Shown: piece after piece, positions 1 through 64,000 of the stretch
Layout of the letters: each line of letters opens with the position of its first letter
Position numbering within the stretch: the first letter of the stretch is position 1
DNA from: Halobium salinum
GTDB taxonomy: Archaea > Halobacteriota > Halobacteria > Halobacteriales > Haloferacaceae
Assembly: GCF_026586625.1 (NCBI RefSeq)
Contig: NZ_JAODIW010000010.1
Span: 1-64,000, forward strand
Direction of reading: 5' to 3'
DNA length: 64,000 nucleotides
Notes under the pieces: generated by a model
The model's database searches: none
Seen by the model: only the letters and a program-made list of their open reading frames with translations
Told to the model about the DNA's origin: nothing
Made by a program: the position numbers and the translations under genes

Positions 1-60
1 CCTGAAACCGCTGAAAACTGGCTCCAAGCGTTCGCTGCCTGGTTCAATTCTCCAAACTAA
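1..60 (+). CDS. 3' end of probable IS transposase (5' part outside window)
   Basis: Nineteen codons are open from the window edge to a TAA at 58-60 and encode the tail ETAENWLQAFAAWFNSPN. From memory this resembles the C-terminus of haloarchaeal IS6-family (ISH14/ISH15-like) transposases; I could not search it. The stretch is visibly richer in A and T than all that follows, which fits a mobile element. No terminal inverted repeat can be confirmed because most of the element lies outside the window. Confidence 0.4.
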   Translation, partial: PETAENWLQAFAAWFNSPN

Positions 61-83
61 ACACGACCGTGTGGGAAGCCCCC

Positions 84-1703
84 TCACTCGGACAGCTCGG
101 CGTCGAGTGCGTCCGCGGCCCGGAGCGACAGCGCTCCGATGGTCAGTGTCGGATTCATCGCGCCGCCGGTCGGAAAGACGCCGCTGCCGACGAGCCAGCA
201 GTTCTCGAGGTCGTGGCTCCGACAGTCGGGGTCGACGACGCTCGCGGACGGGTCCGTCCCCATCCGCGTCGTCCCCATGTGGTGGAACGCCGGGCCGGTG
301 TTCCCGGGGCCGACCGCCCACTCCACGTCGACGCCGAGTTCCTCCAGAACCGCGCGCTGGACCTCGTTGGCGCGTTCGAGCGCCTGCTTCGTCCGGTCGC
401 CGACCGACCAGTGCACTTCGGGGACTGGATTGCCGTGGTCGTCCGTCGTCGACCTGTCGAGGCCGACGTAGTTCTCCTCGCGGGGGAGCTGTTCGACCAG
501 CGCGCCCATGGCGATGTGAGTGCCGTAGGCGTCCTTCAGCCGGCCGAGTAGCTCGTCGCCCCAGGTGTCGGCCCGGACAGCCTCCATCACCGGGGAGGGG
601 CCGGCGTAGTTGAGGAACTCCATTTTCATCCCCTCGACGGGGGTCTCGTCGTCGTAGAACTGGTGGGTCTCGCTGGTGTTGAAGCCGACGTGTTTCTGAC
701 GGGTCGGGGCGTCGTAGCGCCCGCCCATCCCGGCGTAGCAGTGGTCCATGAAGAACCGACCCACGAGACCGGAGGAGTTGGCGAGGCCGTCGGGGTACTG
801 TGGCGACTCGGAGAGCAACAACAGTCGAGGCGTCTCCACCCCGCCGGCGGCGACGACGAACTGCTCGGCACGCTGTCGGTGCTCCGTTCCGTCCGGCGTG
901 GCGTAGACCGCGGCCTCGACGCGCTCGCCCGAGTCGTCGTGTTCGAGACGCTGGACCGGCGCGCGGTCGACGACGCGGGCGCCCGCCGCCTCCGCCTTCC
1001 CGACGTGAGACTCGGCGGTGTACTTCGCACCGGAGGGACAGACGGGCTTGCAGGTGCCATACCCCACGCAGGGCGAGCGACCGTCGTACGGCTCGGAGTT
1101 GCGGGCGTTCGGTACGGAGTGCATGTCGATTCCCAGCCGCTCGCAGGCCTCGGCGAAGATGGAGTCCGAGTGTGACGGCGGGAACGCCGGGAGCGGGTGG
1201 GGCTCCTCCCGCGGCGGCGCGTACGGGTTGTCCGAAGCGCCGGCGACGCCGAAGGCGCGCTCGGCCGCGGCGTAGTAGGGGCGGAGGTCGTCGTAGTCGA
1301 TGGGCCAGTCGACGCCGACGCCGTGCCGCGACTGCATCTCGAAGTCGCGCTCGTGCAGCCGCATCACCATCCCCTGCCAGTGGAGACTGGTGCCGCCGAC
1401 CCCCTTCACGCGGGCGGCGTTCAGCGGGTACGCCTGCTCACCCGTCGAGGCGAAGGCGTCGCGCTCGCCGCCCATCCCCCAGACGCTCCCCGTCCCCCGG
1501 ATGTGGCGCTCCATGCGCTCCTCGCGGTCGTCCATCGAGAAGCGCGGGCCGGCTTCGAGCACCACCACGTCGCGGCCCCGGTCGGCGAGCCGGTGAGCGA
1601 GCAGCGCACCCGCCGGGCCGCTCCCGACGACACACACGTCTGCGTCCGGGGACGGCGTCCGGTCGACGCCGGCGGCTCCGGCGGTCCCGCTCTCGCTACC
1701 CAT
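84..1703 (-). CDS. GMC-family oxidoreductase, gluconate 2-dehydrogenase large-subunit type
   Basis: FAD-dependent dehydrogenase of sugars, polyols or sugar acids; 539 aa from the ATG at 1703. An FAD-binding GSGPAG motif lies at about residues 27-32. A cysteine-rich segment (CVGYGTCKPVCPSGAKYTAE) is typical of gluconate dehydrogenase-type GMC proteins. The C-terminal catalytic region has FHHMGTTRMG and NPTLTI. The frame stays open upstream to 1877, but that part lies inside the neighbouring gene and lacks normal composition, so I chose 1703, which overlaps the upstream gene by 8 bases. The protein has no signal peptide of its own, while its partner has a Tat signal, so co-export as a complex is the likely route. 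The substrate is unknown. No cytochrome c subunit is visible nearby. Confidence 0.88.
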   Translation of the reverse strand: MGSESGTAGAAGVDRTPSPDADVCVVGSGPAGALLAHRLADRGRDVVVLEAGPRFSMDDREERMERHIRGTGSVWGMGGERDAFASTGEQAYPLNAARVKGVGGTSLHWQGMVMRLHERDFEMQSRHGVGVDWPIDYDDLRPYYAAAERAFGVAGASDNPYAPPREEPHPLPAFPPSHSDSIFAEACERLGIDMHSVPNARNSEPYDGRSPCVGYGTCKPVCPSGAKYTAESHVGKAEAAGARVVDRAPVQRLEHDDSGERVEAAVYATPDGTEHRQRAEQFVVAAGGVETPRLLLLSESPQYPDGLANSSGLVGRFFMDHCYAGMGGRYDAPTRQKHVGFNTSETHQFYDDETPVEGMKMEFLNYAGPSPVMEAVRADTWGDELLGRLKDAYGTHIAMGALVEQLPREENYVGLDRSTTDDHGNPVPEVHWSVGDRTKQALERANEVQRAVLEELGVDVEWAVGPGNTGPAFHHMGTTRMGTDPSASVVDPDCRSHDLENCWLVGSGVFPTGGAMNPTLTIGALSLRAADALDAELSE

Positions 1704-2289
1704 TCTCTCCCGACTCCGACATCGTCGCCTGCCGGTAGCTCGCCGTCCCGCCCGGGTGGCCGACCGGATTCTCGATGCCGACCAACTTCCCGCCCGTCGG
1801 CGAGGCGTAGAGGGCGAACAGCAGCTCTTCCACCACGTAGTGTCGGACCCGGTCGGTGAGCGTTCCGTCCGGGTCACCCTCGGCGCCGTCGACGCCGAGA
1901 TTCCGCAACAGCCGGTCCCGGACGACCGGGTCGAGCGCGGCGAACCCGTCGCCGTGCCAGTCTCGGGCCGTGGCGTCGAGCGCCGCGGCGGTCTGCACCA
2001 GCCCGGTTCGGTAGACCTCGCGGTCCTCGACTCGGCCCACGACGTACGCCTCGACGAACTCCCGGTGACCCGTCACCGACGAGGGGAAGACGACCTCCGC
2101 GGCGGCCGTCATCGTCGCGAGCGTCCCCTCGTCGGGGCGGACGGCCACGGCGTCGTCCGTATCACCCCCCGCACTTCCGTCGCTCTCCTCACTGTGCTCC
2201 AGTCGGTCGGCCGTCGGTGCCGTACACCCCGCTGTCGACCCACCCAACGCGGCGAGCGCCGCGAGCGCATCCCGCCGAGTCAGCTCCAT
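1696..2289 (-). CDS. Gluconate 2-dehydrogenase subunit 3-like Tat lipoprotein
   Basis: Small partner subunit for the GMC flavoprotein encoded just downstream with an 8-base overlap. The N-terminus carries a twin-arginine motif (LTRRDAL), a short hydrophobic stretch and a lipobox-like STAGC, so it is expected to be folded in the cytoplasm, exported by Tat and lipid-anchored. An acidic Ser/Asp-rich linker (about residues 30-50) precedes the subunit-3 domain, in which FALYASPTGGKLVGIENPVG is the recognisable stretch. A GTG at 2295 in the same frame is an alternative start; I prefer the ATG at 2289. Upstream there is an inverted repeat CCTAA/TTAGG that overlaps a TATA-like sequence. Confidence 0.82.
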   Translation of the reverse strand: MELTRRDALAALAALGGSTAGCTAPTADRLEHSEESDGSAGGDTDDAVAVRPDEGTLATMTAAAEVVFPSSVTGHREFVEAYVVGRVEDREVYRTGLVQTAAALDATARDWHGDGFAALDPVVRDRLLRNLGVDGAEGDPDGTLTDRVRHYVVEELLFALYASPTGGKLVGIENPVGHPGGTASYRQATMSESGENG

Positions 2290-2520
2290 GGCCACGAATT
2301 AGGCCGACCTAAACTTAGGCGTTGTCGTTCGGTTTGCGGACGATTCGGGCGAGGGGACGGAATTCGGGGGTTTCGGGGTTCCTACCGGGGTCGGCCGACC
2401 GGTTCCGACGACGAACGGCTGTACGCGGTGACGTGGCGCGAGGGTGCGCCGTGGCCCCTCGGCGTGGTGGTCGCCGACAGCGGGGCCGTACTCTCGGGCC
2501 CCGGCGACGCCGTCCCCCGG

Positions 2521-2844
2521 TCAGGGGTTGTGGTCGGTGACCTCGATGATTTCTGCACCCTCGACGAACTCCTGTTCGCCGTCGATGACTATCTGAACCG
2601 TCACACCGGGCAGGTCGCGGGGCTCCTCCACGTCGGTCGGGACCGACAGGGAAGAGACGTTCTCGAAACTCCGGCTGCGTCGCTGGACGACCCGGTCGCC
2701 GAACGAGACCCGCTCCCACTCGCCCTCGGGACCGAGTTCGTCCTTGTCGAAGTACTCTTCGGTGTTCTGGGTGGTCTCGTCCTCGCCGTCGCGGACGGTC
2801 TCCTTGGCGTCGGTATCGCGGTACTGGTGTAGGTACACGAGCAT
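2521..2844 (-). CDS. Conserved hypothetical acidic protein, 107 aa
   Basis: Starts MLVYLHQYRDTDAKETV at the ATG at 2844; the open frame runs further upstream, but that part is basic and unlike halophilic protein. The protein is acidic, has no signal or membrane segment, and ends in a beta-rich stretch (VTVQIVIDGEQEFVEGAEII). I do not recognise the family. It is divergent from the FAH-family gene at 2967, with a 122-base shared upstream region. The 225 bases between its stop and the Tat gene (2296-2520) show no convincing gene on either strand. Confidence 0.7.
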   Translation of the reverse strand: MLVYLHQYRDTDAKETVRDGEDETTQNTEEYFDKDELGPEGEWERVSFGDRVVQRRSRSFENVSSLSVPTDVEEPRDLPGVTVQIVIDGEQEFVEGAEIIEVTDHNP

Positions 2845-2966
2845 GGGTGTTCGGCTACGGCGTGTCGGTTGGTAACGGTTGTTGCCGACGAGGTGGGAAA
2901 GCGGACGACGCGCTACCCCTCGCCGCATCGCCAAGAGCTAAGGCCGCCGCATCGGACCGTGTACAC

Positions 2967-3698
2967 GTGTACCACGTTCGATTCCGCGACCCGGCAGGAG
3001 CCGTCCGACGAGGGGAGTGGACCGACGGGACCGTTCGATTCGCTGGGGTCGAGTACGGCCTCGACGAGGTCGACGTCCTCGCACCCGTCGAACCGTCGAA
3101 GATAGTCTGCATCGGGCGCAACTACGCCGACCACGCGGCCGAGCACGGCGCCGACGTGCCCGACCGTCCGATGCTGTTCCTCAAGGGGCCGAACACGGTC
3201 GCGAGCCACGGCGACACCGTCACACTACCGGCCGGGAAGGAGCAACTGGACTGGGAGGCGGAACTGGGAGTCGTCATCGGCGAGCAGTGCAAGGACGTCG
3301 ACGCCGACGACGCGATGGACGTCGTCGCGGGGTTCACCTGCGTCAACGACCTCTCGAACCGCGACGACCAGCGCGAGGAGCAGAACTGGGTGCGCGGGAA
3401 GGCGTTCGACGGCGCCGCCCCGATGGGGCCGGTCGTCGCCGACCCGGAACACGTCCCCTCGGACGCCGCGGTCCGGCTCCGGGTGAACGGCGAGACGAAA
3501 CAGGACGGCTCCCGCGACCAGATGGTGTTCGGCGTCGAGGAGCTCATCGCCGAGATTACGACCTACCTGACGCTCGAACCCGGCGACGTCATCGCGACGG
3601 GCACTCCGGAGGGCGTCGGCGGCCTCGCCGACGGCGACCGCGTCGAGGTCGACGTCGAGGGGATTCCGACGCTCGAACACGAGGTCCGGATTCCGTAG
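2967..3698 (+). CDS. Fumarylacetoacetate hydrolase (FAH) family protein
   Basis: 243 aa from the GTG at 2967 ([11 protein letters not shown]...), the usual length of short FAH proteins that act as acylpyruvate or 2-oxo-acid hydrolases, isomerases or decarboxylases. Family marks are [15 protein letters not shown], the metal-binding [33 protein letters not shown] and the terminal [13 protein letters not shown]. These indicate a Mg2+/Mn2+-dependent enzyme acting on a carbon-carbon bond beta to a keto group; the exact substrate cannot be told. The open frame extends upstream to 2847 but lacks family similarity. A 28-base-period imperfect duplication covers the last codons and the bases after the stop. 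Confidence 0.88.
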
Positions 3699-3801
3699 CG
3701 TCGAACGCGAGGTCCGGACTCGGTCGTGCCGTCACCGACTCCCGGTGGCGACTTCCCGGAGGCCAAGCTTCAGGTGTGTGACGCCTGTACTGGCGGGCGC
3801 A

Positions 3802-4521
3802 ATGGAACTCACCTGGCACGGCCACTCGACCTGGCACGTCACCGTCGGCGACACCGACCTCCTCATCGACCCGTTCTTCGACAACCCGAAGACGTCGCTC
3901 TCGGCCGACGACGTGGACGACCCCGACTACCTCCTGCTCACCCACGGTCACGCCGACCACATCGGCGACGCGGGGGAGTTCGACGCCACGGTCGTCGCGA
4001 CCCCCGAGGTCGCCTCCTTCGTCGAGGACGAGATGGGCCTCGACGAGGCGGTCGGCGGGATGGGGATGAACCTCGGCGGCACCGTCGAGTGCGGCGACGC
4101 CTACGTCACGATGCACCGCGCCGACCACACCAACGGCGCCAACACCGACTACGAGTACGACCTCGGCGCGCCCGCCGGCTTCGTCATCTCCGATACGAAG
4201 CCCACGCAGGCCTCCGACGAGGAGTCGACGACGTTCTACCACGCCGGCGACACCGGCCTGATGACGGAGATGCGCGAGGTAATCGGCCCGTACCTCGAAC
4301 CGGACGCCGCCGCGCTCCCCATCGGCGACCACTTCACGATGGGGCCGTGGCAGGCCGCCATCGCCGTCGACTGGCTGAACGTCGACCACGCGTTCCCGAT
4401 GCACTACGACACGTTCCCGCCCATCGAGCAGGACCCGCAGGACTTCGCGAAGGAGGTCGACGCCGCGGGCGCCGGCGCCGAGGTCCACGTCCTCGACGGC
4501 GACGAGACGTTCGAACTCTGA
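3802..4521 (+). CDS. Metal-dependent hydrolase, metallo-beta-lactamase fold (UlaG-like)
   Basis: 239 aa from the ATG at 3802 ([13 protein letters not shown]). The signature HGHADH lies at residues 48-53 ([12 protein letters not shown]), preceded by the N-terminal HGHS found in the UlaG/UPF0173 branch. Further metal-ligand candidates are the His of [10 protein letters not shown], the Asp of [10 protein letters not shown] and the His of [10 protein letters not shown]. These predict two bound metal ions and hydrolysis of a phosphoester, lactone or amide; the substrate is unknown. The longer frame from 3745 is less likely. It stands alone, 103 bases after the FAH gene on the same strand. Confidence 0.88.
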
Positions 4522-4597
4522 ACCGGACCGGGCCTCCGGGGGGCTACCCGGCACTCACCCGCCGCTTTCGACGACGGCAACGCCGTGGGCGGTAACA

Positions 4598-4606
4598 ACG
4601 TTTAGG
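4598..4606 (+). promoter_or_regulatory. TATA-like box before the osmC-family gene
   Basis: ACGTTTAGG, centred about 35 bases before the ATG at 4637, which would give a very short leader. Position and composition fit haloarchaeal core promoters. Confidence 0.45.
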
Positions 4607-4636
4607 GCGCCAGCCGCCTTTGCAGCCGAACGCACT

Positions 4637-5029
4637 ATGAGCGACATCGAGACGTCCACCGTCAGCGAGGAAGGGTACGCGAGCACCAGCCAGGTCGGCG
4701 ACTTCGAACTGACCATCGACGCGACGAACGAGGAGGGGCCGACGCCCCAGCAGGTCCTCGTCGCGGACTACGCCGCCTGCTACCTGCCGGCGTTCCGCGT
4801 CGCGGCCAACAAGTCCGGCGTCGACGACCTCGGCAAGGTCCAGATCGACGCCGACGCCGACATGGACGACAACGACGACGTGCAGGCCATCCGCTTCACC
4901 ATCCACACCGAGACCGAAATCGACGACGGGGACGAACTCGTCTCGAAGGCCGACGACATCTGCCACGTCCACGACTCGCTGCGCAGCGAGCTTCACGCCG
5001 AAGTCGACGTCAACGGCGGCGCGTTCTGA
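4637..5029 (+). CDS. OsmC family peroxide-stress protein
   Basis: 130 aa. OsmC/Ohr-family thiol proteins reduce organic hydroperoxides using two conserved cysteines. Here the candidates are Cys48 (DYAACYLPAFR) and Cys109 (DDICHVHDSL), with spacing typical of the family. The protein is strongly acidic and cytoplasmic, with no signal. It is transcribed from its own promoter and convergent with the small gene at 5116-5250. Confidence 0.88.
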   Translation: MSDIETSTVSEEGYASTSQVGDFELTIDATNEEGPTPQQVLVADYAACYLPAFRVAANKSGVDDLGKVQIDADADMDDNDDVQAIRFTIHTETEIDDGDELVSKADDICHVHDSLRSELHAEVDVNGGAF

Positions 5030-5115
5030 GAAGGGACCGCTCCGACGCCGGAGCCGGCACGCGACCGACCCCGATTTTCTTCGTCAGCCACGACCCACGA
5101 CGGCCCCGAGCGGCG

Positions 5116-5250
5116 CTACTCGGGTCGGCGGTACCGACGGTACGTCATCGCCGTCCCGTTCATGATGACGACGTCCCGCTCCTCGGGGTCGTAGCTCGGC
5201 ACCGCGGCGCGCTCGTCGCGGAAGACGTACTGCGTGTCACGTTCTTCCAT
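5116..5250 (-). CDS. Small hypothetical protein, 44 aa
   Basis: A short gene reading MEERDTQYVFRDERAAV, then a segment with DPEERDVVIMNG, ending TYRRYRRPE before a TAG at 5116-5118. The start is supported by a TATA-like CTTTTATGTA about 27 bases upstream on the same strand. The N-terminal half is acidic and the C-terminus is Tyr/Arg-rich. I believe a similar short protein is common in haloarchaea, but I recognise no function. Confidence 0.65.
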   Translation of the reverse strand: MEERDTQYVFRDERAAVPSYDPEERDVVIMNGTAMTYRRYRRPE

Positions 5251-5271
5251 ACCACAGCTTGCGGTGGAGGG

Positions 5272-5281
5272 TACATAAAAG
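5272..5281 (-). promoter_or_regulatory. TATA-like box for the 44-aa gene
   Basis: CTTTTATGTA on the minus strand, centred about 27 bases before the ATG at 5250. This is ideal leaderless spacing. Confidence 0.55.
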
Positions 5282-5374
5282 CCTCAGTCAGACACATGAT
5301 ACTATTGCGTACTGTCCCGGCGTCTGTCCACTCGACCGGCTGACCTTATCCTCTCGGCGAGCGTCGATACGCCC

Positions 5375-6229
5375 ATGGCGACCGTGCGGACGAACGGAGT
5401 CGAGACGTACTACGAACGACGCGGCGAGGGGCCGCCGGTCGTGTTCGTCCACGGCGCGGTCGTCGACCACCATCAGTGGGAGCCGCAGGCCGAGGCCCTC
5501 GCCGACGAGTACACCACCTACGTCTACGACGTTCGGGGTCACGGGCGAACCGGCGGCTCCGACGAGGACAGCTACTCTATCGACCTGTTCGCGGCCGACC
5601 TCGACGCGTTCTGCACCGCGCTCGACATCGAGCGACCGGTCCTCTGTGGCACCTCGATGGGTGGGTGCATCGCGCAGGTGTACGCCGCCCGCCACCCCGA
5701 CCGAGTGGCCGGCCTCGTCCTCGCCGACACCTTCACCCCGACGCTTCACGACTGGCGCGAGCGGGTGATGCGGTCGCTTGCGCTCCGGGCGACCGTCTAT
5801 CCGGTCCGACTCCTCGGTTACGAGCGCACCGAGCGGTGGATGGTCCGGGCGTACGAACGCGTCTCGAAGGGGTCCAGCGGGGACTACGAGCAGGTCGAAC
5901 GCATCCGGGAGCGGGGACCGAAGATGTCGACCGACGAGTTCGCCAAGGTGGTCCGAGCCGTCGGCCGGTTCCACGAGACGCGACTCGACCTCTCGGCGAT
6001 TTCGGCGCCGACACTGGTGCTGTACGGCGAGAACGAACCCGGCGTCGCTCGACGCCACGTCAGGGCGTTCAGGGCGGCCATCGCGGACGTGACGGTCCGG
6101 GTGGTTCCCGGCGGCGGTCACGCCTCCAACATGGACGCCCCCGAGTTCGTCACCCGGGAACTCCGGACGTTCCTCGACCGGGTCGTGGCGGGAGATGCCG
6201 TCGACGCCGCGGGTAGCGGAAGCACGTAA
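5375..6229 (+). CDS. Alpha/beta-hydrolase fold protein
   Basis: 284 aa. Oxyanion-hole motif VFVHGAVV lies near residues 23-30. The nucleophile elbow GTSMGG gives Ser94, and the C-terminal GGGHASNMDAPE gives His249; an acid (Glu219 or Glu221 in LYGENEPG) lies in the expected place. These complete a Ser-His-acid triad. The overall pattern is that of esterases, haloperoxidase-like and 3-oxoadipate enol-lactonase-like enzymes; the substrate cannot be told. Cytoplasmic and monocistronic. It converges on the DJ-1 gene across a repeat-rich spacer. Confidence 0.88.
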   Translation: MATVRTNGVETYYERRGEGPPVVFVHGAVVDHHQWEPQAEALADEYTTYVYDVRGHGRTGGSDEDSYSIDLFAADLDAFCTALDIERPVLCGTSMGGCIAQVYAARHPDRVAGLVLADTFTPTLHDWRERVMRSLALRATVYPVRLLGYERTERWMVRAYERVSKGSSGDYEQVERIRERGPKMSTDEFAKVVRAVGRFHETRLDLSAISAPTLVLYGENEPGVARRHVRAFRAAIADVTVRVVPGGGHASNMDAPEFVTRELRTFLDRVVAGDAVDAAGSGST

Positions 6230-6241
6230 TCGTCCACACCG

Positions 6242-6490
6242 CCGCATCAGCGATTCGCGGGCGGACGGACTCGCCCGCGTCGTTGCGCTTCGAGGCTACA
6301 TCTCCGCGTCAGCGGTTCGCGGGCAGACGGACTCGCCCGCGTCGTCGCGCTTCGAGGCTACATCTCCGCGGCGGCGCGTCGCGGCGCCCGAAGGCGCCGC
6401 GTGCGCGGTCGCTCCGGGCTAGTCGTCTCCCACACCACCGCGTCAGCGAGACGAGCACGCCTGAACGCGTGCTCGTCGTGGCGCTCAGTC
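6242..6490 (-). repeat. Hairpin-repeat cluster A (four related copies)
   Basis: Read on the minus strand, directly after the DJ-1 stop codon (6485-6487), four units follow each other. Copy 1 (6441-6490) has stem 6453-6460/6467-6474. Copy 2 (6366-6424, degenerate) has a 9-bp stem 6380-6388/6393-6401 with a 4-base loop. Copies 3 (6304-6365) and 4 (6242-6303) form a tandem 62-bp repeat with stems 6318-6324/6335-6341 and 6256-6263/6272-6279. Copies 1, 3 and 4 share a left flank like GCGC-ACGACG and a right flank CGCTGACGCGG or close to it. The stem sequences differ between copies but remain self-complementary. The same family occurs at 26991-27200. Confidence 0.8.
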
Positions 6491-7084
6491 GTCGCCGACC
6501 GCCACCTCTGGCTCCCCGTGCTCGACGGTCGTCCCGAGCACGTCGAGGAACGCCGAAATCCACTCGGCGTTGTCGCTCCAGTCGCGGGCGGTGACGAGGT
6601 TGCGGTCGGTGGTGACACCGTCGACCCACGAACAGCCGGCGGCCTCGACCTCGGCGCGGACCGCCGGATACGAACTCATCTCGTACCCCTCCAGCACGTC
6701 GGCCGCGGCCAGAATCTGTGGGCCGTGGCAGGTCGTCGCCACCGGCTTCTCGGCCTTGAAGAAGTGCCGAACCACGTCGAGCACCTCGTCGTAGGTGCGG
6801 AGGTACTCGGGGGCGCGCCCGCCGGGGACGACGAGGCCGTCGTAGTCGGCGGGGTCGACCTCGTCGAAGGTGGCGTTCAGCGTGAAGTCGTGGCCGCGCT
6901 CCTCGAGGTAGGTCTGGTCGCCGCGGAAGTCGTGGACCGCGGTCTTCACCGAGTCGCCCTCGGACTTCTCGGGACAGACGGCGTGGACCTCGTGACCCAC
7001 CGCCTGTAGGGCCTGGAACGGAACCATAATCTCCGCGTCCTCGCCGAAGTCGCCGACGACCATCAGAAGCTTCTTTCCGGGCAT
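6485..7084 (-). CDS. DJ-1/PfpI family protein
   Basis: 199 aa, the full length of the family. The nucleophile elbow TTCHGPQ gives Cys119 followed by His120, and Glu15 (GDFGEDAE) is the conserved acid next to the cysteine. VVPGGRAPEYL supplies the Gly-rich loop. PfpI/YhbO/DJ-1 proteins act as cysteine peptidases, chaperones or glyoxalase/deglycase-type repair enzymes, so the precise activity is open. Own promoter: a TATA-like CGTTTAC (7113-7119 on the minus strand) lies about 32 bases before the ATG. Hairpin-repeat cluster A begins at its stop codon. Confidence 0.88.
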   Translation of the reverse strand: MPGKKLLMVVGDFGEDAEIMVPFQALQAVGHEVHAVCPEKSEGDSVKTAVHDFRGDQTYLEERGHDFTLNATFDEVDPADYDGLVVPGGRAPEYLRTYDEVLDVVRHFFKAEKPVATTCHGPQILAAADVLEGYEMSSYPAVRAEVEAAGCSWVDGVTTDRNLVTARDWSDNAEWISAFLDVLGTTVEHGEPEVAVGDD

Positions 7085-7160
7085 AGCGGGTGAGAGGTGT
7101 TCCTGTCGCGTCGTAAACGTTTTTCAGGTAAATAGAACGGTCGTCCGCGACCGGGTCCCC

Positions 7161-8096
7161 TCAGAGGTAGCCGAGCGCGGAGAGCTTGTCCTCGACACCC
7201 TCCTCGGTCCCGCCGCGCTCGGGGCGCTCCAGTTCGGGCTCGTACTCGCCGTCGTCCCTCGCGCTAGTCTCGTACCACGGCACGTTCCTGAGGACCGGAA
7301 TCGGCACCTTCGGGTGGCCGTAGACCCCCCACTCCCCCGCCGCGTTGCCGTGGTCGGCGGTGATGACGACCCGGTCGGCGTCGAGGCTCCGGAGGAGCAG
7401 TGCCACGTCGTCGAGCACGTACTCGAGGTTTCGGGCGTAACTTCGCCAGACGCGCTCGAAACTGAGCTCCCCCCGTCGGAGCTTCTCCCACGGGTCCTCC
7501 CATCCCTTCCCCTCTCCGAGCGTCTCTGCGTTCATCCCGCCGGTCAGCGGGTCCGGGACGGACGGGAAGTGTGGCTGCATGTAGTGGACTATCATCCGGT
7601 CGGGACCGAACTCGCGGTGGGTCGCGACGGCGCGGTCGGTGAGCGCCCGTGCCGGAATCGTCCCCCGTTCGTCGTCCCACCCGTACCGCCACACCTCGTC
7701 GAGCACGTGCAGGTCCGCCTCGCTCAACACGCGCTGGCTGAACGGGTTGCCGGTGACGTACGCCGTCTCACGCGCCGCCTCGCGGTGGTCCTCGTCGAAG
7801 GTTCGGGACAGCCACTCGATGGAGGAACTCCCCACCGAGACGAGTTCACCCGGCCGGTCGAGGAACGGGTAGCCACCGAGGGCCGCGACCTGCCGCAGCA
7901 GGTCGACCCGGCAGGCGTCCAGGACGAGCAGCACGTCCCACTCCCTGTCGAAGACGTTCTCCCCGCCGGGGTAGAACGGACTCAGGCGACGGAACCCGCC
8001 CAGGTACAGTTCGTACGCGCTCTCCCGACTCGCCGCGGCGACGCCCTCCTCGCGGAACCGCGTTCGCGTCTCGTCGACCCAGTCTCGGAGCGTCAT
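7161..8096 (-). CDS. Alkaline phosphatase-superfamily (sulfatase-like) hydrolase/transferase
   Basis: 311 aa, start at the ATG at 8096, which overlaps the stop of the upstream gene by 4 bases (ATGA). N-terminal metal-binding Asp in VLLVLDACRVDLL, a Ser-rich candidate nucleophile loop (SVGSSSIEWLS), a middle HYMQPHFP and the C-terminal metal site VVITADHGN with a following GHP. No signal peptide, so it is predicted cytoplasmic or membrane-peripheral. Last of four enzymes of the same superfamily in one operon-like run behind two glycosyltransferases, so modification of a surface glycan or polymer is plausible. It ends in LSALGYL, like its three neighbours. Confidence 0.82.
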   Translation of the reverse strand: MTLRDWVDETRTRFREEGVAAASRESAYELYLGGFRRLSPFYPGGENVFDREWDVLLVLDACRVDLLRQVAALGGYPFLDRPGELVSVGSSSIEWLSRTFDEDHREAARETAYVTGNPFSQRVLSEADLHVLDEVWRYGWDDERGTIPARALTDRAVATHREFGPDRMIVHYMQPHFPSVPDPLTGGMNAETLGEGKGWEDPWEKLRRGELSFERVWRSYARNLEYVLDDVALLLRSLDADRVVITADHGNAAGEWGVYGHPKVPIPVLRNVPWYETSARDDGEYEPELERPERGGTEEGVEDKLSALGYL

Positions 8097-9001
8097 TCGA
8101 CGTACCCCAGGTCTCGCAGCTGTTCCATCGGCATCTCGACCCGGTCGTCCTCGTCGGGAGCGACGCCGCGGACGTGGCGGTCGACCCAGTCGGCCACGTC
8201 GTACACGTCGTCCGGGACGTCCTCGGTCGTCGCGCTGGCGTACGCCCGCCACGAGTGGCTCCCGGGTTTCTCGCCGGCGTCCGCGTCGAAAAACGCCGTC
8301 CGCATCCCGTGGTCCGAGAGGAGCAACAGGTCGTCGTCGGGGCCCAGTGCGGCCGCGACCTCGTCGACGAAACCGCCGACGCGCTCGTACACCTCGCGCA
8401 GTGCCGCCTCGTCGTCGGCATAGGCGTGGCCCGCGGCGTCGAGCGTGTGGACGTGGACGCCGGCGACGCTCACCTCGTGGTGCAGCATCTCCCGGGCCCA
8501 GCCGAACTGCTCGGCACAGAGACCGAGCAGGTCGCGCTCGAACTCGCGGCGGGAGATGTCCTTCGAGACGGCGACCATCAGGTCCCACGCTCGCTGGAGG
8601 TCCGCACCGTCGCCGACGCCCGGCCAGTTGCGCACGACGCCGCCCTCGCGGTCGAACACCGTCTTCCGGTCGGTGCGACCGACGCGTTCGCGTTCGCCGG
8701 TCGCTCTGCCGACGAGGTCTCCGAGTTGTCCGCGGCGGTTCTCGGGGAGCTTCGCCGAGAACTTCGAGGCGAACTCGAGGAGGGGGTTGTCCCACTCGCT
8801 CGTCCCCGACCCGGTGACGCCGTGTTCTTCCGGGTCGAGACCCGTGGCGACCGTGGCCCACACCTCCGGCGTGAACGGCTGGTCGCGGGCGTGAGCGAAC
8901 GTCTGCACCTCGGTCGACGACGCCAACCGGAACGAGTCGAGGTCGAAGTGCTCGACCAGCCCCGCGTCGAGTGCGTCGAGTGCCAGAATCACCAGCGTCA
9001 T
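8093..9001 (-). CDS. Alkaline phosphatase-superfamily protein, nucleotide-pyrophosphatase/phosphodiesterase type
   Basis: 302 aa. Starts MTLVILALDALDAGLVEHF, giving the first metal-ligand Asp. The Thr in FTPEVWATVATG is the expected nucleophile in the phosphodiesterase branch. HVHTLDAAGHAYADD and LLLLSDHGM supply further metal ligands. ATGA overlaps on both sides (8998-9001 and 8093-8096) imply translational coupling. Compared with its neighbours it looks more like type I phosphodiesterases than classic sulfatases. It ends LRDLGYVE. Confidence 0.8.
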   Translation of the reverse strand: MTLVILALDALDAGLVEHFDLDSFRLASSTEVQTFAHARDQPFTPEVWATVATGLDPEEHGVTGSGTSEWDNPLLEFASKFSAKLPENRRGQLGDLVGRATGERERVGRTDRKTVFDREGGVVRNWPGVGDGADLQRAWDLMVAVSKDISRREFERDLLGLCAEQFGWAREMLHHEVSVAGVHVHTLDAAGHAYADDEAALREVYERVGGFVDEVAAALGPDDDLLLLSDHGMRTAFFDADAGEKPGSHSWRAYASATTEDVPDDVYDVADWVDRHVRGVAPDEDDRVEMPMEQLRDLGYVE

Positions 9002-10101
9002 GCGTACCCGAGGTCCTCCAGGTCCTCCATCAGTGCGTCGTCGAGGTCGACGCGTCCCGGCTCGAACCGCTCGTACTCGCGTTCGAGCGAGGGGTCCTCG
9101 GCCGACTCGTCGCTCCACAGCGTCCGCGTCCCCTCGGAGTTGACGATGTGATCGGCGTTGACGGCGGCCTTCTCGTCGCCGTACGTGGCGAACGCCACGT
9201 CCCGGTCGAGGGTGCCTTGGCCGTGTTCCTCCCCGCGGAGGACCGTCGGGACGTCGACGAGGGAGACCACGTCGCCGAGGTCGGGCGCGTTCCGCGTGCC
9301 GAAGGGGACGTTCAGGAGCTCCTCACGCATCACCCCCGGATGCCCCCACAGGTCGTCCTCGCCGAGCAGTTCGCCGTGGTCGGCACAGAACACGACACGT
9401 GCGTCGTCCGGGACGAACTCCCACAGCGGGGCGAGCTTCTCGTCGAGTTCCTCGACCTCGCGACGGTACAGCTCCCGGGTGAGCTCCTTCTCCGCCTCCG
9501 TCCCGCCGCCGCCGACGACGCGGCGGCTGACGGCCTGTGCCTCGGCGCGGCTCACGGGCGAGTCGTCCGGGTCGTAGGGGTGGTGTGGCTCCATCAGGTG
9601 GAGCCAGCCGAACCAGTCGTCCTCGTCCTCGACGTGCGTTCGGAACTCCTCGACGACGGCCTCGGCGCGTCGGAAGGATTTCGGCACCGAGCCGAACCGG
9701 GACTGGAGCTGCTGGTACTGGTTCCACCCCCACACGGCGGCCTTGTACGGGAGGGTCCCCTGCGTGAGGAAAATCGCCCCTTTGTCCTTCAGGGACTCGC
9801 CGCCGCCCTTCGGCGAGTGGAAGCGGTCGAACCCCTCGTCGTAGCCGTACTCGGCCGAGAGGAGGTGGTTCGTCGTGATGCCGACGGCCGGGCGGTCCAT
9901 GTGGTTCGCGAGCGACGACCCCGGGTGGAGACCGGTGCCGTCGGGGTACTCCCCGCCGATGGTCGCCGGGAAGCTGCCCATCGTGGCGGTGCAAGCCGAG
10001 AACGCGCGGTCGTGGGTGGTGTCGAGGTACGACTCCGTCCTCGGCATGTGTTTCAGGTAATCGTATCGGAGCGAGTCGATGGTGACGAGTAGTCGTTTCA
10101 T
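8998..10101 (-). CDS. Sulfatase-like hydrolase/transferase
   Basis: 367 aa. The N-terminal RLLVTIDSLRYDYL carries the metal-binding Asp and the DSLRxD signature seen in archaeal sulfatase-like proteins. The region TATMGSFPATIGGEYPDG contains the candidate Ser/Thr nucleophile. HLMEPHHPYDP and VVFCADHGELLGE are the central and C-terminal metal sites. No Cys-x-Pro-x-Arg formylglycine motif is seen, so phospho- or sulfo-group transfer or hydrolysis through Ser/Thr is likelier than a type I sulfatase. It lies 13 bases downstream of the next sulfatase-like gene and ends LEDLGYA. Confidence 0.85.
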   Translation of the reverse strand: MKRLLVTIDSLRYDYLKHMPRTESYLDTTHDRAFSACTATMGSFPATIGGEYPDGTGLHPGSSLANHMDRPAVGITTNHLLSAEYGYDEGFDRFHSPKGGGESLKDKGAIFLTQGTLPYKAAVWGWNQYQQLQSRFGSVPKSFRRAEAVVEEFRTHVEDEDDWFGWLHLMEPHHPYDPDDSPVSRAEAQAVSRRVVGGGGTEAEKELTRELYRREVEELDEKLAPLWEFVPDDARVVFCADHGELLGEDDLWGHPGVMREELLNVPFGTRNAPDLGDVVSLVDVPTVLRGEEHGQGTLDRDVAFATYGDEKAAVNADHIVNSEGTRTLWSDESAEDPSLEREYERFEPGRVDLDDALMEDLEDLGYA

Positions 10102-10114
10102 GCGTAGTCCAGTG

Positions 10115-11530
10115 TTACAGGTAACCGAGTTCCTTCAGGCGCTGCTGTGCGGCGTCGTCGATGTCGTCCGACGAGTCCCCGTCGCGCCCCGCCGTGAGGA
10201 GCGCGACCCAGTCGTCGAAGTCGACGCCCCACACGTCCGCCGGGGCGTCCTCGTCGACCGCCGCCTGCCAGGACGGGCCGTTCCCAACGTCCCAGACCCG
10301 CACGTCGCCGAGCGAGTCCCGGACGTACTTGCGGCGCTCGTGGCCGTCGTACACCGCGTGCTGGGCACGACGCCAGTAGTCCGCACGCTCGTCCGGAACG
10401 GACGCGGTGCTCGGGCCGGCAATCTCGGCCTCCGCGTGGTCGCGCGTGAACCCCGCGAGGGTGTCGCCGTCGCGGACGGCCTCGACGATTCCGCGCAGGT
10501 CGGCGTGGCTCGCGAGCCCCGGGACGGTCACGTCGTCGGCCTCGCGGGGGTCGATGACGTCGAAGGGGACGTGGAGCAGCGCCTCGGAGAGGCTCGACGT
10601 GTGGTGAATCATCCCCTCGTCGGCGGCGAAGCCGAGGTTCTCGCCGTGGTCGGCGGTGACGACGAACACCGTGTCGCGGCTCGTCTCGCGCTGAATCTCG
10701 TGGACCATCCCCGCGACGAGCCGGTCGAGGTACTCGACGCCCGCGCCGTACAGTTCGCGGATGGCGCGAACCTCCGACTCGTACCCCTCGCCGCCGGCCG
10801 CGATGACGTCCCAGACGTCGAAGTCGTGGTCGGTGAACGTCTTCGGCACCGAGTACAGCGAGTCGTCGAGGCCGCGGAAGGGGAGATGGGGGGAGTGTGC
10901 CTCCATCAGGTTCGCGAAGGCGAACACCGGCCGGTCCCGGTCGTCGGCGAGTTCGCGCTGTAACTCGCGGGCGATGGACTGGCCGCCGAAGTCGAGGGGT
11001 TTCGCGACCGGCAGCTTCTGGAACAGGTCGTCGGCTTTGAGCACCGCCCCGTTCAGCAGCGACTTCCAGGGGTTCTCGTGGGCCATCGCCTTCCGGAGGA
11101 ACTCGCGGTGGGCCGCCAACCCGTCCTTCTCGGTACCGTCGATGTGCTCCTGGACGTCCATCCCCTCCGGGAACCACTTCGACCGGGAGATGGCGGTGAA
11201 CGAGTCGAACAGCGTGTCGAAGCCGAACACCGGGCCCGCGTACACGTTCGCGGAGACGCCGACCCGCCGGTAGTCGGGGATGGCGTCGAACCAGGTCTCC
11301 GACTCGGGGACGGCCATCCGACGGTTCCACGAGTGGACGCCGTGCTCGCGGGGGAGTTCGCCGGTGAACATCGACGCGTGGCTCGGGACGCTCCACGAGG
11401 AGAGCGCACGCATCCCCTCGAACCGGGCCGTGGCGAGCGAGCGGAGTCGGTCCGCGTACTCGTCGTAGTAGTCCTTCCGCACCGTGTCCAGACAGAGGAG
11501 TACGATGTTCGGCGACGGCATGCTCGTCAT
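10115..11530 (-). CDS. Sulfatase family protein
   Basis: 471 aa from the ATG at 11530 (MTSMPSPNIVLLCLDTVRKD); the ATG at 11521 is an alternative. The most canonical sulfatase of the four: DTVRKD metal site, the nucleophile loop SSWSVPSHASMFTGELP followed by HGVHSW, ANLMEAHSPHLPF and FVVTADHGENLG. The nucleophile position is Ser or Thr in a S-x-P-S-H-x-S context rather than a Cys destined for formylglycine. It ends LKELGYL. First of the four superfamily members in the operon order, 88 bases after the glycosyltransferase gene. Confidence 0.87.
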   Translation of the reverse strand: MTSMPSPNIVLLCLDTVRKDYYDEYADRLRSLATARFEGMRALSSWSVPSHASMFTGELPREHGVHSWNRRMAVPESETWFDAIPDYRRVGVSANVYAGPVFGFDTLFDSFTAISRSKWFPEGMDVQEHIDGTEKDGLAAHREFLRKAMAHENPWKSLLNGAVLKADDLFQKLPVAKPLDFGGQSIARELQRELADDRDRPVFAFANLMEAHSPHLPFRGLDDSLYSVPKTFTDHDFDVWDVIAAGGEGYESEVRAIRELYGAGVEYLDRLVAGMVHEIQRETSRDTVFVVTADHGENLGFAADEGMIHHTSSLSEALLHVPFDVIDPREADDVTVPGLASHADLRGIVEAVRDGDTLAGFTRDHAEAEIAGPSTASVPDERADYWRRAQHAVYDGHERRKYVRDSLGDVRVWDVGNGPSWQAAVDEDAPADVWGVDFDDWVALLTAGRDGDSSDDIDDAAQQRLKELGYL

Positions 11531-11618
11531 ACGCTCACCCCAGGTGTCGTCGGCCGGTCGCATAACGGTTCCCCACCCGTTCGACCGTCACACTCGCCGC
11601 ATCGCGAGGTAACGCGGG

Positions 11619-12842
11619 TCACCCGCTCGGCTCCGGCGACGACGCGGGAGCGTCGGTCGCGGTCGCGGCCTCGTCTGTCGCGTCGTCCGCGGTGACCTCC
11701 CGAACGACCCGCCGCAACCCCGCCGCGAAGTGCTCGTAGGCGTACGGCTCGGCGCGCGCCTGGATGGCGTCGGCGTCGAAGTCCGCGGCGTCGAAGTCGC
11801 GGACCGTAGCGCGGACCGACTCGACGGTCGGGTCGAACAACAGTCCGGTGACCCCCTCCTCCACCTGGTAGCGCGTGAACCCCTCGTCCACGCCGAGAAG
11901 CGGCTTCCCGGCCGTCAGCGCCTCGGCGCCGACGAGGCCGAAGTCCTCCTGTTTCGGCGCGTAGACGACCGCCGTCGCGTTGGCGACCAGCGACTCGATG
12001 TCGTCGACGAAGCCGCGAATCTCGACGTTGTCGGCGGCGGCGGCGAGGCGCTCCAGTTTCTCGCGCTGCTCGCCGTCGCCGGCGACGACGAGTCGCTCGT
12101 CCAGCCCGGCGAACGCCTCCACGAGCAGGTCGATGCGCTTCTCGGGGGCGAGTCGCGACCACGTGACGAAGTAGCCGTCGTCGCCCTCGTTCCGCCAGTC
12201 GCCGGATATCGGCGGGTAGACGACCGTCGCGTCCTCGTCGTAGTAGCGACGGATGCGCGCGGCGATGAGTTCGCTGTTGGCGACGAACCGGTCGACGTAG
12301 TCGTTCGCCTCCTTGTCGAGGGCGCGCCACGCCTTCGCGTAGGCCCGGAGCGCGAAGCCGAGACCGGGGTAGTCGAGCCCGCCGATGCGGTCCCGGTAGA
12401 GGTCGTACAGCCAGCGCGGAGGGCTGTGTGGGTAGTGGACGACCTTCTGGTCCACCTCGGGGACGTACGACTTCGAGAGCGGGGCGCTCTCGAATATCAC
12501 GTCGTAGTCGGACAGCGCCGGGTGGGCGTCGGTCATGTCGAGCGCGACGTTGAGCGTCTCGAGCGGGTTCATCCCCTCGTTCTTCCACTCGAGGAGCGCG
12601 CTCGTCGGCCCGGTGACGTACTTCGACTGCCGGATGGGGATGACGCGCACGTCGGACGGGATGTCGGTCCCGCGGGCGACGTACATCGTGTAGATGGGCG
12701 CGTCGAGGACGCGTGCGGCCTCGATGGCGAACTTCTCGCCGCCGCCGATTCCGGGGAACCGGTCGTGGAGGATGGCGATCGAGGTGGAGGACAGCGGCGG
12801 GTCGTCGCCCTCCGTCGACACGTCGGCGGGTTCGTCGGGCAT
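11619..12842 (-). CDS. Glycosyltransferase family 4 (GT-B) protein
   Basis: 407 aa. The N-terminal half begins SIAILHDRFPGIGGGEKFAI, the glycine-rich acceptor-side loop of GT4. The C-terminal half has VTWSRLAPEKRIDLLVEAF, VVAGDGEQREKL and a PKQEDFGLVGAEALTAGKPL block containing the E-x7-E motif that binds the nucleotide sugar. The tail is a Thr/Ala/Asp-rich disordered extension. Likely adds a hexose to a lipid-linked glycan on the cytoplasmic face. Lies between a GT2 gene and the sulfatase-like genes on the same strand, which suggests one pathway. Confidence 0.87.
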   Translation of the reverse strand: MPDEPADVSTEGDDPPLSSTSIAILHDRFPGIGGGEKFAIEAARVLDAPIYTMYVARGTDIPSDVRVIPIRQSKYVTGPTSALLEWKNEGMNPLETLNVALDMTDAHPALSDYDVIFESAPLSKSYVPEVDQKVVHYPHSPPRWLYDLYRDRIGGLDYPGLGFALRAYAKAWRALDKEANDYVDRFVANSELIAARIRRYYDEDATVVYPPISGDWRNEGDDGYFVTWSRLAPEKRIDLLVEAFAGLDERLVVAGDGEQREKLERLAAAADNVEIRGFVDDIESLVANATAVVYAPKQEDFGLVGAEALTAGKPLLGVDEGFTRYQVEEGVTGLLFDPTVESVRATVRDFDAADFDADAIQARAEPYAYEHFAAGLRRVVREVTADDATDEAATATDAPASSPEPSG

Positions 12843-12902
12843 TAGCGAGCCGTGTGCCCCCTGTACAAAAAAGCGTCCCGAAGTCGCCGACCGAACTGTC
12901 GG

Positions 12903-14048
12903 CTACTTGTACGCTTCTCGGAGCTCCTCGTCGACCTCCCAGATGGGGCCGCCCTCGCCGCGGAGGAGCTTCACGCTGGCCCAGAACAGCGACACCTGCG
13001 TGTCGAAGAGGGCGTACGCGGGCTGGAGGCTCCCGAGTCGGTCGCGCGAACCCAGCGCGACGAACCCGCCGAGGCCGAGGAGGAACGCCAGTCCGAGCGG
13101 CGGGAACGTCGTCAGGAAGCCGACCGTGAGCGAGCCGAGACCGAGCGCGAGCAGCCACGGCGAGAGCACCATGAACGCCCAGTTGAACGGGAGCACCACG
13201 AGCCCGTACAGGCCGAGCGACCGGTCGAAGACGGCGTCGCGGTGCTGGAAGAGGAGTCGGACGAGCCCCATCGCGCGGCGGTCCTTCTGGGAGCGGCGCT
13301 TCGAGAAGTCCGAGAAGGACGCCTCCTTGAACCGGATGGCGGGGTCGTAGACGACGCGGGCGCCACCCTTGCGAATCTTGAGCGCGAGTTCCGTGTCGTC
13401 GGCGATGGACTCGGGGTCGATGGGGACGACGCGGTCGTTCTCGAAGGCGGAGAAGGGGCCGTGGAAGATGAGCGTCGAGTCGAGGTGGGATTCGAGGGTC
13501 TGGACCATCCCCTGCATCCCGCGGTAGTCGGTCTCCACCTCGCTGCCGCCGAGCACCTCGGCGTTGCGTCCGGTGACGGCACCGACCTCGGGGTCGGCGA
13601 GGTTGGCGGCCGCCTCGCGCAACGCGTCCGGTGCGATGCGGGAGTCACAGTCGGTCTTGACGACCATCTCGTTCTCGGCGGCGGCGTAGGCGTCGTTGAG
13701 CGCGGCGGCGAGCCCGCGGCGTTCGCCCTCGCGGATGAGCGTGAGGGAGGGCGCGTCGCGGTCGGCGAAGAACGACTCGACGAGGTCCGGGGTGGCGTCG
13801 TCGCTCGAGTCGACGACGACGACCTCGACCTTCGCCATCGGGTAGTCGAGCGCGAGGAGGTCCTCGAGTTTGCTCTCGACGATGGACGCCTCGTTGTAGG
13901 TCGGCAAGACGATGCTGACGGTCGGTTCGTCGCGACGCTTGTCGGCGGGGGAGCCTTCGGGGGTCCAGAGGGCGTAGAGGCCGTAAAACAGCCCGAAGGG
14001 GACGCCCGCGAGGATGCAGGCGACGATGCCGACGAAGAGGAGGCTCAT
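12903..14048 (-). CDS. Membrane glycosyltransferase family 2
   Basis: 381 aa from the ATG at 14048 (MSLLFVGIVACILAGVPFGL, an N-terminal membrane segment). The GT-A domain follows: SIVLPTYNEASIV, VVVVDSSDD, the DxD-type KTDCDSR and a Q/R-rich SKRRSQKDRRAMG close to the usual QxxRW position. Two or three membrane helices lie near the C-terminus (LVVLPFNWAFMVL onward). The longer frame to 14183 is basic and enters the divergent promoter, so I rejected it. It is divergent from aglJ, with about 184 bases between the two starts. Predicted to work on lipid-linked sugars at the membrane. Confidence 0.87.
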   Translation of the reverse strand: MSLLFVGIVACILAGVPFGLFYGLYALWTPEGSPADKRRDEPTVSIVLPTYNEASIVESKLEDLLALDYPMAKVEVVVVDSSDDATPDLVESFFADRDAPSLTLIREGERRGLAAALNDAYAAAENEMVVKTDCDSRIAPDALREAAANLADPEVGAVTGRNAEVLGGSEVETDYRGMQGMVQTLESHLDSTLIFHGPFSAFENDRVVPIDPESIADDTELALKIRKGGARVVYDPAIRFKEASFSDFSKRRSQKDRRAMGLVRLLFQHRDAVFDRSLGLYGLVVLPFNWAFMVLSPWLLALGLGSLTVGFLTTFPPLGLAFLLGLGGFVALGSRDRLGSLQPAYALFDTQVSLFWASVKLLRGEGGPIWEVDEELREAYK

Positions 14049-14202
14049 GCTCCGGGGTTCTCGGATGGGCGCCAAAGGTGGTTCGGTAGGAGACGCGACG
14101 AGTCGGTCAGTCACGGGCGGGTTCGCCGGCAGGTGCGTCGGCCGACGGCGCCGAGCGTCCGTCTGCCGGCGGAAATCGGGCACCGACGGCGAGCGGAAGC
14201 GC

Positions 14203-14210
14203 TTTTATAT
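14203..14210 (+). promoter_or_regulatory. TATA box of aglJ
   Basis: TTTTATAT centred 27 bases before the aglJ ATG. It is one of the clearest core promoters in the window and implies a leaderless transcript. Confidence 0.75.
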
Positions 14211-14232
14211 CTCGCCGAACCACGGACTCACA

Positions 14233-15348
14233 ATGGACCGCGCCGACGTCTGTGTCCTCCTCCCCGCCTACAACGAGGCCGAGACCATCGCCGAGGTGGT
14301 GGACGGCTACCGGGACGCGGGGTTCACCGACATCCTCGTCATCGACGGCGACTCCGACGACGACACCCGCGCCATCGCGGCCGACCACGGCGCCGAGGTG
14401 GTCGTCCAGTCCGGCATCGGGAAGGGACAGGCCGTCCGCGAGGCCGTCTCGCAGTTCGTCGAGGCGCCGTACGTCCTCCTCGCGGACGCCGACGCGACCT
14501 ACCGCCCGGAGGACGCCGAGGCGATGCTCGAGCCGCTGGAAGACGGGTACGAGCACGTCATCGGCGACCGCTTCGCCGACATGCGGCCCGGCGCGATGAC
14601 GTTCCTCAACCGGGTCGGCAACCGCATCGTCAACCGGGCGTTCTACTTCATCCACCGCTACGACTACCGGGACATCCTCTCTGGCTACCGCGCGTTCACC
14701 CGCCGCTCCTTCGAGCGGATGACGCTCACCGCCGACGGGTTCGGCATCGAGACCGAGATGTCCGTCGAGTGCGCCAAGAAGAACATCCCGACGACGGTCG
14801 TCCCGATCACCTACAAGCCCCGCCCGAACGGCTCCAACACGAACCTCCGTCCGTTCCGCGACGGCGGCATCATCTTCCTCGAGCTGTACCGCCGCGCGAA
14901 GACCAACAACCCCCTCTTCTACTTCGGGAGCGCCGGCGTCATCTCCTCGCTGGTCGGCCTCCTGCTCGCCGCCTACGTCGGCTACGAGTGGTTCATCGCC
15001 TTCCCCCGGCGGAGCCACGAGGTGCTCGCCGTCGCCGCCGCAATGGCCCTCATCTTCGGCGTCCAGCTACTCATCTTCGGCGTGCTCTCGGACATGATAG
15101 CCTCCTTCCACCGCGAGCTGCTGAGCCGCATCAACGAGGTCGCCGACGCCGCCGGCGTCGAGGACCGCGGCCCCCGAAAGCTCCGACGGACCGGCCGACT
15201 CGACGTCGACGCGGGGACGGACGACGGGCCGAGGACCGCCCGTGGCACGGACGACGCCCCCGACGCCGACGACTCGCGCGAAGGCCCCGAACACCGGAGC
15301 AGACCGGAGGCCCCCGTCGCGACCGACGACGGTCCGAACGGCGACTGA
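14233..15348 (+). CDS. aglJ: S-layer N-glycosylation glycosyltransferase AglJ
   Basis: 371 aa from the ATG at 14233. AglJ adds the first hexose to dolichol phosphate in haloarchaeal N-glycosylation. The GT2 domain shows VLLPAYNEAETIAEVVDG, LVIDGDSDDDT, the DxD motif DAD at residues 85-87 (LLADADATYRPED) and the family stretch DILSGYRAFTRRSFERM. Two C-terminal membrane helices (about 227-285) anchor it. The last roughly 60 residues form an acidic, Asp/Gly/Pro-rich tail that looks disordered. An upstream frame extension to 14014 is ruled out by the TATA box at 14203-14210. Confidence 0.9.
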   Translation: MDRADVCVLLPAYNEAETIAEVVDGYRDAGFTDILVIDGDSDDDTRAIAADHGAEVVVQSGIGKGQAVREAVSQFVEAPYVLLADADATYRPEDAEAMLEPLEDGYEHVIGDRFADMRPGAMTFLNRVGNRIVNRAFYFIHRYDYRDILSGYRAFTRRSFERMTLTADGFGIETEMSVECAKKNIPTTVVPITYKPRPNGSNTNLRPFRDGGIIFLELYRRAKTNNPLFYFGSAGVISSLVGLLLAAYVGYEWFIAFPRRSHEVLAVAAAMALIFGVQLLIFGVLSDMIASFHRELLSRINEVADAAGVEDRGPRKLRRTGRLDVDAGTDDGPRTARGTDDAPDADDSREGPEHRSRPEAPVATDDGPNGD

Positions 15349-15451
15349 GTGGGGCGACACCGGGCGGTGACCGTCTCTCGACTCCCCGCTACTCCCTCCG
15401 ACCGCCGCTCTCGACGCCCTCGTACCCACCCACTCGGCCCGACGGTTCCGC

Positions 15452-15967
15452 TCACTCCACCCGTCGCTTCTCCTTCTCGACCACGCGGACGTTCCCGATT
15501 CGCGTGTTCGGGTACCCTCCCTCGCCGTCCTTCTCGACGGCCTTGACCATGTCCCAGACGACGCCGAGCCCCGTCGTCACGCCCTGAATCGCCTCCATCT
15601 CGCAGCCGGTCTTCCCGGTCGTCTCGACCACGACGGTGAGCGTTACCCGCTCGTCTGCGAGGTCGAAGTCGGTGTCGACGTTCGTGATGGGAATCTGGTG
15701 GCACATCGGCACCGTCTCCCAGGTGTGCTTGACCGCTTGAATCGCCCCGACGCGGGCGGTCGCGAGGACGTCCCCTTTGCCGACTTCGTCGTCTCGGATG
15801 GCGGCGACGGTCGACGACTGGAGTCGAATCTCGCCGCGGGCGACCGCCCGGCGGGCCGAGTCGGGCTTGTCGCCCACGTCGACCATCTGCACCTCGCCGG
15901 CGGCGTCGGTGTGGGTGAGGTCGGCGGCGCCGGTCGCGTTCCCCTCGGCCTCGGAGTCCTCGGTCAT
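15452..15967 (-). CDS. moaC: Cyclic pyranopterin monophosphate synthase MoaC
   Basis: 171 aa. Second step of molybdenum cofactor synthesis: converts the MoaA product to cyclic pyranopterin monophosphate. Family marks are MVDVGDKPDSARRA, KGDVLATARVGAIQAVKHT, the active-site VPMCHQIPIT and GKTGCEMEAIQGVTTG with WDMVKAVEKD. An acidic N-terminal extension of about 25 residues precedes the domain, common in halophiles. Convergent with aglJ and 26 bases after the UVDE-type gene on the same strand, so possibly cotranscribed. Confidence 0.93.
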   Translation of the reverse strand: MTEDSEAEGNATGAADLTHTDAAGEVQMVDVGDKPDSARRAVARGEIRLQSSTVAAIRDDEVGKGDVLATARVGAIQAVKHTWETVPMCHQIPITNVDTDFDLADERVTLTVVVETTGKTGCEMEAIQGVTTGLGVVWDMVKAVEKDGEGGYPNTRIGNVRVVEKEKRRVE

Positions 15968-15993
15968 GGGTGAGTCTCCGCGGGCCGGCGTCT

Positions 15994-16932
15994 TCACTCT
16001 GGTCGTCCCGGCTCCCTCGCGCCGGCGGCTTCGGACTCCCGAAGCGCCAGCACCGCCCGCTCCTTGGCACCGGCTTCGAGCATCACGTCCGACTCGCGGG
16101 CGAGCCAGTCGGGCACGCTGGCCACGTACTCGGAGTGGGCCCCTGGCTTCGCGTCCGGGTCGTCGTGCAGGCGCGCCGGCTCGGAGTAGTGGGTGGCCGG
16201 TCGGACGCCGTCCGGCCACGTCCCGGCCGCGAGGGCGAACGCCTCCCGGTGACTCAACCCTCGGCTGGCGAACGTGTGGTGGTGGTAGTCGAACACGATG
16301 GGGACGCCGAGGGGGTCGCCGACCGCCTCGACGAGTTCCGGCACCGACCAGAGGCTCTCCGAATCGTCGTTCTCGACGGTCAGACGCTCACGGGCGGCCG
16401 GCGAGAGGCGCTCGACGGCGGCGCGGAACCGTTCACCCGTGGCCGACTTGTCGCCGTAGTGGGCGCCGATGTGGACGTTGATGCCGTAGTACGGCGACCG
16501 GTCGAGCCCCAGCAAATCGAGCCACGCGCCGTGGTTCTCCAGGTCGCGGAGGGAGTTCTCGACGGTGTCTTCGGACTCGCTCGCCAGTTTGACCCAGTGG
16601 CTCGGGTGGAAGGTCAGGCGCATCCCGTGCTCTCGGACGAACGCGCCGCAGTCCTCGGCCACCTCGCGGATTTCCTCGTAGTCGGGCAACTGCTCGAGGT
16701 CGTACTGTGAGTGCCACGGGACGAGGTCGGAGGTGCACCGGTAGAAGTCGATTCCGTGCTCGCGGTTCCACTCCAGAATCTCGCGGAGGTCCCTGAAATT
16801 CTGCAGCGTCAGTTCGGAGGCGTAGGGGAGGCCGCGCTCCTCCCACGTCCGCTCTCGCATCCCGCGGTTACAGCGAAGCGGCGGGTCGCGCTCGCGGAGC
16901 GTGCGGTTCATACAGACGTAACCGAGGGCCAT
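15994..16932 (-). CDS. uvsE: UV DNA damage endonuclease (UVDE/UvsE family)
   Basis: 312 aa. UVDE enzymes nick DNA 5' to cyclobutane dimers and 6-4 photoproducts and start an alternative excision repair. Recognisable elements are the start MALGYVCMNRTL, DLREILEWNREHGIDFYRCT, the metal-ligand stretches RLTFHPSHW, YGINVHIGAHYGDK, LTVENDDSE, PIVFDYHHH and THYSEP. It is a TIM-barrel metal enzyme acting in the cytoplasm. Light exposure in hypersaline habitats fits the role. It is divergent from the membrane protein gene at 17036. Confidence 0.9.
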   Translation of the reverse strand: MALGYVCMNRTLRERDPPLRCNRGMRERTWEERGLPYASELTLQNFRDLREILEWNREHGIDFYRCTSDLVPWHSQYDLEQLPDYEEIREVAEDCGAFVREHGMRLTFHPSHWVKLASESEDTVENSLRDLENHGAWLDLLGLDRSPYYGINVHIGAHYGDKSATGERFRAAVERLSPAARERLTVENDDSESLWSVPELVEAVGDPLGVPIVFDYHHHTFASRGLSHREAFALAAGTWPDGVRPATHYSEPARLHDDPDAKPGAHSEYVASVPDWLARESDVMLEAGAKERAVLALRESEAAGAREPGRPE

Positions 16933-17035
16933 TCGTGTCGGGGGAGGGGCCGGCCGCGGTTAGCCCGCACGGTCGCGGAACCCGGGACGTCGGTGTCACA
17001 AGAGCCTTCTCGGAGCCCCGACGAGGGGTGAGACG

Positions 17036-17968
17036 ATGTCGCTCTCGACCCGCCTCCGGTTCGGGGTCGCCGCCGGCGTTCTCGCGCTCCTGGCGGCGAC
17101 CGTCGCCCCGTTCCGTCTCACGCTCCAGGCGGACCTCGGCGGCCCGTTCGGAGCGGTCCCGCCGGCCGCGGTCGACCTGCTCTGCTTCCTTCTCGCCCCG
17201 GTGGCGGCGGCGCTCGTCGGCGCGAGACTGGGAGCGACCGGCGACCGCGTCCATCCGCCGGCCGTTACGGCTACGACGGTAGCGGCGGCGCTCGTCGGCG
17301 CCGCCCTCGGCACTCCGGTCGGACTCGCGGTGAGCTACCCCGTCGTGACCCTCGGACTTGTCGGTCCGGAGGTGGCGTGGTTGGCGGTCTCGCGCCCGAC
17401 GGGGGGGTGGTACCTCCTCGCCGTCCTCTCGGTCGCGGTCGCCGTATCGGTCGGTATCGCCGCCGGTGCCGCAGTGGCCGCGCTCCGGGACGACCCGCCG
17501 ACCGGACGGGACGGGCGGGACGGGGAAGACGACGGAGTCGGCGAACAGACGTCGAGCCGCGGGGTCGCCGTCACCGCCGCACTGGTGGGCCTCCTCGGGG
17601 CGGTCGCCGGGTTCGCGGTGCTCATGGAACCGGTGACGCTCCTCTTCACCGTCGGGTTGGTCGCCCAGTCGCCGGTGACGTACGGCCTGCTCGCGGAGGT
17701 CGTCGCCCCGCTCGCGGCGGTGGGTGTGGCTGTCGCCATCGGGAGCGCCCCGTCCGGCCGTCGGGCACTCGCGACGACAGCCGTCGCCGCCGCTGTCGGC
17801 GTGGCGGCCGGGGCCGCCGTCGCCGCCACGTTCGCCGTCGGCGTCGGCGACGTCGCCGCCCCGTTCGTCGGCACCATGCTGGAGCGGGCGGCGCTCGACG
17901 GGGTCGCGGCGGCGACGCTTCTGACGCTCGGGACGGTCGCCGGCGGCGGACTCTCCCGGGGCGGATAG
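17036..17968 (+). CDS. Multi-pass membrane protein of unknown function
   Basis: 310 aa, rich in Ala, Val and Gly, with about eight predicted membrane helices (for example 10-26, 43-62, 77-97, 104-120, 125-150, 180-200, 205-245 and 250-275). A hydrophilic acidic loop at about 155-175 separates two halves. I recognise no transporter signature or catalytic motif. Its C-terminal neighbour is convergent, so it is probably transcribed alone. Confidence 0.72.
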   Translation: MSLSTRLRFGVAAGVLALLAATVAPFRLTLQADLGGPFGAVPPAAVDLLCFLLAPVAAALVGARLGATGDRVHPPAVTATTVAAALVGAALGTPVGLAVSYPVVTLGLVGPEVAWLAVSRPTGGWYLLAVLSVAVAVSVGIAAGAAVAALRDDPPTGRDGRDGEDDGVGEQTSSRGVAVTAALVGLLGAVAGFAVLMEPVTLLFTVGLVAQSPVTYGLLAEVVAPLAAVGVAVAIGSAPSGRRALATTAVAAAVGVAAGAAVAATFAVGVGDVAAPFVGTMLERAALDGVAAATLLTLGTVAGGGLSRGG

Positions 17969-18000
17969 CCGGAAGCAGAGCGACCTTCGCGAGTCCGTCG

Positions 18001-19455
18001 CTACCGCGTGTCATCGGCGAGGTCCGTATCGCGTCGCATCGCGTACGGCACCTCCTCGACCATGTCGCTGGCGACGAACCCGTTGCCGCGCTTCTCGTAG
18101 GCGAGGTCGCCCGCGCGACCGTTCACCCACGTCGCGGCGACGGCCGCGGTGAAGGGGTCGAGCGTCGCCCGAAACGAGGCGGTGATGCCCGTGAGGATGT
18201 CGCCGGTCCCGCCGACGGTCATCCCCGAATTGCCGACGCGGTTGACGACCACGCGGTCGCCGTCGCTCACGATGTCCTCCGGCCCCTTCGCGACGACGAC
18301 GTGGCCCAACTCCTCGGCGAACCCCCGTACGTCCTCCGCGCGCTGGTCGCGCTCGTCGGCGGCGTCACAGCCCATCTCCTCCAGTTCGTGGCCGTTGGGC
18401 GTACAGACGAGGTCGGCGTCGGTGTCCACGTCCGGGATGGCGTGGAGCGCGTCGGCGTCGACGACGGCGTTGCCGTCGAACTGCTCGAAGAACTGCCGCA
18501 CGGCCGCCAGCGTCTCCTCGTCCGTGCCGAGGCCGGGGCCGATGGCGACGGCGTGTTTCCCCTCCGCCAGGTCGAGCAGTTCGTCGACGTGTTCGGGTTT
18601 CAGGTGGTCGCCCGGCAGACCGCGGACCATCAGGTCCTCGCCGTAGGTCTGGAGGACGGTCTTCACCGACTCCGGCGTCGCGGTGTTCACGAGGTCCGCG
18701 CCGGCGCGAAACGCCGCTTCCGTCGACAGGGCGGGCGCGCCCGTGAACGGCCCGCCGCCGACGACGAGCACGTCCCCGTTCTGGCCCTTGTGGCTGTTCG
18801 GGTCGCGCGAGAGAAGCGAGAGGTAGCCCGGCCCGGTGAACCGTTCGGCGGCCTCCGGGATGCCGATGTCCGCCACGCGCACGTCGGCGTCGAGGGCCGA
18901 GAGGCCGGGCTTCTCGTCGTGGAACGTCACCACGTGGTCGGCGTCGACGGCGTTCCCTGCGGCCTCGCCGGTGTCGGCGTCGACGCCCGAGGGCACGTCG
19001 ACGGCGACGACGGTCGCGTCGAGTTCGTTGATGCTCCCGGCCGCGGTCGCCTCCGGCTCACGCAGGTCGCCCGTGATGCCCGTCCCGAGCATCGCGTCGA
19101 CGACCACGTCGGGGTCGCCGAGGTCGAGGTCACGGGAGTCCCGGACCGCCTCGGCGTCGATGTCGGTCTCTTTCAGGGCCGCCCAGTTCTCGCGGGCGAT
19201 GTCCGTCGTAATCGACTCCTCGCGGCCGAGCAGGAGGACGCGCACGTCGTACCCTTCGAGGAACCGCGCGGCGGCGAAGGCGTCGCCGCCGTTGTTCCCC
19301 CGGCCGCAGACGAGCGTCACCGAGGACCCGGACTCCGCCACGTCGCGCACGACCCGGGCGACGGCGTTCCCGCTCGACTCCATCAGTTGTTTTCGGGGGA
19401 CGCCGAGCGCCTCGGCGTTCTCGTCGACGACGCCCATCATCTTCGCCGAAATCAT
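18001..19455 (-). CDS. nnr: Bifunctional NAD(P)H-hydrate epimerase / ADP-dependent dehydratase
   Basis: 484 aa. Repairs hydrated NADH and NADPH (NAD(P)HX). The N-terminal YjeF_N epimerase domain (about 1-215) contains VCGRGNNGGDAFAAARFL and VVDAMLGTGITG. The C-terminal ribokinase-like dehydratase domain contains DVLVVGGGPFTGAP, KHAVAIGPGLG and the active-site GNSGMTVGGTGDILTGI. The domain order is that of the usual archaeal and bacterial fusion. A TATA-like GATTTAC lies about 30 bases upstream on the minus strand, consistent with a leaderless start at 19455. Confidence 0.92.
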   Translation of the reverse strand: MISAKMMGVVDENAEALGVPRKQLMESSGNAVARVVRDVAESGSSVTLVCGRGNNGGDAFAAARFLEGYDVRVLLLGREESITTDIARENWAALKETDIDAEAVRDSRDLDLGDPDVVVDAMLGTGITGDLREPEATAAGSINELDATVVAVDVPSGVDADTGEAAGNAVDADHVVTFHDEKPGLSALDADVRVADIGIPEAAERFTGPGYLSLLSRDPNSHKGQNGDVLVVGGGPFTGAPALSTEAAFRAGADLVNTATPESVKTVLQTYGEDLMVRGLPGDHLKPEHVDELLDLAEGKHAVAIGPGLGTDEETLAAVRQFFEQFDGNAVVDADALHAIPDVDTDADLVCTPNGHELEEMGCDAADERDQRAEDVRGFAEELGHVVVAKGPEDIVSDGDRVVVNRVGNSGMTVGGTGDILTGITASFRATLDPFTAAVAATWVNGRAGDLAYEKRGNGFVASDMVEEVPYAMRRDTDLADDTR

Positions 19456-19678
19456 ACGCGGGGGTTCGGCGGCCGGAAGAGTAAATCGTGGGGCCGGTTT
19501 CCGTAGTGACCGTCACGGACGGTGCCGATTTCCCCATCAGTTCCGAGGATGCCCCCGGAAGCCGGCCCTTTCCGAAGTCCCACCCTGCGACTTGTTGGTA
19601 GCCATCGTTCGGCCCCCGGTCGGGGTGTCGTTGGGGCCGGACCCGTCTTTTTGCCCGCGGCGGTCCTAGCTCCCGACA

Positions 19679-20125
19679 ATGTCTAGCAAGAACCCGCTCC
19701 CCGAGGCGCTGTGGAACCGACACGCCAACCCCTGGAGCGGCTGGTCCCGGCTCCTCGCCGGACCGGCCATCCTCTACGCCGTCTACAGGCGCGACCCCCG
19801 ACTCGTCGCGCTGGCGGTCGTCTGGACCGCGGTGAACCCCGTCCTCTTCCCCGAGCGCGAGGTCGACGCCGACGACTGGATGACCCGCGGTGTCAGGGCC
19901 GAGCAGGCGTGGCTCGACGGGGAGTTCGACGCCTCGGACCTCGTCTGGCTGAACTACGCGTCGGCGCCGGTGTGGTGTTACGCGCTGTACGCCGCCTACC
20001 GGGGCCGGGCGCGGTCGGCGGGGCTGTTCGGCGTCCTCGGGATTGCGACGAAGCTCCTGTTCGTCGACCGGCTGGCCCGACGCCACGCCGAGACGACCGC
20101 CGCGACGCCCGACACTCGGACCTGA
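19679..20125 (+). CDS. Small membrane-associated protein, DUF6653-like
   Basis: 148 aa. Starts with ALWNRHANPWSGWSRLLAGP, followed by hydrophobic segments at about 24-36, 42-55 and 88-120. The pattern of N-terminal NP.SGWSR plus VNPVLFP and WMTR resembles, from memory, the haloarchaeal family DUF6653; I could not verify this. No catalytic motif is visible. Confidence 0.72.
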   Translation: MSSKNPLPEALWNRHANPWSGWSRLLAGPAILYAVYRRDPRLVALAVVWTAVNPVLFPEREVDADDWMTRGVRAEQAWLDGEFDASDLVWLNYASAPVWCYALYAAYRGRARSAGLFGVLGIATKLLFVDRLARRHAETTAATPDTRT

Positions 20126-20194
20126 CAGGAGTCCGGCCGTCCAGCAGTTCGGCGGCTCGAAGCAGGTATCAACCGGGAACGACGTAGTAGAGGT

Positions 20195-21616
20195 GTGTAC
20201 AGTGCCAGTGTCGCGTCGGCGCATCTCTCCCCCGCCCTCCCCTTGCAGTCCGAGCCGCTGATTTCGGCGGCCGGGCTGTTGTTCGCGCTCTTTCTCGTCT
20301 TCCTCAACGGGTTCTTCGTCGCCTCCGAGTTCGCGCTCGTGCGAATCCGACCGGCCCGCGTGAGCGCGCTCGTCGAGAGCGGTCGGCGGTCGGCGAAACT
20401 CGTCCAGACGGAGGTGCGAAACCTCGACGACTACCTCGCGGTGTGCCAACTGGGCATCACCCTCTCCTCGCTGGGGCTGGGATGGGTCGGCGAGCCGGCG
20501 GTCGCGGCTCTCATCGACCCGGTGCTCGGCGCCGTCCTCCCGGAGAGCCTCGTTCACCTCGTCGCCCTCGTACTCGGCTTCGGCTTCATCACGTTTCTCC
20601 ACGTCGTCTTCGGCGAGTTGGCCCCGAAGACGGTCGCCATCCAGGAGGCAGAACGCATCGCCCTGCTGGTCGCGGCTCCGATGCGCTTTTTCTACATCCT
20701 GTTCAAGCCGGGCATCGTCGTGTTCAACGGGACGGCGAACTACTTCACCCGACTCGCGGGGATTTCGCCCGCCTCCGAGTCCGAAGAGAGCCACACCGAA
20801 GAGGAGATACGGCTCATCCTCGCGCGCTCACAGGAGGAAGGTCACGTCGACGTCGACGAGGTGGAGATGATAGAGGGCGTCTTCGAGCTGGGCGACACCG
20901 CCGTCCGCGAGATAATGATTCCGCGCCCCGACGTTGTGACGCTAGCGGCGGACGCGTCGCTCGCGGAGGTTCGCTCGCTCGCCGCCCACGAGAGCTACAC
21001 GCGGTATCCGGTGCTCGACCGCGAGGGCAACGGCGGCGAACGGGTCGTCGGCTTCGTCCACGTGAAGGACCTGTTTCGCCTCGCGGAGCTCGGCGCCGCC
21101 GACGCCGAGGGGCTCACCGCCGCCGACGTCGCCCGCGAGGTGCTCGTCGTTCCCGAGAGCTACCGCGTCGACGGCCTCCTCTCCGACTTCCGGAAGCGCG
21201 AGGCGCCTATCGCCGTCGTCATCGACGAGTGGGGCGCCTTCGAGGGGATGGTGACCATCGAAGACACCCTCGAGGAGATAGTCGGCGACATCCGCGACGA
21301 GTTCGACCGCGAGGAGACCGAACCGGGCGTCGAACGCGTCGGCGACGGCGTCTACCTCGTCGACGGCAGTCTCGACCTCGGGACCGTGAACGAACGGGTC
21401 GGCTCCGCCTTCGAGAGCGCGGAGTTCGAGACCGTCGGCGGGCTCGTGTTGAGCCACCTCGGCCGACCCCCGGAGGTCGGGGACGCCTTCGACCTCGACG
21501 GCTACCGGCTCCGCGTGGACGCCGTCGACGGGGCGCGGGTCGAGACCGTCACCGTCAGCGAGGCCGGGAGCGAGCCACACGAGGCCGAAACCGGGGCCGG
21601 ACCGGAACCCGAGTAG
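20195..21616 (+). CDS. CNNM/CorC (HlyC) family transporter-associated protein
   Basis: 473 aa with a GTG start. An N-terminal DUF21/CNNM membrane domain (helices about 20-45, 85-110, 115-140, 155-175) includes NGFFVASEFALVRIRP and VFGELAPKTVAIQEAERIA. Two CBS domains follow, starting around EIMIPRPDVVTLAADASL, and then a C-terminal CorC_HlyC domain ending the conserved core. Proteins of this family are linked to Mg2+/Co2+ efflux or divalent-cation homeostasis; the old name hemolysin is misleading. The acidic C-terminal tail is typical of halophiles. Confidence 0.88.
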   Translation: MYSASVASAHLSPALPLQSEPLISAAGLLFALFLVFLNGFFVASEFALVRIRPARVSALVESGRRSAKLVQTEVRNLDDYLAVCQLGITLSSLGLGWVGEPAVAALIDPVLGAVLPESLVHLVALVLGFGFITFLHVVFGELAPKTVAIQEAERIALLVAAPMRFFYILFKPGIVVFNGTANYFTRLAGISPASESEESHTEEEIRLILARSQEEGHVDVDEVEMIEGVFELGDTAVREIMIPRPDVVTLAADASLAEVRSLAAHESYTRYPVLDREGNGGERVVGFVHVKDLFRLAELGAADAEGLTAADVAREVLVVPESYRVDGLLSDFRKREAPIAVVIDEWGAFEGMVTIEDTLEEIVGDIRDEFDREETEPGVERVGDGVYLVDGSLDLGTVNERVGSAFESAEFETVGGLVLSHLGRPPEVGDAFDLDGYRLRVDAVDGARVETVTVSEAGSEPHEAETGAGPEPE

Positions 21617-21718
21617 GTCGGACTCGAGTCGGTCGGACTGGCGTGGCTCGGGGTCCAGTCGGGAGCCTCCCCCGCCGCATTCCCAAGGCTTGACCCCGCC
21701 GCCCGAGAACGACGGTCA

Positions 21719-22906
21719 GTGACCCGGCGCCTGTTCGGCACGCTCTGCGGGCTGGTGTTTCTCGTGAACCTCGGCCGCGTCGTGTTCGCCCCCCTCGTCG
21801 AGACCCTGCAGGCCGAGTTCGGCGTCGGCCCGGCGGCCGTCGGCCTCCTCACTACCCTCGTCTGGTTCGGCACCGCCCTCCCCCGAATCCCGGTGGGTGT
21901 CCTGCTCTCGCGAGTCCCGCGTCACCACGTCGTCCTCGGGACGGGCGTCCTGCTCGCCGCGGGGTCGGCGGCGGCCGCGACGGCGCCGACGCTCCCCGTG
22001 TTGCAGGCGGCGGCGTTCGTCATCGGGCTGTCGACGGGGGCGTACTTCGTCGCGGCCGTCCCCCTCGTCGGCGAACTGTACCCCGACGCGGTCGGTCGGG
22101 CCGTCGGGATTCACGGGACGGCCGCCCAGGTCGCCGCCGTCGCCGCGCCGACGCTCGTCGTGACCGTCTTCGCCGACGACTGGCGGGGCGTGTTCTGGCT
22201 TCTCGGGGCCGGAGCGCTCCTCGGAACGGCAGTCCTGTTCGTCCTCACCGTCCGTTCGGACGGGTCGGCGCCGGCGGCGACCGGGCCGGACCGGGACTTC
22301 GTCGGCGCCCTGCGCTACTGGCGCGAAATCGCTCTGGGCGTCGTGCTCGTCAGCGCGCTGGGGTTCGTCTGGCAGGGCGTGTTCAACTTCTACGTCTCCT
22401 ACCTGCTGACAAAGGGGGTCTCGTCGGCGACCGCCGGAGGGTTACTCACGGCGCTGTTCGCGGCCGGCGTCCCCGCGTTCTGGGCCAGCGGTCGGCTCGC
22501 CGACCGTCTGCCGCACGTCCCGTACGTGCTCGCGATCCACGCCGGCTTCGTCTGCTGTCTGTTCGCGTTGACGCTGGCGACGACGCCGGTCGCTCTGCTC
22601 GTGGTGTCGCTCGCGTTCGGACTCGTCGCACACGGCCTCTTCCCGGCGCTCGACGCGTACCTGCTCGGGGCGCTCCCGAGCGGGAACCGCTCCGGCGCGT
22701 ACGCCCTCTACAGCGGCCTCGCGTTGCTCCTCGAAGCGAACGGGAGCGGCGCGGTCGGGCTGTTGCGCGGGGCCGGCATCCCCTTCGACACCGTCTTCCG
22801 AAGCTTCGGCGTCGGACTGGCCGTCCTCCTCGTCGCGCTGGTGGGGCTTTATATTGCAGGACGCCTCCCGAGAACCAAACGCGAAAGTCCGAGATACTCG
22901 GAGTAG
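21719..22906 (+). CDS. Major facilitator superfamily transporter
   Basis: 395 aa from a GTG at 21719, with about twelve membrane helices in two six-helix halves. The between-helix 2/3 motif region reads LPRIPVGVLLSRVPRHHV, the MFS motif A position. A short central loop (about residues 175-195) is the only long hydrophilic stretch. The substrate cannot be inferred. It is followed by an AT-richer 86-base promoter region for the HTH gene. Confidence 0.85.
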   Translation: MTRRLFGTLCGLVFLVNLGRVVFAPLVETLQAEFGVGPAAVGLLTTLVWFGTALPRIPVGVLLSRVPRHHVVLGTGVLLAAGSAAAATAPTLPVLQAAAFVIGLSTGAYFVAAVPLVGELYPDAVGRAVGIHGTAAQVAAVAAPTLVVTVFADDWRGVFWLLGAGALLGTAVLFVLTVRSDGSAPAATGPDRDFVGALRYWREIALGVVLVSALGFVWQGVFNFYVSYLLTKGVSSATAGGLLTALFAAGVPAFWASGRLADRLPHVPYVLAIHAGFVCCLFALTLATTPVALLVVSLAFGLVAHGLFPALDAYLLGALPSGNRSGAYALYSGLALLLEANGSGAVGLLRGAGIPFDTVFRSFGVGLAVLLVALVGLYIAGRLPRTKRESPRYSE

Positions 22907-22962
22907 AGGGCCTCTAAGAGAAGTCTGACGGTTCGAAAACTATGAACGGATTTTCCCAAAGG

Positions 22963-22971
22963 ATTTACTTA
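22963..22971 (+). promoter_or_regulatory. TATA-like box of the membrane HTH gene
   Basis: ATTTACTTA lies about 26 bases before the ATG at 22993, inside an AT-rich stretch (22940-22992) that stands out from its surroundings. Confidence 0.6.
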
Positions 22972-22992
22972 CGGGACACAGAATAACCGAGT

Positions 22993-23643
22993 ATGTCAGG
23001 GCTGCTACCGTCTGACACAGAACCCGCGCGGACGGAGTCCGCCGGCGACGAGGGGGTGAGCGGCAGTGCCGCTGCGGCCCCCGACGCCGACGGCGACCTC
23101 CGCGTGCTCTGGCTCGACGACGAGGAGTCCGAGCGGCTCATCTCCTCCCTGTCGTCGGACACAGCCCGGTCCGTCCTCACCGCGCTCCACGAGCGCCCCG
23201 CCACCGCGTCCGAGCTCTCCGAGGAGGTCGACACGTCGCTCCAGAACGTGCGACACCACGTCAACAACCTCACCGACGCCGGACTCGTTCGGGTCGCCGA
23301 CACGCGCTACTCCGTGAAGGGACGTGAGATGAACGTGTACGCGCCCAGCGACGACCCGATGGTCGTCTGCGTCGGCCGCGAGGACGACCGCGGCGACTTC
23401 CTCGACTCGCTGAAGCGCCTCGTCGGCGTCGCGGCGGTCGTCGGGCTGTTCGCCGCGCTCGTGCAGTCGGCGTTCGGCGCCGGCGTCGTCGACCTCGGCG
23501 GGCCGGCGACGAGCCCGCGAATCCCCGACGCGGTCGGCGGCGCCGAGCCGGTGCTCGGACTGCTCCCGCCCGGTGTGGCCTTCCTCGCCGGCGGGTTGCT
23601 CGCACTGGCGGCCGTCGCGGCGCTCGAGTACCGCCGGAGCTAG
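22993..23643 (+). CDS. Membrane-anchored ArsR-type winged-helix regulator
   Basis: 216 aa. An acidic N-terminal tail (1-40) leads into a winged helix-turn-helix (about 50-125) with SDTARSVLTALHERPATASE, the recognition-helix region LQNVRHHVNNLTDAGLVRV and the wing YSVKGREMNVYAP. Two membrane helices follow (about 136-156 and 188-212), separated by a short extracellular loop. Such HTH plus C-terminal membrane architectures are common in haloarchaea and suggest sensing at the membrane. The subtilisin-like gene begins 42 bases downstream on the same strand, so the two are probably cotranscribed. Confidence 0.83.
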   Translation: MSGLLPSDTEPARTESAGDEGVSGSAAAAPDADGDLRVLWLDDEESERLISSLSSDTARSVLTALHERPATASELSEEVDTSLQNVRHHVNNLTDAGLVRVADTRYSVKGREMNVYAPSDDPMVVCVGREDDRGDFLDSLKRLVGVAAVVGLFAALVQSAFGAGVVDLGGPATSPRIPDAVGGAEPVLGLLPPGVAFLAGGLLALAAVAALEYRRS

Positions 23644-23685
23644 ACGAGTGCGCGGCGACCTCGCCCGTCACGCGGGAGGCCGCGG

Positions 23686-25338
23686 ATGAGCGAGCGACGC
23701 GTCGTCCTCCACCTGCTGGTCGGTCTCCTGGTCGTCGCCTCCTTCGCGATGCCCGGCATCACCGGCCAGGCGGTGCCCGTCGACCGGAGCCACGGCCTCG
23801 ACGCCGAACGGTTCTCCCTGCTCCGGAGCAACGAGCCGACGGCGGCCAGTGGCTCCGCCGCGACGACCCCCGCCGACCGGGAGCTGACGGAGCTGTCCGA
23901 GGCCGCGCGTCTCAGGGCGGGACTGCGCACTATCCGCGCCGACGAGGTGCACAGCCGCGGCATCACCGGCGAGGGGGTCCGCGTCGGGGTCATCGGAAGC
24001 GCGTTCGACCCCAGCCACGACGCCGTCGCCGACGGCGTCGCCGCCCACCGGAACCTGGGTCGGACGACGGCGGCTGCCGACCGCGTCCACGACACCGCCG
24101 TCGCCGAGGTGGTCACGCGGACCGCGCCCGACTCGGAGCTGTACCTGGCGGGTATCGGGGCGAACCCGACGCCCGAGGAGTACGCCGACGCCATCGACTG
24201 GCTGCTCGACAACGACGTGGACGTCGTCGTCGACTCGGGGAGCTACTTCCCAAGCGGCGACAGCCGGACGGGGCGCATCAGCGCCGCGGCCGAGCGCGCG
24301 TCCGAGCAGGGGGTCGTCTTCGTCACCTCCGCCGGCAACTACGCCGACCGGCACTGGACCGGCGAGCACGAGGGTGCGGGCTGGGTCGAGTTCCGCGAGG
24401 GGGCCGAGGCGAACGCGCTCGCCGAGGGCCGGGACACCGGCGGTCGCGTCTCCCTCCGACTGTCGTGGACCGGTGACGCGGACTACGACCTCTACCTGTA
24501 CCGGGTGTCGGGTGACCGCAAACGCGTCGTCGCGAAGTCGACGATTCGGCAGTCCGCGGACGGCGGGGAGCCGAACGTCGAGTCGGTCGACGTACGGCTC
24601 CCGACGGGCCGCTACTACGCCGCGATTTACGCCCACGACGCCGGGGCGGGTGGCTCCGGCGGCTCGGACGACGCGAACCGTCTCCAGCTGTTCTCCGCCC
24701 GCCAGCCGCTGAACTACACCACGCCGACCGAGAGCATGGTCGCCCCGGCGACGAGCGAGGACGTCATCGCCGTCGGCGCCTACGACTCGAAGAGCGGGCT
24801 GATTCGAGAGTACAGCTCCCGGGGCGGCGGAGCGAGCGACGCGGACGTGGACGTGGACGCCCCGGACGGGTACGAGACGAGTGTCGCCGGCGAGTTCCGC
24901 GGCACGTCGGCGGCGGCTCCTTACGTCGCCGGCACCGCCGCGCTGATGGAGTCGAACGGGAACGACCTCGCGCCGGCGCGCGTGGAGCGCATCCTCGAGG
25001 AGACCGCCCACGCCGAGAACGGCGTCCGTCGGCTGGACTCGATGGCGGCCGTCGAGGCGGCCGCCGGCCGGTCGACCGCGGTCCGTGACGCCGGTGGGGC
25101 CGCCGCGCTCGCCTCGGAGAACGGGTCGGCCGGCGTCGATGGGGCCCGGGAGACCGGCCGGTCCGGCGAACCCGGTGTGGACAACGGGACCGACGGGGTG
25201 AACACGACCACCGGGTGGGCGGGCGTCGACCGGCCGCCGGAAGGCGCCGACGACGGGAGCGACGACAACCGGACCGCGGCGGTGGCGTCCACCGGCGCTC
25301 GGGCGTCTTCGGTGGGGGCCGCCGACCCCGTTCCGTAG
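23686..25338 (+). CDS. Secreted subtilisin-like (S8 family) protein with altered catalytic Asp
   Basis: 550 aa. Sec-type signal peptide (about 1-27), a propeptide-like region, then an S8 domain. His135 (HDTAVAEVV), the oxyanion Asn218 (VTSAGNYAD) and nucleophile Ser408 (FRGTSAAAPYVAG) are present. At the position of the catalytic Asp, expected in a VID-type motif, the protein reads GVIGSAFDPSH, with Gly104 encoded by GGA at 23995-23997. An insert of about 100 residues (240-340) contains a pre-peptidase-like beta domain (LSWTGDADYDLYLYRV). The C-terminal 100 residues are Gly/Asn/Asp/Ala-rich and disordered. Either Asp108 substitutes or the protein is a non-catalytic peptidase homologue. Confidence 0.83.
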   Translation: MSERRVVLHLLVGLLVVASFAMPGITGQAVPVDRSHGLDAERFSLLRSNEPTAASGSAATTPADRELTELSEAARLRAGLRTIRADEVHSRGITGEGVRVGVIGSAFDPSHDAVADGVAAHRNLGRTTAAADRVHDTAVAEVVTRTAPDSELYLAGIGANPTPEEYADAIDWLLDNDVDVVVDSGSYFPSGDSRTGRISAAAERASEQGVVFVTSAGNYADRHWTGEHEGAGWVEFREGAEANALAEGRDTGGRVSLRLSWTGDADYDLYLYRVSGDRKRVVAKSTIRQSADGGEPNVESVDVRLPTGRYYAAIYAHDAGAGGSGGSDDANRLQLFSARQPLNYTTPTESMVAPATSEDVIAVGAYDSKSGLIREYSSRGGGASDADVDVDAPDGYETSVAGEFRGTSAAAPYVAGTAALMESNGNDLAPARVERILEETAHAENGVRRLDSMAAVEAAAGRSTAVRDAGGAAALASENGSAGVDGARETGRSGEPGVDNGTDGVNTTTGWAGVDRPPEGADDGSDDNRTAAVASTGARASSVGAADPVP

Positions 25339-25472
25339 CCACGCCACGGCCGAACGGGTCGAGGCGCCTCCCAACTCCGGGCAGTTTCGGGAGTCCCGGG
25401 AGCCCCGATACCCTCCGGAACGCGTCGCGGTGGGGGCTCACGTCGCGGTGGAGCCTCGTGTCGGCCCGCGGA

Positions 25473-25478
25473 TTTTTA
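25473..25478 (+). promoter_or_regulatory. TATA-like box of the Lrp-family gene
   Basis: TTTTTA within GATTTTTACG, centred 28 bases before the ATG at 25504. It fits leaderless haloarchaeal promoters. Confidence 0.6.
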
Positions 25479-25503
25479 CGCTCCGCAGTGACAGTTCTCC
25501 ACG

Positions 25504-26001
25504 ATGGAACCCGAGGCGCTCGATTCGACGGACAGAGCCATCTTACATCTGCTTCAGCAGGACGCTCGTAACTACACGAACGCCGACATCGCGGACGACG
25601 TCGGCGTCTCGGCGACCACCGTCAGGAACCGCATCCGCGACATGGAGGAGTCGGGCATCATCAACGGGTACGCGCCGAACATCGACTACGACGAGGCGGG
25701 CTTCGACCTCCACGTCCTCTATCAGTGTGAGACCCCCGACGAGACGGAGGACGCCGCCGAAGCGGTCATCGAGATGGACGGCGTCGTCCACGTCCGGAAG
25801 ATGCTCACGGGTCGGCTGGACCTGCTCGTCGAGGCCGTCGGCACGGGCGTCGACGACGTCGAACGTATCACGCGGGAGTTGGAGGAGATGGACGTCGACA
25901 TCGCGGACTCGAACATCGCGAGCCAGGAGTTCTGGCAACCGTTCGACCACTTCGGCGCGGAGTACGTCGAGGAGTCCGGCGACACGACCCGCCCCGATTG
26001 A
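25504..26001 (+). CDS. Lrp/AsnC family transcriptional regulator
   Basis: 165 aa. An N-terminal winged helix (about 5-60) begins LDSTDRAILHLLQQDARNYT and has the recognition region VGVSATTVRNRIRDMEESGI followed by INGYAPNIDYDEAGF. The C-terminal RAM/AsnC ligand-binding domain (about 68-145) contains the pattern EMDGVVHVRKMLTGRLDLLV. Members act as octameric or dimeric regulators of amino-acid and central metabolism genes; the effector is unknown. It has its own promoter and no operon partner. Confidence 0.9.
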   Translation: MEPEALDSTDRAILHLLQQDARNYTNADIADDVGVSATTVRNRIRDMEESGIINGYAPNIDYDEAGFDLHVLYQCETPDETEDAAEAVIEMDGVVHVRKMLTGRLDLLVEAVGTGVDDVERITRELEEMDVDIADSNIASQEFWQPFDHFGAEYVEESGDTTRPD

Positions 26002-26078
26002 GCCTCGCGGCAGTTCGCGGCCCGCAGAGTTCGCTCCCCGAAGCTCGACCCGTATTTCGGCGTGGAATCGGACGCGGC

Positions 26079-26107
26079 ATTTATATACTCCGTGCGAATC
26101 ATAAAAT
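26079..26107 (+). promoter_or_regulatory. AT-rich promoter region with two TATA-like boxes
   Basis: ATTTATATAC (26079-26088) and CATAAAAT (about 26099-26106) precede the HalOD1 gene by about 66 and 46 bases. A short leader is expected from either. Confidence 0.5.
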
Positions 26108-26148
26108 CCCCGACACATTTTTGAGTGCGTATCGGCTACGGAGTGGCG

Positions 26149-26928
26149 ATGACAGAGTTCTCCCAGAGCGACCTCGACGCGGACGAGCGGGTCGTCGACG
26201 CCGTCAGGACGCACGTCGCGGCACGCGAGGGGGTCCCGCCGAACGAACTCGTCTCGCCGTCGGCGGTCGTCGACGAGGCGTTCGTCGAACGGACCTTCCG
26301 GGGCTGTGAGGGCGCGGCGGTGAACGGACACGTCACGTTCGACTACGACGGGTACACGGTGACCGTCTCGACCGAGGGCCGGGTGACCATCGAGCCGCGG
26401 CCGGCGGTGGCGGCGGCCGACGACGAGGTGACCGCCGAGATGGTCCACGACCTGTTCACACGGAGCGGTCGGTGTGCCTTCGCCGCCCGGGAGGTCGCCT
26501 CGGTGTTCGATATCGGCGTCGACAGCGCCGTCGCGCGGCTCCGCGAACTCGGGACCGCGGGCGAGCTCGTCCACGTCACCGACGAGGCGGGCGCCGACGG
26601 GGTGTGGCGCGAGGAGCGCGAGCCGGTCGTGTTCGGCGAGGACGGCGGGTCGGTCGTCGCACTCGACACGAAGACGGCGAGCGTCGCCGAGGGTCCCGAC
26701 CGGCCCACGGCGCTCCGGGAGTTGGCCGACCGGCTCGACGACGCGAGCGGGATGGCCGAGTTCGCGGACGACGCTCCGGGCACGGCGACGCCTCAACGGA
26801 CGGCAGACCCCGAGGGGACGGCCGGAACGGTCGGCTCTTCGGCCGGCGGCGACGCCGGCGCCGACTCCCCGGTCCGGTCCGGGGCGACGGCGCAGACGGA
26901 CGACCGGACGTCGGGCGACGACGACTGA
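26149..26928 (+). CDS. HalOD1-domain protein with a second HTH-like domain
   Basis: 259 aa from the ATG at 26149. Residues about 8-80 match the haloarchaeal output domain HalOD1: a helical DERVVDAVRTHVAAREGV followed by the beta hairpin GHVTFDYDGYTVTVSTEG. Residues about 92-150 look like a winged helix, with AAREVASVFDIGVDSAVARL and then GELVHVTDE. The last 90 residues are acidic, Gly/Ala/Asp/Thr-rich and probably disordered. HalOD1 is usually attached to or encoded near signalling proteins; here it stands alone. Hairpin-repeat cluster B starts 62 bases after its stop. Confidence 0.75.
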   Translation: MTEFSQSDLDADERVVDAVRTHVAAREGVPPNELVSPSAVVDEAFVERTFRGCEGAAVNGHVTFDYDGYTVTVSTEGRVTIEPRPAVAAADDEVTAEMVHDLFTRSGRCAFAAREVASVFDIGVDSAVARLRELGTAGELVHVTDEAGADGVWREEREPVVFGEDGGSVVALDTKTASVAEGPDRPTALRELADRLDDASGMAEFADDAPGTATPQRTADPEGTAGTVGSSAGGDAGADSPVRSGATAQTDDRTSGDDD

Positions 26929-27351
26929 CGCGGTCGCGCCGCGAGCGACCCGTGTCGCGAGCACGCCCCACCGCGGCAGAGTGACGACGACCGAGCGCCA
27001 CGACGGCCGGCGTCTCGTCGCCGGTCGTCTCGCTGACGCGGGGGTGGAGACGATTCCGACCATCGAGCGCCACGACGGGCGCGGGTTTATCCGCGCCCAC
27101 ATCGCTGACGCGGGGGTTGGGACCACCGAGCGCCACGACGCCGAGCCGGTTCATCGGCTCGGTACTCGCTGAGGCGGGGGTGGGGCGACCGAGCACCATG
27201 TGAGCGGGGTCAGCGAGAGCCCCGTCCTCACGTCGCCCCGCGACGCGCCGAGACGGGAGGACGACAGACGGTCGAGGCCGCGCACGACCTCGGGTGTCGG
27301 CGCGAGTTTATGTTCTCAACACGCGTCCCTACCCCGCAGAGGAACTCGTTC
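26929..27351. other. 423-base intergenic region
   Basis: No gene on either strand looks real here. It contains the three hairpin repeats of cluster B (26991-27200). The promoter region of the lipoprotein gene follows, with a TATA-like AGTTTATG at 27306-27313. Confidence 0.6.
26991..27200 (+). repeat. Hairpin-repeat cluster B (three copies)
   Basis: Three units in tandem, about 70 bases apart, all in the orientation of the upstream HalOD1 gene. Each has a left flank GAGCGCCACGACG, an 8-bp stem, a 6-base loop, the complementary stem, and a right flank CGCTGACGCGGGGGT or close to it. Stems: copy 1 27005-27012/27019-27026 (one G-U pair), copy 2 27077-27084/27091-27098 (perfect, loop GTTTAT), copy 3 27141-27148/27155-27162 (perfect, loop GTTCAT). 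The three stems are unrelated in sequence. A fourth truncated left flank (CCGAGCACCA) occurs at about 27189. Confidence 0.85.
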
Positions 27352-27885
27352 ATGGAAGCGGACTTCCCCGTCGCCCGACGGGACGTTCTTCGGGCGGCCG
27401 GCGTCGCCGCGGTTGGGACGCTGGTCGGACTCGCGGGCTGTATCGACCTCGACGGACTGCTGAGTATCCCTGCGGTCACGTTCGTCAACGACACGTACGG
27501 CTACTCGCTCCGGTATCCGGAGGCGTGGACGGTCGACGGCGCCGACCCCGCGACCGTCGTGTTCGCTTCCGAGGCCGTCGACACATCACTCGTGGTGAAC
27601 GCGTCCGCGGCCGACGGGTCGTCGCTGGCCGGGCGGGTGGCCGTCGCACGCGAGTCGCTCGTCACCGGCGGGAGCCGACTGCTGACCGACGAGGCGACCT
27701 CGCTCGCGTCCGGCCAGGCGGCCCACGTCCTCGATTGGGAGAGCGAGACCGGCGAACAGTACGCGGCCCTCCTGACCGGGCGGGACGAGGTCTCGTTCCT
27801 CCTGTGGTACGTCCGCGGGTCGGACCCGTCGCTCGACGACGAGGCCGTCTGGCGGACGGTCAGTCGGTCGTTCGCGTTCTCCTGA
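27352..27885 (+). CDS. Lipoprotein with PsbP-like domain
   Basis: 177 aa from the ATG at 27352. A twin-arginine signal (VARRDVLRAAGVAAVG) and lipobox LAGC predict Tat export and lipid anchoring. The mature part begins with VTFVNDTYGYSLRYPEAWTV, the opening pattern of PsbP-like and related folds, and ends WRTVSRSFAFS. The ATG at 27310 is an alternative start that would add 14 residues before the signal. The role is unknown. Confidence 0.78.
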   Translation: MEADFPVARRDVLRAAGVAAVGTLVGLAGCIDLDGLLSIPAVTFVNDTYGYSLRYPEAWTVDGADPATVVFASEAVDTSLVVNASAADGSSLAGRVAVARESLVTGGSRLLTDEATSLASGQAAHVLDWESETGEQYAALLTGRDEVSFLLWYVRGSDPSLDDEAVWRTVSRSFAFS

Positions 27886-27912
27886 GCCGGGGCCGAGCGA
27901 CGGACCGAGTCC

Positions 27913-27918
27913 TTTTAC
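27913..27918 (+). promoter_or_regulatory. TATA-like box of the helicase gene
   Basis: TTTTAC within CCTTTTACCC, about 31 bases before the ATG at 27947. Confidence 0.5.
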
Positions 27919-27946
27919 CCGATGAGGCGTCAGAAACCCACAGTAC

Positions 27947-30382
27947 ATGGGCAGTCGCCAGCGGTCCCCGAGCGAGGACGACGAGGCCGAGACGACGGAC
28001 CAGGCGGCGTGGGAGGCGGTGTTCGGTCACGACGAGCCGTACCCGGAGCAGCGCGACGGCATCGACGCCGCCGTCGACGCCGCTCGCGACGAGGGGTTCG
28101 CCGTCGTCGAGGGGGCCTGCGGGACGGGCAAGACGATGCTCGCACTCACCGCCGGTATCCACCTCGTGCGCGACCCCGACTCCGCCTTCGAGCGCGTGGT
28201 GGTGCTGACGAGCGTCAAACAGCAGCTCAGACAGTTCGAGGACGACCTCCGGACCATCAACCAGAGGCTCCCCGAGGAGTGGAATCCGATTTCGGCGCTG
28301 ACGCTCGTGGGGAAAGCCGACGTGTGTCCCTACGCCCGCGAGAACGCCGGCGGCGTCGACACGCGCAACGTCTACGAGCGCTGTGAAGGGTTGCGCGAGC
28401 GCACCCGCAACCTCGTCGGCGAGGACGGGCCGACGACGGCCGGCGCGCTCGTCGACCAGTCGAAGCGCGCACAGACCGGGCTGGCGGACTCTGGCGCGGA
28501 CGGCGGGAGGGCTGGCGTCTCCTACCTCGAGACCGCCGGCGAACCCACCCCCTACCTGCCCCAGACCGGCGAGTACGGTGACGGGCGCGGGACGACCGAG
28601 TACTGTCCGTTCTACGCGCAGTTCCTCGAGGACCTGCCCGAGGACGGCGACCCCGTCGAGGCCGTCCCGTTCGACCTGACCGACCGCGGCCTGCTCGACA
28701 CCGAGGACCTCGTCTCGCTCGCGGCGGGCCACGGCTCCTGTCCCCATTCAGTAATGGGCGCCGTCCTGCCGCACGTTGAGGTCGTCGTCGGCAACTACTA
28801 CCACGCGTTCGACCCGGTGACGGCGGCGACGTTCACCGGCGAACTGCTCTCCGAGGAGACGTTCGTCGTCTGCGACGAGGCCCACATGCTCGAACCCCGT
28901 GTCAGGGACCTCGTCAGCGACGCCGTCGCCGACCGGAGCCTGCGCGACGCCGAGAACGAACTCACCAGGGTCGTACAGGCCGTGGAGTTCGACGACGGTC
29001 CCGGCGGCGAGGGGTCGCGACCGGGAGAGTCCGCGAGCGTCGCCGGGCAGTCCTCCGACGCCGACCTCGTCCGCGCCGAACTCGAAGACAGCGACGTGAC
29101 GTTCACCGAGGTGAAGCAGGTGCGGGCCTTCCTCCGGGACCTCCGCGAGGAGTTGGACCGCCGCGTGAAAGGCCACCTCGACCGCGAACGACCGGATTGG
29201 CGGGCGGACCTGACGAGTCTCGACGACGGCGAGATTCCGTTGCGCGACCCGGAGGTACCCGCCGAAGACGAGGTGACGGCGTGGGCGAAGGACACCGACC
29301 ACAACGGTATCTGGGCGCGCGCCGAGAGCGTCGGCGCCGTCGTCGCCCGCATCCTCGACGAACTCGAGGGGGAGGACCGCCAGCGCACCGTCCCGGGCGT
29401 CGGCGCCACGGTCGGCAAGTGGTTCGCGCTCGACCACGAGACGTACTTTCGGGAGATAGAGCTGGAGCGGACGTGGGACGAGACCGAACCCCCAGACTCC
29501 TGGCGCCGGGCGTACAACGCGCGTCTCGCGCTTCACAACTGCGTGCCGAGCGACGCCATCGGCGACCGTCTCGGGGAGTTCGGCGGGGGCGTGCTGATGA
29601 GCGCCACGCTCGAACCGGTCGACGTGTTCCGCGAGGTGACGGGGCTCGACCACCTCGAAGCGTCGGGGCGACCGGTCGTCGAGCGAACGTACGGACTCAA
29701 CTTTCCGCCCGAGAACAGGGAGAGCTTCGCGGTCGACGCACCGAAGTTCACCTACGGCAACCGCGGTGCCCCGAACGAAGACACCGAGGCGCGGCGGGTC
29801 CACGCCGACTGTGCGGCCGCCATCGCCGGCCGACCGGGGAACGTCCTCGTGGGGATGCCGAGCTACGGCGAGGCGGAGTGGATGGCCGGCGTCCTCCGCG
29901 ACCGACTCGACAAACCCGTCCTGCTCGACGAGTCCAGCGACGACGCGGCGACGGAGACGCTCAAAGCGGACTTCTTCGGCGGCGCGGACAAGGTGCTCGT
30001 GACGAGCATCCGCGGGACGCTCACGGAGGGCGTCGACTACCGCGGGGACCGCCTCTCGGCCGCGGTCGTCTGTGGCGTCCCCATCATCAACACCGCCAGC
30101 CCGCGCACCAAGGCGCTGGTGACGGCCTACGACCGCACGTTCGGCTCGGGGTTCGAGACCGCCCTAACCGTTCCCGCCGTCCGGAAGGCCCGGCAGGCCG
30201 TCGGCCGCGTGATTCGGGGCCCGGAGGAGGTCGGCGTCCGTGCGTTCGTCGACGCCCGCTACGCGCGGGAGTCGTGGAACGCCGTCAGGGAGTACCTCCC
30301 GGAGTACGAGCGGGAGGAGTTCACGCCGGTCAGCCCGGATATGCTGTCCTTCGGGTTGGACCGCTTCTGGGGTTCGGTCTGA
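27947..30382 (+). CDS. ATP-dependent DNA helicase, XPD/Rad3/DinG superfamily 2
   Basis: 811 aa. Walker A GACGTGKT at residues 56-63, Walker B DEAH at 310-313 (VVCDEAHML) and the C-terminal helicase block with LVGMPSYGEAEWM, SIRGTLTEGVDYRG and QAVGRVIRGPEEVG. Four cysteines between the Walker motifs (Cys127, Cys146, Cys220 and Cys265) are candidates for the 4Fe-4S cluster of this family, though their spacing is wider than in characterised XPD. Predicted 5'-3' DNA helicase in repair or recombination. Larger than typical archaeal XPD, because of acidic inserts at about 320-400. Confidence 0.88.
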   Translation: MGSRQRSPSEDDEAETTDQAAWEAVFGHDEPYPEQRDGIDAAVDAARDEGFAVVEGACGTGKTMLALTAGIHLVRDPDSAFERVVVLTSVKQQLRQFEDDLRTINQRLPEEWNPISALTLVGKADVCPYARENAGGVDTRNVYERCEGLRERTRNLVGEDGPTTAGALVDQSKRAQTGLADSGADGGRAGVSYLETAGEPTPYLPQTGEYGDGRGTTEYCPFYAQFLEDLPEDGDPVEAVPFDLTDRGLLDTEDLVSLAAGHGSCPHSVMGAVLPHVEVVVGNYYHAFDPVTAATFTGELLSEETFVVCDEAHMLEPRVRDLVSDAVADRSLRDAENELTRVVQAVEFDDGPGGEGSRPGESASVAGQSSDADLVRAELEDSDVTFTEVKQVRAFLRDLREELDRRVKGHLDRERPDWRADLTSLDDGEIPLRDPEVPAEDEVTAWAKDTDHNGIWARAESVGAVVARILDELEGEDRQRTVPGVGATVGKWFALDHETYFREIELERTWDETEPPDSWRRAYNARLALHNCVPSDAIGDRLGEFGGGVLMSATLEPVDVFREVTGLDHLEASGRPVVERTYGLNFPPENRESFAVDAPKFTYGNRGAPNEDTEARRVHADCAAAIAGRPGNVLVGMPSYGEAEWMAGVLRDRLDKPVLLDESSDDAATETLKADFFGGADKVLVTSIRGTLTEGVDYRGDRLSAAVVCGVPIINTASPRTKALVTAYDRTFGSGFETALTVPAVRKARQAVGRVIRGPEEVGVRAFVDARYARESWNAVREYLPEYEREEFTPVSPDMLSFGLDRFWGSV

Positions 30383-30414
30383 ACCCGAGAGCCCAGGAGA
30401 GAAGCGCGACGGGG

Positions 30415-31470
30415 TTACGCCGAACTGTTCTCCGAGCCGTACCCCCAGACGCCGCGGTCGGCGGCCTGTGCGTCGGCTTCGGCCGAGGTGAACGCCGTCC
30501 GCTGTGAGAACTCGCGGTCGGTCACGCGAGCGAACCCACCTTCGACTAGCTGCTCGTTGTACGACTGCCCGTCGTGGGTGAGGTAGACCAGCAGTCGCCC
30601 GTTCGGACCCGTGCGGTCGGCCTCGGAGCCGGTCTCGATGGTCACGGTCCGACCGTCGAGCGTCGAGCGGGCCCGGTCGCTGGACTCGTACCCCCAGTCG
30701 CGGAGCCAGTTCTTCCCCTCACGGGAGTCCGGGACGCCCTCGAACTCGTCCGGTCGGTTGTCGCTCCGGGTCTCCGGCGTGTCGACGCCGAGCAGACGCA
30801 CGTCCTCGGTGTGACCGTCCGGGAAGCGCACCTCGAGCGTGTCACCGTCGACGACCTCGACGACGGTGACCTGCCAGGACTCGGTCCGGGCGGGTCGGTC
30901 GGTAGTCGTCGTGGTCGTCGTGGTCGTCGCGGTCGTCGCGGTCGTCGTAGTCGCCGTGGTGGTCGTGGTCGCCGTGGTAGTCGTTGCCGTCGTCGTCGTC
31001 TCGGCAGGCGTCGTCGTCTCGGCGGGCGTCGTCGAACCGACGGCCGTGGTCGTCGTGCCTCCGGAGGACGCGGTCGTCGAGGCGTTCGGGTCACCGCCGT
31101 CGGTGATGGTCGTCCCCTCGGTGGTCGTTTCCGTCGGGGTCCGCGTCGCCGTCGTGGCGTTCGACTCGGAATCGACCGAGTCGTCGCTCGAGGTGTTCGA
31201 CTCGGTCGACACAGTCGACTCACTCGACCCGCCCGTATCCGTCGCGTTCGGGGACGCAACCGACCCGTTCGCCGACGAGTCGTTCGTCGTCGCGTTCGTG
31301 CCTCCCGACTCGGTCGTCGTCGACGCGTTCACCGCGGACGACTCGGTCGGCGAGAGAGTCTCGTTCGAGACGCTGTCGTTCCCGACGCTCTGGCTCGCCC
31401 CGCCACACCCGGCGAGGAGGACGAGGAGGGCCGCCGCGACGGAGAACCATCGCTTGTCTTTGCTGTCCAT
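30415..31470 (-). CDS. Lipoprotein thermonuclease (SNase-like) with Thr-rich linker
   Basis: 351 aa from the ATG at 31470 (MDSKDKRWF). Sec lipoprotein signal with lipobox LLAGC. Residues about 25-205 form a Ser/Thr/Asn linker containing many N-x-S/T sites and long runs of Thr with Ala. The SNase domain (about 210-340) has VVEVVDGDTLEVRFPDG, VRLLGVDTPETR and GRLLVYL, which supply the catalytic Asp, Glu and Arg residues of the family. Expected to be a surface-anchored nuclease able to degrade environmental DNA or RNA. The linker is encoded by a GTCGTC-like microsatellite at about 30900-31030. Confidence 0.87.
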   Translation of the reverse strand: MDSKDKRWFSVAAALLVLLAGCGGASQSVGNDSVSNETLSPTESSAVNASTTTESGGTNATTNDSSANGSVASPNATDTGGSSESTVSTESNTSSDDSVDSESNATTATRTPTETTTEGTTITDGGDPNASTTASSGGTTTTAVGSTTPAETTTPAETTTTATTTTATTTTTATTTTATTATTTTTTTTTDRPARTESWQVTVVEVVDGDTLEVRFPDGHTEDVRLLGVDTPETRSDNRPDEFEGVPDSREGKNWLRDWGYESSDRARSTLDGRTVTIETGSEADRTGPNGRLLVYLTHDGQSYNEQLVEGGFARVTDREFSQRTAFTSAEADAQAADRGVWGYGSENSSA

Positions 31471-31513
31471 GACGGTCACGGATTCGTGAACGTCCCGGAT
31501 AAGCGAGGTCGGT

Positions 31514-31555
31514 CGTTGCGACCGAAACGGTCGCCGTTGGTCGCGAAACAGTCGC
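31514..31555. promoter_or_regulatory. Two abutting 21-bp direct repeats, possible operator
   Basis: 31514-31534 and 31535-31555 share 16 of 21 bases, in the blocks CGTTG, CGAAAC and GTCGC. The first also contains a perfect dyad GCGACCG-AAA-CGGTCGC (31518-31534). They sit just upstream of a TATA-like sequence (about 31497-31504) for the nuclease gene on the minus strand. Confidence 0.5.
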
Positions 31556-31682
31556 TTACGGCCCGCGTAAGGCGTGAGAACGGTGACCGGGTCGCCTTCG
31601 CGGACCCGTTCGGGACTCCCCGAGACCGTCCGGAGGCCGGCTTCCGGGAACTACCGCCGGCGGCGGGTCCCGGTCGCGGTCG

Positions 31683-32594
31683 CTACCGCAGGATGCGCTT
31701 GCCGAAGGCGCTCGCGGCGAGTTCGGCGGCGAGTTCGGCCGTCTCGTTGTGTTCGTCGAGGATGGGGTTCACCTCGACCACGTCGACGGACCGGACGGCG
31801 TCGGAGTCGGCGATGGTCTCGAGCGCGGAGTGGGCCTCGCGGTAGGTGGCGCCGCCGCGGACCGGCGTCCCGACGCCCGGTGCGGTCTTCGGGTCGAGCC
31901 AGTCGAGGTCGAGGCTGACGTGAACCCCGTCGGTGCCGTCGGTGGCGACCGAGAGGGCCTCCTCGACGACGGTCGTGACGCCGTGTTCGTCGAGGTCGGA
32001 CATGGTGTAGGCCGTCACGTCGCTGTCGCGGATGGCGGCCCGTTCGGCCTCGTCGAGGGCTCGCAGGCCGACGATGGCGACGTTCTCCTCGCGCAGGCCC
32101 TCCGCGTTCGCCCAGTCGACGCCCTCGAAGTCGCCGACGCCGAGCGCCGCGGCGAGGGGCATCCCGTGGACGTTCCCGCTGGGTGAGGTGGACGGCGTGT
32201 TGTAGTCGCCGTGGGCGTCCAGCCAGACGACGCCGACGTCGGCGTCGCGCGCCGAGCCGACCATCGACCCGATGGCGATAGAGTGGTCGCCCCCCAGCGT
32301 GAGCGGCGTCTCGCCGGCTTCGAGCGTGTCGGCGACGGTCTCGGTCAGGTCGCGCGTCGTCTCCTCGACCTCCCGGAAGAACTTCGCCTTCCCCGCCATC
32401 GGCTGGGTGGCGTCCGGGTCCCGCTCCTCGGCTCGGGGGATGGAGAGGTCGCCGGTGTCGACCGCCTCCACGCCGGCCTCGTTCAGTTCGCGTGCCAGTC
32501 CGCCGTAGCGGATGGCGGAGGGCCCCATGTCGACCCCGCGTCGGTCTGCGCCCAGGTCCATCGGCACCCCGATGATACGGACCGTTCGTGACAT
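31683..32594 (-). CDS. rocF: Arginase (ureohydrolase family)
   Basis: 303 aa from the ATG at 32594. Hydrolyses L-arginine to ornithine and urea. Binuclear Mn sites: His104 (GGDHS), Asp126/His128/Asp130 (WLDAHGDYN) and Asp229/Asp231 (SLDLDWLDP). NVHGMPLAAALG carries the substrate-loop His143. The overall pattern, with IIGVPMDLGADRRGVDMGPS at the start, is that of arginase rather than agmatinase or formimidoylglutamase. The in-frame extension to 32618 lies in the divergent promoter. Divergent from the DUF389 gene. Confidence 0.9.
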   Translation of the reverse strand: MSRTVRIIGVPMDLGADRRGVDMGPSAIRYGGLARELNEAGVEAVDTGDLSIPRAEERDPDATQPMAGKAKFFREVEETTRDLTETVADTLEAGETPLTLGGDHSIAIGSMVGSARDADVGVVWLDAHGDYNTPSTSPSGNVHGMPLAAALGVGDFEGVDWANAEGLREENVAIVGLRALDEAERAAIRDSDVTAYTMSDLDEHGVTTVVEEALSVATDGTDGVHVSLDLDWLDPKTAPGVGTPVRGGATYREAHSALETIADSDAVRSVDVVEVNPILDEHNETAELAAELAASAFGKRILR

Positions 32595-32759
32595 ACTCGA
32601 CCCTCCCACCGGCCCCACTTATCGGTAGGTGGTCGGCGAGCGTCGCGCGCCGGACGCCGACCCGGTCGGGTCCCCCCGGCCGGCGAGTGGGCGAGTCGGC
32701 GGGGACGGCGCCGCAGAACCCGGAACCCCTTTCCGCACGCCGGGCGCGTCCACGAGCGG

Positions 32760-34136
32760 ATGCGGCTCATCAAGGTGCTCGTCCCGGACGGGAAGCTGTC
32801 GACCGTTCTGGACGTCCTCGACCGCGAGAACGTCGATTTCGTCGTGACCGAAGGGGTCTCGCACGACCGCGACGCCCCGGGTGACGGCGACGACTCGACC
32901 ACGCTCGTCGAGTTCCCGCTGCCGACGCAGGCCGTCGGCTACGTCCTCGGAGAGATTCGGGACGCCGGGCTGGACGACTCCGAGTACACGGTCGTGACCA
33001 GCGTCGAGACGGCGAAAACTCGACACCTCCAGGAGCTTGAGAACCGGTTCGTCGCCGGGGTCGAGGAGGACGACAGCGTCGCCCAGGAGGAGATTCGGGC
33101 GAAGGCCCTCGGCATGCACCGCGGGGCGCTCACCTACTACGCGCTGACGGTGTTCTCGGCCATCGTCGCCGCCGCGGGGCTCCTGCTGGACTCGCCGGCC
33201 GTCGTCGTCGGCGCGATGGTCATCGCCCCGCAGGTCGGCTCCGCACTCATCGCGAGCGTCGGCGTCGCGCTCGACGACCGCCGGATGGTCTCGCTCGGCG
33301 TCCGCGACCAACTGCTCGGGTTCGCCGCCGCCATCGTCGCCTCGCTCCTCTTCGGGCTGGGACTGAAGTCGGGGTTCTTCATCGCGCCGTCGCTCAACGT
33401 CTCCGCCGTGGGACAGATAAACCAGCGTATCTCCCCGGGACTGCTCTCGGTCTCCGTCGCCTTCTGTGCCGGCGCCGCGGGCGCCTTCGGGCTGGCGACC
33501 GCGCTCCCGGTCTCGCTCGTGGGCGTGATGATCGCGGCCGCGCTCATCCCCGCCGCCGCGGCCGTCGGTATCGGCATCGCGTGGGGGCTCCCGGGCGTCG
33601 CCGCCGGCGCCTTCATCCTCCTCGTCGTCAACGCGGTCGCCGTCAACCTCGCCGGCTTCGTCGTCCTCTGGTATCTCGGCTACCGCCCGGACGACTGGGG
33701 CGGAGACGACCTCCCGACCCTGCTCTCCTCGTACCGCGTCTCGGTCACCACCGTCGCGCTCCTCCTCGTCCTCTTCGCCGGCTTCGGCGGCCTCCTCGTC
33801 GACCAGATAGCCTTCGACAACGAGGTGAACGGCGCGATCGACGACGTGCTCGAAGAGGAGCGGTACGCCGAACTCGAGCTTCGCGGGGTCGACGTCGAGC
33901 TCGGTCTGGTCTCGCGGTTCGACCAGCAGCCGGAGGTGACGGTGACGGTCGCGCGCCCGGTCGACGAGTCCTTCCCGGCGCTCGCGGACCGGCTCGACCG
34001 GGCGATCGACGACCGGGTCGAGGACGACGTGCTCGTGTCCGTCGAGTACCGCGACCGCCAGCGCTCCGAACCGACGAACGGCGACGGGCAGAACAGCATC
34101 GGCGGTCGCGCGGTGACCGGTCCCGCCTACTTGTAG
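32760..34136 (+). CDS. TIGR00341/DUF389 family membrane protein
   Basis: 458 aa. An N-terminal soluble domain (about 1-115) starts MRLIKVLVPDGKLSTVLDVL. The DUF389 membrane domain follows, with DSPAVVVGAMVIAPQVGSAL and at least six helices between about 120 and 335, then a C-terminal soluble acidic domain. Function in archaea is not established. The last 10 bases overlap the convergent epimerase gene at its 3' end. Confidence 0.85.
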   Translation: MRLIKVLVPDGKLSTVLDVLDRENVDFVVTEGVSHDRDAPGDGDDSTTLVEFPLPTQAVGYVLGEIRDAGLDDSEYTVVTSVETAKTRHLQELENRFVAGVEEDDSVAQEEIRAKALGMHRGALTYYALTVFSAIVAAAGLLLDSPAVVVGAMVIAPQVGSALIASVGVALDDRRMVSLGVRDQLLGFAAAIVASLLFGLGLKSGFFIAPSLNVSAVGQINQRISPGLLSVSVAFCAGAAGAFGLATALPVSLVGVMIAAALIPAAAAVGIGIAWGLPGVAAGAFILLVVNAVAVNLAGFVVLWYLGYRPDDWGGDDLPTLLSSYRVSVTTVALLLVLFAGFGGLLVDQIAFDNEVNGAIDDVLEEERYAELELRGVDVELGLVSRFDQQPEVTVTVARPVDESFPALADRLDRAIDDRVEDDVLVSVEYRDRQRSEPTNGDGQNSIGGRAVTGPAYL

Positions 34137-35044
34137 GGCGTACAGACCATCCGAATCCCCTCCTCGAAGCTGATTTCGGGCTCCCAGCCGGTCGCCCGCT
34201 TCATCTTCGAGGGGTCGGCCTTCGTATCGTGGACGAACAGCGCCTCGGGGATGGGGTTCTCGACGTGTTCGGGTTCGATGTCGGTGCCGAGTTCCTCGTT
34301 GAGCATGTCGACGACCTCGTTCGCGCTGTAACTCTCGCCGGTCCCGAGGTTGTAGACGCCGGTGAGTTCGTGGTCGGCGGCGAGTTCGATGCCGCGGACG
34401 ATGTCGGAGACGTGCGTGAAGTCGCGGGTGTGGCTCCCGTCGCCGTAGATGACGGGCGATTCGTCGTTGGCGAGGTCGTCGGCGAACTGCGCGATGATGT
34501 TGGCGAACTCGCCTTTGTGGCCCTCGCCGCCCTTCATCCCCTGATAGACGGAGAAGAACCGGAGGCCGGCGACGTTCATGTCGTGGGCGTTGGCGTAGTA
34601 CTCTCCGTAGCGCTCGCGGGCGAGCTTCGAGGCTTCGTACCCCGTACGGGCCTCGACGCGTTCGTCCTCCGAGCAGGGGTCGGTGCGGGAGCCGTAGATG
34701 GAGGACGTGGTCGCGTAGACGACGGTCTCACAGCCGTTCTCGCGAACCTGTTCGACGGTGTTGACGAACCCCTCGACGTTGACGCGGGCGCCGCGCTGGG
34801 GGTCGTCCTCGTGCATGTTCAGCGAGGAGAGGGCGGCGAGGTGGAACAGGACGTCCACGTCGGCCGGCAGGTCGTCGTCGAGGACGCTCCCCTGCACGAA
34901 CTCGACGTCGTCGGAGAGGTTCTCGGGCGTTCCGAGGTAGAGGTCGTCGACCGCGACGACCTCGTTGTCCTCGGCGAGGTGGTTCGCGAGGTTCGAGCCG
35001 ATGAACCCGGCACCGCCGGTGACGAGTACGCGTTTGCCTTCCAT
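34127..35044 (-). CDS. NAD-dependent sugar epimerase/dehydratase (extended SDR)
   Basis: 305 aa from the ATG at 35044. NAD-binding VLVTGGAGFIGSNLANHLA, then LFHLAALSS, the catalytic YATTSSIYG and Tyr-x3-Lys in TGYEASKLARERYG (about residues 145-149). NLGTGESYSANEVVDML is typical of UDP-glucose 4-epimerase-like and dTDP-sugar enzymes. Likely makes a nucleotide sugar for surface glycans, consistent with aglJ, other glycosyltransferases and Agl23 in the window. The exact substrate is uncertain. Confidence 0.87.
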   Translation of the reverse strand: MEGKRVLVTGGAGFIGSNLANHLAEDNEVVAVDDLYLGTPENLSDDVEFVQGSVLDDDLPADVDVLFHLAALSSLNMHEDDPQRGARVNVEGFVNTVEQVRENGCETVVYATTSSIYGSRTDPCSEDERVEARTGYEASKLARERYGEYYANAHDMNVAGLRFFSVYQGMKGGEGHKGEFANIIAQFADDLANDESPVIYGDGSHTRDFTHVSDIVRGIELAADHELTGVYNLGTGESYSANEVVDMLNEELGTDIEPEHVENPIPEALFVHDTKADPSKMKRATGWEPEISFEEGIRMVCTPYK

Positions 35045-35165
35045 ACCGATACTCCCACCGGTGAGCGGCAAATGTCTGTCGCACCGAGTGAGAACATGTC
35101 GACGTGCTACTGTGCAAAACGTTCACGTGCCCCCGGATATCCGCCGGAAGAGCGGTATTCCCCCG

Positions 35166-35173
35166 GTTTTAAG
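35166..35173 (+). promoter_or_regulatory. TATA-like box of the Rrf2-like regulator
   Basis: GTTTTAAG centred 28 bases before the ATG at 35198. Confidence 0.6.
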
Positions 35174-35197
35174 ACCATCAATCCCGAATGTTCCGCC

Positions 35198-35731
35198 ATG
35201 TCTTCCATCGAGCTCACACCGAGCCAAAAAAAGATTCTCCGGGCGCTCACGGACTTGTACCGTGAGAGCGAGAGCGCAGTGAAGGGCGAGGACATCGCCG
35301 AGGAGGTCGACCGCAACCCGGGCACCATCCGCAACCAGATGCAGAGCCTGAAGGCGCTCCAGTTGGTCGAGGGCGTCCCCGGGCCGAAGGGCGGGTACAA
35401 ACCGACGGCGAACGCCTACGAGGCGCTCGACATCCAGGAGATGGACGAGCCCGCGACGGTGCCGCTGTTCCACAACGGCGAGCGCGTCGAGGAGGCGAAC
35501 GTCGAGGAGATCGACCTCTCCAGCGTCCACCACCCCGAGAAGTGCCGCGCCGAGATTCACGTCCAAGGCTCCGTCCGCGACTTCCACGAGGGCGACAGCG
35601 TCACCGTCGGCCCGACGCCGCTCTCGAAACTCGTCGTCGAGGGGACCCTCGACGGGAAGGACGACACGAGCAACATCCTCATCCTCCGAATCGACTCGAT
35701 GGAAGCGCCGTCCGAGCCGCCCGAGCACTGA
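35198..35731 (+). CDS. HTH transcriptional regulator, Rrf2-like annotation in haloarchaea
   Basis: 177 aa from the ATG at 35198. The N-terminal winged helix (about 5-75) reads LTPSQKKILRALTDLYRESE, then VDRNPGTIRNQMQSLKALQL and GPKGGYKPTANAYEAL. The C-terminal part (about 105-165), with HHPEKCRAEIHVQGSVRDF and VTVGPTPLSKLVVEG, forms a beta-rich domain found with this HTH in haloarchaea. No Fe-S cysteine cluster is visible, so true Rrf2-type sensing is doubtful. A longer upstream frame is excluded by the promoter. Confidence 0.82.
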   Translation: MSSIELTPSQKKILRALTDLYRESESAVKGEDIAEEVDRNPGTIRNQMQSLKALQLVEGVPGPKGGYKPTANAYEALDIQEMDEPATVPLFHNGERVEEANVEEIDLSSVHHPEKCRAEIHVQGSVRDFHEGDSVTVGPTPLSKLVVEGTLDGKDDTSNILILRIDSMEAPSEPPEH

Positions 35732-35886
35732 TTCGGGAGCCGGAGACGACGCGACACCGGGCCGAACGCGGGTTCCGACGCCGCTCCTGGGTCGGCCGGA
35801 GCCACCGTGCAGACACTGCCCTCCGCGACACGGGCACGAGACGCGCCGAGTAGCGACCGGCACCCGGTCTCCGAGACCTCGCACAC

Positions 35887-37437
35887 ATGGAATCCGACAC
35901 CCTCCGTCACCGACTCCGTCGCGACTGGCTGTGGGGAGTGCTCCTCCTCGTAGCCGTCGTACTGCGTTTTCACGCCCTCGAGGCGCGGCCGGTGCACTGG
36001 GACGAGGGCGTCCACGCCTACTTCGCGTGGGAGTTCCTCACGACGGGACAGTTCACCTACGAACCCTGGCGCCACGGGCCGTTCCTCTACTACGCCGGGT
36101 CGGTGGCGATGGCCGTCTTCGGCGAGCGCGTCGTCGTCGGACGCGCCGTCGTCGCGGCGGTGTCGCTCGGCTCCGTCGTCGCCGCCTACGCGCTCCGGGA
36201 CGAACTCCCGATGCCGACGGCCGCCGTCGCCGGCGCACTGCTCGCCGTCCACCCGTACGTCCTCGCGCCGGCGCGGTTCTTCCGTAACGACGCGATGACG
36301 GCGACGTTCACCCTGCTCGCCGTCGCGCTGTACGTCCACTACCGGAAGACACCGAGCCGCGGGCTCGCGGCCGGACTCGGCGCCGCGCTCGCCCTCGCGA
36401 TCGCGACGAAGGAGGTGAGCTACTTCGTCCTCCCGGCGGCGTTCGCGCCGGTCGCGGTCGTCGCCCACTTCGAGGCGCGCTTCACGGACGCGTCGTGGCG
36501 CGCGGTGCTCTATCGCGCCCTCCCGCCGACGTACCTCCACTACACCGTCGGGGTCGCGGTCGCGGTGCTCGCCGTGCTGTACGGCGGCTGGCCACCGGAC
36601 CCGCTCGCCGCCCCCGGAGCCATCGTCGACGGGTTCCAGTACTGGCGGTCGGTCGCGGCGGACGGAAACGGCGGGAAGCCGATGTACTACCTCGGCATGC
36701 TGACGGACCACACGCCGGTCCTGTTCGCTCTCGCGCTCGTCGGCTGTGCCGGAACCGTCCTCGACCGCGACGGGCCGAGCGTCAGGTGGCTGTTCCTCTC
36801 CTGGCTCGCCCTACCGGCGATGCTCATGTCGCTCGCGAGCGAGCAGGCCTGGTGGAGTTTCGTCCACCTGTTCACCCCGTTCGTCTTCCTCGTCGCGTTC
36901 GGCGTCGCCGACCTCCGGGACGCGCTGCAGTTCGCCGTCGGGACCGTGAGGGACCGACTCGCGGCGCGTCCCGGCCGGACACGGGGTGTCGCCCGACTCG
37001 ACGGTCCCGGCGGTCTCGGCGCGGCGACCCGGCGCGTGCGTACGGGGGCGGGGCCGACCGCGCTCGGCGTCGTCCTCGCGGTCCTGTTGGTCACGTCGAG
37101 CGTCGCCGCGTTCGGGCTCCCGGGCGGCGTCGAGCGGATGGCACCGGGAGACGGGACCGACGCCGACGCGGAAACGTTCCGGTACGTGGCCGACGAGGCC
37201 GCTCGGCTCGACTGTCCCGTCCAACTCGGGAAGGGGGTCAACCCGTGGCCCGCTCCGTGGTGGCTCCGAGGGTTGTCGATTCACGGGAGCCAGGGGAAGC
37301 TCACCGCCGACTGGCAGTTCTCACAGGGGCCGGCGGTGCTCGTCACCGGGGAGGAAGTCACCCCGCCGAAGCGCCACGAGTTCCGCGTGGTGGAGCGCAA
37401 CGGGTACTACGTGTACCTCCCGCGGTCGGGCTGCTGA
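35887..37437 (+). CDS. TIGR03663 family protein (flippase activity-associated Agl23)
   Basis: 516 aa membrane protein of the GT39/GT-C-like superfamily. The N-terminal helix LWGVLLLVAVVLRFHAL is followed by the first outer loop ARPVHWDEGVHAYFAWEFL, in which the acidic DE pair is the expected catalytic or metal-linked site. Eight to ten further helices run to about residue 415, and a soluble C-terminal domain ends the protein. In haloarchaea this family accompanies the lipid-linked oligosaccharide flippase of N-glycosylation. Followed after 164 bases by a probable N-glycosylated surface protein. Confidence 0.83.
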   Translation: MESDTLRHRLRRDWLWGVLLLVAVVLRFHALEARPVHWDEGVHAYFAWEFLTTGQFTYEPWRHGPFLYYAGSVAMAVFGERVVVGRAVVAAVSLGSVVAAYALRDELPMPTAAVAGALLAVHPYVLAPARFFRNDAMTATFTLLAVALYVHYRKTPSRGLAAGLGAALALAIATKEVSYFVLPAAFAPVAVVAHFEARFTDASWRAVLYRALPPTYLHYTVGVAVAVLAVLYGGWPPDPLAAPGAIVDGFQYWRSVAADGNGGKPMYYLGMLTDHTPVLFALALVGCAGTVLDRDGPSVRWLFLSWLALPAMLMSLASEQAWWSFVHLFTPFVFLVAFGVADLRDALQFAVGTVRDRLAARPGRTRGVARLDGPGGLGAATRRVRTGAGPTALGVVLAVLLVTSSVAAFGLPGGVERMAPGDGTDADAETFRYVADEAARLDCPVQLGKGVNPWPAPWWLRGLSIHGSQGKLTADWQFSQGPAVLVTGEEVTPPKRHEFRVVERNGYYVYLPRSGC

Positions 37438-37570
37438 GGGCGAGAGAAGGAGTCTCCGTCGTGACCGTCAGGGACCGACCCGGGGGAGCGCGAACGTCGA
37501 AATGCCGGACCCCGTGGCCGGCCGAAGGGTAGGCGCGGGACCCGCGCCGAGCGGAAATGTTCTCGCGACC

Positions 37571-37578
37571 TTTATTAT
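37571..37578 (+). promoter_or_regulatory. TATA box of the PGF-pre-PGF surface protein gene
   Basis: TTTATTAT, centred about 27 bases before the ATG at 37602, in a clearly AT-rich window (37570-37610). Confidence 0.65.
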
Positions 37579-37601
37579 CAGCAAGGATGAATTAGTCAGA
37601 C

Positions 37602-39242
37602 ATGGTAATGTTCTCGGGAACTGGGAGGTCCGGAGGGCGACGGCGGGCGGTGTTCGTCGTCGTGGCCGCGGTGCTCGTCAGCAGTAGCCTCGTGGGCGCG
37701 GCGGTGCCGACGGGGGTGTCGGACGAGCGTGCGGCCCTCTCCGGCGGAGTCGACGGTCCGACGTCGGCGAATCAGGGGACCGAGAACGCTTCCGCGGCGA
37801 AGAGAGGGCCGACGAAAGGAAACGGCGGGGAGAAGAACGGAGACGGAAAGAACGGAAACGCCGGAAAGAATCGTCAGGGGAGTGGTGATGCCGGAGACGA
37901 ACAGGTGAGGGACGGAGACGGCGAAACCGGGGCGACCGAGGGCGTTGAGGGAGTGAATGCCGAAAAGAACGGCAACGGCAACACGAACGCCAAGAACGGC
38001 AACGCAAACGCCGAGAACGGCAACGCGAGCGAGAACGACAAGAGAGGGAACGAAGCCAGGGGCAGGGGGAAGGGGACCGCGGCCAGCGCCGGTTTCGGTC
38101 CCGAGAGCGACGGAAACGGGAACGGCGAGGGCGTCGACGAGCGGTCCGAGCGTGCGAAGGGCGGGGTGACCGACGAGGACGACTCTCGGAACCGCACCGA
38201 GCGCGGGAAGGCGGCGGTCTCTCGAACGGGGCGGACCGGCGGTCCGGGCGAGGGAGTAGGGGCCGACTTCCGCGTGCGGAACGTCTCGGCGGGTGAGACC
38301 GTCGTCCTGAACGTGTCGGGTCGCCCCGAACAGCCCCGTTCGAAGGCGCAGGCAGGCAACGACCGAGCGGCTGGGAGCGGGACGGCCGCGGACCGGGGCG
38401 TCGGCCGCGACGGAGTCGGTGACCGAGCGACGTCCGCGGGCGACGGTCCGGCCGTCTCCGTCGACAGCCTCGCACCCACCGTCACGCGCGACGGGGCGTA
38501 CACGATGAACGTGACGAGCAGCGACACGAGTCCGTCGAACGCCCCCGATTTCGTCCCGGGTGACGGCGCCGAGTCGGTGGGACACATCCGGGTGAACCAC
38601 TCGGTGCCGGACTCCGAAATCGAGAACGTCACCTTCCGCTTCCGGGTCAGCAAGGACCGACTCGACTCGATGGCGGTCGCGTCGGAGGACCTCACGCTGT
38701 ACCGATACCACGACGCGGAGTGGAACGCCCTCGAGACCAGTGTGGTCGAGGTAACGGAGACTCACGTCCGCTATCGCGCGGAGTCACCCGGACTTTCCGA
38801 CTTCGTTACGGGCGTGAAGCGGCCTGAGTTCGAGGTCGACGAGGGGAGTCTCGACGTCGAGGTGACGGACGAGGACGACCGGGTGACGGCGACGGCGCTC
38901 GTCTCGAACGTCGGCGGCGCCGACGGGACGTACACCGCCGAACTGGCGCTCGACGGCGAGGTCGTCGCGCGCGAACCGGTCACCGTCGCCGCGGGCGGCA
39001 CCCGCCGAGTCGAACTCACGTACGAACCGAGCGACGCCGGCACGTTCGACGCCAGTCTGAGCGGGGTGCCGGCGGGTCGGGTCAGCGTCCAGCCCGCCTC
39101 CACCCCCACAGCCCGGAGGACACTGACGACCGTCGCGACGAACCTCTCGGCCACCGTGTTCCCGGGGCTCCAGTTCGGCGGCCTCTCGCTCGCGTTGGTC
39201 GGCATCGGACTCCACGCCATCCGCCGCCGCCGCGAGTTCTGA
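37602..39242 (+). CDS. Secreted PGF-pre-PGF domain surface protein with Asn/Lys/Gly-rich region
   Basis: 546 aa. Sec signal peptide (about 10-35). Residues about 50-200 are low-complexity, dominated by Asn, Gly, Lys and Glu, unusually basic for a halophile. A PGF-pre-PGF domain (about 215-405) follows, with VRNVSAGETVVLNVSG, GAYTMNVTSSD, a GHIRVNHSVPDSEIENVTFR stretch and the closing GLSDFVTGVKRPEF. A CARDB-like beta domain (about 410-495) and a C-terminal helix with RRRREF anchor the protein. At least eight N-x-S/T sequons make it a good N-glycosylation target. Confidence 0.85.
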   Translation: MVMFSGTGRSGGRRRAVFVVVAAVLVSSSLVGAAVPTGVSDERAALSGGVDGPTSANQGTENASAAKRGPTKGNGGEKNGDGKNGNAGKNRQGSGDAGDEQVRDGDGETGATEGVEGVNAEKNGNGNTNAKNGNANAENGNASENDKRGNEARGRGKGTAASAGFGPESDGNGNGEGVDERSERAKGGVTDEDDSRNRTERGKAAVSRTGRTGGPGEGVGADFRVRNVSAGETVVLNVSGRPEQPRSKAQAGNDRAAGSGTAADRGVGRDGVGDRATSAGDGPAVSVDSLAPTVTRDGAYTMNVTSSDTSPSNAPDFVPGDGAESVGHIRVNHSVPDSEIENVTFRFRVSKDRLDSMAVASEDLTLYRYHDAEWNALETSVVEVTETHVRYRAESPGLSDFVTGVKRPEFEVDEGSLDVEVTDEDDRVTATALVSNVGGADGTYTAELALDGEVVAREPVTVAAGGTRRVELTYEPSDAGTFDASLSGVPAGRVSVQPASTPTARRTLTTVATNLSATVFPGLQFGGLSLALVGIGLHAIRRRREF

Positions 39243-39528
39243 GCGGAAGCCCCGTCGGTCTCGGGAGGCCTCTCGATTCTTCGGGGACGAACGTTGCTGT
39301 ACGGTACCGACAAACGCAGTGAGCGACCGCGCACCCCGTCAGAGACGGGAGCCGCCCACATCTCGCCACCGCACTCCTCGGTCGGTCCGCGCCGAAGCGC
39401 CGGCCGACTCCAGAACCGGCCGTCGGTCCACCCGCCGCCGTCGACTCGACGTTCGGTTCGTGTCGGCTCGAGGGCGTTCCTGCCGTCACGCGACACGAGC
39501 GAGCGGCGTCCAGACGCGTCGCGCCGGC

Positions 39529-41256
39529 TCAGGCGTCCGCGCCTGTCGCCGTAGCGGTGTCCACGTCGGCGAGGGGGAGGTGGACGACCACCGTCGTCCC
39601 GTCGTGTCGGTCCTCGAACGTCACCCGCCCGCCGGACTTCGTCACGACCCAGTAGACGAACCAGAGGCCGAGGCCGCTCCCGTGCCGGAGCGGGGTCTCC
39701 CGCCCCGCGTCGAGCACTTCCTTCTCGTGGTCGGGAATGCCCGGTCCGCCGTCGGCGATGGCGAGGGCGGCGTACCACTCCGCCGCGTCGCGTCCGTCGG
39801 TCGGCGAGGGAGCGTCGTCGATTTCGTCCGACGGGCCGTGGGCTTCGTAGCGGGACGCGCTCACCGTGACCGACGGGTTCGGCTCGGAGTTGTGTTCGAC
39901 CGCGTTCGTACAGAGCTGTTCGAGCGCCTCGGGGAGCGCCGGGTTGGCGAGGACCTCGACGCCGGGTGACACCGACGAGGTGGCTACGGCGTCCGGGTGC
40001 GCCCCTCGGACGGCGTCGAGCGCCTCGTCCACCGCCGAGCCGAGGTTCAACTCGACCGGGTCGCGGTCGTCGCTCACCACGCTTTCGATTCGCCGAGCGG
40101 TCTTGCTCATCTCGCCGATGTGTTTCCCCCGCTCCTCGATGATGTCCACTGCTTCCCGAAGCTCGGTGCTGTCACCGTCGTTCGCCGCGGCCTCGCGCAC
40201 GACGTCCGCGTAGCCGACGACGAGTGAGACGTCCGTCCGAACGTTGTGTCTGAGCACGCGGTTGAGCACTTCGAGACGTTGGCGCTGTTCGCGAAGCGTC
40301 CGTTCGCGTTCCTCGATGCCCGTGGCGAGTTCGTTGAACCGGTCGCCGATCTCCTGCCACTCCTCTCCGGCCGACAGCGACAGTTCGCGGTCGTAGTTCC
40401 CGGCACCGACGGCCGTGAACCCGGCGAGCAGGCGCTCGGTCTGGTCGAGCGTCGTCCGGTACTCGAGCAGGCCGAACCCGAGCATCAGGACGAAGACGAC
40501 GAGGAGGCCGAACCCCTGGACGAGCTGAAGGGTCGCGACGCGGGCGTCGAGCGCCGCTCTGTCGCGCGAGACCGTGACCGTCCACCCCGTCGAGTCGACG
40601 GTCGCGGTGCTCGTAATCGACTCGTCGAACCGGTGAACGGGTTCGTGAACCGTCGTGTTCGCGTCTCCGACGGCGACCGACTGCACTTCGCTCGTGAGGG
40701 GTCCGGCGGCGGTGAGAAGCGTCCGCTCGTTCACGTATATCGTCGCCGCGAGGGCACCCACGACCTCGGACCGGTCGTAGACGGGCGCACTGAACACGAC
40801 GGCGTGTCGGTCCGTGCCGGAGACGGGGACCGGGTCGGCGACGTACGTCGTTCCGTTCAACGCCGCTCGAACGTACGCTCGGTCCCGGACGTCGCTCCCG
40901 ATGGCGTCCCGCCTGGTCGCCTCGTCGACCGCACCCCGGTACCGTCGGACCGTACCGTCACGGTCGACGAGTTGAACGCTGAAGAACCGCGAACGGTCGA
41001 GAAACCCGGTGAGAAACGGCGTCGTTCGGTCGAACTCCCGCGCCTCCGGCTGTGACGCCATGTACCCGACGAAATCCCGTTGCTCGGCCACCGCGGCGTC
41101 GACCTGGTCGGCCGTCAGCGACGCCGTCCGGTCGACGTCCGCGCGCTCCTGGGCGACCATCTCCGACTCGTAGAGCTCGACGCCGCCGTAGACCGTCCCT
41201 CCGAGGACGAAGGTGATGAGAAACAGCGTGACGACCAGGCGGGTTCTGAGCCGCAT
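39529..41256 (-). CDS. Sensor histidine kinase with extracytoplasmic Cache-like domain
   Basis: 575 aa. Two membrane helices (about 8-28 and 242-263) flank an extracytoplasmic sensor of about 210 residues with the Cache pattern (RFFSVQLVDRDGTVRRYRG, then DRAYVRAALNG). A HAMP segment (about 264-320) leads to the phospho-acceptor His347 in LNRVLRHNVRTDVSLVVGYA, then the HATPase_c domain with NAVEHN (N box), DGGPGIPD (G1) and GSGLGLWFVYW (G2). Complete and probably active. No response regulator gene is adjacent, as is usual in haloarchaea. Confidence 0.9.
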   Translation of the reverse strand: MRLRTRLVVTLFLITFVLGGTVYGGVELYESEMVAQERADVDRTASLTADQVDAAVAEQRDFVGYMASQPEAREFDRTTPFLTGFLDRSRFFSVQLVDRDGTVRRYRGAVDEATRRDAIGSDVRDRAYVRAALNGTTYVADPVPVSGTDRHAVVFSAPVYDRSEVVGALAATIYVNERTLLTAAGPLTSEVQSVAVGDANTTVHEPVHRFDESITSTATVDSTGWTVTVSRDRAALDARVATLQLVQGFGLLVVFVLMLGFGLLEYRTTLDQTERLLAGFTAVGAGNYDRELSLSAGEEWQEIGDRFNELATGIEERERTLREQRQRLEVLNRVLRHNVRTDVSLVVGYADVVREAAANDGDSTELREAVDIIEERGKHIGEMSKTARRIESVVSDDRDPVELNLGSAVDEALDAVRGAHPDAVATSSVSPGVEVLANPALPEALEQLCTNAVEHNSEPNPSVTVSASRYEAHGPSDEIDDAPSPTDGRDAAEWYAALAIADGGPGIPDHEKEVLDAGRETPLRHGSGLGLWFVYWVVTKSGGRVTFEDRHDGTTVVVHLPLADVDTATATGADA

Positions 41257-41332
41257 CGATTGCCCGAAAGCGCGGCCCGCCGGTAGAAAACTCTTTCTCC
41301 CGAATTGATACGTCGGCCGGGGCGGGAGCCGT

Positions 41333-42514
41333 CTACAGGCTGTCCCAGGCCGTCATCGCGCGCTTGTAGCCGGCGACGTCCTTGATCCAGCGGGCGCCGA
41401 TGGCCTTCTTCAGCGCCCGGGCACCGGGACCGCCGAACGTGTTGATGGGGACGCCCTGCACGTCGTGGGCGACGGCCTTCTCGCCGATGGAGATGACCGT
41501 CCCCTTGTCCTTGTGGCGCCACGTACGCAGGGGTGCGCCGCGGACGGCGCGCGCGAGGTTCTCGCCGGCGACCTCGGCGGCCTGCCAGGCGGCCTGCGCG
41601 GTCGGCGGGGCGATGTCGTCGTCGCCCTGGTCGATGAGCGCGGAGTCGCCGATGGCGAACACGCGGTCGTCGCTGGTGAGGAAGTCCGACTCGGCGAAGA
41701 TGCGGTTCGAACGCTCGTCCTTGTCGACCTCGAACTCGGAGACCTCCTCCTGGCCGGTGATGCCGCCGGTCCACAGGAGCACGTCGTAGTCGAGCGTCTC
41801 CGGCTCCTCGTCCTCGCCGCCGCCGAGGTAGACGCGGTCCTCGTCGACCTTCGAGATGAAGTCGCCCGTGAGGATGTCCACGTCGGCCTCCTGGAGGCGC
41901 TTGCGGAGCGCGCCCTGCACCTCGGGGTCGTTGCCCGGGAACACCTCGTCGAGCCCCTCGACGAGCGTGATGTCGATGGGCGCGCGGTTGTCGTCACGGT
42001 AGCCCGCGATTTCGCCGCAGGACTGGATGCCGGAGAGGCCGGCGCCGCCGACGAGCACCTGTGCGGGCTCCTCGCGGGTCGCGTCGGCCGCGGCCTCCTT
42101 CACCGCCGAGTGGACCTCGCGGGCGTCGTCGAGACCCTTCAGCGTGAGCGAGTGCTCGGCTAGCCCCTCGATGCCGTAGAACGCCGTCGCCGTGCCGAGG
42201 GCGACGAGCAGGTAGTCGTAGTCGACCGTGCGCTCGTCGTCCAGCGTGACGGTCTGGTCGTCGGGGTCGACGTCGACGACGCGCCCGCGGACGAAGTCGG
42301 TCGACGGCTCCTTGATTTCGCTCACCGGGATGGCGATGTCCGATTCGACGGACGGCTCGCGAATGGCGCGGTGGACCTCGTGGAGCACGAGGTGGTAGTC
42401 CTGCTCGGAGACCCACGTCAGCTCGGCTTCGCCGTCGTCGATCTCGTCTTCGAACGCTTTCACCGCGCCGGCACCGGCGTACCCGGCACCGAGTACGACG
42501 ACCTGTGAACTCAT
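41333..42514 (-). CDS. NAD(P)/FAD-dependent oxidoreductase, type II NADH dehydrogenase-like
   Basis: 393 aa from the ATG at 42514. FAD-binding VVVLGAGYAGAGAVKAF at the N-terminus, YDYLLVALGTATAFYGI, a second nucleotide-binding VLVGGAGLSGIQSCGEI and the closing FAD motif RVFAIGDSALID. This pattern matches NDH-2 enzymes, which pass electrons from NADH to quinone at the inner membrane face without pumping protons. A sulfide:quinone reductase is less likely because the paired active-site cysteines are absent. The amphipathic C-terminus would allow membrane binding. Confidence 0.87.
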   Translation of the reverse strand: MSSQVVVLGAGYAGAGAVKAFEDEIDDGEAELTWVSEQDYHLVLHEVHRAIREPSVESDIAIPVSEIKEPSTDFVRGRVVDVDPDDQTVTLDDERTVDYDYLLVALGTATAFYGIEGLAEHSLTLKGLDDAREVHSAVKEAAADATREEPAQVLVGGAGLSGIQSCGEIAGYRDDNRAPIDITLVEGLDEVFPGNDPEVQGALRKRLQEADVDILTGDFISKVDEDRVYLGGGEDEEPETLDYDVLLWTGGITGQEEVSEFEVDKDERSNRIFAESDFLTSDDRVFAIGDSALIDQGDDDIAPPTAQAAWQAAEVAGENLARAVRGAPLRTWRHKDKGTVISIGEKAVAHDVQGVPINTFGGPGARALKKAIGARWIKDVAGYKRAMTAWDSL

Positions 42515-42662
42515 AACCGAGTGTCCGGAGCCCTCCGACAAAAACGGTTTGAAAGCGTCGTCTACGGCCGCCTCGGCGTGTGAAACGGTGTCGCGGTGAG
42601 TGGTACCACCCGAGGGCCGGAGCCACCACGAAACTTATGTCGACCTGTCGTCACTCGGTGGT

Positions 42663-43955
42663 ATGCGCCGCCGCCACGCCCTCCAGGCGCTCGTCGCGAG
42701 CGCCGGCCTCACCGGCTTCGCCGGCTGTCTCAGCGGTTCGACGCCCGGCGCCGACCCGACCGAAACCGACGACGGCCCGCCCGCATCGGACGGACAGGAC
42801 GCCCGAACCGACGGCGGCCCGTACTCGGTCGTCGGCGTCGAATCGCCCCAGTACGTCTTCCGCCTCAACGACATGGGCAACTCGCCCGGCGGTCCGGTGC
42901 CGACCCTCGACGACCTCGACGCGAGAGAGCGCAGAGTCGTCGACGCGGCCGCCTCCGACGGGTACGAGACGAGCGACCCGCCGACGTGGCTCGTCCGGTT
43001 CCTCGCCGGGACGCGGTTCGTCGAGCGAGACGGCGAGTTCCTGCGTCTGCACCACACTCTGCCCACCTACCGTATCGAGGCTGAGGCGGTTACCCGCGAC
43101 GATGTTCCGGGCGCCGTCGCCGACACGGAGACCTACATGGAGGCGGTGACCTACGACGGCCGCCGCATGTCGGGGCTCCTCCGCATCGCACAGGACGAAG
43201 CGAACGGAGCCGCCCTCACCCACGTCTGGCCGTCGCTTCGGGAGCTCTTCGAGACCTACGACGCCGTCGAGTACCACGGCGAGGTCGTCGCCTTCGAGTT
43301 GACCGAGGAGGACCCCGGCCCCCCGTACCGCGTCACCGCCGAGCCGGCGTCGTTGTCGGCCGTCGCCGGAGGGTCGGTGTGGAACGTCGGCGAGGAACCG
43401 CCGGCCGTTCGCCGAGTCGTCCGTGCGGCCGGGGAGGCCCGCGGGACCTACGCGCTCGACGACCCGCCCGAGGGGTTGATGGAGCACCTCGACGCTCACG
43501 AGTACGCCTACCTCGACGGCCGGTTCTACTGGGTCGGCGTCGAGTCACGCGAGCGGCTCCCGCTCGCGATGGACGCGAGGTTCACGGATGAGGGTCGGCT
43601 CGAACTGGCCCTCCGGAACCGCGCCGACACCGTGCTCGAACTCATGGTCGGTGCGCCGCGACCGTTCGGGGTCGTGCACTGTCACCCCGAAGGCGACCCC
43701 GACGCGCGCCACCTGCTGTGGACCGACGCCTACGAGGAGAGTACCCACGTGAAAACCGAGAGGCGCTCGGTGACGATGGTTCAGGACATCGGTCTGGTGG
43801 TCGACCTCTCCCCGGGCGAATCGGTCACCGAGACGTACGAACTCCCCGACCTCTCCCCCGGTCGCTACGTCGTCGACGACACGGTCGCCGTCTCGTTCCC
43901 GGACGACCGGGAGGGTGGGACGTTCCCGTACCGGGTGACGTTCGAGGTGCGCTGA
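42663..43955 (+). CDS. Tat lipoprotein of unknown function with internal repeat module
   Basis: 430 aa from the ATG at 42663. Signal MRRRHALQALVASAGLTGF with lipobox FAGC. Two copies of a roughly 80-residue module are visible: LDARERRVVDAAASDGYETS followed by FVERDGEFLRLH and TYRIEAE, and later VRRVVRAAGEARGTYALDDP followed by YAYLDGRFYWVG. Related modules occur in the lipoprotein at 55692-56717. The C-terminal 130 residues are beta-rich. The family is not one I can name. Confidence 0.75.
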   Translation: MRRRHALQALVASAGLTGFAGCLSGSTPGADPTETDDGPPASDGQDARTDGGPYSVVGVESPQYVFRLNDMGNSPGGPVPTLDDLDARERRVVDAAASDGYETSDPPTWLVRFLAGTRFVERDGEFLRLHHTLPTYRIEAEAVTRDDVPGAVADTETYMEAVTYDGRRMSGLLRIAQDEANGAALTHVWPSLRELFETYDAVEYHGEVVAFELTEEDPGPPYRVTAEPASLSAVAGGSVWNVGEEPPAVRRVVRAAGEARGTYALDDPPEGLMEHLDAHEYAYLDGRFYWVGVESRERLPLAMDARFTDEGRLELALRNRADTVLELMVGAPRPFGVVHCHPEGDPDARHLLWTDAYEESTHVKTERRSVTMVQDIGLVVDLSPGESVTETYELPDLSPGRYVVDDTVAVSFPDDREGGTFPYRVTFEVR

Positions 43956-43971
43956 GGAGCTACGGGACCGC

Positions 43972-44814
43972 TCAGAGCGACAGGCCCGCGTGCCAGTGGT
44001 CCGCGCCGGCCTCCCGCTTTACCTCGTCCATCCGCGCGAGGTACTTCACCGCGAGGCTCGCCGTCTCGGCCGCCTTCGACTCGCCCTCGGTGCGGAACTC
44101 CCCCGTGACGCGGTTGGCGTACACCGAACAGACCGCGCCGGCTCGGAGCCCGTAGATGTTCGCGACGGTGAGGAGCGCCGAGGCTTCCATCTCGATGTTC
44201 TTCACGTTGGCCTCGCGGAGGTCGGAAACGAGGTCCTCGGAGCCGGCGGCCTCGAACCCCTCGAAACCCGGGCGGCCCTGCCCGGCGTAGAAGGAGTCGG
44301 CGCTCATCGTCAGGCCGACGTGGTAGTCGTGGCCCAGTTCCTCGGCGGCGGCGACGAGCGCGGAGACGACCTCCTCGCTCGCGACGGCGGGGTAGTCCTC
44401 GCGGACGTACTCGTCGCTCGTCCCCTCCTGTCGCACGGCGCCGCGGGTGATGACGAGGTCGCCCACGTCCATCCCCTCCTGGATGGCGCCACAGGAGCCG
44501 ACGCGGATGAAGGTGTCCGCCCCGACGCGGGCGAGTTCCTCGACGGCGATGGCGGCCGAGGGGCTGCCGATGCCGGTCGACGTGACCGAGATGGGGGCGT
44601 CGTCGTAGGTCCCCGTCGCGGTGCGGTACTCGCGGTGGGACGCGACCTCCTCGCTGTCGTCCCAGAGGTCGACGACCTTGTCGACGCGCTCGGGGTTGCC
44701 CGGGAGCAGGACGCTGTCCGCGACCTCCCCCTCGGCGACCTCGATGTGGTACTGTCGCTCCGCGTTCGGGTCCTCGCTGTCGCCCGTCGAACTCGAACCG
44801 TCTCCGTCGCTCAT
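43972..44814 (-). CDS. udp: Uridine phosphorylase (PNP/UDP family)
   Basis: 280 aa from the ATG at 44814. Cleaves uridine with phosphate to uracil and ribose 1-phosphate. Family marks are SVLLPGNPERVDKV, VTSTGIGSPSAAIAVEELA, IRVGSCGAIQEGMDVGDLVI and the ribose-binding KNIEMEASALLTVANI. Converges with the lipoprotein gene at 42663. With the cytidine deaminase at 46927 it could form a cytidine-to-uracil salvage route. Confidence 0.9.
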   Translation of the reverse strand: MSDGDGSSSTGDSEDPNAERQYHIEVAEGEVADSVLLPGNPERVDKVVDLWDDSEEVASHREYRTATGTYDDAPISVTSTGIGSPSAAIAVEELARVGADTFIRVGSCGAIQEGMDVGDLVITRGAVRQEGTSDEYVREDYPAVASEEVVSALVAAAEELGHDYHVGLTMSADSFYAGQGRPGFEGFEAAGSEDLVSDLREANVKNIEMEASALLTVANIYGLRAGAVCSVYANRVTGEFRTEGESKAAETASLAVKYLARMDEVKREAGADHWHAGLSL

Positions 44815-44938
44815 ACCGGGCGTCGTCGGGGCGTACACATAACCGTGGCCTTCGCCGGTCGCTTCGGGGCGTGTTGGCCGGAAACGCCGCGGGTGAGAGA
44901 CTGGAAAAGCTAACGTACGGGTGCTAGCGGCCGCACGC

Positions 44939-44947
44939 ACTTAAACC
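44939..44947 (+). promoter_or_regulatory. TATA-like box upstream of the SdhA-family flavoprotein
   Basis: ACTTAAACC lies about 80 bases before the ATG at 45025, so a leader of about 55 bases is expected. That leader begins inside an alternating purine-pyrimidine tract. Confidence 0.45.
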
Positions 44948-44962
44948 GGCGTGGGTGTGGCT

Positions 44963-44984
44963 CACACACGCGCACGCGCGCACG
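44963..44984. other. Alternating pyrimidine-purine (CA/CG) tract, Z-DNA prone
   Basis: Twenty-two bases alternate strictly between pyrimidine and purine, using only CA and CG steps. Such tracts flip to left-handed DNA most readily at high salt and negative supercoiling. Confidence 0.6.
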
Positions 44985-45024
44985 AGCCTCAAGTCCGGAC
45001 GGGCCTCAGTATCTGGTGAAGCCA

Positions 45025-46902
45025 ATGGTACCTACCGACCGGAACGCGGAGGCGGTGGACCGCGTAGCGGGCGCCGACCGTGATGCCGTCGGCGCCGCCG
45101 CCGACCACGACGTCGACATCGACGTCGACTACGAGGAGGTCTCGGTCCCCGTACTCGTCGTCGGCGCCGGTGCGGCGGGCGCGCGGGCCGCCATCGCCCT
45201 GCGTCAGAACGGCGTCGAGCCGCTAGTCATCGGCAAGCGGGACCACGGCGACGCCCACACGACGTGGGCCGCCGGCGGCGTGAACGCCGCCCTGGGCACG
45301 CACGACCCCGAGGACGACTGGACGATTCACGCCGCCGACACCTTCGACGAGGGCCACTTCGTCAACGACCCGACGGCGGTCGAACTCGTCGCCCGCGAGA
45401 TGCCGGACCGCATTCGGGAGTTGGCCGACTGGGGGATGCCGTTCGACCGCACGCCGGAGGGCGACATCGACCAGCGATACTTCGGCGCACAGTCGTACCG
45501 CCGGACCTGCTTCGTCGGCGACCGCACCGGCGAGGCGATGCTCGACACGCTGGTCGCGAAGGCCCAGGAACTCGAGATTCCCTACCGCGACAACGTGATG
45601 GTGACCCGCCTGCTCTCGGACGGCGAGCGCGTCCACGGCGCCGTCGCGTACGACATGGAGGACGGGGGCTTCGTCCTCTTCCGTGCCGACGCCGTCGTCC
45701 TCGCCGCGGGCGGGTTCAGCGCCGTCTACGACCGGCACTCCTCCCGCGACGAGGAGAACAACGGCGACGGCCCCGCGCTGGCCTACGAGGCCGGTGCGAC
45801 GCTGATGGACACCGAGTTCGTCCAGTTCCACCCGACCGGGATGGTCCAGGACCCGGACTGGGAGGACGACTGGGGCGGCCGCCTCGTCACCGAAGCCGTC
45901 CGCGGCGAGGGCGGGCGTCTGTTCAACGCCGACGGCGAACGCTTCATGGAGAAGTACTCGCCCGAGCAGATGGAACTCGACGCCCGAGACGTGGTCGCGC
46001 GCGCCATCGCCCGGGAGGTGCGCGAGGGCCGCGGCACCGAGAACGGCGGCGTCTTCCTCGACATCTCCCACCGCGAGCGGGAGTTCGTCGAGCGGCGCCT
46101 GCCGCGGATGTACGAGCGGTTCAAGTCGTTGGGCATCGACCTCGCCGAGGAGCCGGTGGAGGTCGCCCCCACGGCCCACTACACGATGGGCGGCGTCGAC
46201 GTGGACTTCCGAACCGGCGAGACGGGCGTGGCGGGGCTGTACGCCGTCGGCGAGACCGTCGCCGGGGTCCACGGCGCGAACCGCCTCGGCGGCAACTCGC
46301 TCGCCGAGACCGTGGCCATCGGCAAGCTCGTCGGCGACCACGTCGCGGGCGCCGTCGCGTCGATGGGCGAAGGCGAGAGTCACGACGAGGAGGGCCACGG
46401 GGCGCTCCCCGACGGGCTCCGCGCGCTCGCCGAACGCGGGTTCCGCGCGCTCGCCGACCTCGAAGCGTCCGACGGCGACGTCGCGCCCGAGGAGCTCCAC
46501 GCCGAACTCGGCCGGCTGATGGACGACTGCGCCGGCATCCTCCGCGACGAGGCGCGCCTCCACGAGGGGCTCGACCGGCTCCGTGAGCTTCGTGACCGGA
46601 CGGGCGACCTCCAAGTCGACGGGGACCGCACGAGCCTCGACTTCGAGTACGCGGTCGACCTCGCGTTCTCGTTCACGATGGCCGAGGCGATTCTCCGCGG
46701 CGCGCTCGTCCGCGAGGAGTCGCGCGGTGCCCACTTCCGGTCGGACTTCCCCGAGCGGTCCGAGTCGTGGCGAAAGAACGTCCTCGTCCGCCGCGGTGAC
46801 CTCGGGATGGCGCTTTCGACCCGGCCCGCCGGACTGCCGAGCGAGGCCGTACAGGAGGCCATCGACGAGGGCCACGAGCTGAGCTACCACCACCTGGAGT
46901 AG
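45025..46902 (+). CDS. FAD-binding protein of the SdhA/FrdA/NadB family
   Basis: 625 aa from the ATG at 45025 (a GTG at 45016 is an alternative). FAD-binding VPVLVVGAGAAGARAAIAL, then HTTWAAGGVNAALGTHD, the active-site block FVQFHPTGM, the RGEGGRLFNADGERFM substrate loop and GANRLGGNSLAETVAIG. The C-terminal helical domain is complete. It has no adjacent iron-sulfur or membrane subunits, so it is not a standard succinate dehydrogenase; L-aspartate oxidase or a soluble fumarate reductase-like role is possible. The first 40 residues are a variable acidic extension. Confidence 0.85.
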   Translation: MVPTDRNAEAVDRVAGADRDAVGAAADHDVDIDVDYEEVSVPVLVVGAGAAGARAAIALRQNGVEPLVIGKRDHGDAHTTWAAGGVNAALGTHDPEDDWTIHAADTFDEGHFVNDPTAVELVAREMPDRIRELADWGMPFDRTPEGDIDQRYFGAQSYRRTCFVGDRTGEAMLDTLVAKAQELEIPYRDNVMVTRLLSDGERVHGAVAYDMEDGGFVLFRADAVVLAAGGFSAVYDRHSSRDEENNGDGPALAYEAGATLMDTEFVQFHPTGMVQDPDWEDDWGGRLVTEAVRGEGGRLFNADGERFMEKYSPEQMELDARDVVARAIAREVREGRGTENGGVFLDISHREREFVERRLPRMYERFKSLGIDLAEEPVEVAPTAHYTMGGVDVDFRTGETGVAGLYAVGETVAGVHGANRLGGNSLAETVAIGKLVGDHVAGAVASMGEGESHDEEGHGALPDGLRALAERGFRALADLEASDGDVAPEELHAELGRLMDDCAGILRDEARLHEGLDRLRELRDRTGDLQVDGDRTSLDFEYAVDLAFSFTMAEAILRGALVREESRGAHFRSDFPERSESWRKNVLVRRGDLGMALSTRPAGLPSEAVQEAIDEGHELSYHHLE

Positions 46903-46926
46903 CCGACGCCGGCTCCGTCCGCCCAG

Positions 46927-47349
46927 CTACTCGTTCGTCCCCTCGCCCTCCTTCGCCGCGTTCAGCGTGTCCAGCGAGATGGTGTTCGGGATGAGTTCGT
47001 CGAGCGTGTACTCCGTCGTCTCCCCGTCGCCCTCGTCACAGACGACGACCATGTCGGCCTCGCCGAACTCGGCGAGGGTCTGTCTACACATCCCGCAGGG
47101 GGTGACGCCGTCCTTGACCGCTGAGGTGACGGCGATGCGTTCGAACTCGGTGTGGCCGTTTTTGACGGCCTCGGCGACGGCCACCTCCTCCGCGTGGAGA
47201 CTGTTGCTGTAGTTCGCGTTCTCGATGTTGCAGCCGACGAACGTCTCGCCGTCGCTCGTCAGCAGGGCGGCGCCGACGCGATACTCGGAGTACGGGACGT
47301 AGGCGTCGTCGAGGACGCCGCGTGCGAGTGCTATCAGGTCGTCCGTCAT
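46927..47349 (-). CDS. cdd: Cytidine deaminase
   Basis: 140 aa from the ATG at 47349. Deaminates cytidine and deoxycytidine. YSEYRVGAALLTSDG and GCNIENANYSNS bind the substrate. HAEE (His52, catalytic Glu54) and PCGMCRQ (Cys85, Cys88) bind zinc. His as the first zinc ligand is the pattern of larger dimeric enzymes, although the length is that of the short tetrameric type. A TATA-like TATAAA (47374-47379 on the minus strand) lies 27 bases upstream, supporting the start. Confidence 0.92.
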   Translation of the reverse strand: MTDDLIALARGVLDDAYVPYSEYRVGAALLTSDGETFVGCNIENANYSNSLHAEEVAVAEAVKNGHTEFERIAVTSAVKDGVTPCGMCRQTLAEFGEADMVVVCDEGDGETTEYTLDELIPNTISLDTLNAAKEGEGTNE

Positions 47350-47373
47350 GGCGGCGGCTACGGCGGGGGTCGG

Positions 47374-47379
47374 TTTATA
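47374..47379 (-). promoter_or_regulatory. TATA box of cdd
   Basis: TATAAA on the minus strand, 27 bases before the cdd start codon. It implies a leaderless or nearly leaderless transcript. Confidence 0.65.
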
Positions 47380-47463
47380 GCTCGGCGTCGCGGTCGGCCC
47401 GCCGGGGACGGCCCGCCGCCGGCTTCGGAAAGAGTCTATACCGTCCGGTCCCGACCCCCGGAC

Positions 47464-47790
47464 GTGAACGGACGAGAGTCGAGCGACGGGACCGGGGGTG
47501 AGGCCTCGGACGGATTCGACGCGGCCGACACCGGCGGAAGCCGTTACCGAGGGCGACGCGCGCTTCTGCTCGTCGGGCTGGCCGGCGTGTTGTCCGGCGG
47601 GGTCCTCGGCGCGTTCGCCGGGTCGAACAGCGCGGAGACGGTGCCGACGGTCGACCTCTTCGGGCTGGTGACCGTCCAGACGTCGGGGACGACGCTCGGG
47701 GTGTTCGGCGCGTTCGTCGGGCTGGCTATCGTCGCGCTCCTGTTCGGGCTGGTGGAGGTCGCGAGCCGGCTCGAAGACCGCGGCGTGTGA
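47464..47790 (+). CDS. Small two-helix membrane protein
   Basis: 108 aa from the GTG at 47464, supported by a TATA-like TCTATACC at 47435-47442 about 26 bases upstream. A hydrophilic Gly/Ser/Asp-rich N-terminus (1-30) precedes two membrane helices (about 33-54 and 78-98). No known motif. It resembles small haloarchaeal DUF proteins, but I cannot assign one. The next gene follows after 57 bases on the same strand. Confidence 0.7.
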   Translation: MNGRESSDGTGGEASDGFDAADTGGSRYRGRRALLLVGLAGVLSGGVLGAFAGSNSAETVPTVDLFGLVTVQTSGTTLGVFGAFVGLAIVALLFGLVEVASRLEDRGV

Positions 47791-47847
47791 GCCGGGGCGA
47801 AACCGGGGAAGCGCACCCCTTTTGTCCGCGGCGACCCGACCGACTGT

Positions 47848-48084
47848 ATGGACGGGACCACGGCCGAGGAGAGCACCCCGCCGCAACTCGAGAACGACCG
47901 GAACCGGAAGCAGGCGGTGCTGTACACCCTTCCATTCCTCGCCATCGGCCTCGGCTGTGTCGTGCTCCTGTTGCTGTGGGGGTTGGAGCCGCTGTGGGGG
48001 TTCGTCATCATCCTGCCCATCCTCTTCTGTTCGATGCTCACCTACATCGTGTTCAGCACCGACTTCCTCGAAGGTCGGACGTGA
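47848..48084 (+). CDS. Small two-helix membrane protein, 78 aa
   Basis: An acidic N-terminus (MDGTTAEESTPPQLEND) is followed by two closely spaced membrane helices (about 24-44 and 49-70) and a short acidic tail. It follows another small membrane protein gene, which suggests a two-gene transcript. No function recognised. Confidence 0.72.
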   Translation: MDGTTAEESTPPQLENDRNRKQAVLYTLPFLAIGLGCVVLLLLWGLEPLWGFVIILPILFCSMLTYIVFSTDFLEGRT

Positions 48085-48109
48085 GCGGGTTCGTCCGGGT
48101 TCGAGCGAT

Positions 48110-48715
48110 TCACCGACCGGTGTCGTACTTGTAGGTCGCCTGCTCCGGGTCGATGCCGAAGTCCTCCGCCGACTCCTCGGGTTCGTTCGCCCCCTCCGCC
48201 TGTGGTGTCGCGGTCTTGAACGCCTCGCGCAGGCGCTCCGGCATCTCGAACTCGTCGACCGGAAGTCGCATCCCGACGACCTCGCTCCCGTCGTCGGGGG
48301 CGCCGTCGCGTTTCTCCGAGAGCCGGTCGCGGATTCGTTCGGGGAGTTCGTCGCCGGTCACCGGCTCGAAGCCGAACTGTGCGAGGAAGTTCGGCGCCGG
48401 AGTGAGCGAGTAGACGACGGCGAACCCGTCGGCGGCGGCCTTGTCGACCAGTCGCTCGACGACGTGGGCGCCGACACCCTGCCCGCGCCACGCCGACAGG
48501 GTCCCGATGCCGGTGAGCTCACAGCAGTCGTCCGCTTCCTCGCCGTCACCGGCCTTGTGGATTCTGAGTCGTCCGAAGCCGGCCTTCTCGTCGTTCGTCT
48601 CGTCGACGGCGATGACGTAGTCCCGCGAGCGGAAGGCCACGTCGTCGAGCCCCATCGCCTCGATGTGGTCCAACAACCAGACCTCGTCGCGGTTCTTGGC
48701 GTCGCGGACGTACAT
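48110..48715 (-). CDS. GNAT family N-acetyltransferase
   Basis: 201 aa. The acetyl-CoA binding motif A region reads LTGIGTLSAWRGQGVGAHVV (Arg/Gln-x-x-Gly-x-Gly/Ala pattern), preceded by beta strands DYVIAVDETNDEKAGFGRLR and followed by PNFLAQFGFEPV, the motif B loop. The C-terminal 70 residues are an acidic extension outside the core domain. The acetylated substrate is unknown; it could be a small molecule or a protein N-terminus. Confidence 0.85.
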   Translation of the reverse strand: MYVRDAKNRDEVWLLDHIEAMGLDDVAFRSRDYVIAVDETNDEKAGFGRLRIHKAGDGEEADDCCELTGIGTLSAWRGQGVGAHVVERLVDKAAADGFAVVYSLTPAPNFLAQFGFEPVTGDELPERIRDRLSEKRDGAPDDGSEVVGMRLPVDEFEMPERLREAFKTATPQAEGANEPEESAEDFGIDPEQATYKYDTGR

Positions 48716-48799
48716 GGCAGGAACTAGTCGTGGACGACGAAAAAGCGTTTCCCGCGCTCGAGGGGCGTCCCACTCTCGACGAGCCGGGTTGCCTCCGAC

Positions 48800-49435
48800 T
48801 CAGTCTTCGCGGTGTTCGACGCCGACGTAGGCGGACTGTCCGGGCCACTCGGCACCCCGGAGGGAGGCGAGGACGACGCCGACGGCCCGGTGGTTGCCGT
48901 CGACGACGAACGGCGGCTCCTCGTCGGCGACGACGACCAGCCCCGGCATCGACTCCCCGTCGGCGACCGCCTCGGCGACGCCGAGGACGGTCTCGAGGTC
49001 CTTTTCGAACTCGGCCGCCACGGCGTCGGGGTCCTCGGGGTAGTCGACGCCCGCGGCGGTCTCGGCGTCGTGGACGGTCCGCGCCGCGCTCTCGATACGG
49101 TCGTCCTCGGCGACCTCGCGCCACCCCTCGTCGTCGTCGCCCTTGATGACCCGGGTGGCGGCGAGTTCGTCCTCGCGGAGGTCGACGCGGTACCAGTCGA
49201 GGTCGCGGTCGTCGAACGTCGCCACCGCTATCGGCTTCCGGCGCAGGAGCGCCGCGAGGCGTTCCTCGGCCGTGAGCGAGCCGACCTCGAGGTCGGGGTC
49301 GTCCTCCTCTTCGAGCTCCTCGGCCAACCAGTGGGCGACCACCTCGTCTTCCGGAACCGATGCACCCTCCTCGCGTACCCGTTCGGCGAGCGTCACTGTG
49401 TCCCTCCGGTACGACACCCCCGTATACGAGGGCAT
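48800..49435 (-). CDS. Hypothetical acidic protein with ParB/Srx-like DGNHR motif
   Basis: 211 aa, very acidic, with no signal or membrane helix. A C-terminal motif FVVDGNHRAVGVVLA (Asp179 to about 193) resembles the DGHHR motif of ParB/sulfiredoxin-like and related nucleotide-binding folds. Upstream strands (RKPIAVATFDDRDLDWYRVD, GLVVVADEEPPF) are compatible with that fold. I do not recognise a named family. It is divergent from the DUF5789 gene, with 84 bases between. Confidence 0.72.
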   Translation of the reverse strand: MPSYTGVSYRRDTVTLAERVREEGASVPEDEVVAHWLAEELEEEDDPDLEVGSLTAEERLAALLRRKPIAVATFDDRDLDWYRVDLREDELAATRVIKGDDDEGWREVAEDDRIESAARTVHDAETAAGVDYPEDPDAVAAEFEKDLETVLGVAEAVADGESMPGLVVVADEEPPFVVDGNHRAVGVVLASLRGAEWPGQSAYVGVEHRED

Positions 49436-49519
49436 CGGCCGCGCCGGGTCGAGCGGACGCCCGGCGACCCGCGACGGGGCACACGTTCATCCACTCGGCG
49501 AGCGTACTGTGACGGGCAG

Positions 49520-49855
49520 ATGTCACAAGATACACCGGTTCACGACGGCGGCAGCGACGAGCGGGAACAGGGCGTGGAGTTCGGCGACCTCGCCGACGAG
49601 TTGGCGGCGGCCGACTACCCCCTCACCCTCGAGGAACTGCTGAGCGAGCACGGCGACGAGACGCTCGTCCTCGGCGACGAGACGACGACGCTCCGCGAGG
49701 TGCTCGAACCGCTCGGCGAGGACGAGTACGCGTCCGCCGAGGAGGTCAGGGAGGCCGTCATCGGCATGGTCGGCGACGAGGCGGTCGGCCGGAAGCGCTA
49801 CAGCGACCGCGGCGGGGAGACGCCCGCCGAGGACGACGAGGACGAGTCGTTCTGA
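49520..49855 (+). CDS. DUF5789 family protein
   Basis: 111 aa from the ATG at 49520. The arrangement EFGDLADELAAADYPLTLEE, then LREVLEPLGEDEYASAEEVR and DEAVGRKRYSDRGG is the pattern I associate with haloarchaeal DUF5789. Small, acidic and cytoplasmic; no function is established. Confidence 0.82.
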   Translation: MSQDTPVHDGGSDEREQGVEFGDLADELAAADYPLTLEELLSEHGDETLVLGDETTTLREVLEPLGEDEYASAEEVREAVIGMVGDEAVGRKRYSDRGGETPAEDDEDESF

Positions 49856-49975
49856 GCGTCTGCCGGCGGTCGGGTCGGATTCGCCGTCCGACTCGGAGTA
49901 CTCCATCCGCCCCGCGAAACCAACACGGTCGTTCGTTCGGTAAGTTACTTCACATCGGCGACGGAACCGACTCGC

Positions 49976-51982
49976 ATGGACACCGTCCCCGACACCGACG
50001 AAGTCGTCCACGTCCCGGACGACGAGTTCGTCGCGTCGACGAACATCGCGCAGTTCATGCGAGCGCACGGCATCGAGGACTACGAGGAGCTCATCGCCCG
50101 GACGACCGGCGACGTGCCGGGCGAAGCGGACTCGGGCGTCGACTGGTTCTGGGACACCCTCCCGGACTACCTCGGCATCGACTGGTACACCGAGTACGAC
50201 ACGGTCCGGGACGACAGCGACGGGCCGCAGTTCACCGACTGGTACCCCGGCGGCGAACTGAACATCGCACACAACGCCGTCGACCGCCACGCCGCCCGCG
50301 ACTCCGGCACCCGAAACTCGGTCGCGACCATCTGGGAGGGCGAGGACGGCGAGGTCCGACAGGTCACCTACCACGAACTGAAACAGGAGGCGAACCGGGT
50401 CGCGAACTACCTCGAGTCCGTCGACGTGGACACCGGCGACACCGTCGCGCTGTACATGCCGATGGTGCCCGAGGTCGTCTCCATCCTCTACGGCTGTCTG
50501 AAGGTCGGCGCCATCGCCGTTCCGATCTTCTCCGGGTTCGGCGTCGACGCGGTAGCGACCCGCCTCGACGACGCCGACGCGTCAGTCGTGTTCACCGGCG
50601 ACGGGTTCTACCGCCGGGGCTCCCCGGTGACGCTCAAGGAGACCCTCGACGACGCCATCGACGAGGTCGGCGGTGTCGAGCACACGGTCGTCGTCGACCG
50701 CCTCGGCGCGAGCGACCCCGAGAGCGACGTGGACATCGTCTGGACGCTCCGCGACGACTGGTGGCACAAGGTCGTCGACACACAGGACGACGAGTACGAC
50801 ACCAAGGCGCTCCCCTCCGACCAGGAGTCGATGCTGCTGTACTCCTCGGGCACGACCGGGAAGCCGAAGGGCATCGTTCACACCCACGCCGGCATCCAGC
50901 TCCAGACGGCAAAGGAGATATACTTCGGCTTCGACCACCGGCCCTCGGACCGGTTCTTCTGGGTCTCGGACATCGGCTGGATGATGGGGCCGTGGACGCT
51001 CGTCGGCAACCACACCTTCGGCGGGACGGTGTTCATGTACGAGGGCGCCCCCGACCACCCCGGTCCGGACCGCTTCTGGGAGATGATAGACCGCCACGAC
51101 CTCACCGTCTTCGGCATCTCGCCGACCGCCATCCGCGCCCTGCGAAAACACGGTGACGGCCCACTGGAGGGCCACGACCTCTCCTCGCTCCGCCTCCTCG
51201 GCTCCACGGGCGAGCCGTGGGACCCCGAGTCCTGGATGTGGTTCTACGAGAAGGTCGGCGGCGGCGAGGCGCCCATCATGAACATCTCCGGGGGCACCGA
51301 AATCTGTGGCTGCTTCCTCATGCCGCTACCCATCCAGTCGCTCAAGCCGTGCTCGCTCGGCGGGCCGGGGCTCGGGATGGCCGTCGACGTCGTCGACTCG
51401 GCGGGCGAGTCCATCGCCGACACGGGCGAGCGCGGCTACCTCGTCGCCCGCGACTCCTGTCCGTCGATGACCAAGAGCCTCTGGGAGGGCGACGAGCGCT
51501 ACCTGGAGGAGTACTGGTCGACGTGGGAGGACCTCTGGGACCACGGCGACTGGGCCCAGAAGGACGCGGACGGCTTCTGGTTCCTCCACGGCCGCGCCGA
51601 CGACGCGCTCAACGTGGCCGGCCGGAAGGTCGGCCCCGCCGAGGTGGAAGGGGCGCTCATCGAACACCGCGCCGTGAACCAGGCCGCCGCCGTTGGCGTC
51701 CCCGACGAGACGACCGGGACCGCCGTCGTCGCCTACGTCGTGCTCGAAGACGGCGTCGAGGCGAGCGACGACCTCCGCGAGAAGCTCCGGAACGTCGTCG
51801 GCGACGAACTCGGCAAGCCGTTCCGCCCGCGGGAGGTGCTGTTCGTCGAGGAGTTCCCGAAGACGCAGTCGGGCAAGATTATCCGTCGGGCCATCTCCGC
51901 CATCTACCAGGGCGAGGAGCTCGGCGACATGAGCAGTATCGAGAACCCCGACTCGCTGGAGAAGGTCGAGCAGGCGTCGTAG
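49976..51982 (+). CDS. Acyl/acetyl-CoA synthetase (AMP-forming)
   Basis: 668 aa. Activates a short carboxylic acid to its acyl-CoA through an acyl-adenylate. The N-terminal ACAS_N segment (about 95-150) has YPGGELNIAHNAVDRHA. The P-loop is LLYSSGTTGKPKGIVHTHAG, followed by GSTGEPWDPESWMWFYEKVG and ISGGTEICGCF. The C-terminal domain has DDALNVAGRKVGPAEVEGAL and the catalytic lysine in QSGKIIRRAI. Length and motifs fit acetyl- or propionyl-CoA synthetase; the preferred acid is unknown. It has its own upstream region (49856-49975). Confidence 0.88.
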   Translation: MDTVPDTDEVVHVPDDEFVASTNIAQFMRAHGIEDYEELIARTTGDVPGEADSGVDWFWDTLPDYLGIDWYTEYDTVRDDSDGPQFTDWYPGGELNIAHNAVDRHAARDSGTRNSVATIWEGEDGEVRQVTYHELKQEANRVANYLESVDVDTGDTVALYMPMVPEVVSILYGCLKVGAIAVPIFSGFGVDAVATRLDDADASVVFTGDGFYRRGSPVTLKETLDDAIDEVGGVEHTVVVDRLGASDPESDVDIVWTLRDDWWHKVVDTQDDEYDTKALPSDQESMLLYSSGTTGKPKGIVHTHAGIQLQTAKEIYFGFDHRPSDRFFWVSDIGWMMGPWTLVGNHTFGGTVFMYEGAPDHPGPDRFWEMIDRHDLTVFGISPTAIRALRKHGDGPLEGHDLSSLRLLGSTGEPWDPESWMWFYEKVGGGEAPIMNISGGTEICGCFLMPLPIQSLKPCSLGGPGLGMAVDVVDSAGESIADTGERGYLVARDSCPSMTKSLWEGDERYLEEYWSTWEDLWDHGDWAQKDADGFWFLHGRADDALNVAGRKVGPAEVEGALIEHRAVNQAAAVGVPDETTGTAVVAYVVLEDGVEASDDLREKLRNVVGDELGKPFRPREVLFVEEFPKTQSGKIIRRAISAIYQGEELGDMSSIENPDSLEKVEQAS

Positions 51983-52017
51983 CGTTCACCGCCGTCCCGA
52001 CCCGCTCTCCTCGTCCG

Positions 52018-52584
52018 TCACTCCCGGGCCTCCCACTCCCGCCGGAGCAGGCCGTACTTCACGGCGTCGCGGTACTCCCCGTCGACGAACCGGACCTCGC
52101 GACCCCGGCCCTCGCGCTCGAAGCCGAGGGTCTCGATGAGCCCCTGTGAGGCCTCGTTGAAGTCGTAAGCGTCGGCGCCGAGGCTGTGGAGGTCGTAGGT
52201 CCGAAAGAGGTGGTCGAGAAAGAGCGTGGCCGCCTCCTTCCCGTACCCCTGGCCGTGGTGCTCGGGGACGAGCCACCACGCAAGCGAGGCGCGGTCCCAG
52301 CGGATGTGTCGAGCCATCACGGCGCCGATGGGTTCGACGTCGTCGTCCTCGTCGGGGTGGCCGACCGGGGCGTCGTCGTCTTCGAGACAGACGAGGAACT
52401 GGACGTTGTCGTCGTCGCCGTCGGTGATGTGCTCTTCCGTCTCGTGTTCGGTGTTCGGCGACACGGTGCCGAGGAGGTAGCGGATGTCGGGGTCGGTGCT
52501 GCCGCGCTGGAGGAAGCGGGCGTCCTCCTTCTCGGCGGTTCGAAGCGAGAGACGGTCGCCGCGTTCGACGATGGGACCGGGCAT
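52018..52584 (-). CDS. RimJ/RimL-type GNAT acetyltransferase
   Basis: 188 aa from the ATG at 52584 (MPGPIVERGDRLSLRTAEKE). RimL-type core: AWWLVPEHHGQGYGKEAATL as the acetyl-CoA site and LHSLGADAYDFNEASQGLIE followed by LGFEREGR. The paralogue at 52642-53256 is encoded directly upstream on the same strand, and both start MPGP. The substrate is unknown; candidates are protein N-termini or small amines. Confidence 0.87.
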   Translation of the reverse strand: MPGPIVERGDRLSLRTAEKEDARFLQRGSTDPDIRYLLGTVSPNTEHETEEHITDGDDDNVQFLVCLEDDDAPVGHPDEDDDVEPIGAVMARHIRWDRASLAWWLVPEHHGQGYGKEAATLFLDHLFRTYDLHSLGADAYDFNEASQGLIETLGFEREGRGREVRFVDGEYRDAVKYGLLRREWEARE

Positions 52585-52641
52585 ACGTCGAACGTCCACC
52601 GAGTGCCCATTAGACCTTTCCGGAAACGGGATTCAGTAGGA

Positions 52642-53256
52642 TTACCGACTAACCAGGTCGGCCAGCGGTCCCGTCTCCGCCCACTCCCTCCTGAGCATGC
52701 CGTAGTGGCACACGTCGACGTACTCGCCGCGGACGAAGCGAGCCTCCCGGAAGCGACCCTCCTCCTCGAAGCCGAGTTTCCGAGCGACGCCGCGGGAGCC
52801 TTGGTTGAAGTCGAACGCGCGGATGTGCATCCGGTGGGTCGGGAACGACTCGAACACGTAGTCGGCGAAGCGAGCGATGCTCTCGGTGCCGTACCCCTCG
52901 CCCTGGTACTCGGGGACGAACCAGTAGACGAGTTCGGTGCGGTCCCAGCGGACGCCCTTGGCGGCGACCATCCCGATGGGTACGGGTCCGTCGTCGTCGG
53001 CCTCGCCGTCCCCCTCGGGTTCGTCCTCGTCCTCCCCGTCCGCGCCCTCGACGCAGACGAGCAGGCTGACGCCCTTGTCGTTCTCGACCCACTCTTCGAT
53101 GTTCGACTCGGCCTGGTTCTCGTTCTCGGGCATGCTCGACCCGAGCGGGACGCGAATCTCGGGGTCGGCCGACGAGCGTTGCATGAACGCGGCGTCGTCG
53201 CGCTCGACCGTCCGAAGCGTGACACGGTCGCCGTGGAGGACGGCTGGTCCTGGCAT
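52642..53256 (-). CDS. RimJ/RimL-type GNAT acetyltransferase (tandem paralogue)
   Basis: 204 aa from the ATG at 53256 (MPGPAVLHGDRVTLRTVERD). Same fold and motif order as its neighbour: VYWFVPEYQGEGYGTESIAR and HIRAFDFNQGSRGVARKLGF. An acidic insert of about 20 Glu/Asp/Gly residues (about 78-95) is specific to this copy. It arose by tandem duplication; the 57-base gap suggests cotranscription with the copy at 52018-52584. Confidence 0.87.
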   Translation of the reverse strand: MPGPAVLHGDRVTLRTVERDDAAFMQRSSADPEIRVPLGSSMPENENQAESNIEEWVENDKGVSLLVCVEGADGEDEDEPEGDGEADDDGPVPIGMVAAKGVRWDRTELVYWFVPEYQGEGYGTESIARFADYVFESFPTHRMHIRAFDFNQGSRGVARKLGFEEEGRFREARFVRGEYVDVCHYGMLRREWAETGPLADLVSR

Positions 53257-53352
53257 GTGCCGAGGGTCACGCCGTCCCGCTATAACGGTTGTTCGACAGC
53301 GGTTCACAGTGACACGGCGGGGTACTCCTCCGTGCACCGGTCCCGAACCGCG

Positions 53353-54084
53353 CTATCCGTCGAACACGTCGGCTCCGACCACGACGACCGATTCCGGGAC
53401 TCCCGCTGTCTCCTCGGTCGAACCGACTACGGCTACGTCCGCCGGTTCGGGGTCGTCGCCGGCGACGATGGTCCCACCGGCGAGGAGCGGCGCGACGAGA
53501 CCGGCGACGACGGTCCCCGGACGCTCGAGTGTGCCGCGGACGGCTACCTGCGTCTCTGCGTCGAGGCCGAAGTCGCCGACGATGAACTCGGCCCTGTCGA
53601 GCGTCTCACGGTGGCTCAGGGTCGTCTCGTCGTCGCCGGCGACGAGCACGGGGTCGTCGGGACTCACGTCGTACGGCGGGATAGCGGGGTTCTCGCTCCA
53701 CACGTCGGTCTCCCAGTGAATCGTCCCCGGCCGTTCGGGGCGGTCGCCGTAGACGAACAGTTTGCTCCCCGGTGTGAGTTCGTGGTCGTCCTCCGCGGCG
53801 GTCGGCACCAGCACCGCCCGGGCGTCGCTAGCCGGACGCGGGCCGAACCGTGTGACGGCGCCTATCGACGCCGCCCCGAGGAAGGTGAGAACGGGTGCCG
53901 GGTGGGCGACGGCCGCGACCTCGACGTGCCGGCCGGCGGCGACGCCGTAGTGACGGAGGACGTTGCCGGCCTTCCACGCCGTCGTACAGAGGTCGTGATA
54001 GGAGTACGACTCCGCGCCGTCGAGCCGGAAGGCGGGGCGGTCGCTCCGGCGCTCTCGGGCGACGAGCTCTCCGAGGACGTTCAT
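53353..54084 (-). CDS. Truncated acyl-CoA synthetase-like protein
   Basis: 243 aa. The N-terminus (LVARERRSDRPAFRLDGAES, then YHDLCTTAWKAGNVLRHYGV) matches the start of AMP-binding enzymes, including VAAVAHPAPVLTFLGAASIGAV. The usual YSSGTTGKPKG P-loop, A5 and C-terminal lysine motifs are absent. The second half retains a GDDETTLSHRETLDRAEF-like block and ends in a short strand-rich segment. It cannot form adenylate by the normal mechanism. It could be a regulatory or scaffold homologue, or a decayed gene; the intact frame and acidic composition argue it is still selected. Confidence 0.75.
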   Translation of the reverse strand: MNVLGELVARERRSDRPAFRLDGAESYSYHDLCTTAWKAGNVLRHYGVAAGRHVEVAAVAHPAPVLTFLGAASIGAVTRFGPRPASDARAVLVPTAAEDDHELTPGSKLFVYGDRPERPGTIHWETDVWSENPAIPPYDVSPDDPVLVAGDDETTLSHRETLDRAEFIVGDFGLDAETQVAVRGTLERPGTVVAGLVAPLLAGGTIVAGDDPEPADVAVVGSTEETAGVPESVVVVGADVFDG

Positions 54085-54137
54085 GTCCCGAGTCGGGACG
54101 GAGCCGGCAAAAGAGCGCCGCTCCGGTCCCTCGGAGC

Positions 54138-54458
54138 TCAGGGTGCCCCGGCGACGACGAACCGCGCCGGCTGGTCGCCGACGTGGAGCTGTCGCAGCGC
54201 GTCCGGCGACACCCGAACCGCGTCACCCGGCGCGAGGTCGACCGTCTTACCGTCGACCGTCATCGTGGCCTTCCCCTCCAGCAGGAGGTACACCTCCTCG
54301 TGGTTCTTCTCGCGGTGGTGGTGCTCTTTTCCCTCCCAGCCGGGGTCGCACTCGACGACGGTGACCCCCAGCGACTCGCAGTCGAGGGCGTCGCGCATGA
54401 AGTACATCCCCTCGCCGACCTCGTCGACGTCGCGGTAGTTGACCTTCGTGTGGGCCAT
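54138..54458 (-). CDS. Single-domain cupin protein
   Basis: 106 aa. Cupin motif 1 is EHHHREKNHEEVYLLLEGKA with the His and Glu metal ligands, and motif 2 is LAPGDAVRVSPDALRQLHVG. Small cupins of this type bind one metal ion and may be isomerases, dioxygenases or sugar-binding sensors; no clear substrate. It is divergent from the DUF2332 gene, with 59 bases between the two starts. Confidence 0.88.
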   Translation of the reverse strand: MAHTKVNYRDVDEVGEGMYFMRDALDCESLGVTVVECDPGWEGKEHHHREKNHEEVYLLLEGKATMTVDGKTVDLAPGDAVRVSPDALRQLHVGDQPARFVVAGAP

Positions 54459-54517
54459 GTCACCGAGGTACGTGCTCGGGCGGGAAGTAACTTCGCGGCG
54501 TCACGTCGGGTGGAGTT

Positions 54518-55642
54518 ATGGCCGCCCGGTGCGTCGGCGGCGTCGTGACCCCCGCACCGAACCCCGATGTCGGCTCCGACGCCGACCCGCATCCGTCCCT
54601 GGCGGCCGACTTCGAGCGCTTCGCCGACTGGTGTGTGGGCACCTCACCGCTGTACGAGCGCCTCTCTCGGGTCGTCGCCGCCGACGGGGACCTCCTCGCC
54701 GTCGCCGCCGCCGTGCCAGCGGGCAAGACGCCCCCGAATATGCTGTTCGCTGCCGTCCAGTTCCTTCTGCTCCGCGACGCGGACCACCGACTCGGCGAGT
54801 ACTACCCGAGTGTCGCGGCCGACGCGGGGTCGGCCGCTCCGGTCGACGACGACCTCGCCGCCGCCTTCCGCGAGTTCGTCCTCGACCACGAGGCGGACCT
54901 GCGCGAAGTGTTCGACACCCACCGCACGCAGACCAACGCCGTCCGGCGCTGTGCGGCGCTGCTTCCCGCCTTCGAGTACGTCTCTCGACGGGTCGACCGC
55001 GAGCCGCTGGCGCTCGTCGAGGTCGGTCCGAGCGCCGGGCTCAACCTCGTCTGGGACCGCTATCGCTACGAGTACGGCGACGCCGGCGCGTTCGGCGACG
55101 CGGACGCGACGGCCACCGTCGACTCCCGGGTCCGCGGCGGGTCACCGCCGTTCCCGGACCCGCCGGAGGCGGTCCCCGAGGTGACCTCCCGCGTCGGCGT
55201 CGACCTCTCGCCGTTAGACGTGACCGACGCCGACGACGTCGCCTGGCTCCGCGCGCTCGTGTGGCCGGAGCACCGGGACCGCCACGCGCTCCTCCGAGAC
55301 GCCGTCGAAGTCGCCGCCGCGGACCCGCCCGAGTTGGTCGCGGGCGACGCCCTCGACACCGTCCCGGAACTCGTCGCCGAGATTCCCGACGACACACCGG
55401 TCTGTCTGTTCGACACCAACGTCCGCTACCAGTTCGACGAGTCGATGCGCGAGCGCTACGACGCCGTCGTGGCCGACCTCGGCACAGATAGAGAACTCCA
55501 CTGGCTCACCGGCGACGAGGGGGTTATCGACGAGGAGGCAATCTACCTCGACCACGCCGCCGTCCGCGACGGCGACCTCAACTGGACACGGCTGGCGACG
55601 TACCAGCAGCACGGCCGCTGGGTGGAGTGGCTAGCGGCCTGA
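54518..55642 (+). CDS. DUF2332 family protein
   Basis: 374 aa. DUF2332 pattern: SPLYERLSRVVAADGDLLAV near the N-terminus, NMLFAAVQFLLLRDADHRLG, TNAVRRCAALLPAFEYVSRR, LVEVGPSAGLNLVWDRYRYE and the C-terminal LHWLTGD with NWTRLATYQQHGRWVEWLA. The glycine-rich EVGPSAGLNL and VCLFDTNVRY are reminiscent of a Rossmann fold, but the family has no established activity. The downstream Tat lipoprotein gene starts 49 bases later on the same strand. Confidence 0.88.
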   Translation: MAARCVGGVVTPAPNPDVGSDADPHPSLAADFERFADWCVGTSPLYERLSRVVAADGDLLAVAAAVPAGKTPPNMLFAAVQFLLLRDADHRLGEYYPSVAADAGSAAPVDDDLAAAFREFVLDHEADLREVFDTHRTQTNAVRRCAALLPAFEYVSRRVDREPLALVEVGPSAGLNLVWDRYRYEYGDAGAFGDADATATVDSRVRGGSPPFPDPPEAVPEVTSRVGVDLSPLDVTDADDVAWLRALVWPEHRDRHALLRDAVEVAAADPPELVAGDALDTVPELVAEIPDDTPVCLFDTNVRYQFDESMRERYDAVVADLGTDRELHWLTGDEGVIDEEAIYLDHAAVRDGDLNWTRLATYQQHGRWVEWLAA

Positions 55643-55691
55643 CCCACTGTGCGGGGGAAGACATTTGTCCCGATTTCGAGAACTGTGCGGC

Positions 55692-56717
55692 GTGCCCTCC
55701 ACTCACAGCACGCGACGGCGGTTTCTGACGACGGTAGCGGCGCTCGGGCTGGCGACCGGAAGCGGGTGTGCAGGCGTCGCTCCCTCGTTCGGTGACGGCA
55801 GCGGTGACGACAGCAACGGCGGCGGGACGACGCTCTCGCTCGACCTGCACCGGTTCGACGGGTCGCTGGCGGCCCGACACGTCGTCGCCCTGAGCGAGAC
55901 CCGGCCGTCCTGGGACGAGACGGCGTTCGAGGCCGCGCTGAACGGCTCCGACTACACGCTCCGTGGTCGGCTGCCGTTCCCGGGGAGTTCCGAGGACCGA
56001 CCACAGTACGTACGCCGGAACGGGACCTACTACCGACTCGACTCGGTCGTCGTCGGCCAGGAGACGGTCACGCACCCGGTACTTCGTCTCTACACGGTCG
56101 GTCGGCTCACCGAACTCGACGACCCGCCCGAGCACGTCTCCAAGGAGTCCCTCCCCGAGATGGACGCGCGGGCGGTAGAGGTCGCTCAGATGGCGGCACG
56201 AGCGCGGGGGAACGTCGGTGGGGTCCCGTGGGGGTTGGTCGAACGCGGTGGCACGGTCTACCGCAGCGACGACGCGGAGGCGCAGAGCGAACTACTCGGC
56301 CCCGACGCACCGAGCCACGTCTCCTACCGCGACCGACTCTACCGCATCGAGGTCACGAGAGAGACGTTCCACGAGACCGTCCGTCGGCCGGACGTCGACC
56401 CGGTTGCCGAGACGGACACCGAACTCGAATCGGTGCTTCGGGGTCGGCTCGTCGACGCAACTCTCGACCCCGACGCCCTCTCGCCCGACGAGCGTCGGAT
56501 TCTGGAGACCGCGGAGTCGAGCCGGGGGTACGAGGCGACCCATCCCTTCCCGGAGCCTCTCGTCTCTCTGTTGAAGAGACTCGGTCACTACGCGTACGTC
56601 GACGGCAACGTCGCCAAGGATGCCGGCGTCGACCCCGATGGCGGACGACACCTGCTGCGGTACGGCGGCGGGTACGCCGAGTACTCGCTACGGCTCGACG
56701 GAGGTGGAGACAACTGA
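55692..56717 (+). CDS. Tat lipoprotein with repeated module, unknown function
   Basis: 341 aa from the GTG at 55692 (MPSTHSTRRRFLTTVAALGL). The start at a TTG at 55665 is less likely. Twin-arginine signal, then lipobox SGCA. The mature part has three roughly 80-residue modules like those in the lipoprotein at 42663: around LHRFDGSLAARHVVALSETR, then MDARAVEVAQMAARARGNVG, then LSPDERRILETAESSRGYEA followed by YAYVDGNVAK. Each ends in a short strand with Tyr and Arg. No family is known to me. Confidence 0.75.
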   Translation: MPSTHSTRRRFLTTVAALGLATGSGCAGVAPSFGDGSGDDSNGGGTTLSLDLHRFDGSLAARHVVALSETRPSWDETAFEAALNGSDYTLRGRLPFPGSSEDRPQYVRRNGTYYRLDSVVVGQETVTHPVLRLYTVGRLTELDDPPEHVSKESLPEMDARAVEVAQMAARARGNVGGVPWGLVERGGTVYRSDDAEAQSELLGPDAPSHVSYRDRLYRIEVTRETFHETVRRPDVDPVAETDTELESVLRGRLVDATLDPDALSPDERRILETAESSRGYEATHPFPEPLVSLLKRLGHYAYVDGNVAKDAGVDPDGGRHLLRYGGGYAEYSLRLDGGGDN

Positions 56718-56947
56718 AACGGGGAACTCACCGACCGCGGAGAGAGCGAGGGCCCCGTGGACCGAGACAAGGCAGAACGGAGCGGTGCGGTGTGGTGCGG
56801 AGTGGGGCAGAGTCGATGCGGGACGGTGGGTCGTGCGTGTCGCACCGCGAGCGAGGGCCGGAGGCCCGAGCGAGCGGGTCTTTTTGGTCGAGCTTTTTGC
56901 GCCGAGTGGTGGGCGCGCAGCGGCCACCCGAGGTGTAAAAAGGTCGG
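56718..56947. terminator. Bidirectional terminator-like region between convergent genes
   Basis: Convergent ends of the lipoprotein gene (+) and dnaJ (-). On the plus strand a hairpin GGGCC-GGA-GGCCC (about 56855-56867) is followed by T tracts TCTTTTT (56879-56885) and GCTTTTT (56892-56898). A palindrome GGTGG...CCACC lies at about 56909-56929. On the minus strand a T5 tract (56937-56941) follows the dnaJ stop within 10 bases. The core GTCTTTTTGGTCGAGCTTTT is, from memory, a frequent haloarchaeal intergenic element. Confidence 0.6.
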
Positions 56948-58111
56948 TTATAGGGAGTTCTTGATCTTCTCGAAGAAGCCTTCCTTGACCTCGACCTCGT
57001 CGCCGCCGGCCTCGGCGAACTGCTTGAGGGCTTCCTTCTGCTCTTTGTTCATGTCCTGTGGCGTGACGACCTGGACGGTGACGTAGAGGTCGCCGTCGCC
57101 GCGGCGGCGGAGGCGGGGCATCCCCTTGCCTTTCAGACGGAAGCGCTCGCCGCTCTGGGTCCCCTCGGGGACGTCGAACTCGACGGTGCCGTCGAGGGTC
57201 TCGATGGTGAGGGTGTCGCCGAAGACGGCCTGCGGGAAGGAGACGGCGGCCTGGTGGTAGAGGTCGTCGCCGTCGCGCTCGAACTCGTCGTGGGGTTCGA
57301 CGGTGATTTCGACGAGCAGGTCGCCCTTCGGCCCGCCGTTCTCGCCGGGGGCGCCCTCGCGCTCCATCCGGAGGGTCTGGCCGTCGCGGATGCCGGCCGG
57401 CACCTCGACGGTGAGGGTCGCCTCCTCGCGAACCATCCCCTCGCCGCCGCAGGTCGAACAGGACTCGTCGTACAGTTCGCCCTCGCCGCCACAGCGCCGG
57501 CAGGTCTGAGTCTGCTGCATCCGGCCGAACGGGGTCTGCTGGACGGTCGTCTGCTGTCCCTCCCCGTTACACTGGGGACACGTCTCCACGTCGGCGTCGG
57601 GCGGGTGCCCCTCCCCGTCGCAGTCGGGGCAGGTCTCGGGCCGGGTGATGGTCATGTTCGTCTCGACGCCGTCGTAGGCGTCCTGCAGGTCGATGGTCAG
57701 GGAGGTGCGGAGGTCGGCGCCCTGTCGGGGTCGGTTGCCGCCGCCCCCGCCGCGGCCACCGCCGCCGAAGATGTTGTTGAAGAGGTCCTCGAAGCCGCCG
57801 GCGCCGTTGCCGCCCATCCCGCCCATGCCGCCGAAGGGGTTGCCGCCGCCCCCGCTGCGACCGCCGTCGAAGCCGCCCTGCTTCTGAGCCTGTTCGAAGC
57901 GGTCGTGACCGAGTCGGTCGTACGCGGAGCGTTTCTCCTCGTCGGAGAGCACCTCCTTCGCCTTCTTGACTTTCTGGAACTTCTCCTGTGCGTTCGGGTC
58001 GTCGCTGACGTCCGGGTGGTACTCGCGGGCCTTCTCCCGGTAGGCGTCCTTGATCTCGTCCTCGCCGGCGTCCCGCGACACCCCGAGCACGTCGTAGAAG
58101 TCCTCGCTCAT
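56948..58111 (-). CDS. dnaJ: Molecular chaperone DnaJ (Hsp40)
   Basis: 387 aa from the ATG at 58111. J domain with the HPD triad at residues 32-34 (YHPDVSDD), then a Gly/Phe-rich linker (about 78-125). The zinc domain has four CxxCxGxG repeats (CPDCDGEG, CPQCNGEG, CRRCGGEG and CSTCGGEG), and the C-terminal peptide-binding domain is complete. Stimulates the ATPase of DnaK and delivers substrates. Encoded downstream of grpE and dnaK on the same strand, but separated from dnaK by the zinc-ribbon gene. Confidence 0.96.
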   Translation of the reverse strand: MSEDFYDVLGVSRDAGEDEIKDAYREKAREYHPDVSDDPNAQEKFQKVKKAKEVLSDEEKRSAYDRLGHDRFEQAQKQGGFDGGRSGGGGNPFGGMGGMGGNGAGGFEDLFNNIFGGGGRGGGGGNRPRQGADLRTSLTIDLQDAYDGVETNMTITRPETCPDCDGEGHPPDADVETCPQCNGEGQQTTVQQTPFGRMQQTQTCRRCGGEGELYDESCSTCGGEGMVREEATLTVEVPAGIRDGQTLRMEREGAPGENGGPKGDLLVEITVEPHDEFERDGDDLYHQAAVSFPQAVFGDTLTIETLDGTVEFDVPEGTQSGERFRLKGKGMPRLRRRGDGDLYVTVQVVTPQDMNKEQKEALKQFAEAGGDEVEVKEGFFEKIKNSL

Positions 58112-58381
58112 CGGTTGTGTCGCCTGTAATCCGGCGAGATACTTGAAAAGCGCGCTTGTCGGTGAAACGGACGGAGCCACCACGCTCCGCCCGAACCGTT
58201 CGCGTCGCGGCGTCCGCCTCGGCGGGGACGCCGCAGGTGACACACCATCGGTCGGCCACCACGCCGCCGATTCGACCGGTCGCCGCCGCGTGGCGGGCCT
58301 CTCGCCCGCACGGCCTGCGTCCGGTCACCACAGCCGGTTCCGGCCGGCGACGTGCCGGCCGCGTCGTCGACCCTATCGGGT

Positions 58382-58591
58382 CTACGTCTGTCGCTCGAAC
58401 GACTGCTCGCCGCAGCGTCGACACGTCGTCACCCGACACGGCGTCCGTGCGAACTTCTCGTTCTCGTCGCGGACGCGGTCGTTGTGAGTCGCTTCGAGTT
58501 CGATACTCACGTCGTGTGGGGTCTGCTCGTCGCAGTTCGCACAGCGCTCCGCCTGATACTCCGTCGCCGTACTGCTGGATTGTGTCGTCAT
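58382..58591 (-). CDS. Small zinc-ribbon protein (DUF7835-like)
   Basis: 69 aa from the ATG at 58591 (an ATG at 58600 is an alternative). Two CxxC pairs, CANCDEQTPH and CRRCGEQSFE, form a zinc beta-ribbon. From memory this corresponds to the haloarchaeal family DUF7835; not verified. A TATA-like CATATC (about 58615-58620 on the minus strand) gives it its own promoter. It lies between dnaK and dnaJ on the same strand. Confidence 0.78.
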   Translation of the reverse strand: MTTQSSSTATEYQAERCANCDEQTPHDVSIELEATHNDRVRDENEKFARTPCRVTTCRRCGEQSFERQT

Positions 58592-58777
58592 GGTTGGCAT
58601 TCCGGAACGAGGAGCCGATATGCGACCCGCGCTCGGGTGCGCGAGCGTCGCCGCGGTCCCGTCACAGGGACGGACGCACAGTGTAGACGACTCGTCCACT
58701 ACTGGCCAACGCCTCCTCCCGGATAGGTCGTGGCCCTACACAGTTAAGCGATAGTTGGAAAAGCGAACGGTGTCGAC

Positions 58778-58792
58778 GGGTTCGCGGAACCC
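58778..58792 (-). terminator. Stem-loop downstream of dnaK
   Basis: A perfect hairpin with 6-bp arms (GGGTTC/GAACCC) and a 3-base loop lies 87-101 bases beyond the dnaK stop codon. There is no T tract close to it, so a role in termination or in transcript stability is only possible. Confidence 0.35.
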
Positions 58793-58878
58793 GGTCCCCG
58801 GCGTCGACCGGTTCGGGCCGCGGAGGCCGGATTCGGCGCGCGACTGGTCGTCGTCCGAGTCGACGGTTCGTCGGACGG

Positions 58879-60798
58879 TTACGCGTCGTTCTCGTCGTCG
58901 TCCACGTCCTCGAAGTCGGCGTCGACGTATTCGTCGTCGCCGGCGTCCGCGTCGCCGCCCACGTCGCCCATATCACCCATACCGCCGGCACCTGCGCCGG
59001 CGCCACCGGGGCCGCCCGCGGCGCCGCCCGCACCGCCGGGGCCGGCCTGGGCCTGCTGCTGGTACATCTGCTTGCCGATCTCCTGGAGTTCCTTCGAGAG
59101 TGTCTCGACGGCCTCCTCGATCTCCTCGGTGTCGGCGTCGTCGTCCTCGAGGACGGCCTCCACGTCCTCGATGGAGCCCTCGATGTCCTCGCGGAGGTCG
59201 TCGTCGACGTTCTCCTCGTTCTCCTCCAGCAGGGTCCGGGCGCGCTGGACCGTGCTCTCGGCCTCGTTGCGGGCCTCGATGCGCTGGCGGCGCTCCTGGT
59301 CCTCTTCGGCGTGCTCCTCGGCCTCCTGCTGCATCCGGTCGATCTCCTCGTCGGAGAGGCCGGCGCCGCCCTCGATGGTGATGTCCTCGACGTTGCCGGA
59401 GCCTTTGTCTTCGGCCGAGACGTTGACGATGCCGTTCTCGTCGATGTTGAACGTCACCTCGATCTGGGGCGTGCCGGCGGGCGCGGGCGGGATGCCCGTG
59501 AGTTGGAACTCGCCGAGCAGCTCGTTGCTCTCGGCCATCTCGCGCTCGCCTTGGAAGACGCGGACCTGCACCGAGGTCTGGTTGTCCGCGGCCGTGGTGA
59601 ATATCTTCGACTCCTCGGTCGGGATGGTGGTGTTCTTCTCGATGAGACGCTCGAACAGCCCGCCCTTCACCTCGATACCGAGGCTGAGCGGCGTCACGTC
59701 GAGCAGGACGATGTCGTCGACCTCGCCGCCGAGCACGCCGCCCTGGATGGCCGCGCCGAGCGCGACCGCCTCGTCGGGGTTGACGTTCTTCTTCGGCTCC
59801 TGGCCGATGAGCTCCGTCACCTTCTCCTGGACCTGCGGCATCCGGGTCGAGCCGCCGACGAGGATGACCTCGTCGATGTCCTCCTTCGAGTAGCCGGCGT
59901 CGGAGAGCGCCTGCTCGGTCGGCTCGACGGTGCGCTCGATGAGGTCGGAGGTGAGCGACTCGAACTTCGCGCGGGTGAGGCTCTGTTCGAGGTGGATGGG
60001 GCCCGAATCGGTGGCCGTGACGAACGGGAGGTTGATGTCGGTCTCCTTCCGGCTGGAGAGTTCGATCTTGGCCTCCTCCGCGGCGTCGCGGAGGCGCTGA
60101 AGCGCCTGGCGGTCCTCGCGGAGGTCGACGCCGTGGTCGTTTTGGAACTCGTCGGCGAGGTGGTCGATGATGGCCTCGTCCCAGTCGTCGCCCCCGAGGT
60201 CGTTGTCCCCGTTGGTCGCGACGACCTCGTAGACGCCGCCGCCGAGGTCGAGGACGGAGACGTCGAACGTGCCGCCCCCGAGGTCGTACACGAGGACGGT
60301 CTGGTCGGAGTCGTCGTCGAGGCCGTAGGCCATCGAGGCGGCGGTCGGCTCGTTGATGATGCGCTCGACCTCGAAACCGGCGATTTCCCCGGCGTCCTTC
60401 GTCGCCTGGCGCTGGCGGTCGTTGAAGTACGCGGGCACCGTGATGACCGCCTTCTCCACGTCGTCGCCGAGGTAGTCCTCGGCGTCGCGCTTGATCTTCT
60501 GGAGGATCATCGCCGAGAGCTGCTCGGGGGTGTAGTCCTCCCCGTCTATCTCGACGCTGTAGTCGTCCTCGCCCATGTGGCGCTTGATGGAGCGGATGGT
60601 GCGCTCGGGGTTCTGGACTGCCTGGTTCTTCGCGGGTTTCCCGACGAGTCGCTCACCGTCGTCGGTGAACGCGACGACGGAGGGCGTCGTCCGGTCACCT
60701 TCGCCGTTGACGATGATCTCGGGGTCGCCACCCTCCATCACCGCGAACGCGCTGTTCGTGGTACCGAGGTCGATACCGAGAATCTTGTTGCTCGCCAT
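58879..60798 (-). CDS. dnaK: Molecular chaperone DnaK (Hsp70)
   Basis: 639 aa from the ATG at 60798. The nucleotide-binding domain starts [18 protein letters not shown] and has [50 protein letters not shown] and [14 protein letters not shown]. The substrate-binding domain follows from about residue 370, with [16 protein letters not shown]. An acidic helical lid and a Gly/Ala-rich tail with [12 protein letters not shown] end the protein, without a eukaryote-type EEVD. Works with DnaJ (56948-58111) and GrpE (61135-61875). Confidence 0.97.
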
Positions 60799-61134
60799 CT
60801 TGTGCGGGTTTACCGGCTTCCGGCGGTTAAACGTTACTAGATGGGGCGACAGCACCGGGGCGACGACCTCGCTCCCGTCGTGCGGTTTTCCGTGTGAGTC
60901 GTCGCCACAGGTCGGGGGATTTTTATCGAAGTGCGAGCCGCGTCACGACGACGCCCGAGTCGGGTCGCGATAAGAGTCGACACCGGTCGTTCGTGGCGTC
61001 TCGACGGCCGACTACGTCCTCGGGAGCGAGTCGCCGCTCGACACACTCGGCTCGAGGCGCGGAGCGTGGGAAGTGGGTGATGAAACGTAGAACGGCGAAC
61101 GCCGAACCTCCGTCAGTCGATTCCGGGTTCGGGC
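60799..61134. other. 336-base intergenic region between grpE and dnaK
   Basis: No gene seen. It holds the dnaK promoter: a TATA-like CGTTTAACC (60825-60833 on the minus strand) about 31 bases before the start. A second TATA-like CGATAAAAATCC (60919-60930, minus strand) lies further upstream. The separate promoter shows that dnaK need not depend on grpE transcription. Confidence 0.6.
60825..60833 (-). promoter_or_regulatory. TATA box of dnaK
   Basis: CGTTTAACC on the minus strand, centred 31 bases before the dnaK ATG. It gives a very short leader, as in most haloarchaeal heat-shock genes. Confidence 0.55.
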
Positions 61135-61875
61135 CTACTCCTCGTCGCCCTTGCTCACCGTCACCTGCGCGGCGCGGATGACCTTGTCGGCCATCTCGTA
61201 CCCCGGCTGGTACACGTCCTCGACGGTGCCCTCGGGCTGGTCGCTGTCGACGCGCATCATCACCTCGTGTCGCTGGGGGTCGGTCTCGGTGCCCGGTTCG
61301 GGCTCGATGACCTCGACGTTCTCCGACTCGAGCAGGCGGTCGAACTCCGAGAGCGTCGATTCGAGGCCGCCGCGGATGTCGGCGTCCGCGTCCTGGTCGA
61401 GCGCGCGCACGAGGTTGTCGCGCACCTTTACGACCTGCGAGACGAAGTCCTCGGTGGCGCGCTCCTTTATCTGGGCCTGCTTCTTCTTCGTCCGCTTCTT
61501 GTAGTTCTGGAAGTCTGCCTGCTTGCGCTTGAGGGAGTTCTCCAGTTCGGCGACGCGCTCCTCGCGGTCCTGCAGGCGGTCGTCGACGGCCGCGAGTTCG
61601 GACTCGAGTTCGGCCACGCGGTCGCCCAGGTCGAGCACCTCACGGGCGAGTTCCTCGTCGTACTCGGCGACGCGGTTCGCGAGGTCGTCGCCGGGGTGCC
61701 CCTCGGTCTCCTCGGCCGACGAGGCCTCGGCGCCGGCGCCGTCGGCGGGCGCCTCCGCGGCGTCGAAGTCGAACTGGCCGTCACGGTCGGCACCGTCCTG
61801 TTCACGACCCGCGTCGCGAGTCTCGTCCGCTCGTTTCTCTGCCGGGTCGGCACCGTCGGCGGCGTCGTCGCTCAT
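61135..61875 (-). CDS. grpE: Nucleotide exchange factor GrpE
   Basis: 246 aa. A long, acidic, disordered N-terminal extension (1-65) is followed by a coiled coil (about 75-125) with VAELESELAAVDDRLQDREE and then the beta domain containing RHEVMMRVDSDQPEGTVEDV, ending GYEMADKVIRAAQVTVSKG. Releases ADP from DnaK. First of the grpE-dnaK-dnaJ set on the minus strand; the M20 gene follows upstream on the same strand after 87 bases. Confidence 0.94.
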   Translation of the reverse strand: MSDDAADGADPAEKRADETRDAGREQDGADRDGQFDFDAAEAPADGAGAEASSAEETEGHPGDDLANRVAEYDEELAREVLDLGDRVAELESELAAVDDRLQDREERVAELENSLKRKQADFQNYKKRTKKKQAQIKERATEDFVSQVVKVRDNLVRALDQDADADIRGGLESTLSEFDRLLESENVEVIEPEPGTETDPQRHEVMMRVDSDQPEGTVEDVYQPGYEMADKVIRAAQVTVSKGDEE

Positions 61876-61962
61876 GGTTCGACGGAACCGCTCGGCGGGT
61901 AAAAGGTTGAAGAAACGACGCGGCGACGGCCGGGGACGGCGAGGGATGGCGAAGGACGGCGG

Positions 61963-63246
61963 TTACGGTCGCTCGGCCGCGATGCGCTCGATTGCCCGGG
62001 AGAGCGTCTCGACGCCGATTCTGATGGTCTCCTCGTCCACGTCGAACGTCGACGTGTGGTGACCGCCGGGGTGGTCGGTGCCGACGCCGACGTAGGCAGC
62101 CTTCCCGCCGCGGTCCTGGACGTGCTGCATCAGGTACGTCGCGTCCTCGCTCCCGCCGAGGTCGTCGCTCCGGAGGACGGAGTCGACGCCGGTGACCCCG
62201 CCGGCGACCCCCTCGACCACGTCGACGACCGCGTCGTCGCTGACGGCACTGGGTGCCTCTCCCTCCGTAGAGACGTCGACCTCACAGCCGTGCATGTCCG
62301 CGGCGGCCCGGAGGACGCGCTCGGCGCGTTCGTGCATGTACTCCATCAACTCCGTGGTCTCGCCGCGTACCTCGCCCTCGACGAACGCCTCCTCCGGAAT
62401 CACGTTCGTCGCCGTCCCGCCGCCGGCCATCCCGGCGTTGACGCGCGTCGCGCCGTCGGAGTGTCGCGAGATGCCGTAGAGGTTCCCGATGGCCGTCGCC
62501 ATCGCCTGAATCGCGTTCTCGCCCTCCTCGGGCTTGGCGCCGGCGTGGGCCGGCGCGCCGGTGAACTCCGCGCGGAAGTGATGGACCGCGAGGAAGCCCG
62601 AGACGCCGGCGACGACTTCGCCGGTCGGGTGGTCGAGTCCGACGTGTACGGCCAGCAGGTAGTCCACGTCGTCGAGGTGCCCGCCCTCGGTCATCGGCTT
62701 CCCGCCGGCGACGAGTTCCTCGCCCGGTTGGAAGAACACCTTCAGCGTCCCCTCGAACTCGCTCTCGGCGACGGCGTCGAGCACGCCGAGTCCGATGGTC
62801 GCGTGGGCGTCGTGCCCGCAGGCGTGCATGAACCCCTCGTGCTCCGAGCGGAACCCCTCGGCGGCCGGGCAGTGCGTGTCGTCTTCGGACTCTCGAACGG
62901 GGAGTCCGTCGATGTCGACGCGGAGGCCGACGGTCGGACCGTTCTCGTAGTCGCCCTGTCGAAGAACGGCGACGGCGCCGGTGAAACCACCGTCGAGCGT
63001 CTCGAGGAGGTCCGCGCGGGCGCCCGCTTCGCGCGCCTGCTCGAACCACTCGTCGAGTTCGTCGTCGTCGGGGACCGAGAGACGGGTCTCGCCGAGCACC
63101 TCACGGCCGACGTACAGTTCGTCGAGCGGTCGCGTCTCCAGCTCGTCGACGATCCGTGCCGTGGTGTAGAACTCCCGCCAGGCTGGCTCGGGGTGTCGGT
63201 GGAGGTCGCGCCGGACCCTGCGGAGGTCGTCGTAGTCGAGGCTCAT
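61963..63246 (-). CDS. M20 family amidohydrolase (peptidase/deacylase)
   Basis: 427 aa from the ATG at 63246 (MSLDYDDLRRVRRDLHRHPE). Zinc-binding motifs: HACGHDAHATIGLG, GEELVAGGKPMTEGG and a C-terminal GTDHPGGHHTSTFD. The dimerisation domain lies in between, with GAPAHAGAKPEEGENAIQAM. AbgB/hippurate hydrolase-type amidohydrolases fit; an N-acyl amino acid or indole-3-acetyl conjugate could be the substrate. The frame opens further upstream (to 63318) but without family similarity. Confidence 0.9.
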   Translation of the reverse strand: MSLDYDDLRRVRRDLHRHPEPAWREFYTTARIVDELETRPLDELYVGREVLGETRLSVPDDDELDEWFEQAREAGARADLLETLDGGFTGAVAVLRQGDYENGPTVGLRVDIDGLPVRESEDDTHCPAAEGFRSEHEGFMHACGHDAHATIGLGVLDAVAESEFEGTLKVFFQPGEELVAGGKPMTEGGHLDDVDYLLAVHVGLDHPTGEVVAGVSGFLAVHHFRAEFTGAPAHAGAKPEEGENAIQAMATAIGNLYGISRHSDGATRVNAGMAGGGTATNVIPEEAFVEGEVRGETTELMEYMHERAERVLRAAADMHGCEVDVSTEGEAPSAVSDDAVVDVVEGVAGGVTGVDSVLRSDDLGGSEDATYLMQHVQDRGGKAAYVGVGTDHPGGHHTSTFDVDEETIRIGVETLSRAIERIAAERP

Positions 63247-63324
63247 ACCCGACGGAAGGGTCGGCCGGGCATAAGTCCGGCCGGTCGCCGTCGTCCCGTC
63301 GCCCCGTCGTCGGTCCACGCCGAC

Positions 63325-63612
63325 TCATCGGCGGACGGGGACCACACGCGTCGAGAGGAGCCACGCCCCCTTCCGGTCGGGGTCCTCGATGAAGGCGACC
63401 CGCCGGCCACGTCTCTCGCGGTCGCGGCTGTCGTAACTGTCGCGGCGTTCGCGACTCCCGTCGGTCTCCTCACGACTCTCTCCCGCCCCTTCTTCACCGC
63501 TCTCCTCCGCCCCTTCCTCGCGGTACTCGGTGAATCGGGTCTCGAAACGCTCCCACCGGGGGTAGGGTGCCTCGTAGTCCCGCCGAGTCGCCCGTCGGTC
63601 GTCAGTCGTCAC
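63325..63612 (-). CDS. Small hypothetical protein, DUF7331-like C-terminus
   Basis: 95 aa. The N-terminal 65 residues are dominated by Arg, Glu and Asp, with many RE/ER/RD pairs, and look disordered. The C-terminal RRVAFIEDPDRKGAWLLSTR segment resembles, from memory, the short conserved core of haloarchaeal DUF7331. The start overlaps the upstream gene by 11 bases (63602-63612), suggesting translational coupling. Confidence 0.65.
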   Translation of the reverse strand: MTTDDRRATRRDYEAPYPRWERFETRFTEYREEGAEESGEEGAGESREETDGSRERRDSYDSRDRERRGRRVAFIEDPDRKGAWLLSTRVVPVRR

Positions 63613-63880
63613 CGGTCACCGCCCGCCGGTACTCCCAGTGGCCCCGACAGTGCTCGGTGCAGAACAGCCGGACGACGAGGTCGTCGCCGCTCCGGTCGAC
63701 CGCCGTGAAGTGCCACTGGCGCGGGTCGAACGCCTCTCCGCACCAGCCACAGTACCCGTCGCGGTCGATACCCGACAGGCCGCTTTCGGCGGGCGTATCG
63801 GGTCTGGAGACTGCGTCGACTGTGTCGAGGGTGTCCGACGGCGTCGCCGACGGCTCGTCGCTACCTGGGCACATCTCCAT
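63602..63880 (-). CDS. Small zinc-finger-like protein (DUF7576-like)
   Basis: 92 aa from the ATG at 63880. A disordered acidic N-terminus precedes DRDGYCGWCGEAFDPRQWHF and LFCTEHCRGHWEYRRAV. The CxxC plus CxxHC arrangement (YCGWCG, FCTEHC) binds one zinc in a treble-clef or MYM-like way. From memory it matches haloarchaeal DUF7576; the role is unknown. It overlaps both neighbours, so three genes are nested head to tail on the minus strand. Confidence 0.72.
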   Translation of the reverse strand: MEMCPGSDEPSATPSDTLDTVDAVSRPDTPAESGLSGIDRDGYCGWCGEAFDPRQWHFTAVDRSGDDLVVRLFCTEHCRGHWEYRRAVTGDD

Positions 63881-64000
63881 CACTCGCTCCGGCCGACCGG
63901 CCGACGGGGTGGTTCGACTGAACGGACGCCCCGGCGGCCGGCCCGATGGGTTCGACGGGTTCGACCGTCACCTCGGCCTCGTCGTCGTGACCCACGTCGA
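63861..64000 (-). CDS. 3' end of an unidentified gene (5' part outside window)
   Basis: The frame is open from the window edge to a TAG at 63861-63863 and gives an acidic, halophile-like tail containing VGHDDEAEVTVEPVEPIG and ending ASDGDVPR. The other two minus-strand frames hit stops or are Arg-rich. It overlaps the start of the zinc-finger gene by 20 bases. No domain can be recognised from 46 residues. Confidence 0.45.
   Translation of the reverse strand, partial: DVGHDDEAEVTVEPVEPIGPAAGASVQSNHPVGRSAGASDGDVPR

Follow-up and report, generated by a model that had tools for sequence, protein, structure and literature searches.

A run of four divergent alkaline-phosphatase-superfamily genes beside aglJ in Halobium salinum, with a probable role in tailoring the N-glycan

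The window analyzed, a stretch of 64,000 nucleotides at the start of contig NZ_JAODIW010000010.1 of Halobium salinum, carries six genes on the minus strand, the first of which starts 184 bp from the divergent start of aglJ. The aglJ gene (14233-15348, plus strand) was identified by TIGR04182 (430.6 bits, cut-off 325), and its product is predicted to be the dolichyl-phosphate hexose transferase starting the N-glycan. The run opens with a gene encoding a glycosyltransferase of the GT2 family (12903-14048; 381 aa; PF00535, 69.7 bits), which has a membrane segment (maximum hydropathy 2.55, in the stretch starting near residue 2), and one encoding a glycosyltransferase of the GT4/GT1 family, here GT4 (11619-12842; 407 aa; PF00534, 84.5 bits). 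These are followed by four genes of the alkaline-phosphatase (AP) superfamily, named S1 to S4 in the order of the run: S1, with a predicted sulfatase fold (10115-11530, 471 aa, the start used here for numbering residues, or 10115-11563, 482 aa; PF00884, 56.6 bits), S2 (8998-10101; 367 aa; PF00884, 33.7 bits), S3, of the NPP/phosphodiesterase type (8093-9001; 302 aa; PF01663, 49.7 bits), and the short S4 (7161-8096; 311 aa; PF00884, 21.2 bits). The Pfam matches of S1, S2, and S3 are above the cut-offs (25 for PF00884 and 23 for PF01663), and that of S4 is below.

The gene calls agree with the original prediction as regards the positions of the six genes, their divergence from aglJ, and the way in which they are joined: S2/S3 and S3/S4 overlap by ATGA (8998-9001 and 8093-8096), and the gaps amount to 13 bp for S1/S2, 55-88 bp for GT4/S1, and 60 bp for GT2/GT4. 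A terminator-like hairpin with a T-rich tail lies directly 3' of S4 (7138-7153, minus strand), which is a weak candidate, as the region has three such sites with 2.3 expected. The search for DNA repeats linking the genes of the run gave weak matches and nothing more. Over the run and the flank to its left the GC content is 0.67-0.70, compared with 0.71 immediately to the right of aglJ, and since this is no jump, a foreign island was ruled out.

The description of the four enzymes as different members of the AP superfamily was confirmed by blastp and Pfam: the best pairwise match among S1-S4 reaches 26% identity over 335 aa, and those involving S3 are short or insignificant, so that recent tandem duplication was ruled out as their source. 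Tandem S4 copies 43-73% identical occur in some relatives. The AP fold of S1 and S4 is indicated by AlphaFold models. The S1 model (pLDDT 88.8) matches the sulfatase 4upl (Z 29.8) and the sulfatases 5g2u and 6hhm (Z 28-29), and many other sulfatases score similarly. The structures nearest to the S4 model (pLDDT 90.8) include EptA 5fgn (Z 15.0, rmsd 3.3, 209 aligned residues), MCR-1 5gov (14.8), and the sulfatase 6hhm (14.8), while ranks 1-20 in Foldseek are all phosphoethanolamine transferases. As the model matches both EptA/MCR and sulfatase structures with Z values of 14-15, S4 was counted as a true member of the superfamily despite its sub-threshold PF00884 score. S2 and S3 are assigned to the superfamily by their Pfam scores, and a profile search with S3 gave a match to NPP7.

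A serine or threonine residue occupies the nucleophile position in all four proteins: Ser47 in S1 (SxPSH; here SVPSH; 22/22 family members), Thr40 in S2 (TMGSF; 7/7), Thr44 in S3 (TPEVW; 14/14), and Ser92 in S4 (SSIEW; 39/39). S2 also carries D241-H242-G, and the residues D60, D248, H249, and H261 of S4 are invariant within its family (the alignment used with the S4 model, A2, contains 37 of the 39 members). We take these conserved residues to be catalytic residues and metal ligands, as in the AP superfamily at large. In S3, D9, T44, D188, H192, D230, H231, and H249 are all invariant in 14/14 sequences and form a candidate two-metal site of the NPP type, in which their roles are presumably those of the corresponding residues in NPP structures. 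No membrane segment was detected by hydropathy in S1-S4 (maxima 0.72-1.47). Among the 196 AP proteins of Agl-type loci, the motif D-H-[GASCT] was found in 193, and the formylglycine motif C-x-P-x-R in none; S1-S4 do not have it either, in line with the original prediction that these enzymes lack it. The looser C-x-T-x-R gave three matches, and strings of the S-x-[PA]-x-R type occur within residues 25-140 in 19/196, S1-S4 not being among the matches listed. The C-terminus LxxLGY is present in S1-S4 and in 181/196 of these proteins, and in Agl30 and Agl31 of Hbt. salinarum, as read from the published reverse cloning primers (PMC11980604). Since this tail also terminates a sulfatase encoded outside the Agl loci of the present genome, it is not locus-specific, and the idea that it might be an Agl-specific docking tag was dropped, the more so as Agl30 and Agl31 with C-terminal tags remained functional (PMC11980604).

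The six genes belong to an N-glycosylation (Agl) locus of the haloarchaeal type, of which they form the half next to aglJ. The aglB gene is located at C2:359767, in a block with genes for a flippase, a fifth AP enzyme, and a PopT-like protein; a PF01663 enzyme larger than S3 (522 aa) is encoded beside aglB. Since 345 kb separate this block from the run, the Agl cluster is split in this genome. In order to compare gene neighborhoods, 148 genomes of the same family were searched, 142 of which have aglJ, and 60 of the latter were surveyed in handle order over 20 kb on the 5' side of aglJ, G011, G013, G030, and G053 being excluded because of their short or fragmented contigs; genes were called, and AP and AglB proteins assigned, with custom scripts and HMMs built partly on loci of the same genomes. 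The aglB gene was found within 20 kb in 24/60 loci. At least one AP gene is present in 22 of these 24 loci, and four or more in 11, whereas 25 of the 36 loci without aglB have none; AP genes account for 79/366 called genes in the former and 17/696 in the latter, an enrichment beyond chance. The genes are therefore clustered in relatives and not scattered. Arrays of 2-7 AP genes are frequent in the aglJ-aglB loci, where runs of 4-5 occur, so that the view taken from the sequence of this locus, that a run of four is unusual, finds no support among relatives.

Relatives have similar but reshuffled gene sets, in which genes of the same kinds lie in the interval from aglJ to the flippase/aglB/PopT block. 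The remaining 77 genes of the aglJ-aglB intervals represent 58 Pfam families (25 of the 58 are listed), and the neighborhood is biosynthetic, with sugar-nucleotide enzymes and glycosyltransferases. GT2 lies divergently beside aglJ in 8/54 loci, and GT2 together with GT4 in 1/54 (phmmer, >100 bits; the other 6 of the 60 loci had no re-called aglJ), so that a strict aglJ-GT2-GT4 order was rejected as a general rule. A further set of 40 loci, picked for S1-S4 matches and hence biased, served to establish layouts and families and to pool the 196 AP proteins, but not to calculate rates. Under looser single-linkage clustering, GT2 relatives were present in 20/41 selected sequences. No prior description of the array was found in the literature searched.

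The leading reading of these genes is sulfo-transfer, because AP-superfamily proteins of an Agl cluster are known to act in the addition of sulfate: VNG1056C (Agl30) and VNG1057C (Agl31), encoded in the aglB cluster of Halobacterium (Hbt.) salinarum, are required for N-glycan sulfation, and each of them adds sulfate to the glycan of Hfx. volcanii when expressed in that species (PMC11980604). Their nearest solved structures are the sulfatases 5g2u and 6hhm (PMC11980604), both of which are also matched by the S1 model. The combination of an AP fold and an Agl locus does not prove sulfation, since no such role was seen for VNG1063H, which brings the AP proteins of that cluster to three (PMC11980604). 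On balance we think it probable that S1-S4 are soluble cytosolic group-transferases tailoring the dolichol-linked N-glycan, most likely by sulfation. AglJ would put the first hexose onto dolichol phosphate, and GT2 and GT4 would lengthen the glycan at the cytoplasmic face, where S1-S4, in a metal-dependent manner, would decorate individual sugars before the glycan is flipped and transferred to AglB. The active-site Ser (S1 and S4) or Thr (S2 and S3) may accept a group from the donor as a covalent ester and hand it to a sugar hydroxyl; for some of the four enzymes, if not all, this group is most likely sulfate. Cytosolic enzymes having no membrane segment would fit the published account that places sulfation in Hbt. 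salinarum on the dolichol-phosphate-linked glycan (PMC4335974). The Agl-locus content and the clustering in relatives support the surface-glycan cassette with several tailoring steps that had been proposed. The original prediction set the transfer of a phosphorylated group against desulfation, a choice that was too narrow, since sulfo-transfer leads (PMC11980604).

Against sulfation stand the NPP-like residues of S3 and the phosphoethanolamine transferases among the structures nearest to S4, both of which fit phosphoryl chemistry. The PF01583 search for a canonical APS kinase of the described families gave none in this genome, which is 99.35% complete, the sole match being FtsY (25.5 bits, model positions 2-54), and the search for an ATP sulfurylase of the PF01747 type (as distinct from the CysD/CysN type), whose positive controls were species other than the glycan-sulfating Hfx. 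volcanii, gave none either. As no canonical APS kinase was found, it is a live rival, if a rather unlikely one, that S1-S4 are cytosolic enzymes transferring phosphoglycerol, phosphoethanolamine, or sugar phosphate to the glycan in the manner of EptA, LtaS, or MdoB, or as NPP diesterases run as transferases; this applies above all to S3, with its two-metal site and NPP7 match, and a Ser/Thr nucleophile would suit such chemistry. The EptA and MCR-1 matches of S4 are, however, tied with that of a sulfatase, the AP relatives of an Agl cluster tested experimentally function in sulfation, and S1-S4 lack the membrane anchor of the known EptA/LtaS enzymes, which are active outside the membrane. We know of no haloarchaeal N-glycan bearing any of these phosphorylated groups.

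The four enzymes might also have separate tasks, S1 and/or S2 being sulfotransferases, S3 a support hydrolase clearing nucleotide by-products or inactive donors, for example, and S4 acting on another substrate. NPP relatives hydrolyze nucleotide diesters, S3 belongs to a separate Pfam family (PF01663), which is also that of the 522-aa enzyme adjoining aglB, and S3-like genes are present in 17/148 genomes versus 131/148 for S4-like genes, so that S3 and S4 need not work jointly. This division of labor is nevertheless unlikely, as S3 is joined to S2 and S4 by overlaps and shares the common tail. The distance to aglB might suggest that S1-S4 target polar lipids or exopolysaccharide and lie near aglJ by genomic accident, which is quite improbable in view of the position of such genes between aglJ and the aglB block in relatives. 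The fold and annotation would suit catabolic or remodeling sulfatases or phosphatases removing groups, but desulfation and catabolism were rejected as hardly credible: the formylglycine motif is absent, S1-S4 have no hydrophobic N-terminal export segment, and their neighbors are biosynthetic.

It is possible, if doubtful, that the AP superfamily has grown in haloarchaea to a combinatorial set of cytosolic sulfo-/phosphotransferases with Ser/Thr nucleophiles (sulfatase-like, NPP-like, and short EptA-like). Such enzymes would use a donor that is not PAPS, would be shuffled from one N-glycosylation locus to another, and would give the dolichol-linked glycans of each species a charge code of their own. 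Proteins universally annotated as sulfatases or phosphatases would actually build the charged surface glycans of haloarchaea, which bear on mating and virus entry, and AP arrays would predict which species have heavily modified N-glycans. The arrays would also provide an enzyme set for working out how AP-fold sulfotransferases act and which donor they use, questions that the 2025 study left open (PMC11980604).

Several known systems resemble parts of this locus. Sulfatases of the S1 family, such as choline sulfatase and BT1596, share the fold of our S1 protein (Z 28-30), which has no C-x-P-x-R but Ser/Thr at that position. The NPP-type phosphodiesterases share with S3 the PF01663 match and the candidate two-metal residues, but S3 is short, has no hydrophobic signal segment, and sits in a glycan locus. 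The phosphoethanolamine and phosphoglycerol transferases EptA, MCR, and LtaS have a Ser/Thr nucleophile like S4 and may resemble it in fold (Z 15.0 with EptA), whereas S4 is unanchored and scores equally with sulfatases. The Agl cluster of Haloferax volcanii likewise has aglJ at one end, with glycosyltransferases and sugar-processing genes inward, while the aglB block of the present genome lies far away. A parallel drawn from descriptions, structure neighbors, and primers is that with Agl30 and Agl31, which are AP-superfamily proteins annotated as sulfatase-like, with sulfatases as their nearest structures, encoded in an N-glycosylation cluster holding several such genes (three); Agl30 is a membrane protein, unlike S1-S4, and the present run adds the NPP-type S3 and the short EptA-like S4.

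The minus strand between positions 7161 and 14048 is occupied by six genes encoding two glycosyltransferases (GT2 and GT4) and four enzymes of the alkaline-phosphatase (AP) superfamily, called here S1, S2, S3, and S4. ATGA overlaps occur at S2/S3 and S3/S4, the remaining gaps range from 13 to 88 bp, and no jump in GC content was detected through the run, which points away from aglJ, a divergent neighbor exceeding its NCBIfam equivalog cut-off. S1 and S2 match PF00884, S3 matches PF01663, and S4 lies below the PF00884 cut-off. The AlphaFold model of S4 (pLDDT 90.8), although it gives a tie between EptA (Z 15.0) and a sulfatase (Z 14.8), settles at the level of predicted structure that this protein belongs to the AP superfamily. 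The predicted fold of S1 (pLDDT 88.8) is clearly that of a sulfatase (Z 29.8 to 4upl, 29.4 to 6hhm, and 28.4 to 5g2u). The six-gene run with four AP genes described in the original prediction was confirmed by the gene calls, Pfam, and the S4 model. The four enzymes are mutually diverged and, since no hydrophobic segment was found in any of them, they are probably cytosolic.

Each family keeps its own candidate nucleophile: Ser47 in S1 (22/22), Thr40 in S2 (7/7), Thr44 in S3 (14/14), and Ser92 in S4 (39/39). The D-H metal motifs are also conserved in these families, and D-H-[GASCT] is present in 193 of the 196 AP proteins pooled from Agl-type loci, including loci chosen for S1-S4 hits. Seven residues conserved across the S3 family (D9, T44, D188, H192, D230, H231, and H249) correspond to a candidate NPP-type two-metal site; the S3 profile search found NPP7. 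The formylglycine motif C-x-P-x-R, not seen in S1-S4 in the original prediction, occurs in none of the 196 proteins, and the loose form C-x-T-x-R in three.

The C-termini of S1-S4 (window positions 10115, 8998, 8093, and 7161) carry an LxxLGY tail, as do 181/196 of the pooled proteins. The tail is unvarying inside each family alignment and is modeled with low confidence (55-67 in S1, 67-72 in S4), which would fit docking to or packing with a partner. It also occurs outside Agl loci, and so is not Agl-specific. A ribbon-helix-helix-like protein of about 70 residues near aglJ (surveyed loci L057:4462-4671, L069:14161-14379, and relatives) has the same ending, which may be coincidental.

Among 148 genomes of the same family, S1-like proteins were identified in 59 (E<=1e-20), S2-like in 109 (E<=1e-12), S3-like in 17, and S4-like in 131; S2-like matches above 340 bits occur in only seven places, including the one in the window. 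To avoid choosing loci by S1-S4 hits, 20 kb on the 5' side of aglJ were read in 60 of the 142 genomes carrying this gene. Of the 24 loci with aglB within reach, 22 hold one AP gene or more and 11 hold four or more; AP genes account for 79/366 genes in these 24 loci. In the 36 loci without aglB they account for 17/696 genes, and 25 of the 36 hold none. The neighborhood comparison proposed originally thus shows AP genes to be clustered in relatives, and the original interpretation is supported in part: a glycan cassette with four different AP enzymes lacking a formylglycine motif is upheld, the supposed rarity of four in one run is not. Same-strand runs of four or five were found in 3/24 aglB-holding loci (L091, L092, and L101). 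The recurring order is aglJ, GT2, GT4, AP genes, Wzx-like flippase, aglB, and polyprenyl-phosphate transporter, the strict GT2-GT4 order not being general among these loci. Since some relatives carry tandem S4 copies (43-73% identical), the arrays seem to grow by duplication as well as by mixing of kinds. Several array loci (L071:12445-13782, L043:8949-10325, and others; seven members) also encode an arylsulfotransferase-like protein (PF14269/PF05935) with an N-terminal hydrophobic stretch, possibly a second sulfo-transfer enzyme.

In the Halobium salinum genome, aglB lies 345 kb from the run (contig C2:359767), preceded by a flippase and, directly upstream of both, a fifth AP-superfamily enzyme (L141:14533-16101 = C2:356532-358100; PF01663, 522 aa, 129.9 bits, LxxLGY tail), and followed by a transporter; the Agl locus is therefore split. 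This PF04018 transporter (L142:3012-4022 = C2:363011-364021), recurrent after aglB (12 genes in loci chosen for S1-S4 hits), might carry dolichol phosphate back across the membrane for reuse following N-glycosylation.

Neither a canonical APS kinase nor a PF01747 ATP sulfurylase was found in this genome, which, along with the phosphoryl-transfer relatives of S3 and S4 (NPP7 and EptA), speaks against sulfate transfer by S1-S4. We consider phosphoryl transfer by these enzymes rather unlikely; that the cassette is mixed is more doubtful still. The single PF01583 match (L140; C11:564282-564440; 25.5 bits, above the cut-off) is FtsY, a false positive which could mislead pathway annotation in haloarchaea. 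PAPS is not mentioned in the main text of the Hbt. salinarum study (PMC11980604).

The best precedent for the run is provided by that species, the aglB cluster of which encodes three AP-superfamily proteins (PMC11980604, 2025 mBio). According to that study, loss of VNG1056C (Agl30) or VNG1057C (Agl31) reduced N-glycan sulfation and either protein, when expressed in Hfx. volcanii, sulfates the glycan of that species; no such role was seen for the third, VNG1063H. Sulfation in Hbt. salinarum is described as taking place on dolichol phosphate (PMC4335974). Together with the common tail, this favors, by a small measure, cytosolic transfer of sulfate to a lipid-linked glycan by S1-S4. Agl30 and Agl31 end in HLEDLGYL and LEELGYT, as read from printed primers (PMC11980604), and thus resemble S1-S4 in their LxxLGY ends. 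By analogy with Agl30 and Agl31, the run would be a diverse example of a type of array whose first experimental demonstration dates from 2025.

Follow-up and report, generated by a model that had tools for sequence, protein, structure and literature searches.

The hairpin array that begins at a HalOD1-domain gene's stop codon in the window (the whole 64,000-nt stretch of Halobium salinum DNA analysed here) is probably a small non-autonomous mobile element, similar to REP and MITE sequences, that targets stop codons and regenerates them; its mobility we infer from sequence comparison. Dispersal after unrelated genes, a fixed register with the stop codon and a duplicated target together point first to such an element. 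The relevant features of the window are the following:

26125..26928, + strand: host gene with a HalOD1 domain (ORF list; PF18545, E=2.6e-11)
26920..26985, + strand: module C unit, first of the window array, on the HalOD1 stop codon
26986..27048, + strand: module A unit 1 (covariance model, 79.6 bits, E=5.1e-16)
27058..27120, + strand: module A unit 2 (covariance model, 79 bits, E=7.0e-16)
27121..27184, + strand: module A unit 3 (covariance model, 58.5 bits, E=7.2e-11)
27185..27240, + strand: possible degenerate fourth unit (direct reading and fold; no covariance-model match)
6235..6493, - strand: cluster A (three module A units, one B-type unit), which begins at a DJ-1/PfpI gene's stop codon

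The first-pass annotation had placed three tandem hairpin units at 26991-27200, on the coding strand downstream of the HalOD1 gene (the HTH part of which is that reader's own report). The units are real, with exact left flanks, near-exact right flanks and paired stems at 26986-27184, and their strand and position hold, but the interval was too short: the array runs from the stop codon at 26926-26928, where the host gene ends in GAC GAC GAC TGA, to approximately 27240. Its module C unit consists of a target copy, GACGACT, followed by GACGCGGTCGCGCCGCGAG, a short variable hairpin and then GAGCACGC..CACCGCGGCAGAG, and the same module follows stop codons at C13:253395, C13:924517 and C2:658668. 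In the three module A units, the common sequences CGCTGA[C/G]GCGGGGG and GAGCGCCACGACG enclose stems of differing sequence: an 11-bp stem with one G-U pair and loop TCTCGT in unit 1, a perfect 8-bp stem with loop GTTTAT in unit 2, and a perfect 8-bp stem plus a closing G-U with loop GTTCAT in unit 3. Positions 26993, 27065 and 27128 each carry an exact left flank GAGCGCCACGACG; the right flank CGCTGACGCGGGGG is present at 27031 and 27103, and a copy of it with a single change at 27167. The possible fourth unit comprises GCGACCGAGCACCA and then a hairpin formed by GTGAGCGGGG and CCCCGTCCTCAC. Cluster A, with loop GTTCAG, indeed belongs to the same family; the DJ-1/PfpI gene at its start ends in GGCGACGACTGA. 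Just 5′ of the gene downstream of the window array lies a TATA-like GAGTTTATG (27304-27353), suggesting that this gene may have its own promoter, located after the array.

A genome-wide covariance search, as the first-pass annotation had proposed, recovered the family. Run on the 4.46 Mb genome, a model built from ten copies gave 87 matches at E<=0.1 (76 of these at E<0.002), which cluster head to tail on six contigs with a period near 63 nt. Five weakly scoring intragenic matches (C2:254439, C2:267617, C11:467639, C13:289315 and C13:610278) were regarded as chance and removed before dissection, which yielded 74 units in 41 arrays. The earlier argument against chance is borne out as well, the bipartite pattern having 15 exact matches in the genome and none for a reversed control. 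Pairwise identity between copies is 85% in the 5′ flank and 76% in the 3′ flank, and falls in the stem arms to 44%, compared with 39% expected from composition. Nevertheless, the stems (7-11 bp) are perfect in 61 of the 74 units when G-U is counted, and 61 distinct left arms occur. The stems are independent, as first claimed, and they covary: 98.8% of cells are paired versus 69% in shuffles, and both partners differ in 7 of the 8 pairs; when the partner is slid by 1-3 columns in the ten-copy alignment, pairing drops to 25-53%. The loops almost all read YYYRT (T last in 49/58, R at position 4 in 56/58) and vary mostly by transitions. The arms are strand-asymmetric: across the 74 units left arms are T-poor (3%) yet contain A at 10%, and most mismatches are right-arm changes.

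Two further modules were recognised, and arrays mix different modules. Module B has the form AGCCCGGAGCGACCGC-stem-CGCCGTCGCGGAGGTG and is present in six exact copies, while module C begins with GACGCGGTCGC and shares the grammar of module A. This common grammar of A, B and C can be written as (GACGAYT)[RA or AG][GCGNN...stem...N'N'CGC]GG-GGTG, to which module C conforms least strictly at its 3′ end. The arrays at C10:51232-51365 and C2:476312-476447 have in common an unusual spacer, GACGACCACCGGGACTGAG, as if one of the two had seeded the other. A protein-coding repeat was also considered (63 nt corresponds to 21 codons, with one frame open), but single-base differences in unit length shift the frames, which ruled it out.

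Upstream gene stops were located with a codon-usage gene finder, and 38 of the 41 arrays proved to keep a fixed register relative to the stop of the preceding gene on the same strand. This stop either overlaps or touches the first A unit, or lies 49-58 nt before it if a B or C module comes first. The 38 hosts are of unrelated function (DJ-1, MatE, BCCT, an SRP54-type GTPase, LeuA, UvrA and others), and the initial picture of a local structured element tied to the HalOD1 gene thus had to be given up in favour of a dispersed one. The exceptions to the register are C9:231420, C11:37166 and C11:1409359; the last of these (C11:1409359-1409423) is a hairpin module starting with GGAGCGCCGATGAACGGCG and ending in GGAGGTAGAGCC, located 95 nt past a stop, and is perhaps a fourth module type.

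Host stops are TGA for modules A and C, TAG for module B and TAA for one host. Since every unit opens with GA, AG or AA, a TGA, TAG or TAA is restored after the T of the host. Gene ends of the form GAYGAYT-stop are found in 30/38 hosts, compared with 9/174 background genes (Fisher p=2.6e-21), and 9 of the 12 genomic sites with GAYGAYT followed by GA, AG or AA are in stop-codon context. As this motif occurs almost only at stops, a sequence-specific target alone would yield docking on stop codons. However, eight arrays at gene ends of other sequence (TACGCGTAG, GGAGATTGA, GAAGACTGA and so on) lie at stops too.

The sequence between units copies the last 9-12 bases of the array's own host gene. 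Over offsets -12 to 0, we counted 204 matches versus 181.8 ± 6.2 after permutation among arrays (p=0.0004), and upstream of -12 the likeness between junction and host was gone (permutation p=0.48). A floating alignment was not equalled in any of 4000 permutations for 8-mers and 10-mers, and gave p=0.03 for 12-mers. Per-position z-scores of the junctions are modest, and for the single-unit arrays alone the duplication signal is marginal (n=9, p=0.05). Examples of host end and junction are TACGCGTAG/TACGCGTAG at C13:172550 and GAAGACTGAG/GAAGACTGAG at C11:141333. Statistically, the junction copies therefore resemble target-site duplications of about 9-10 nt, and their fixed length, together with the mixed modules, speaks against tandem duplication with random ends.

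These junctions also bear on whether the family might be neutral, REP-like DNA, in which template switching during replication recopies one arm from its partner, giving covariation without selection, while slippage enlarges the arrays. Stems do recur with different loops across loci (the stem GACGAGCACGC six times), imperfect stems could be intermediates of such rewriting, and the preference for G-U is weak. However, this account leaves unexplained how units reached about 40 stop codons, why the loop is conserved and why junctions are host-specific and bounded at about 10-12 nt, and on its own we consider it quite improbable. Neutral template switching can nonetheless coexist with the mobile-element explanation, as a source of stem diversity.

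Under that mobile-element explanation, a trans-acting enzyme would recognise the flanks and the shape of the hairpin, not the sequence of its stem. A unit would insert after the T of a gene end like GACGACT/RR, with duplication of some 9-10 bases, and its first bases, GA, AG or AA, would complete the stop codon, so that the host protein would be unchanged. Because the target copy would be regenerated, further units could insert at the same spot, building mixed A/B/C arrays. Stems would drift or be replaced with pairing retained, which would reflect either a role of the hairpin as the active substrate or repair of palindromes through template switching.

We found no larger autonomous copy with the element's ends, no transposon bounded by GAGCGCCACGACG and CACACCACCGCG, no transposase linked to the element, and no family match in plasmids and viral contigs. 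By eye, the ends GAGCGCCACGACG and CACACCACCGCG agree at about 7/11 positions; any terminal inverted repeats are weak at best. A hairpin near the ends, a fixed orientation and a target motif repeated at the 3′ end might suggest an element of IS200/IS605 type (RAYT-like or PATE-like) that a Y1 transposase mobilises as single-stranded DNA, and PATEs of 52 bp are known from Haloquadratum (PMC3119063). Yet IS200/IS605 TnpA (PF01797) had no matches in this 99%-complete genome, while a control search found it in Haloferax, and such elements duplicate no target (PMC3119063), whereas the junctions in the present arrays copy host ends. This origin is accordingly very improbable.

The distribution among relatives was assessed with the covariance model on 171 family genomes, which gave matches only in this genome and G021; a looser grammar added G091 and G062, and the fumC comparison added G090. 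Weaker matches in most relatives (E about 1e-3), as well as single conserved-site matches in genus g6, were dismissed as chance or unrelated, and the exact bipartite pattern was found in none of the other named genomes (own genome excluded). Outside this genome, only a few arrays were found, belonging to two further genera. Conserved structure in relatives, on which the first-pass annotation had let its proposal depend, was found in the genus of the congeneric G021, G090 and G091, all of which carry fumC arrays with different hairpins; the grammar also recurs in another genus, in units whose stem has three tiers and whose outer helix shows compensatory changes. Of about 40 other fumC and nearly 50 uvrA genes inspected, the majority ended in GACGACTGA and had no array: fumC arrays are restricted to this genome and the three congeneric species, and the uvrA array of G062 is missing from its congener G017. 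Because fumC and uvrA in most relatives carry GACGACTGA at their ends without an array, the target sites predate the arrays. An ancestral origin of the fumC and uvrA arrays was rejected: given the conserved GACGACTGA ends, separate insertions at a conserved target are the simpler assumption.

Two of these arrays hold shortened units. In the fumC array of G091, two 51-nt units without the main hairpin, identical except for the last base of the spacer, follow the hairpin units, which suggests that they may be deletion derivatives that still duplicate. The uvrA array of G062 contains a minimal 31-nt unit, GAGCGGTCGTCACCGCGAAGGTGGAACGATT, with the same ends and only a small GCGGT/ACCGC hairpin.

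The hairpins might instead be cis-acting RNA of the 3′ UTR, cotranscribed and acting in RNA stability, 3′-end formation or protein binding, with their spread being secondary. This would fit the covarying stems and conserved YYYRT loop, the compensatory changes in the outer helix of another genus, the invariable location on the coding strand at a stop, and a weak excess of G-U over A-C mismatches (20 vs 10, p=0.049); moreover, termination of transcription by a hairpin has been seen with a Haloferax reporter (PMC7237163). On the other hand, arrays follow only about 1% of genes, whose products have no common function, and nearly all relatives' fumC and uvrA genes lack them. The longest T-run after arrays is like background, without the T-run of an intrinsic terminator, the orientation of downstream genes is near the background mix, and the fold of the window array barely beats shuffles (z=-2.0). 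The diverse hosts, the lack of T-runs and the background-like neighbour orientation argue against a general terminator. Rfam 15 covariance models had no matches in the window and five array loci, and nothing indicates a self-cleaving RNA. A role in RNA is possible, in that loop conservation, coding-strand bias and the weak G-U excess could fit recognition of RNA or of single-stranded DNA, but as the primary explanation we hold it unlikely.

Small palindromic repeats are common in bacteria and, to our knowledge, little described in archaea. Integron attC sites similarly have conserved ends, a variable stem sequence, recognition by structure and a position at gene 3′ ends; in contrast, the present units have no GTTRRRY core and no cassettes, and are dispersed singly and in tandem without genes in between. 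Like REP sequences and BIMEs (GTAG and CGTC super-families), they are many-copy, small, dispersed extragenic palindromes lying mostly 3′ of genes, and GTAG REP ends often provide the TAG stop codon of a flanking ORF (PMC3733652). Unlike in REPs, however, the conserved sequence lies outside the hairpin, the stem is hypervariable, there is no RAYT and no unpaired tag (the consensus lacks GTAG, and CGTC occurs only within the paired arm of some copies), and the units are archaeal, show target-like duplications and are always arranged head-to-tail, REP dimers being for the most part inverted. Mycobacterial MIRUs, seemingly mobile short repeats that insert at start codons (PMC12548453), likewise occupy a codon boundary and disturb the gene only minimally, but contain an ORF coupled to the gene that follows and are not described there as hairpins, while here the stop of the previous gene is restored.

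Closest in host range are the small transposase-free mobile repeats of haloarchaea, namely the PATEs, MITEs and SMRs of Haloquadratum walsbyi, of which some measure only 52 bp and contain a palindrome (PMC3119063). PATEs originate from the ends of IS605 and leave the target unduplicated, in contrast to the junctions of the present arrays, which copy host ends (p=0.0004); MITEs are bounded by terminal inverted repeats, and target-site duplication is seen here statistically. Neither PATEs nor MITEs are described there as starting at stop codons or as forming tandem arrays with changing stems. As far as these sources extend, none of the REP, MIRU and Haloquadratum repeats combines conserved flanks around hypervariable stems, head-to-tail growth and a stop register. 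A search of the openly available literature returned no description of such a family, and it is filed with the small mobile palindromic repeats as a variant, being a member of neither REP nor PATE.

The shared flanks and unrelated paired stems of the copies might even define a new class, a stop-codon-targeting mobile hairpin whose stem is renewed on copying, with fold-back synthesis or RNA-templated insertion as conceivable routes, although we give this little probability. A repeat that docks on stop codons and restores them while swapping its stem would show how an element can multiply within a dense genome while costing next to nothing, and the family offers a handle for finding its enzyme. 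It also serves as a warning that covariation in dispersed hairpins need not imply a riboregulator.
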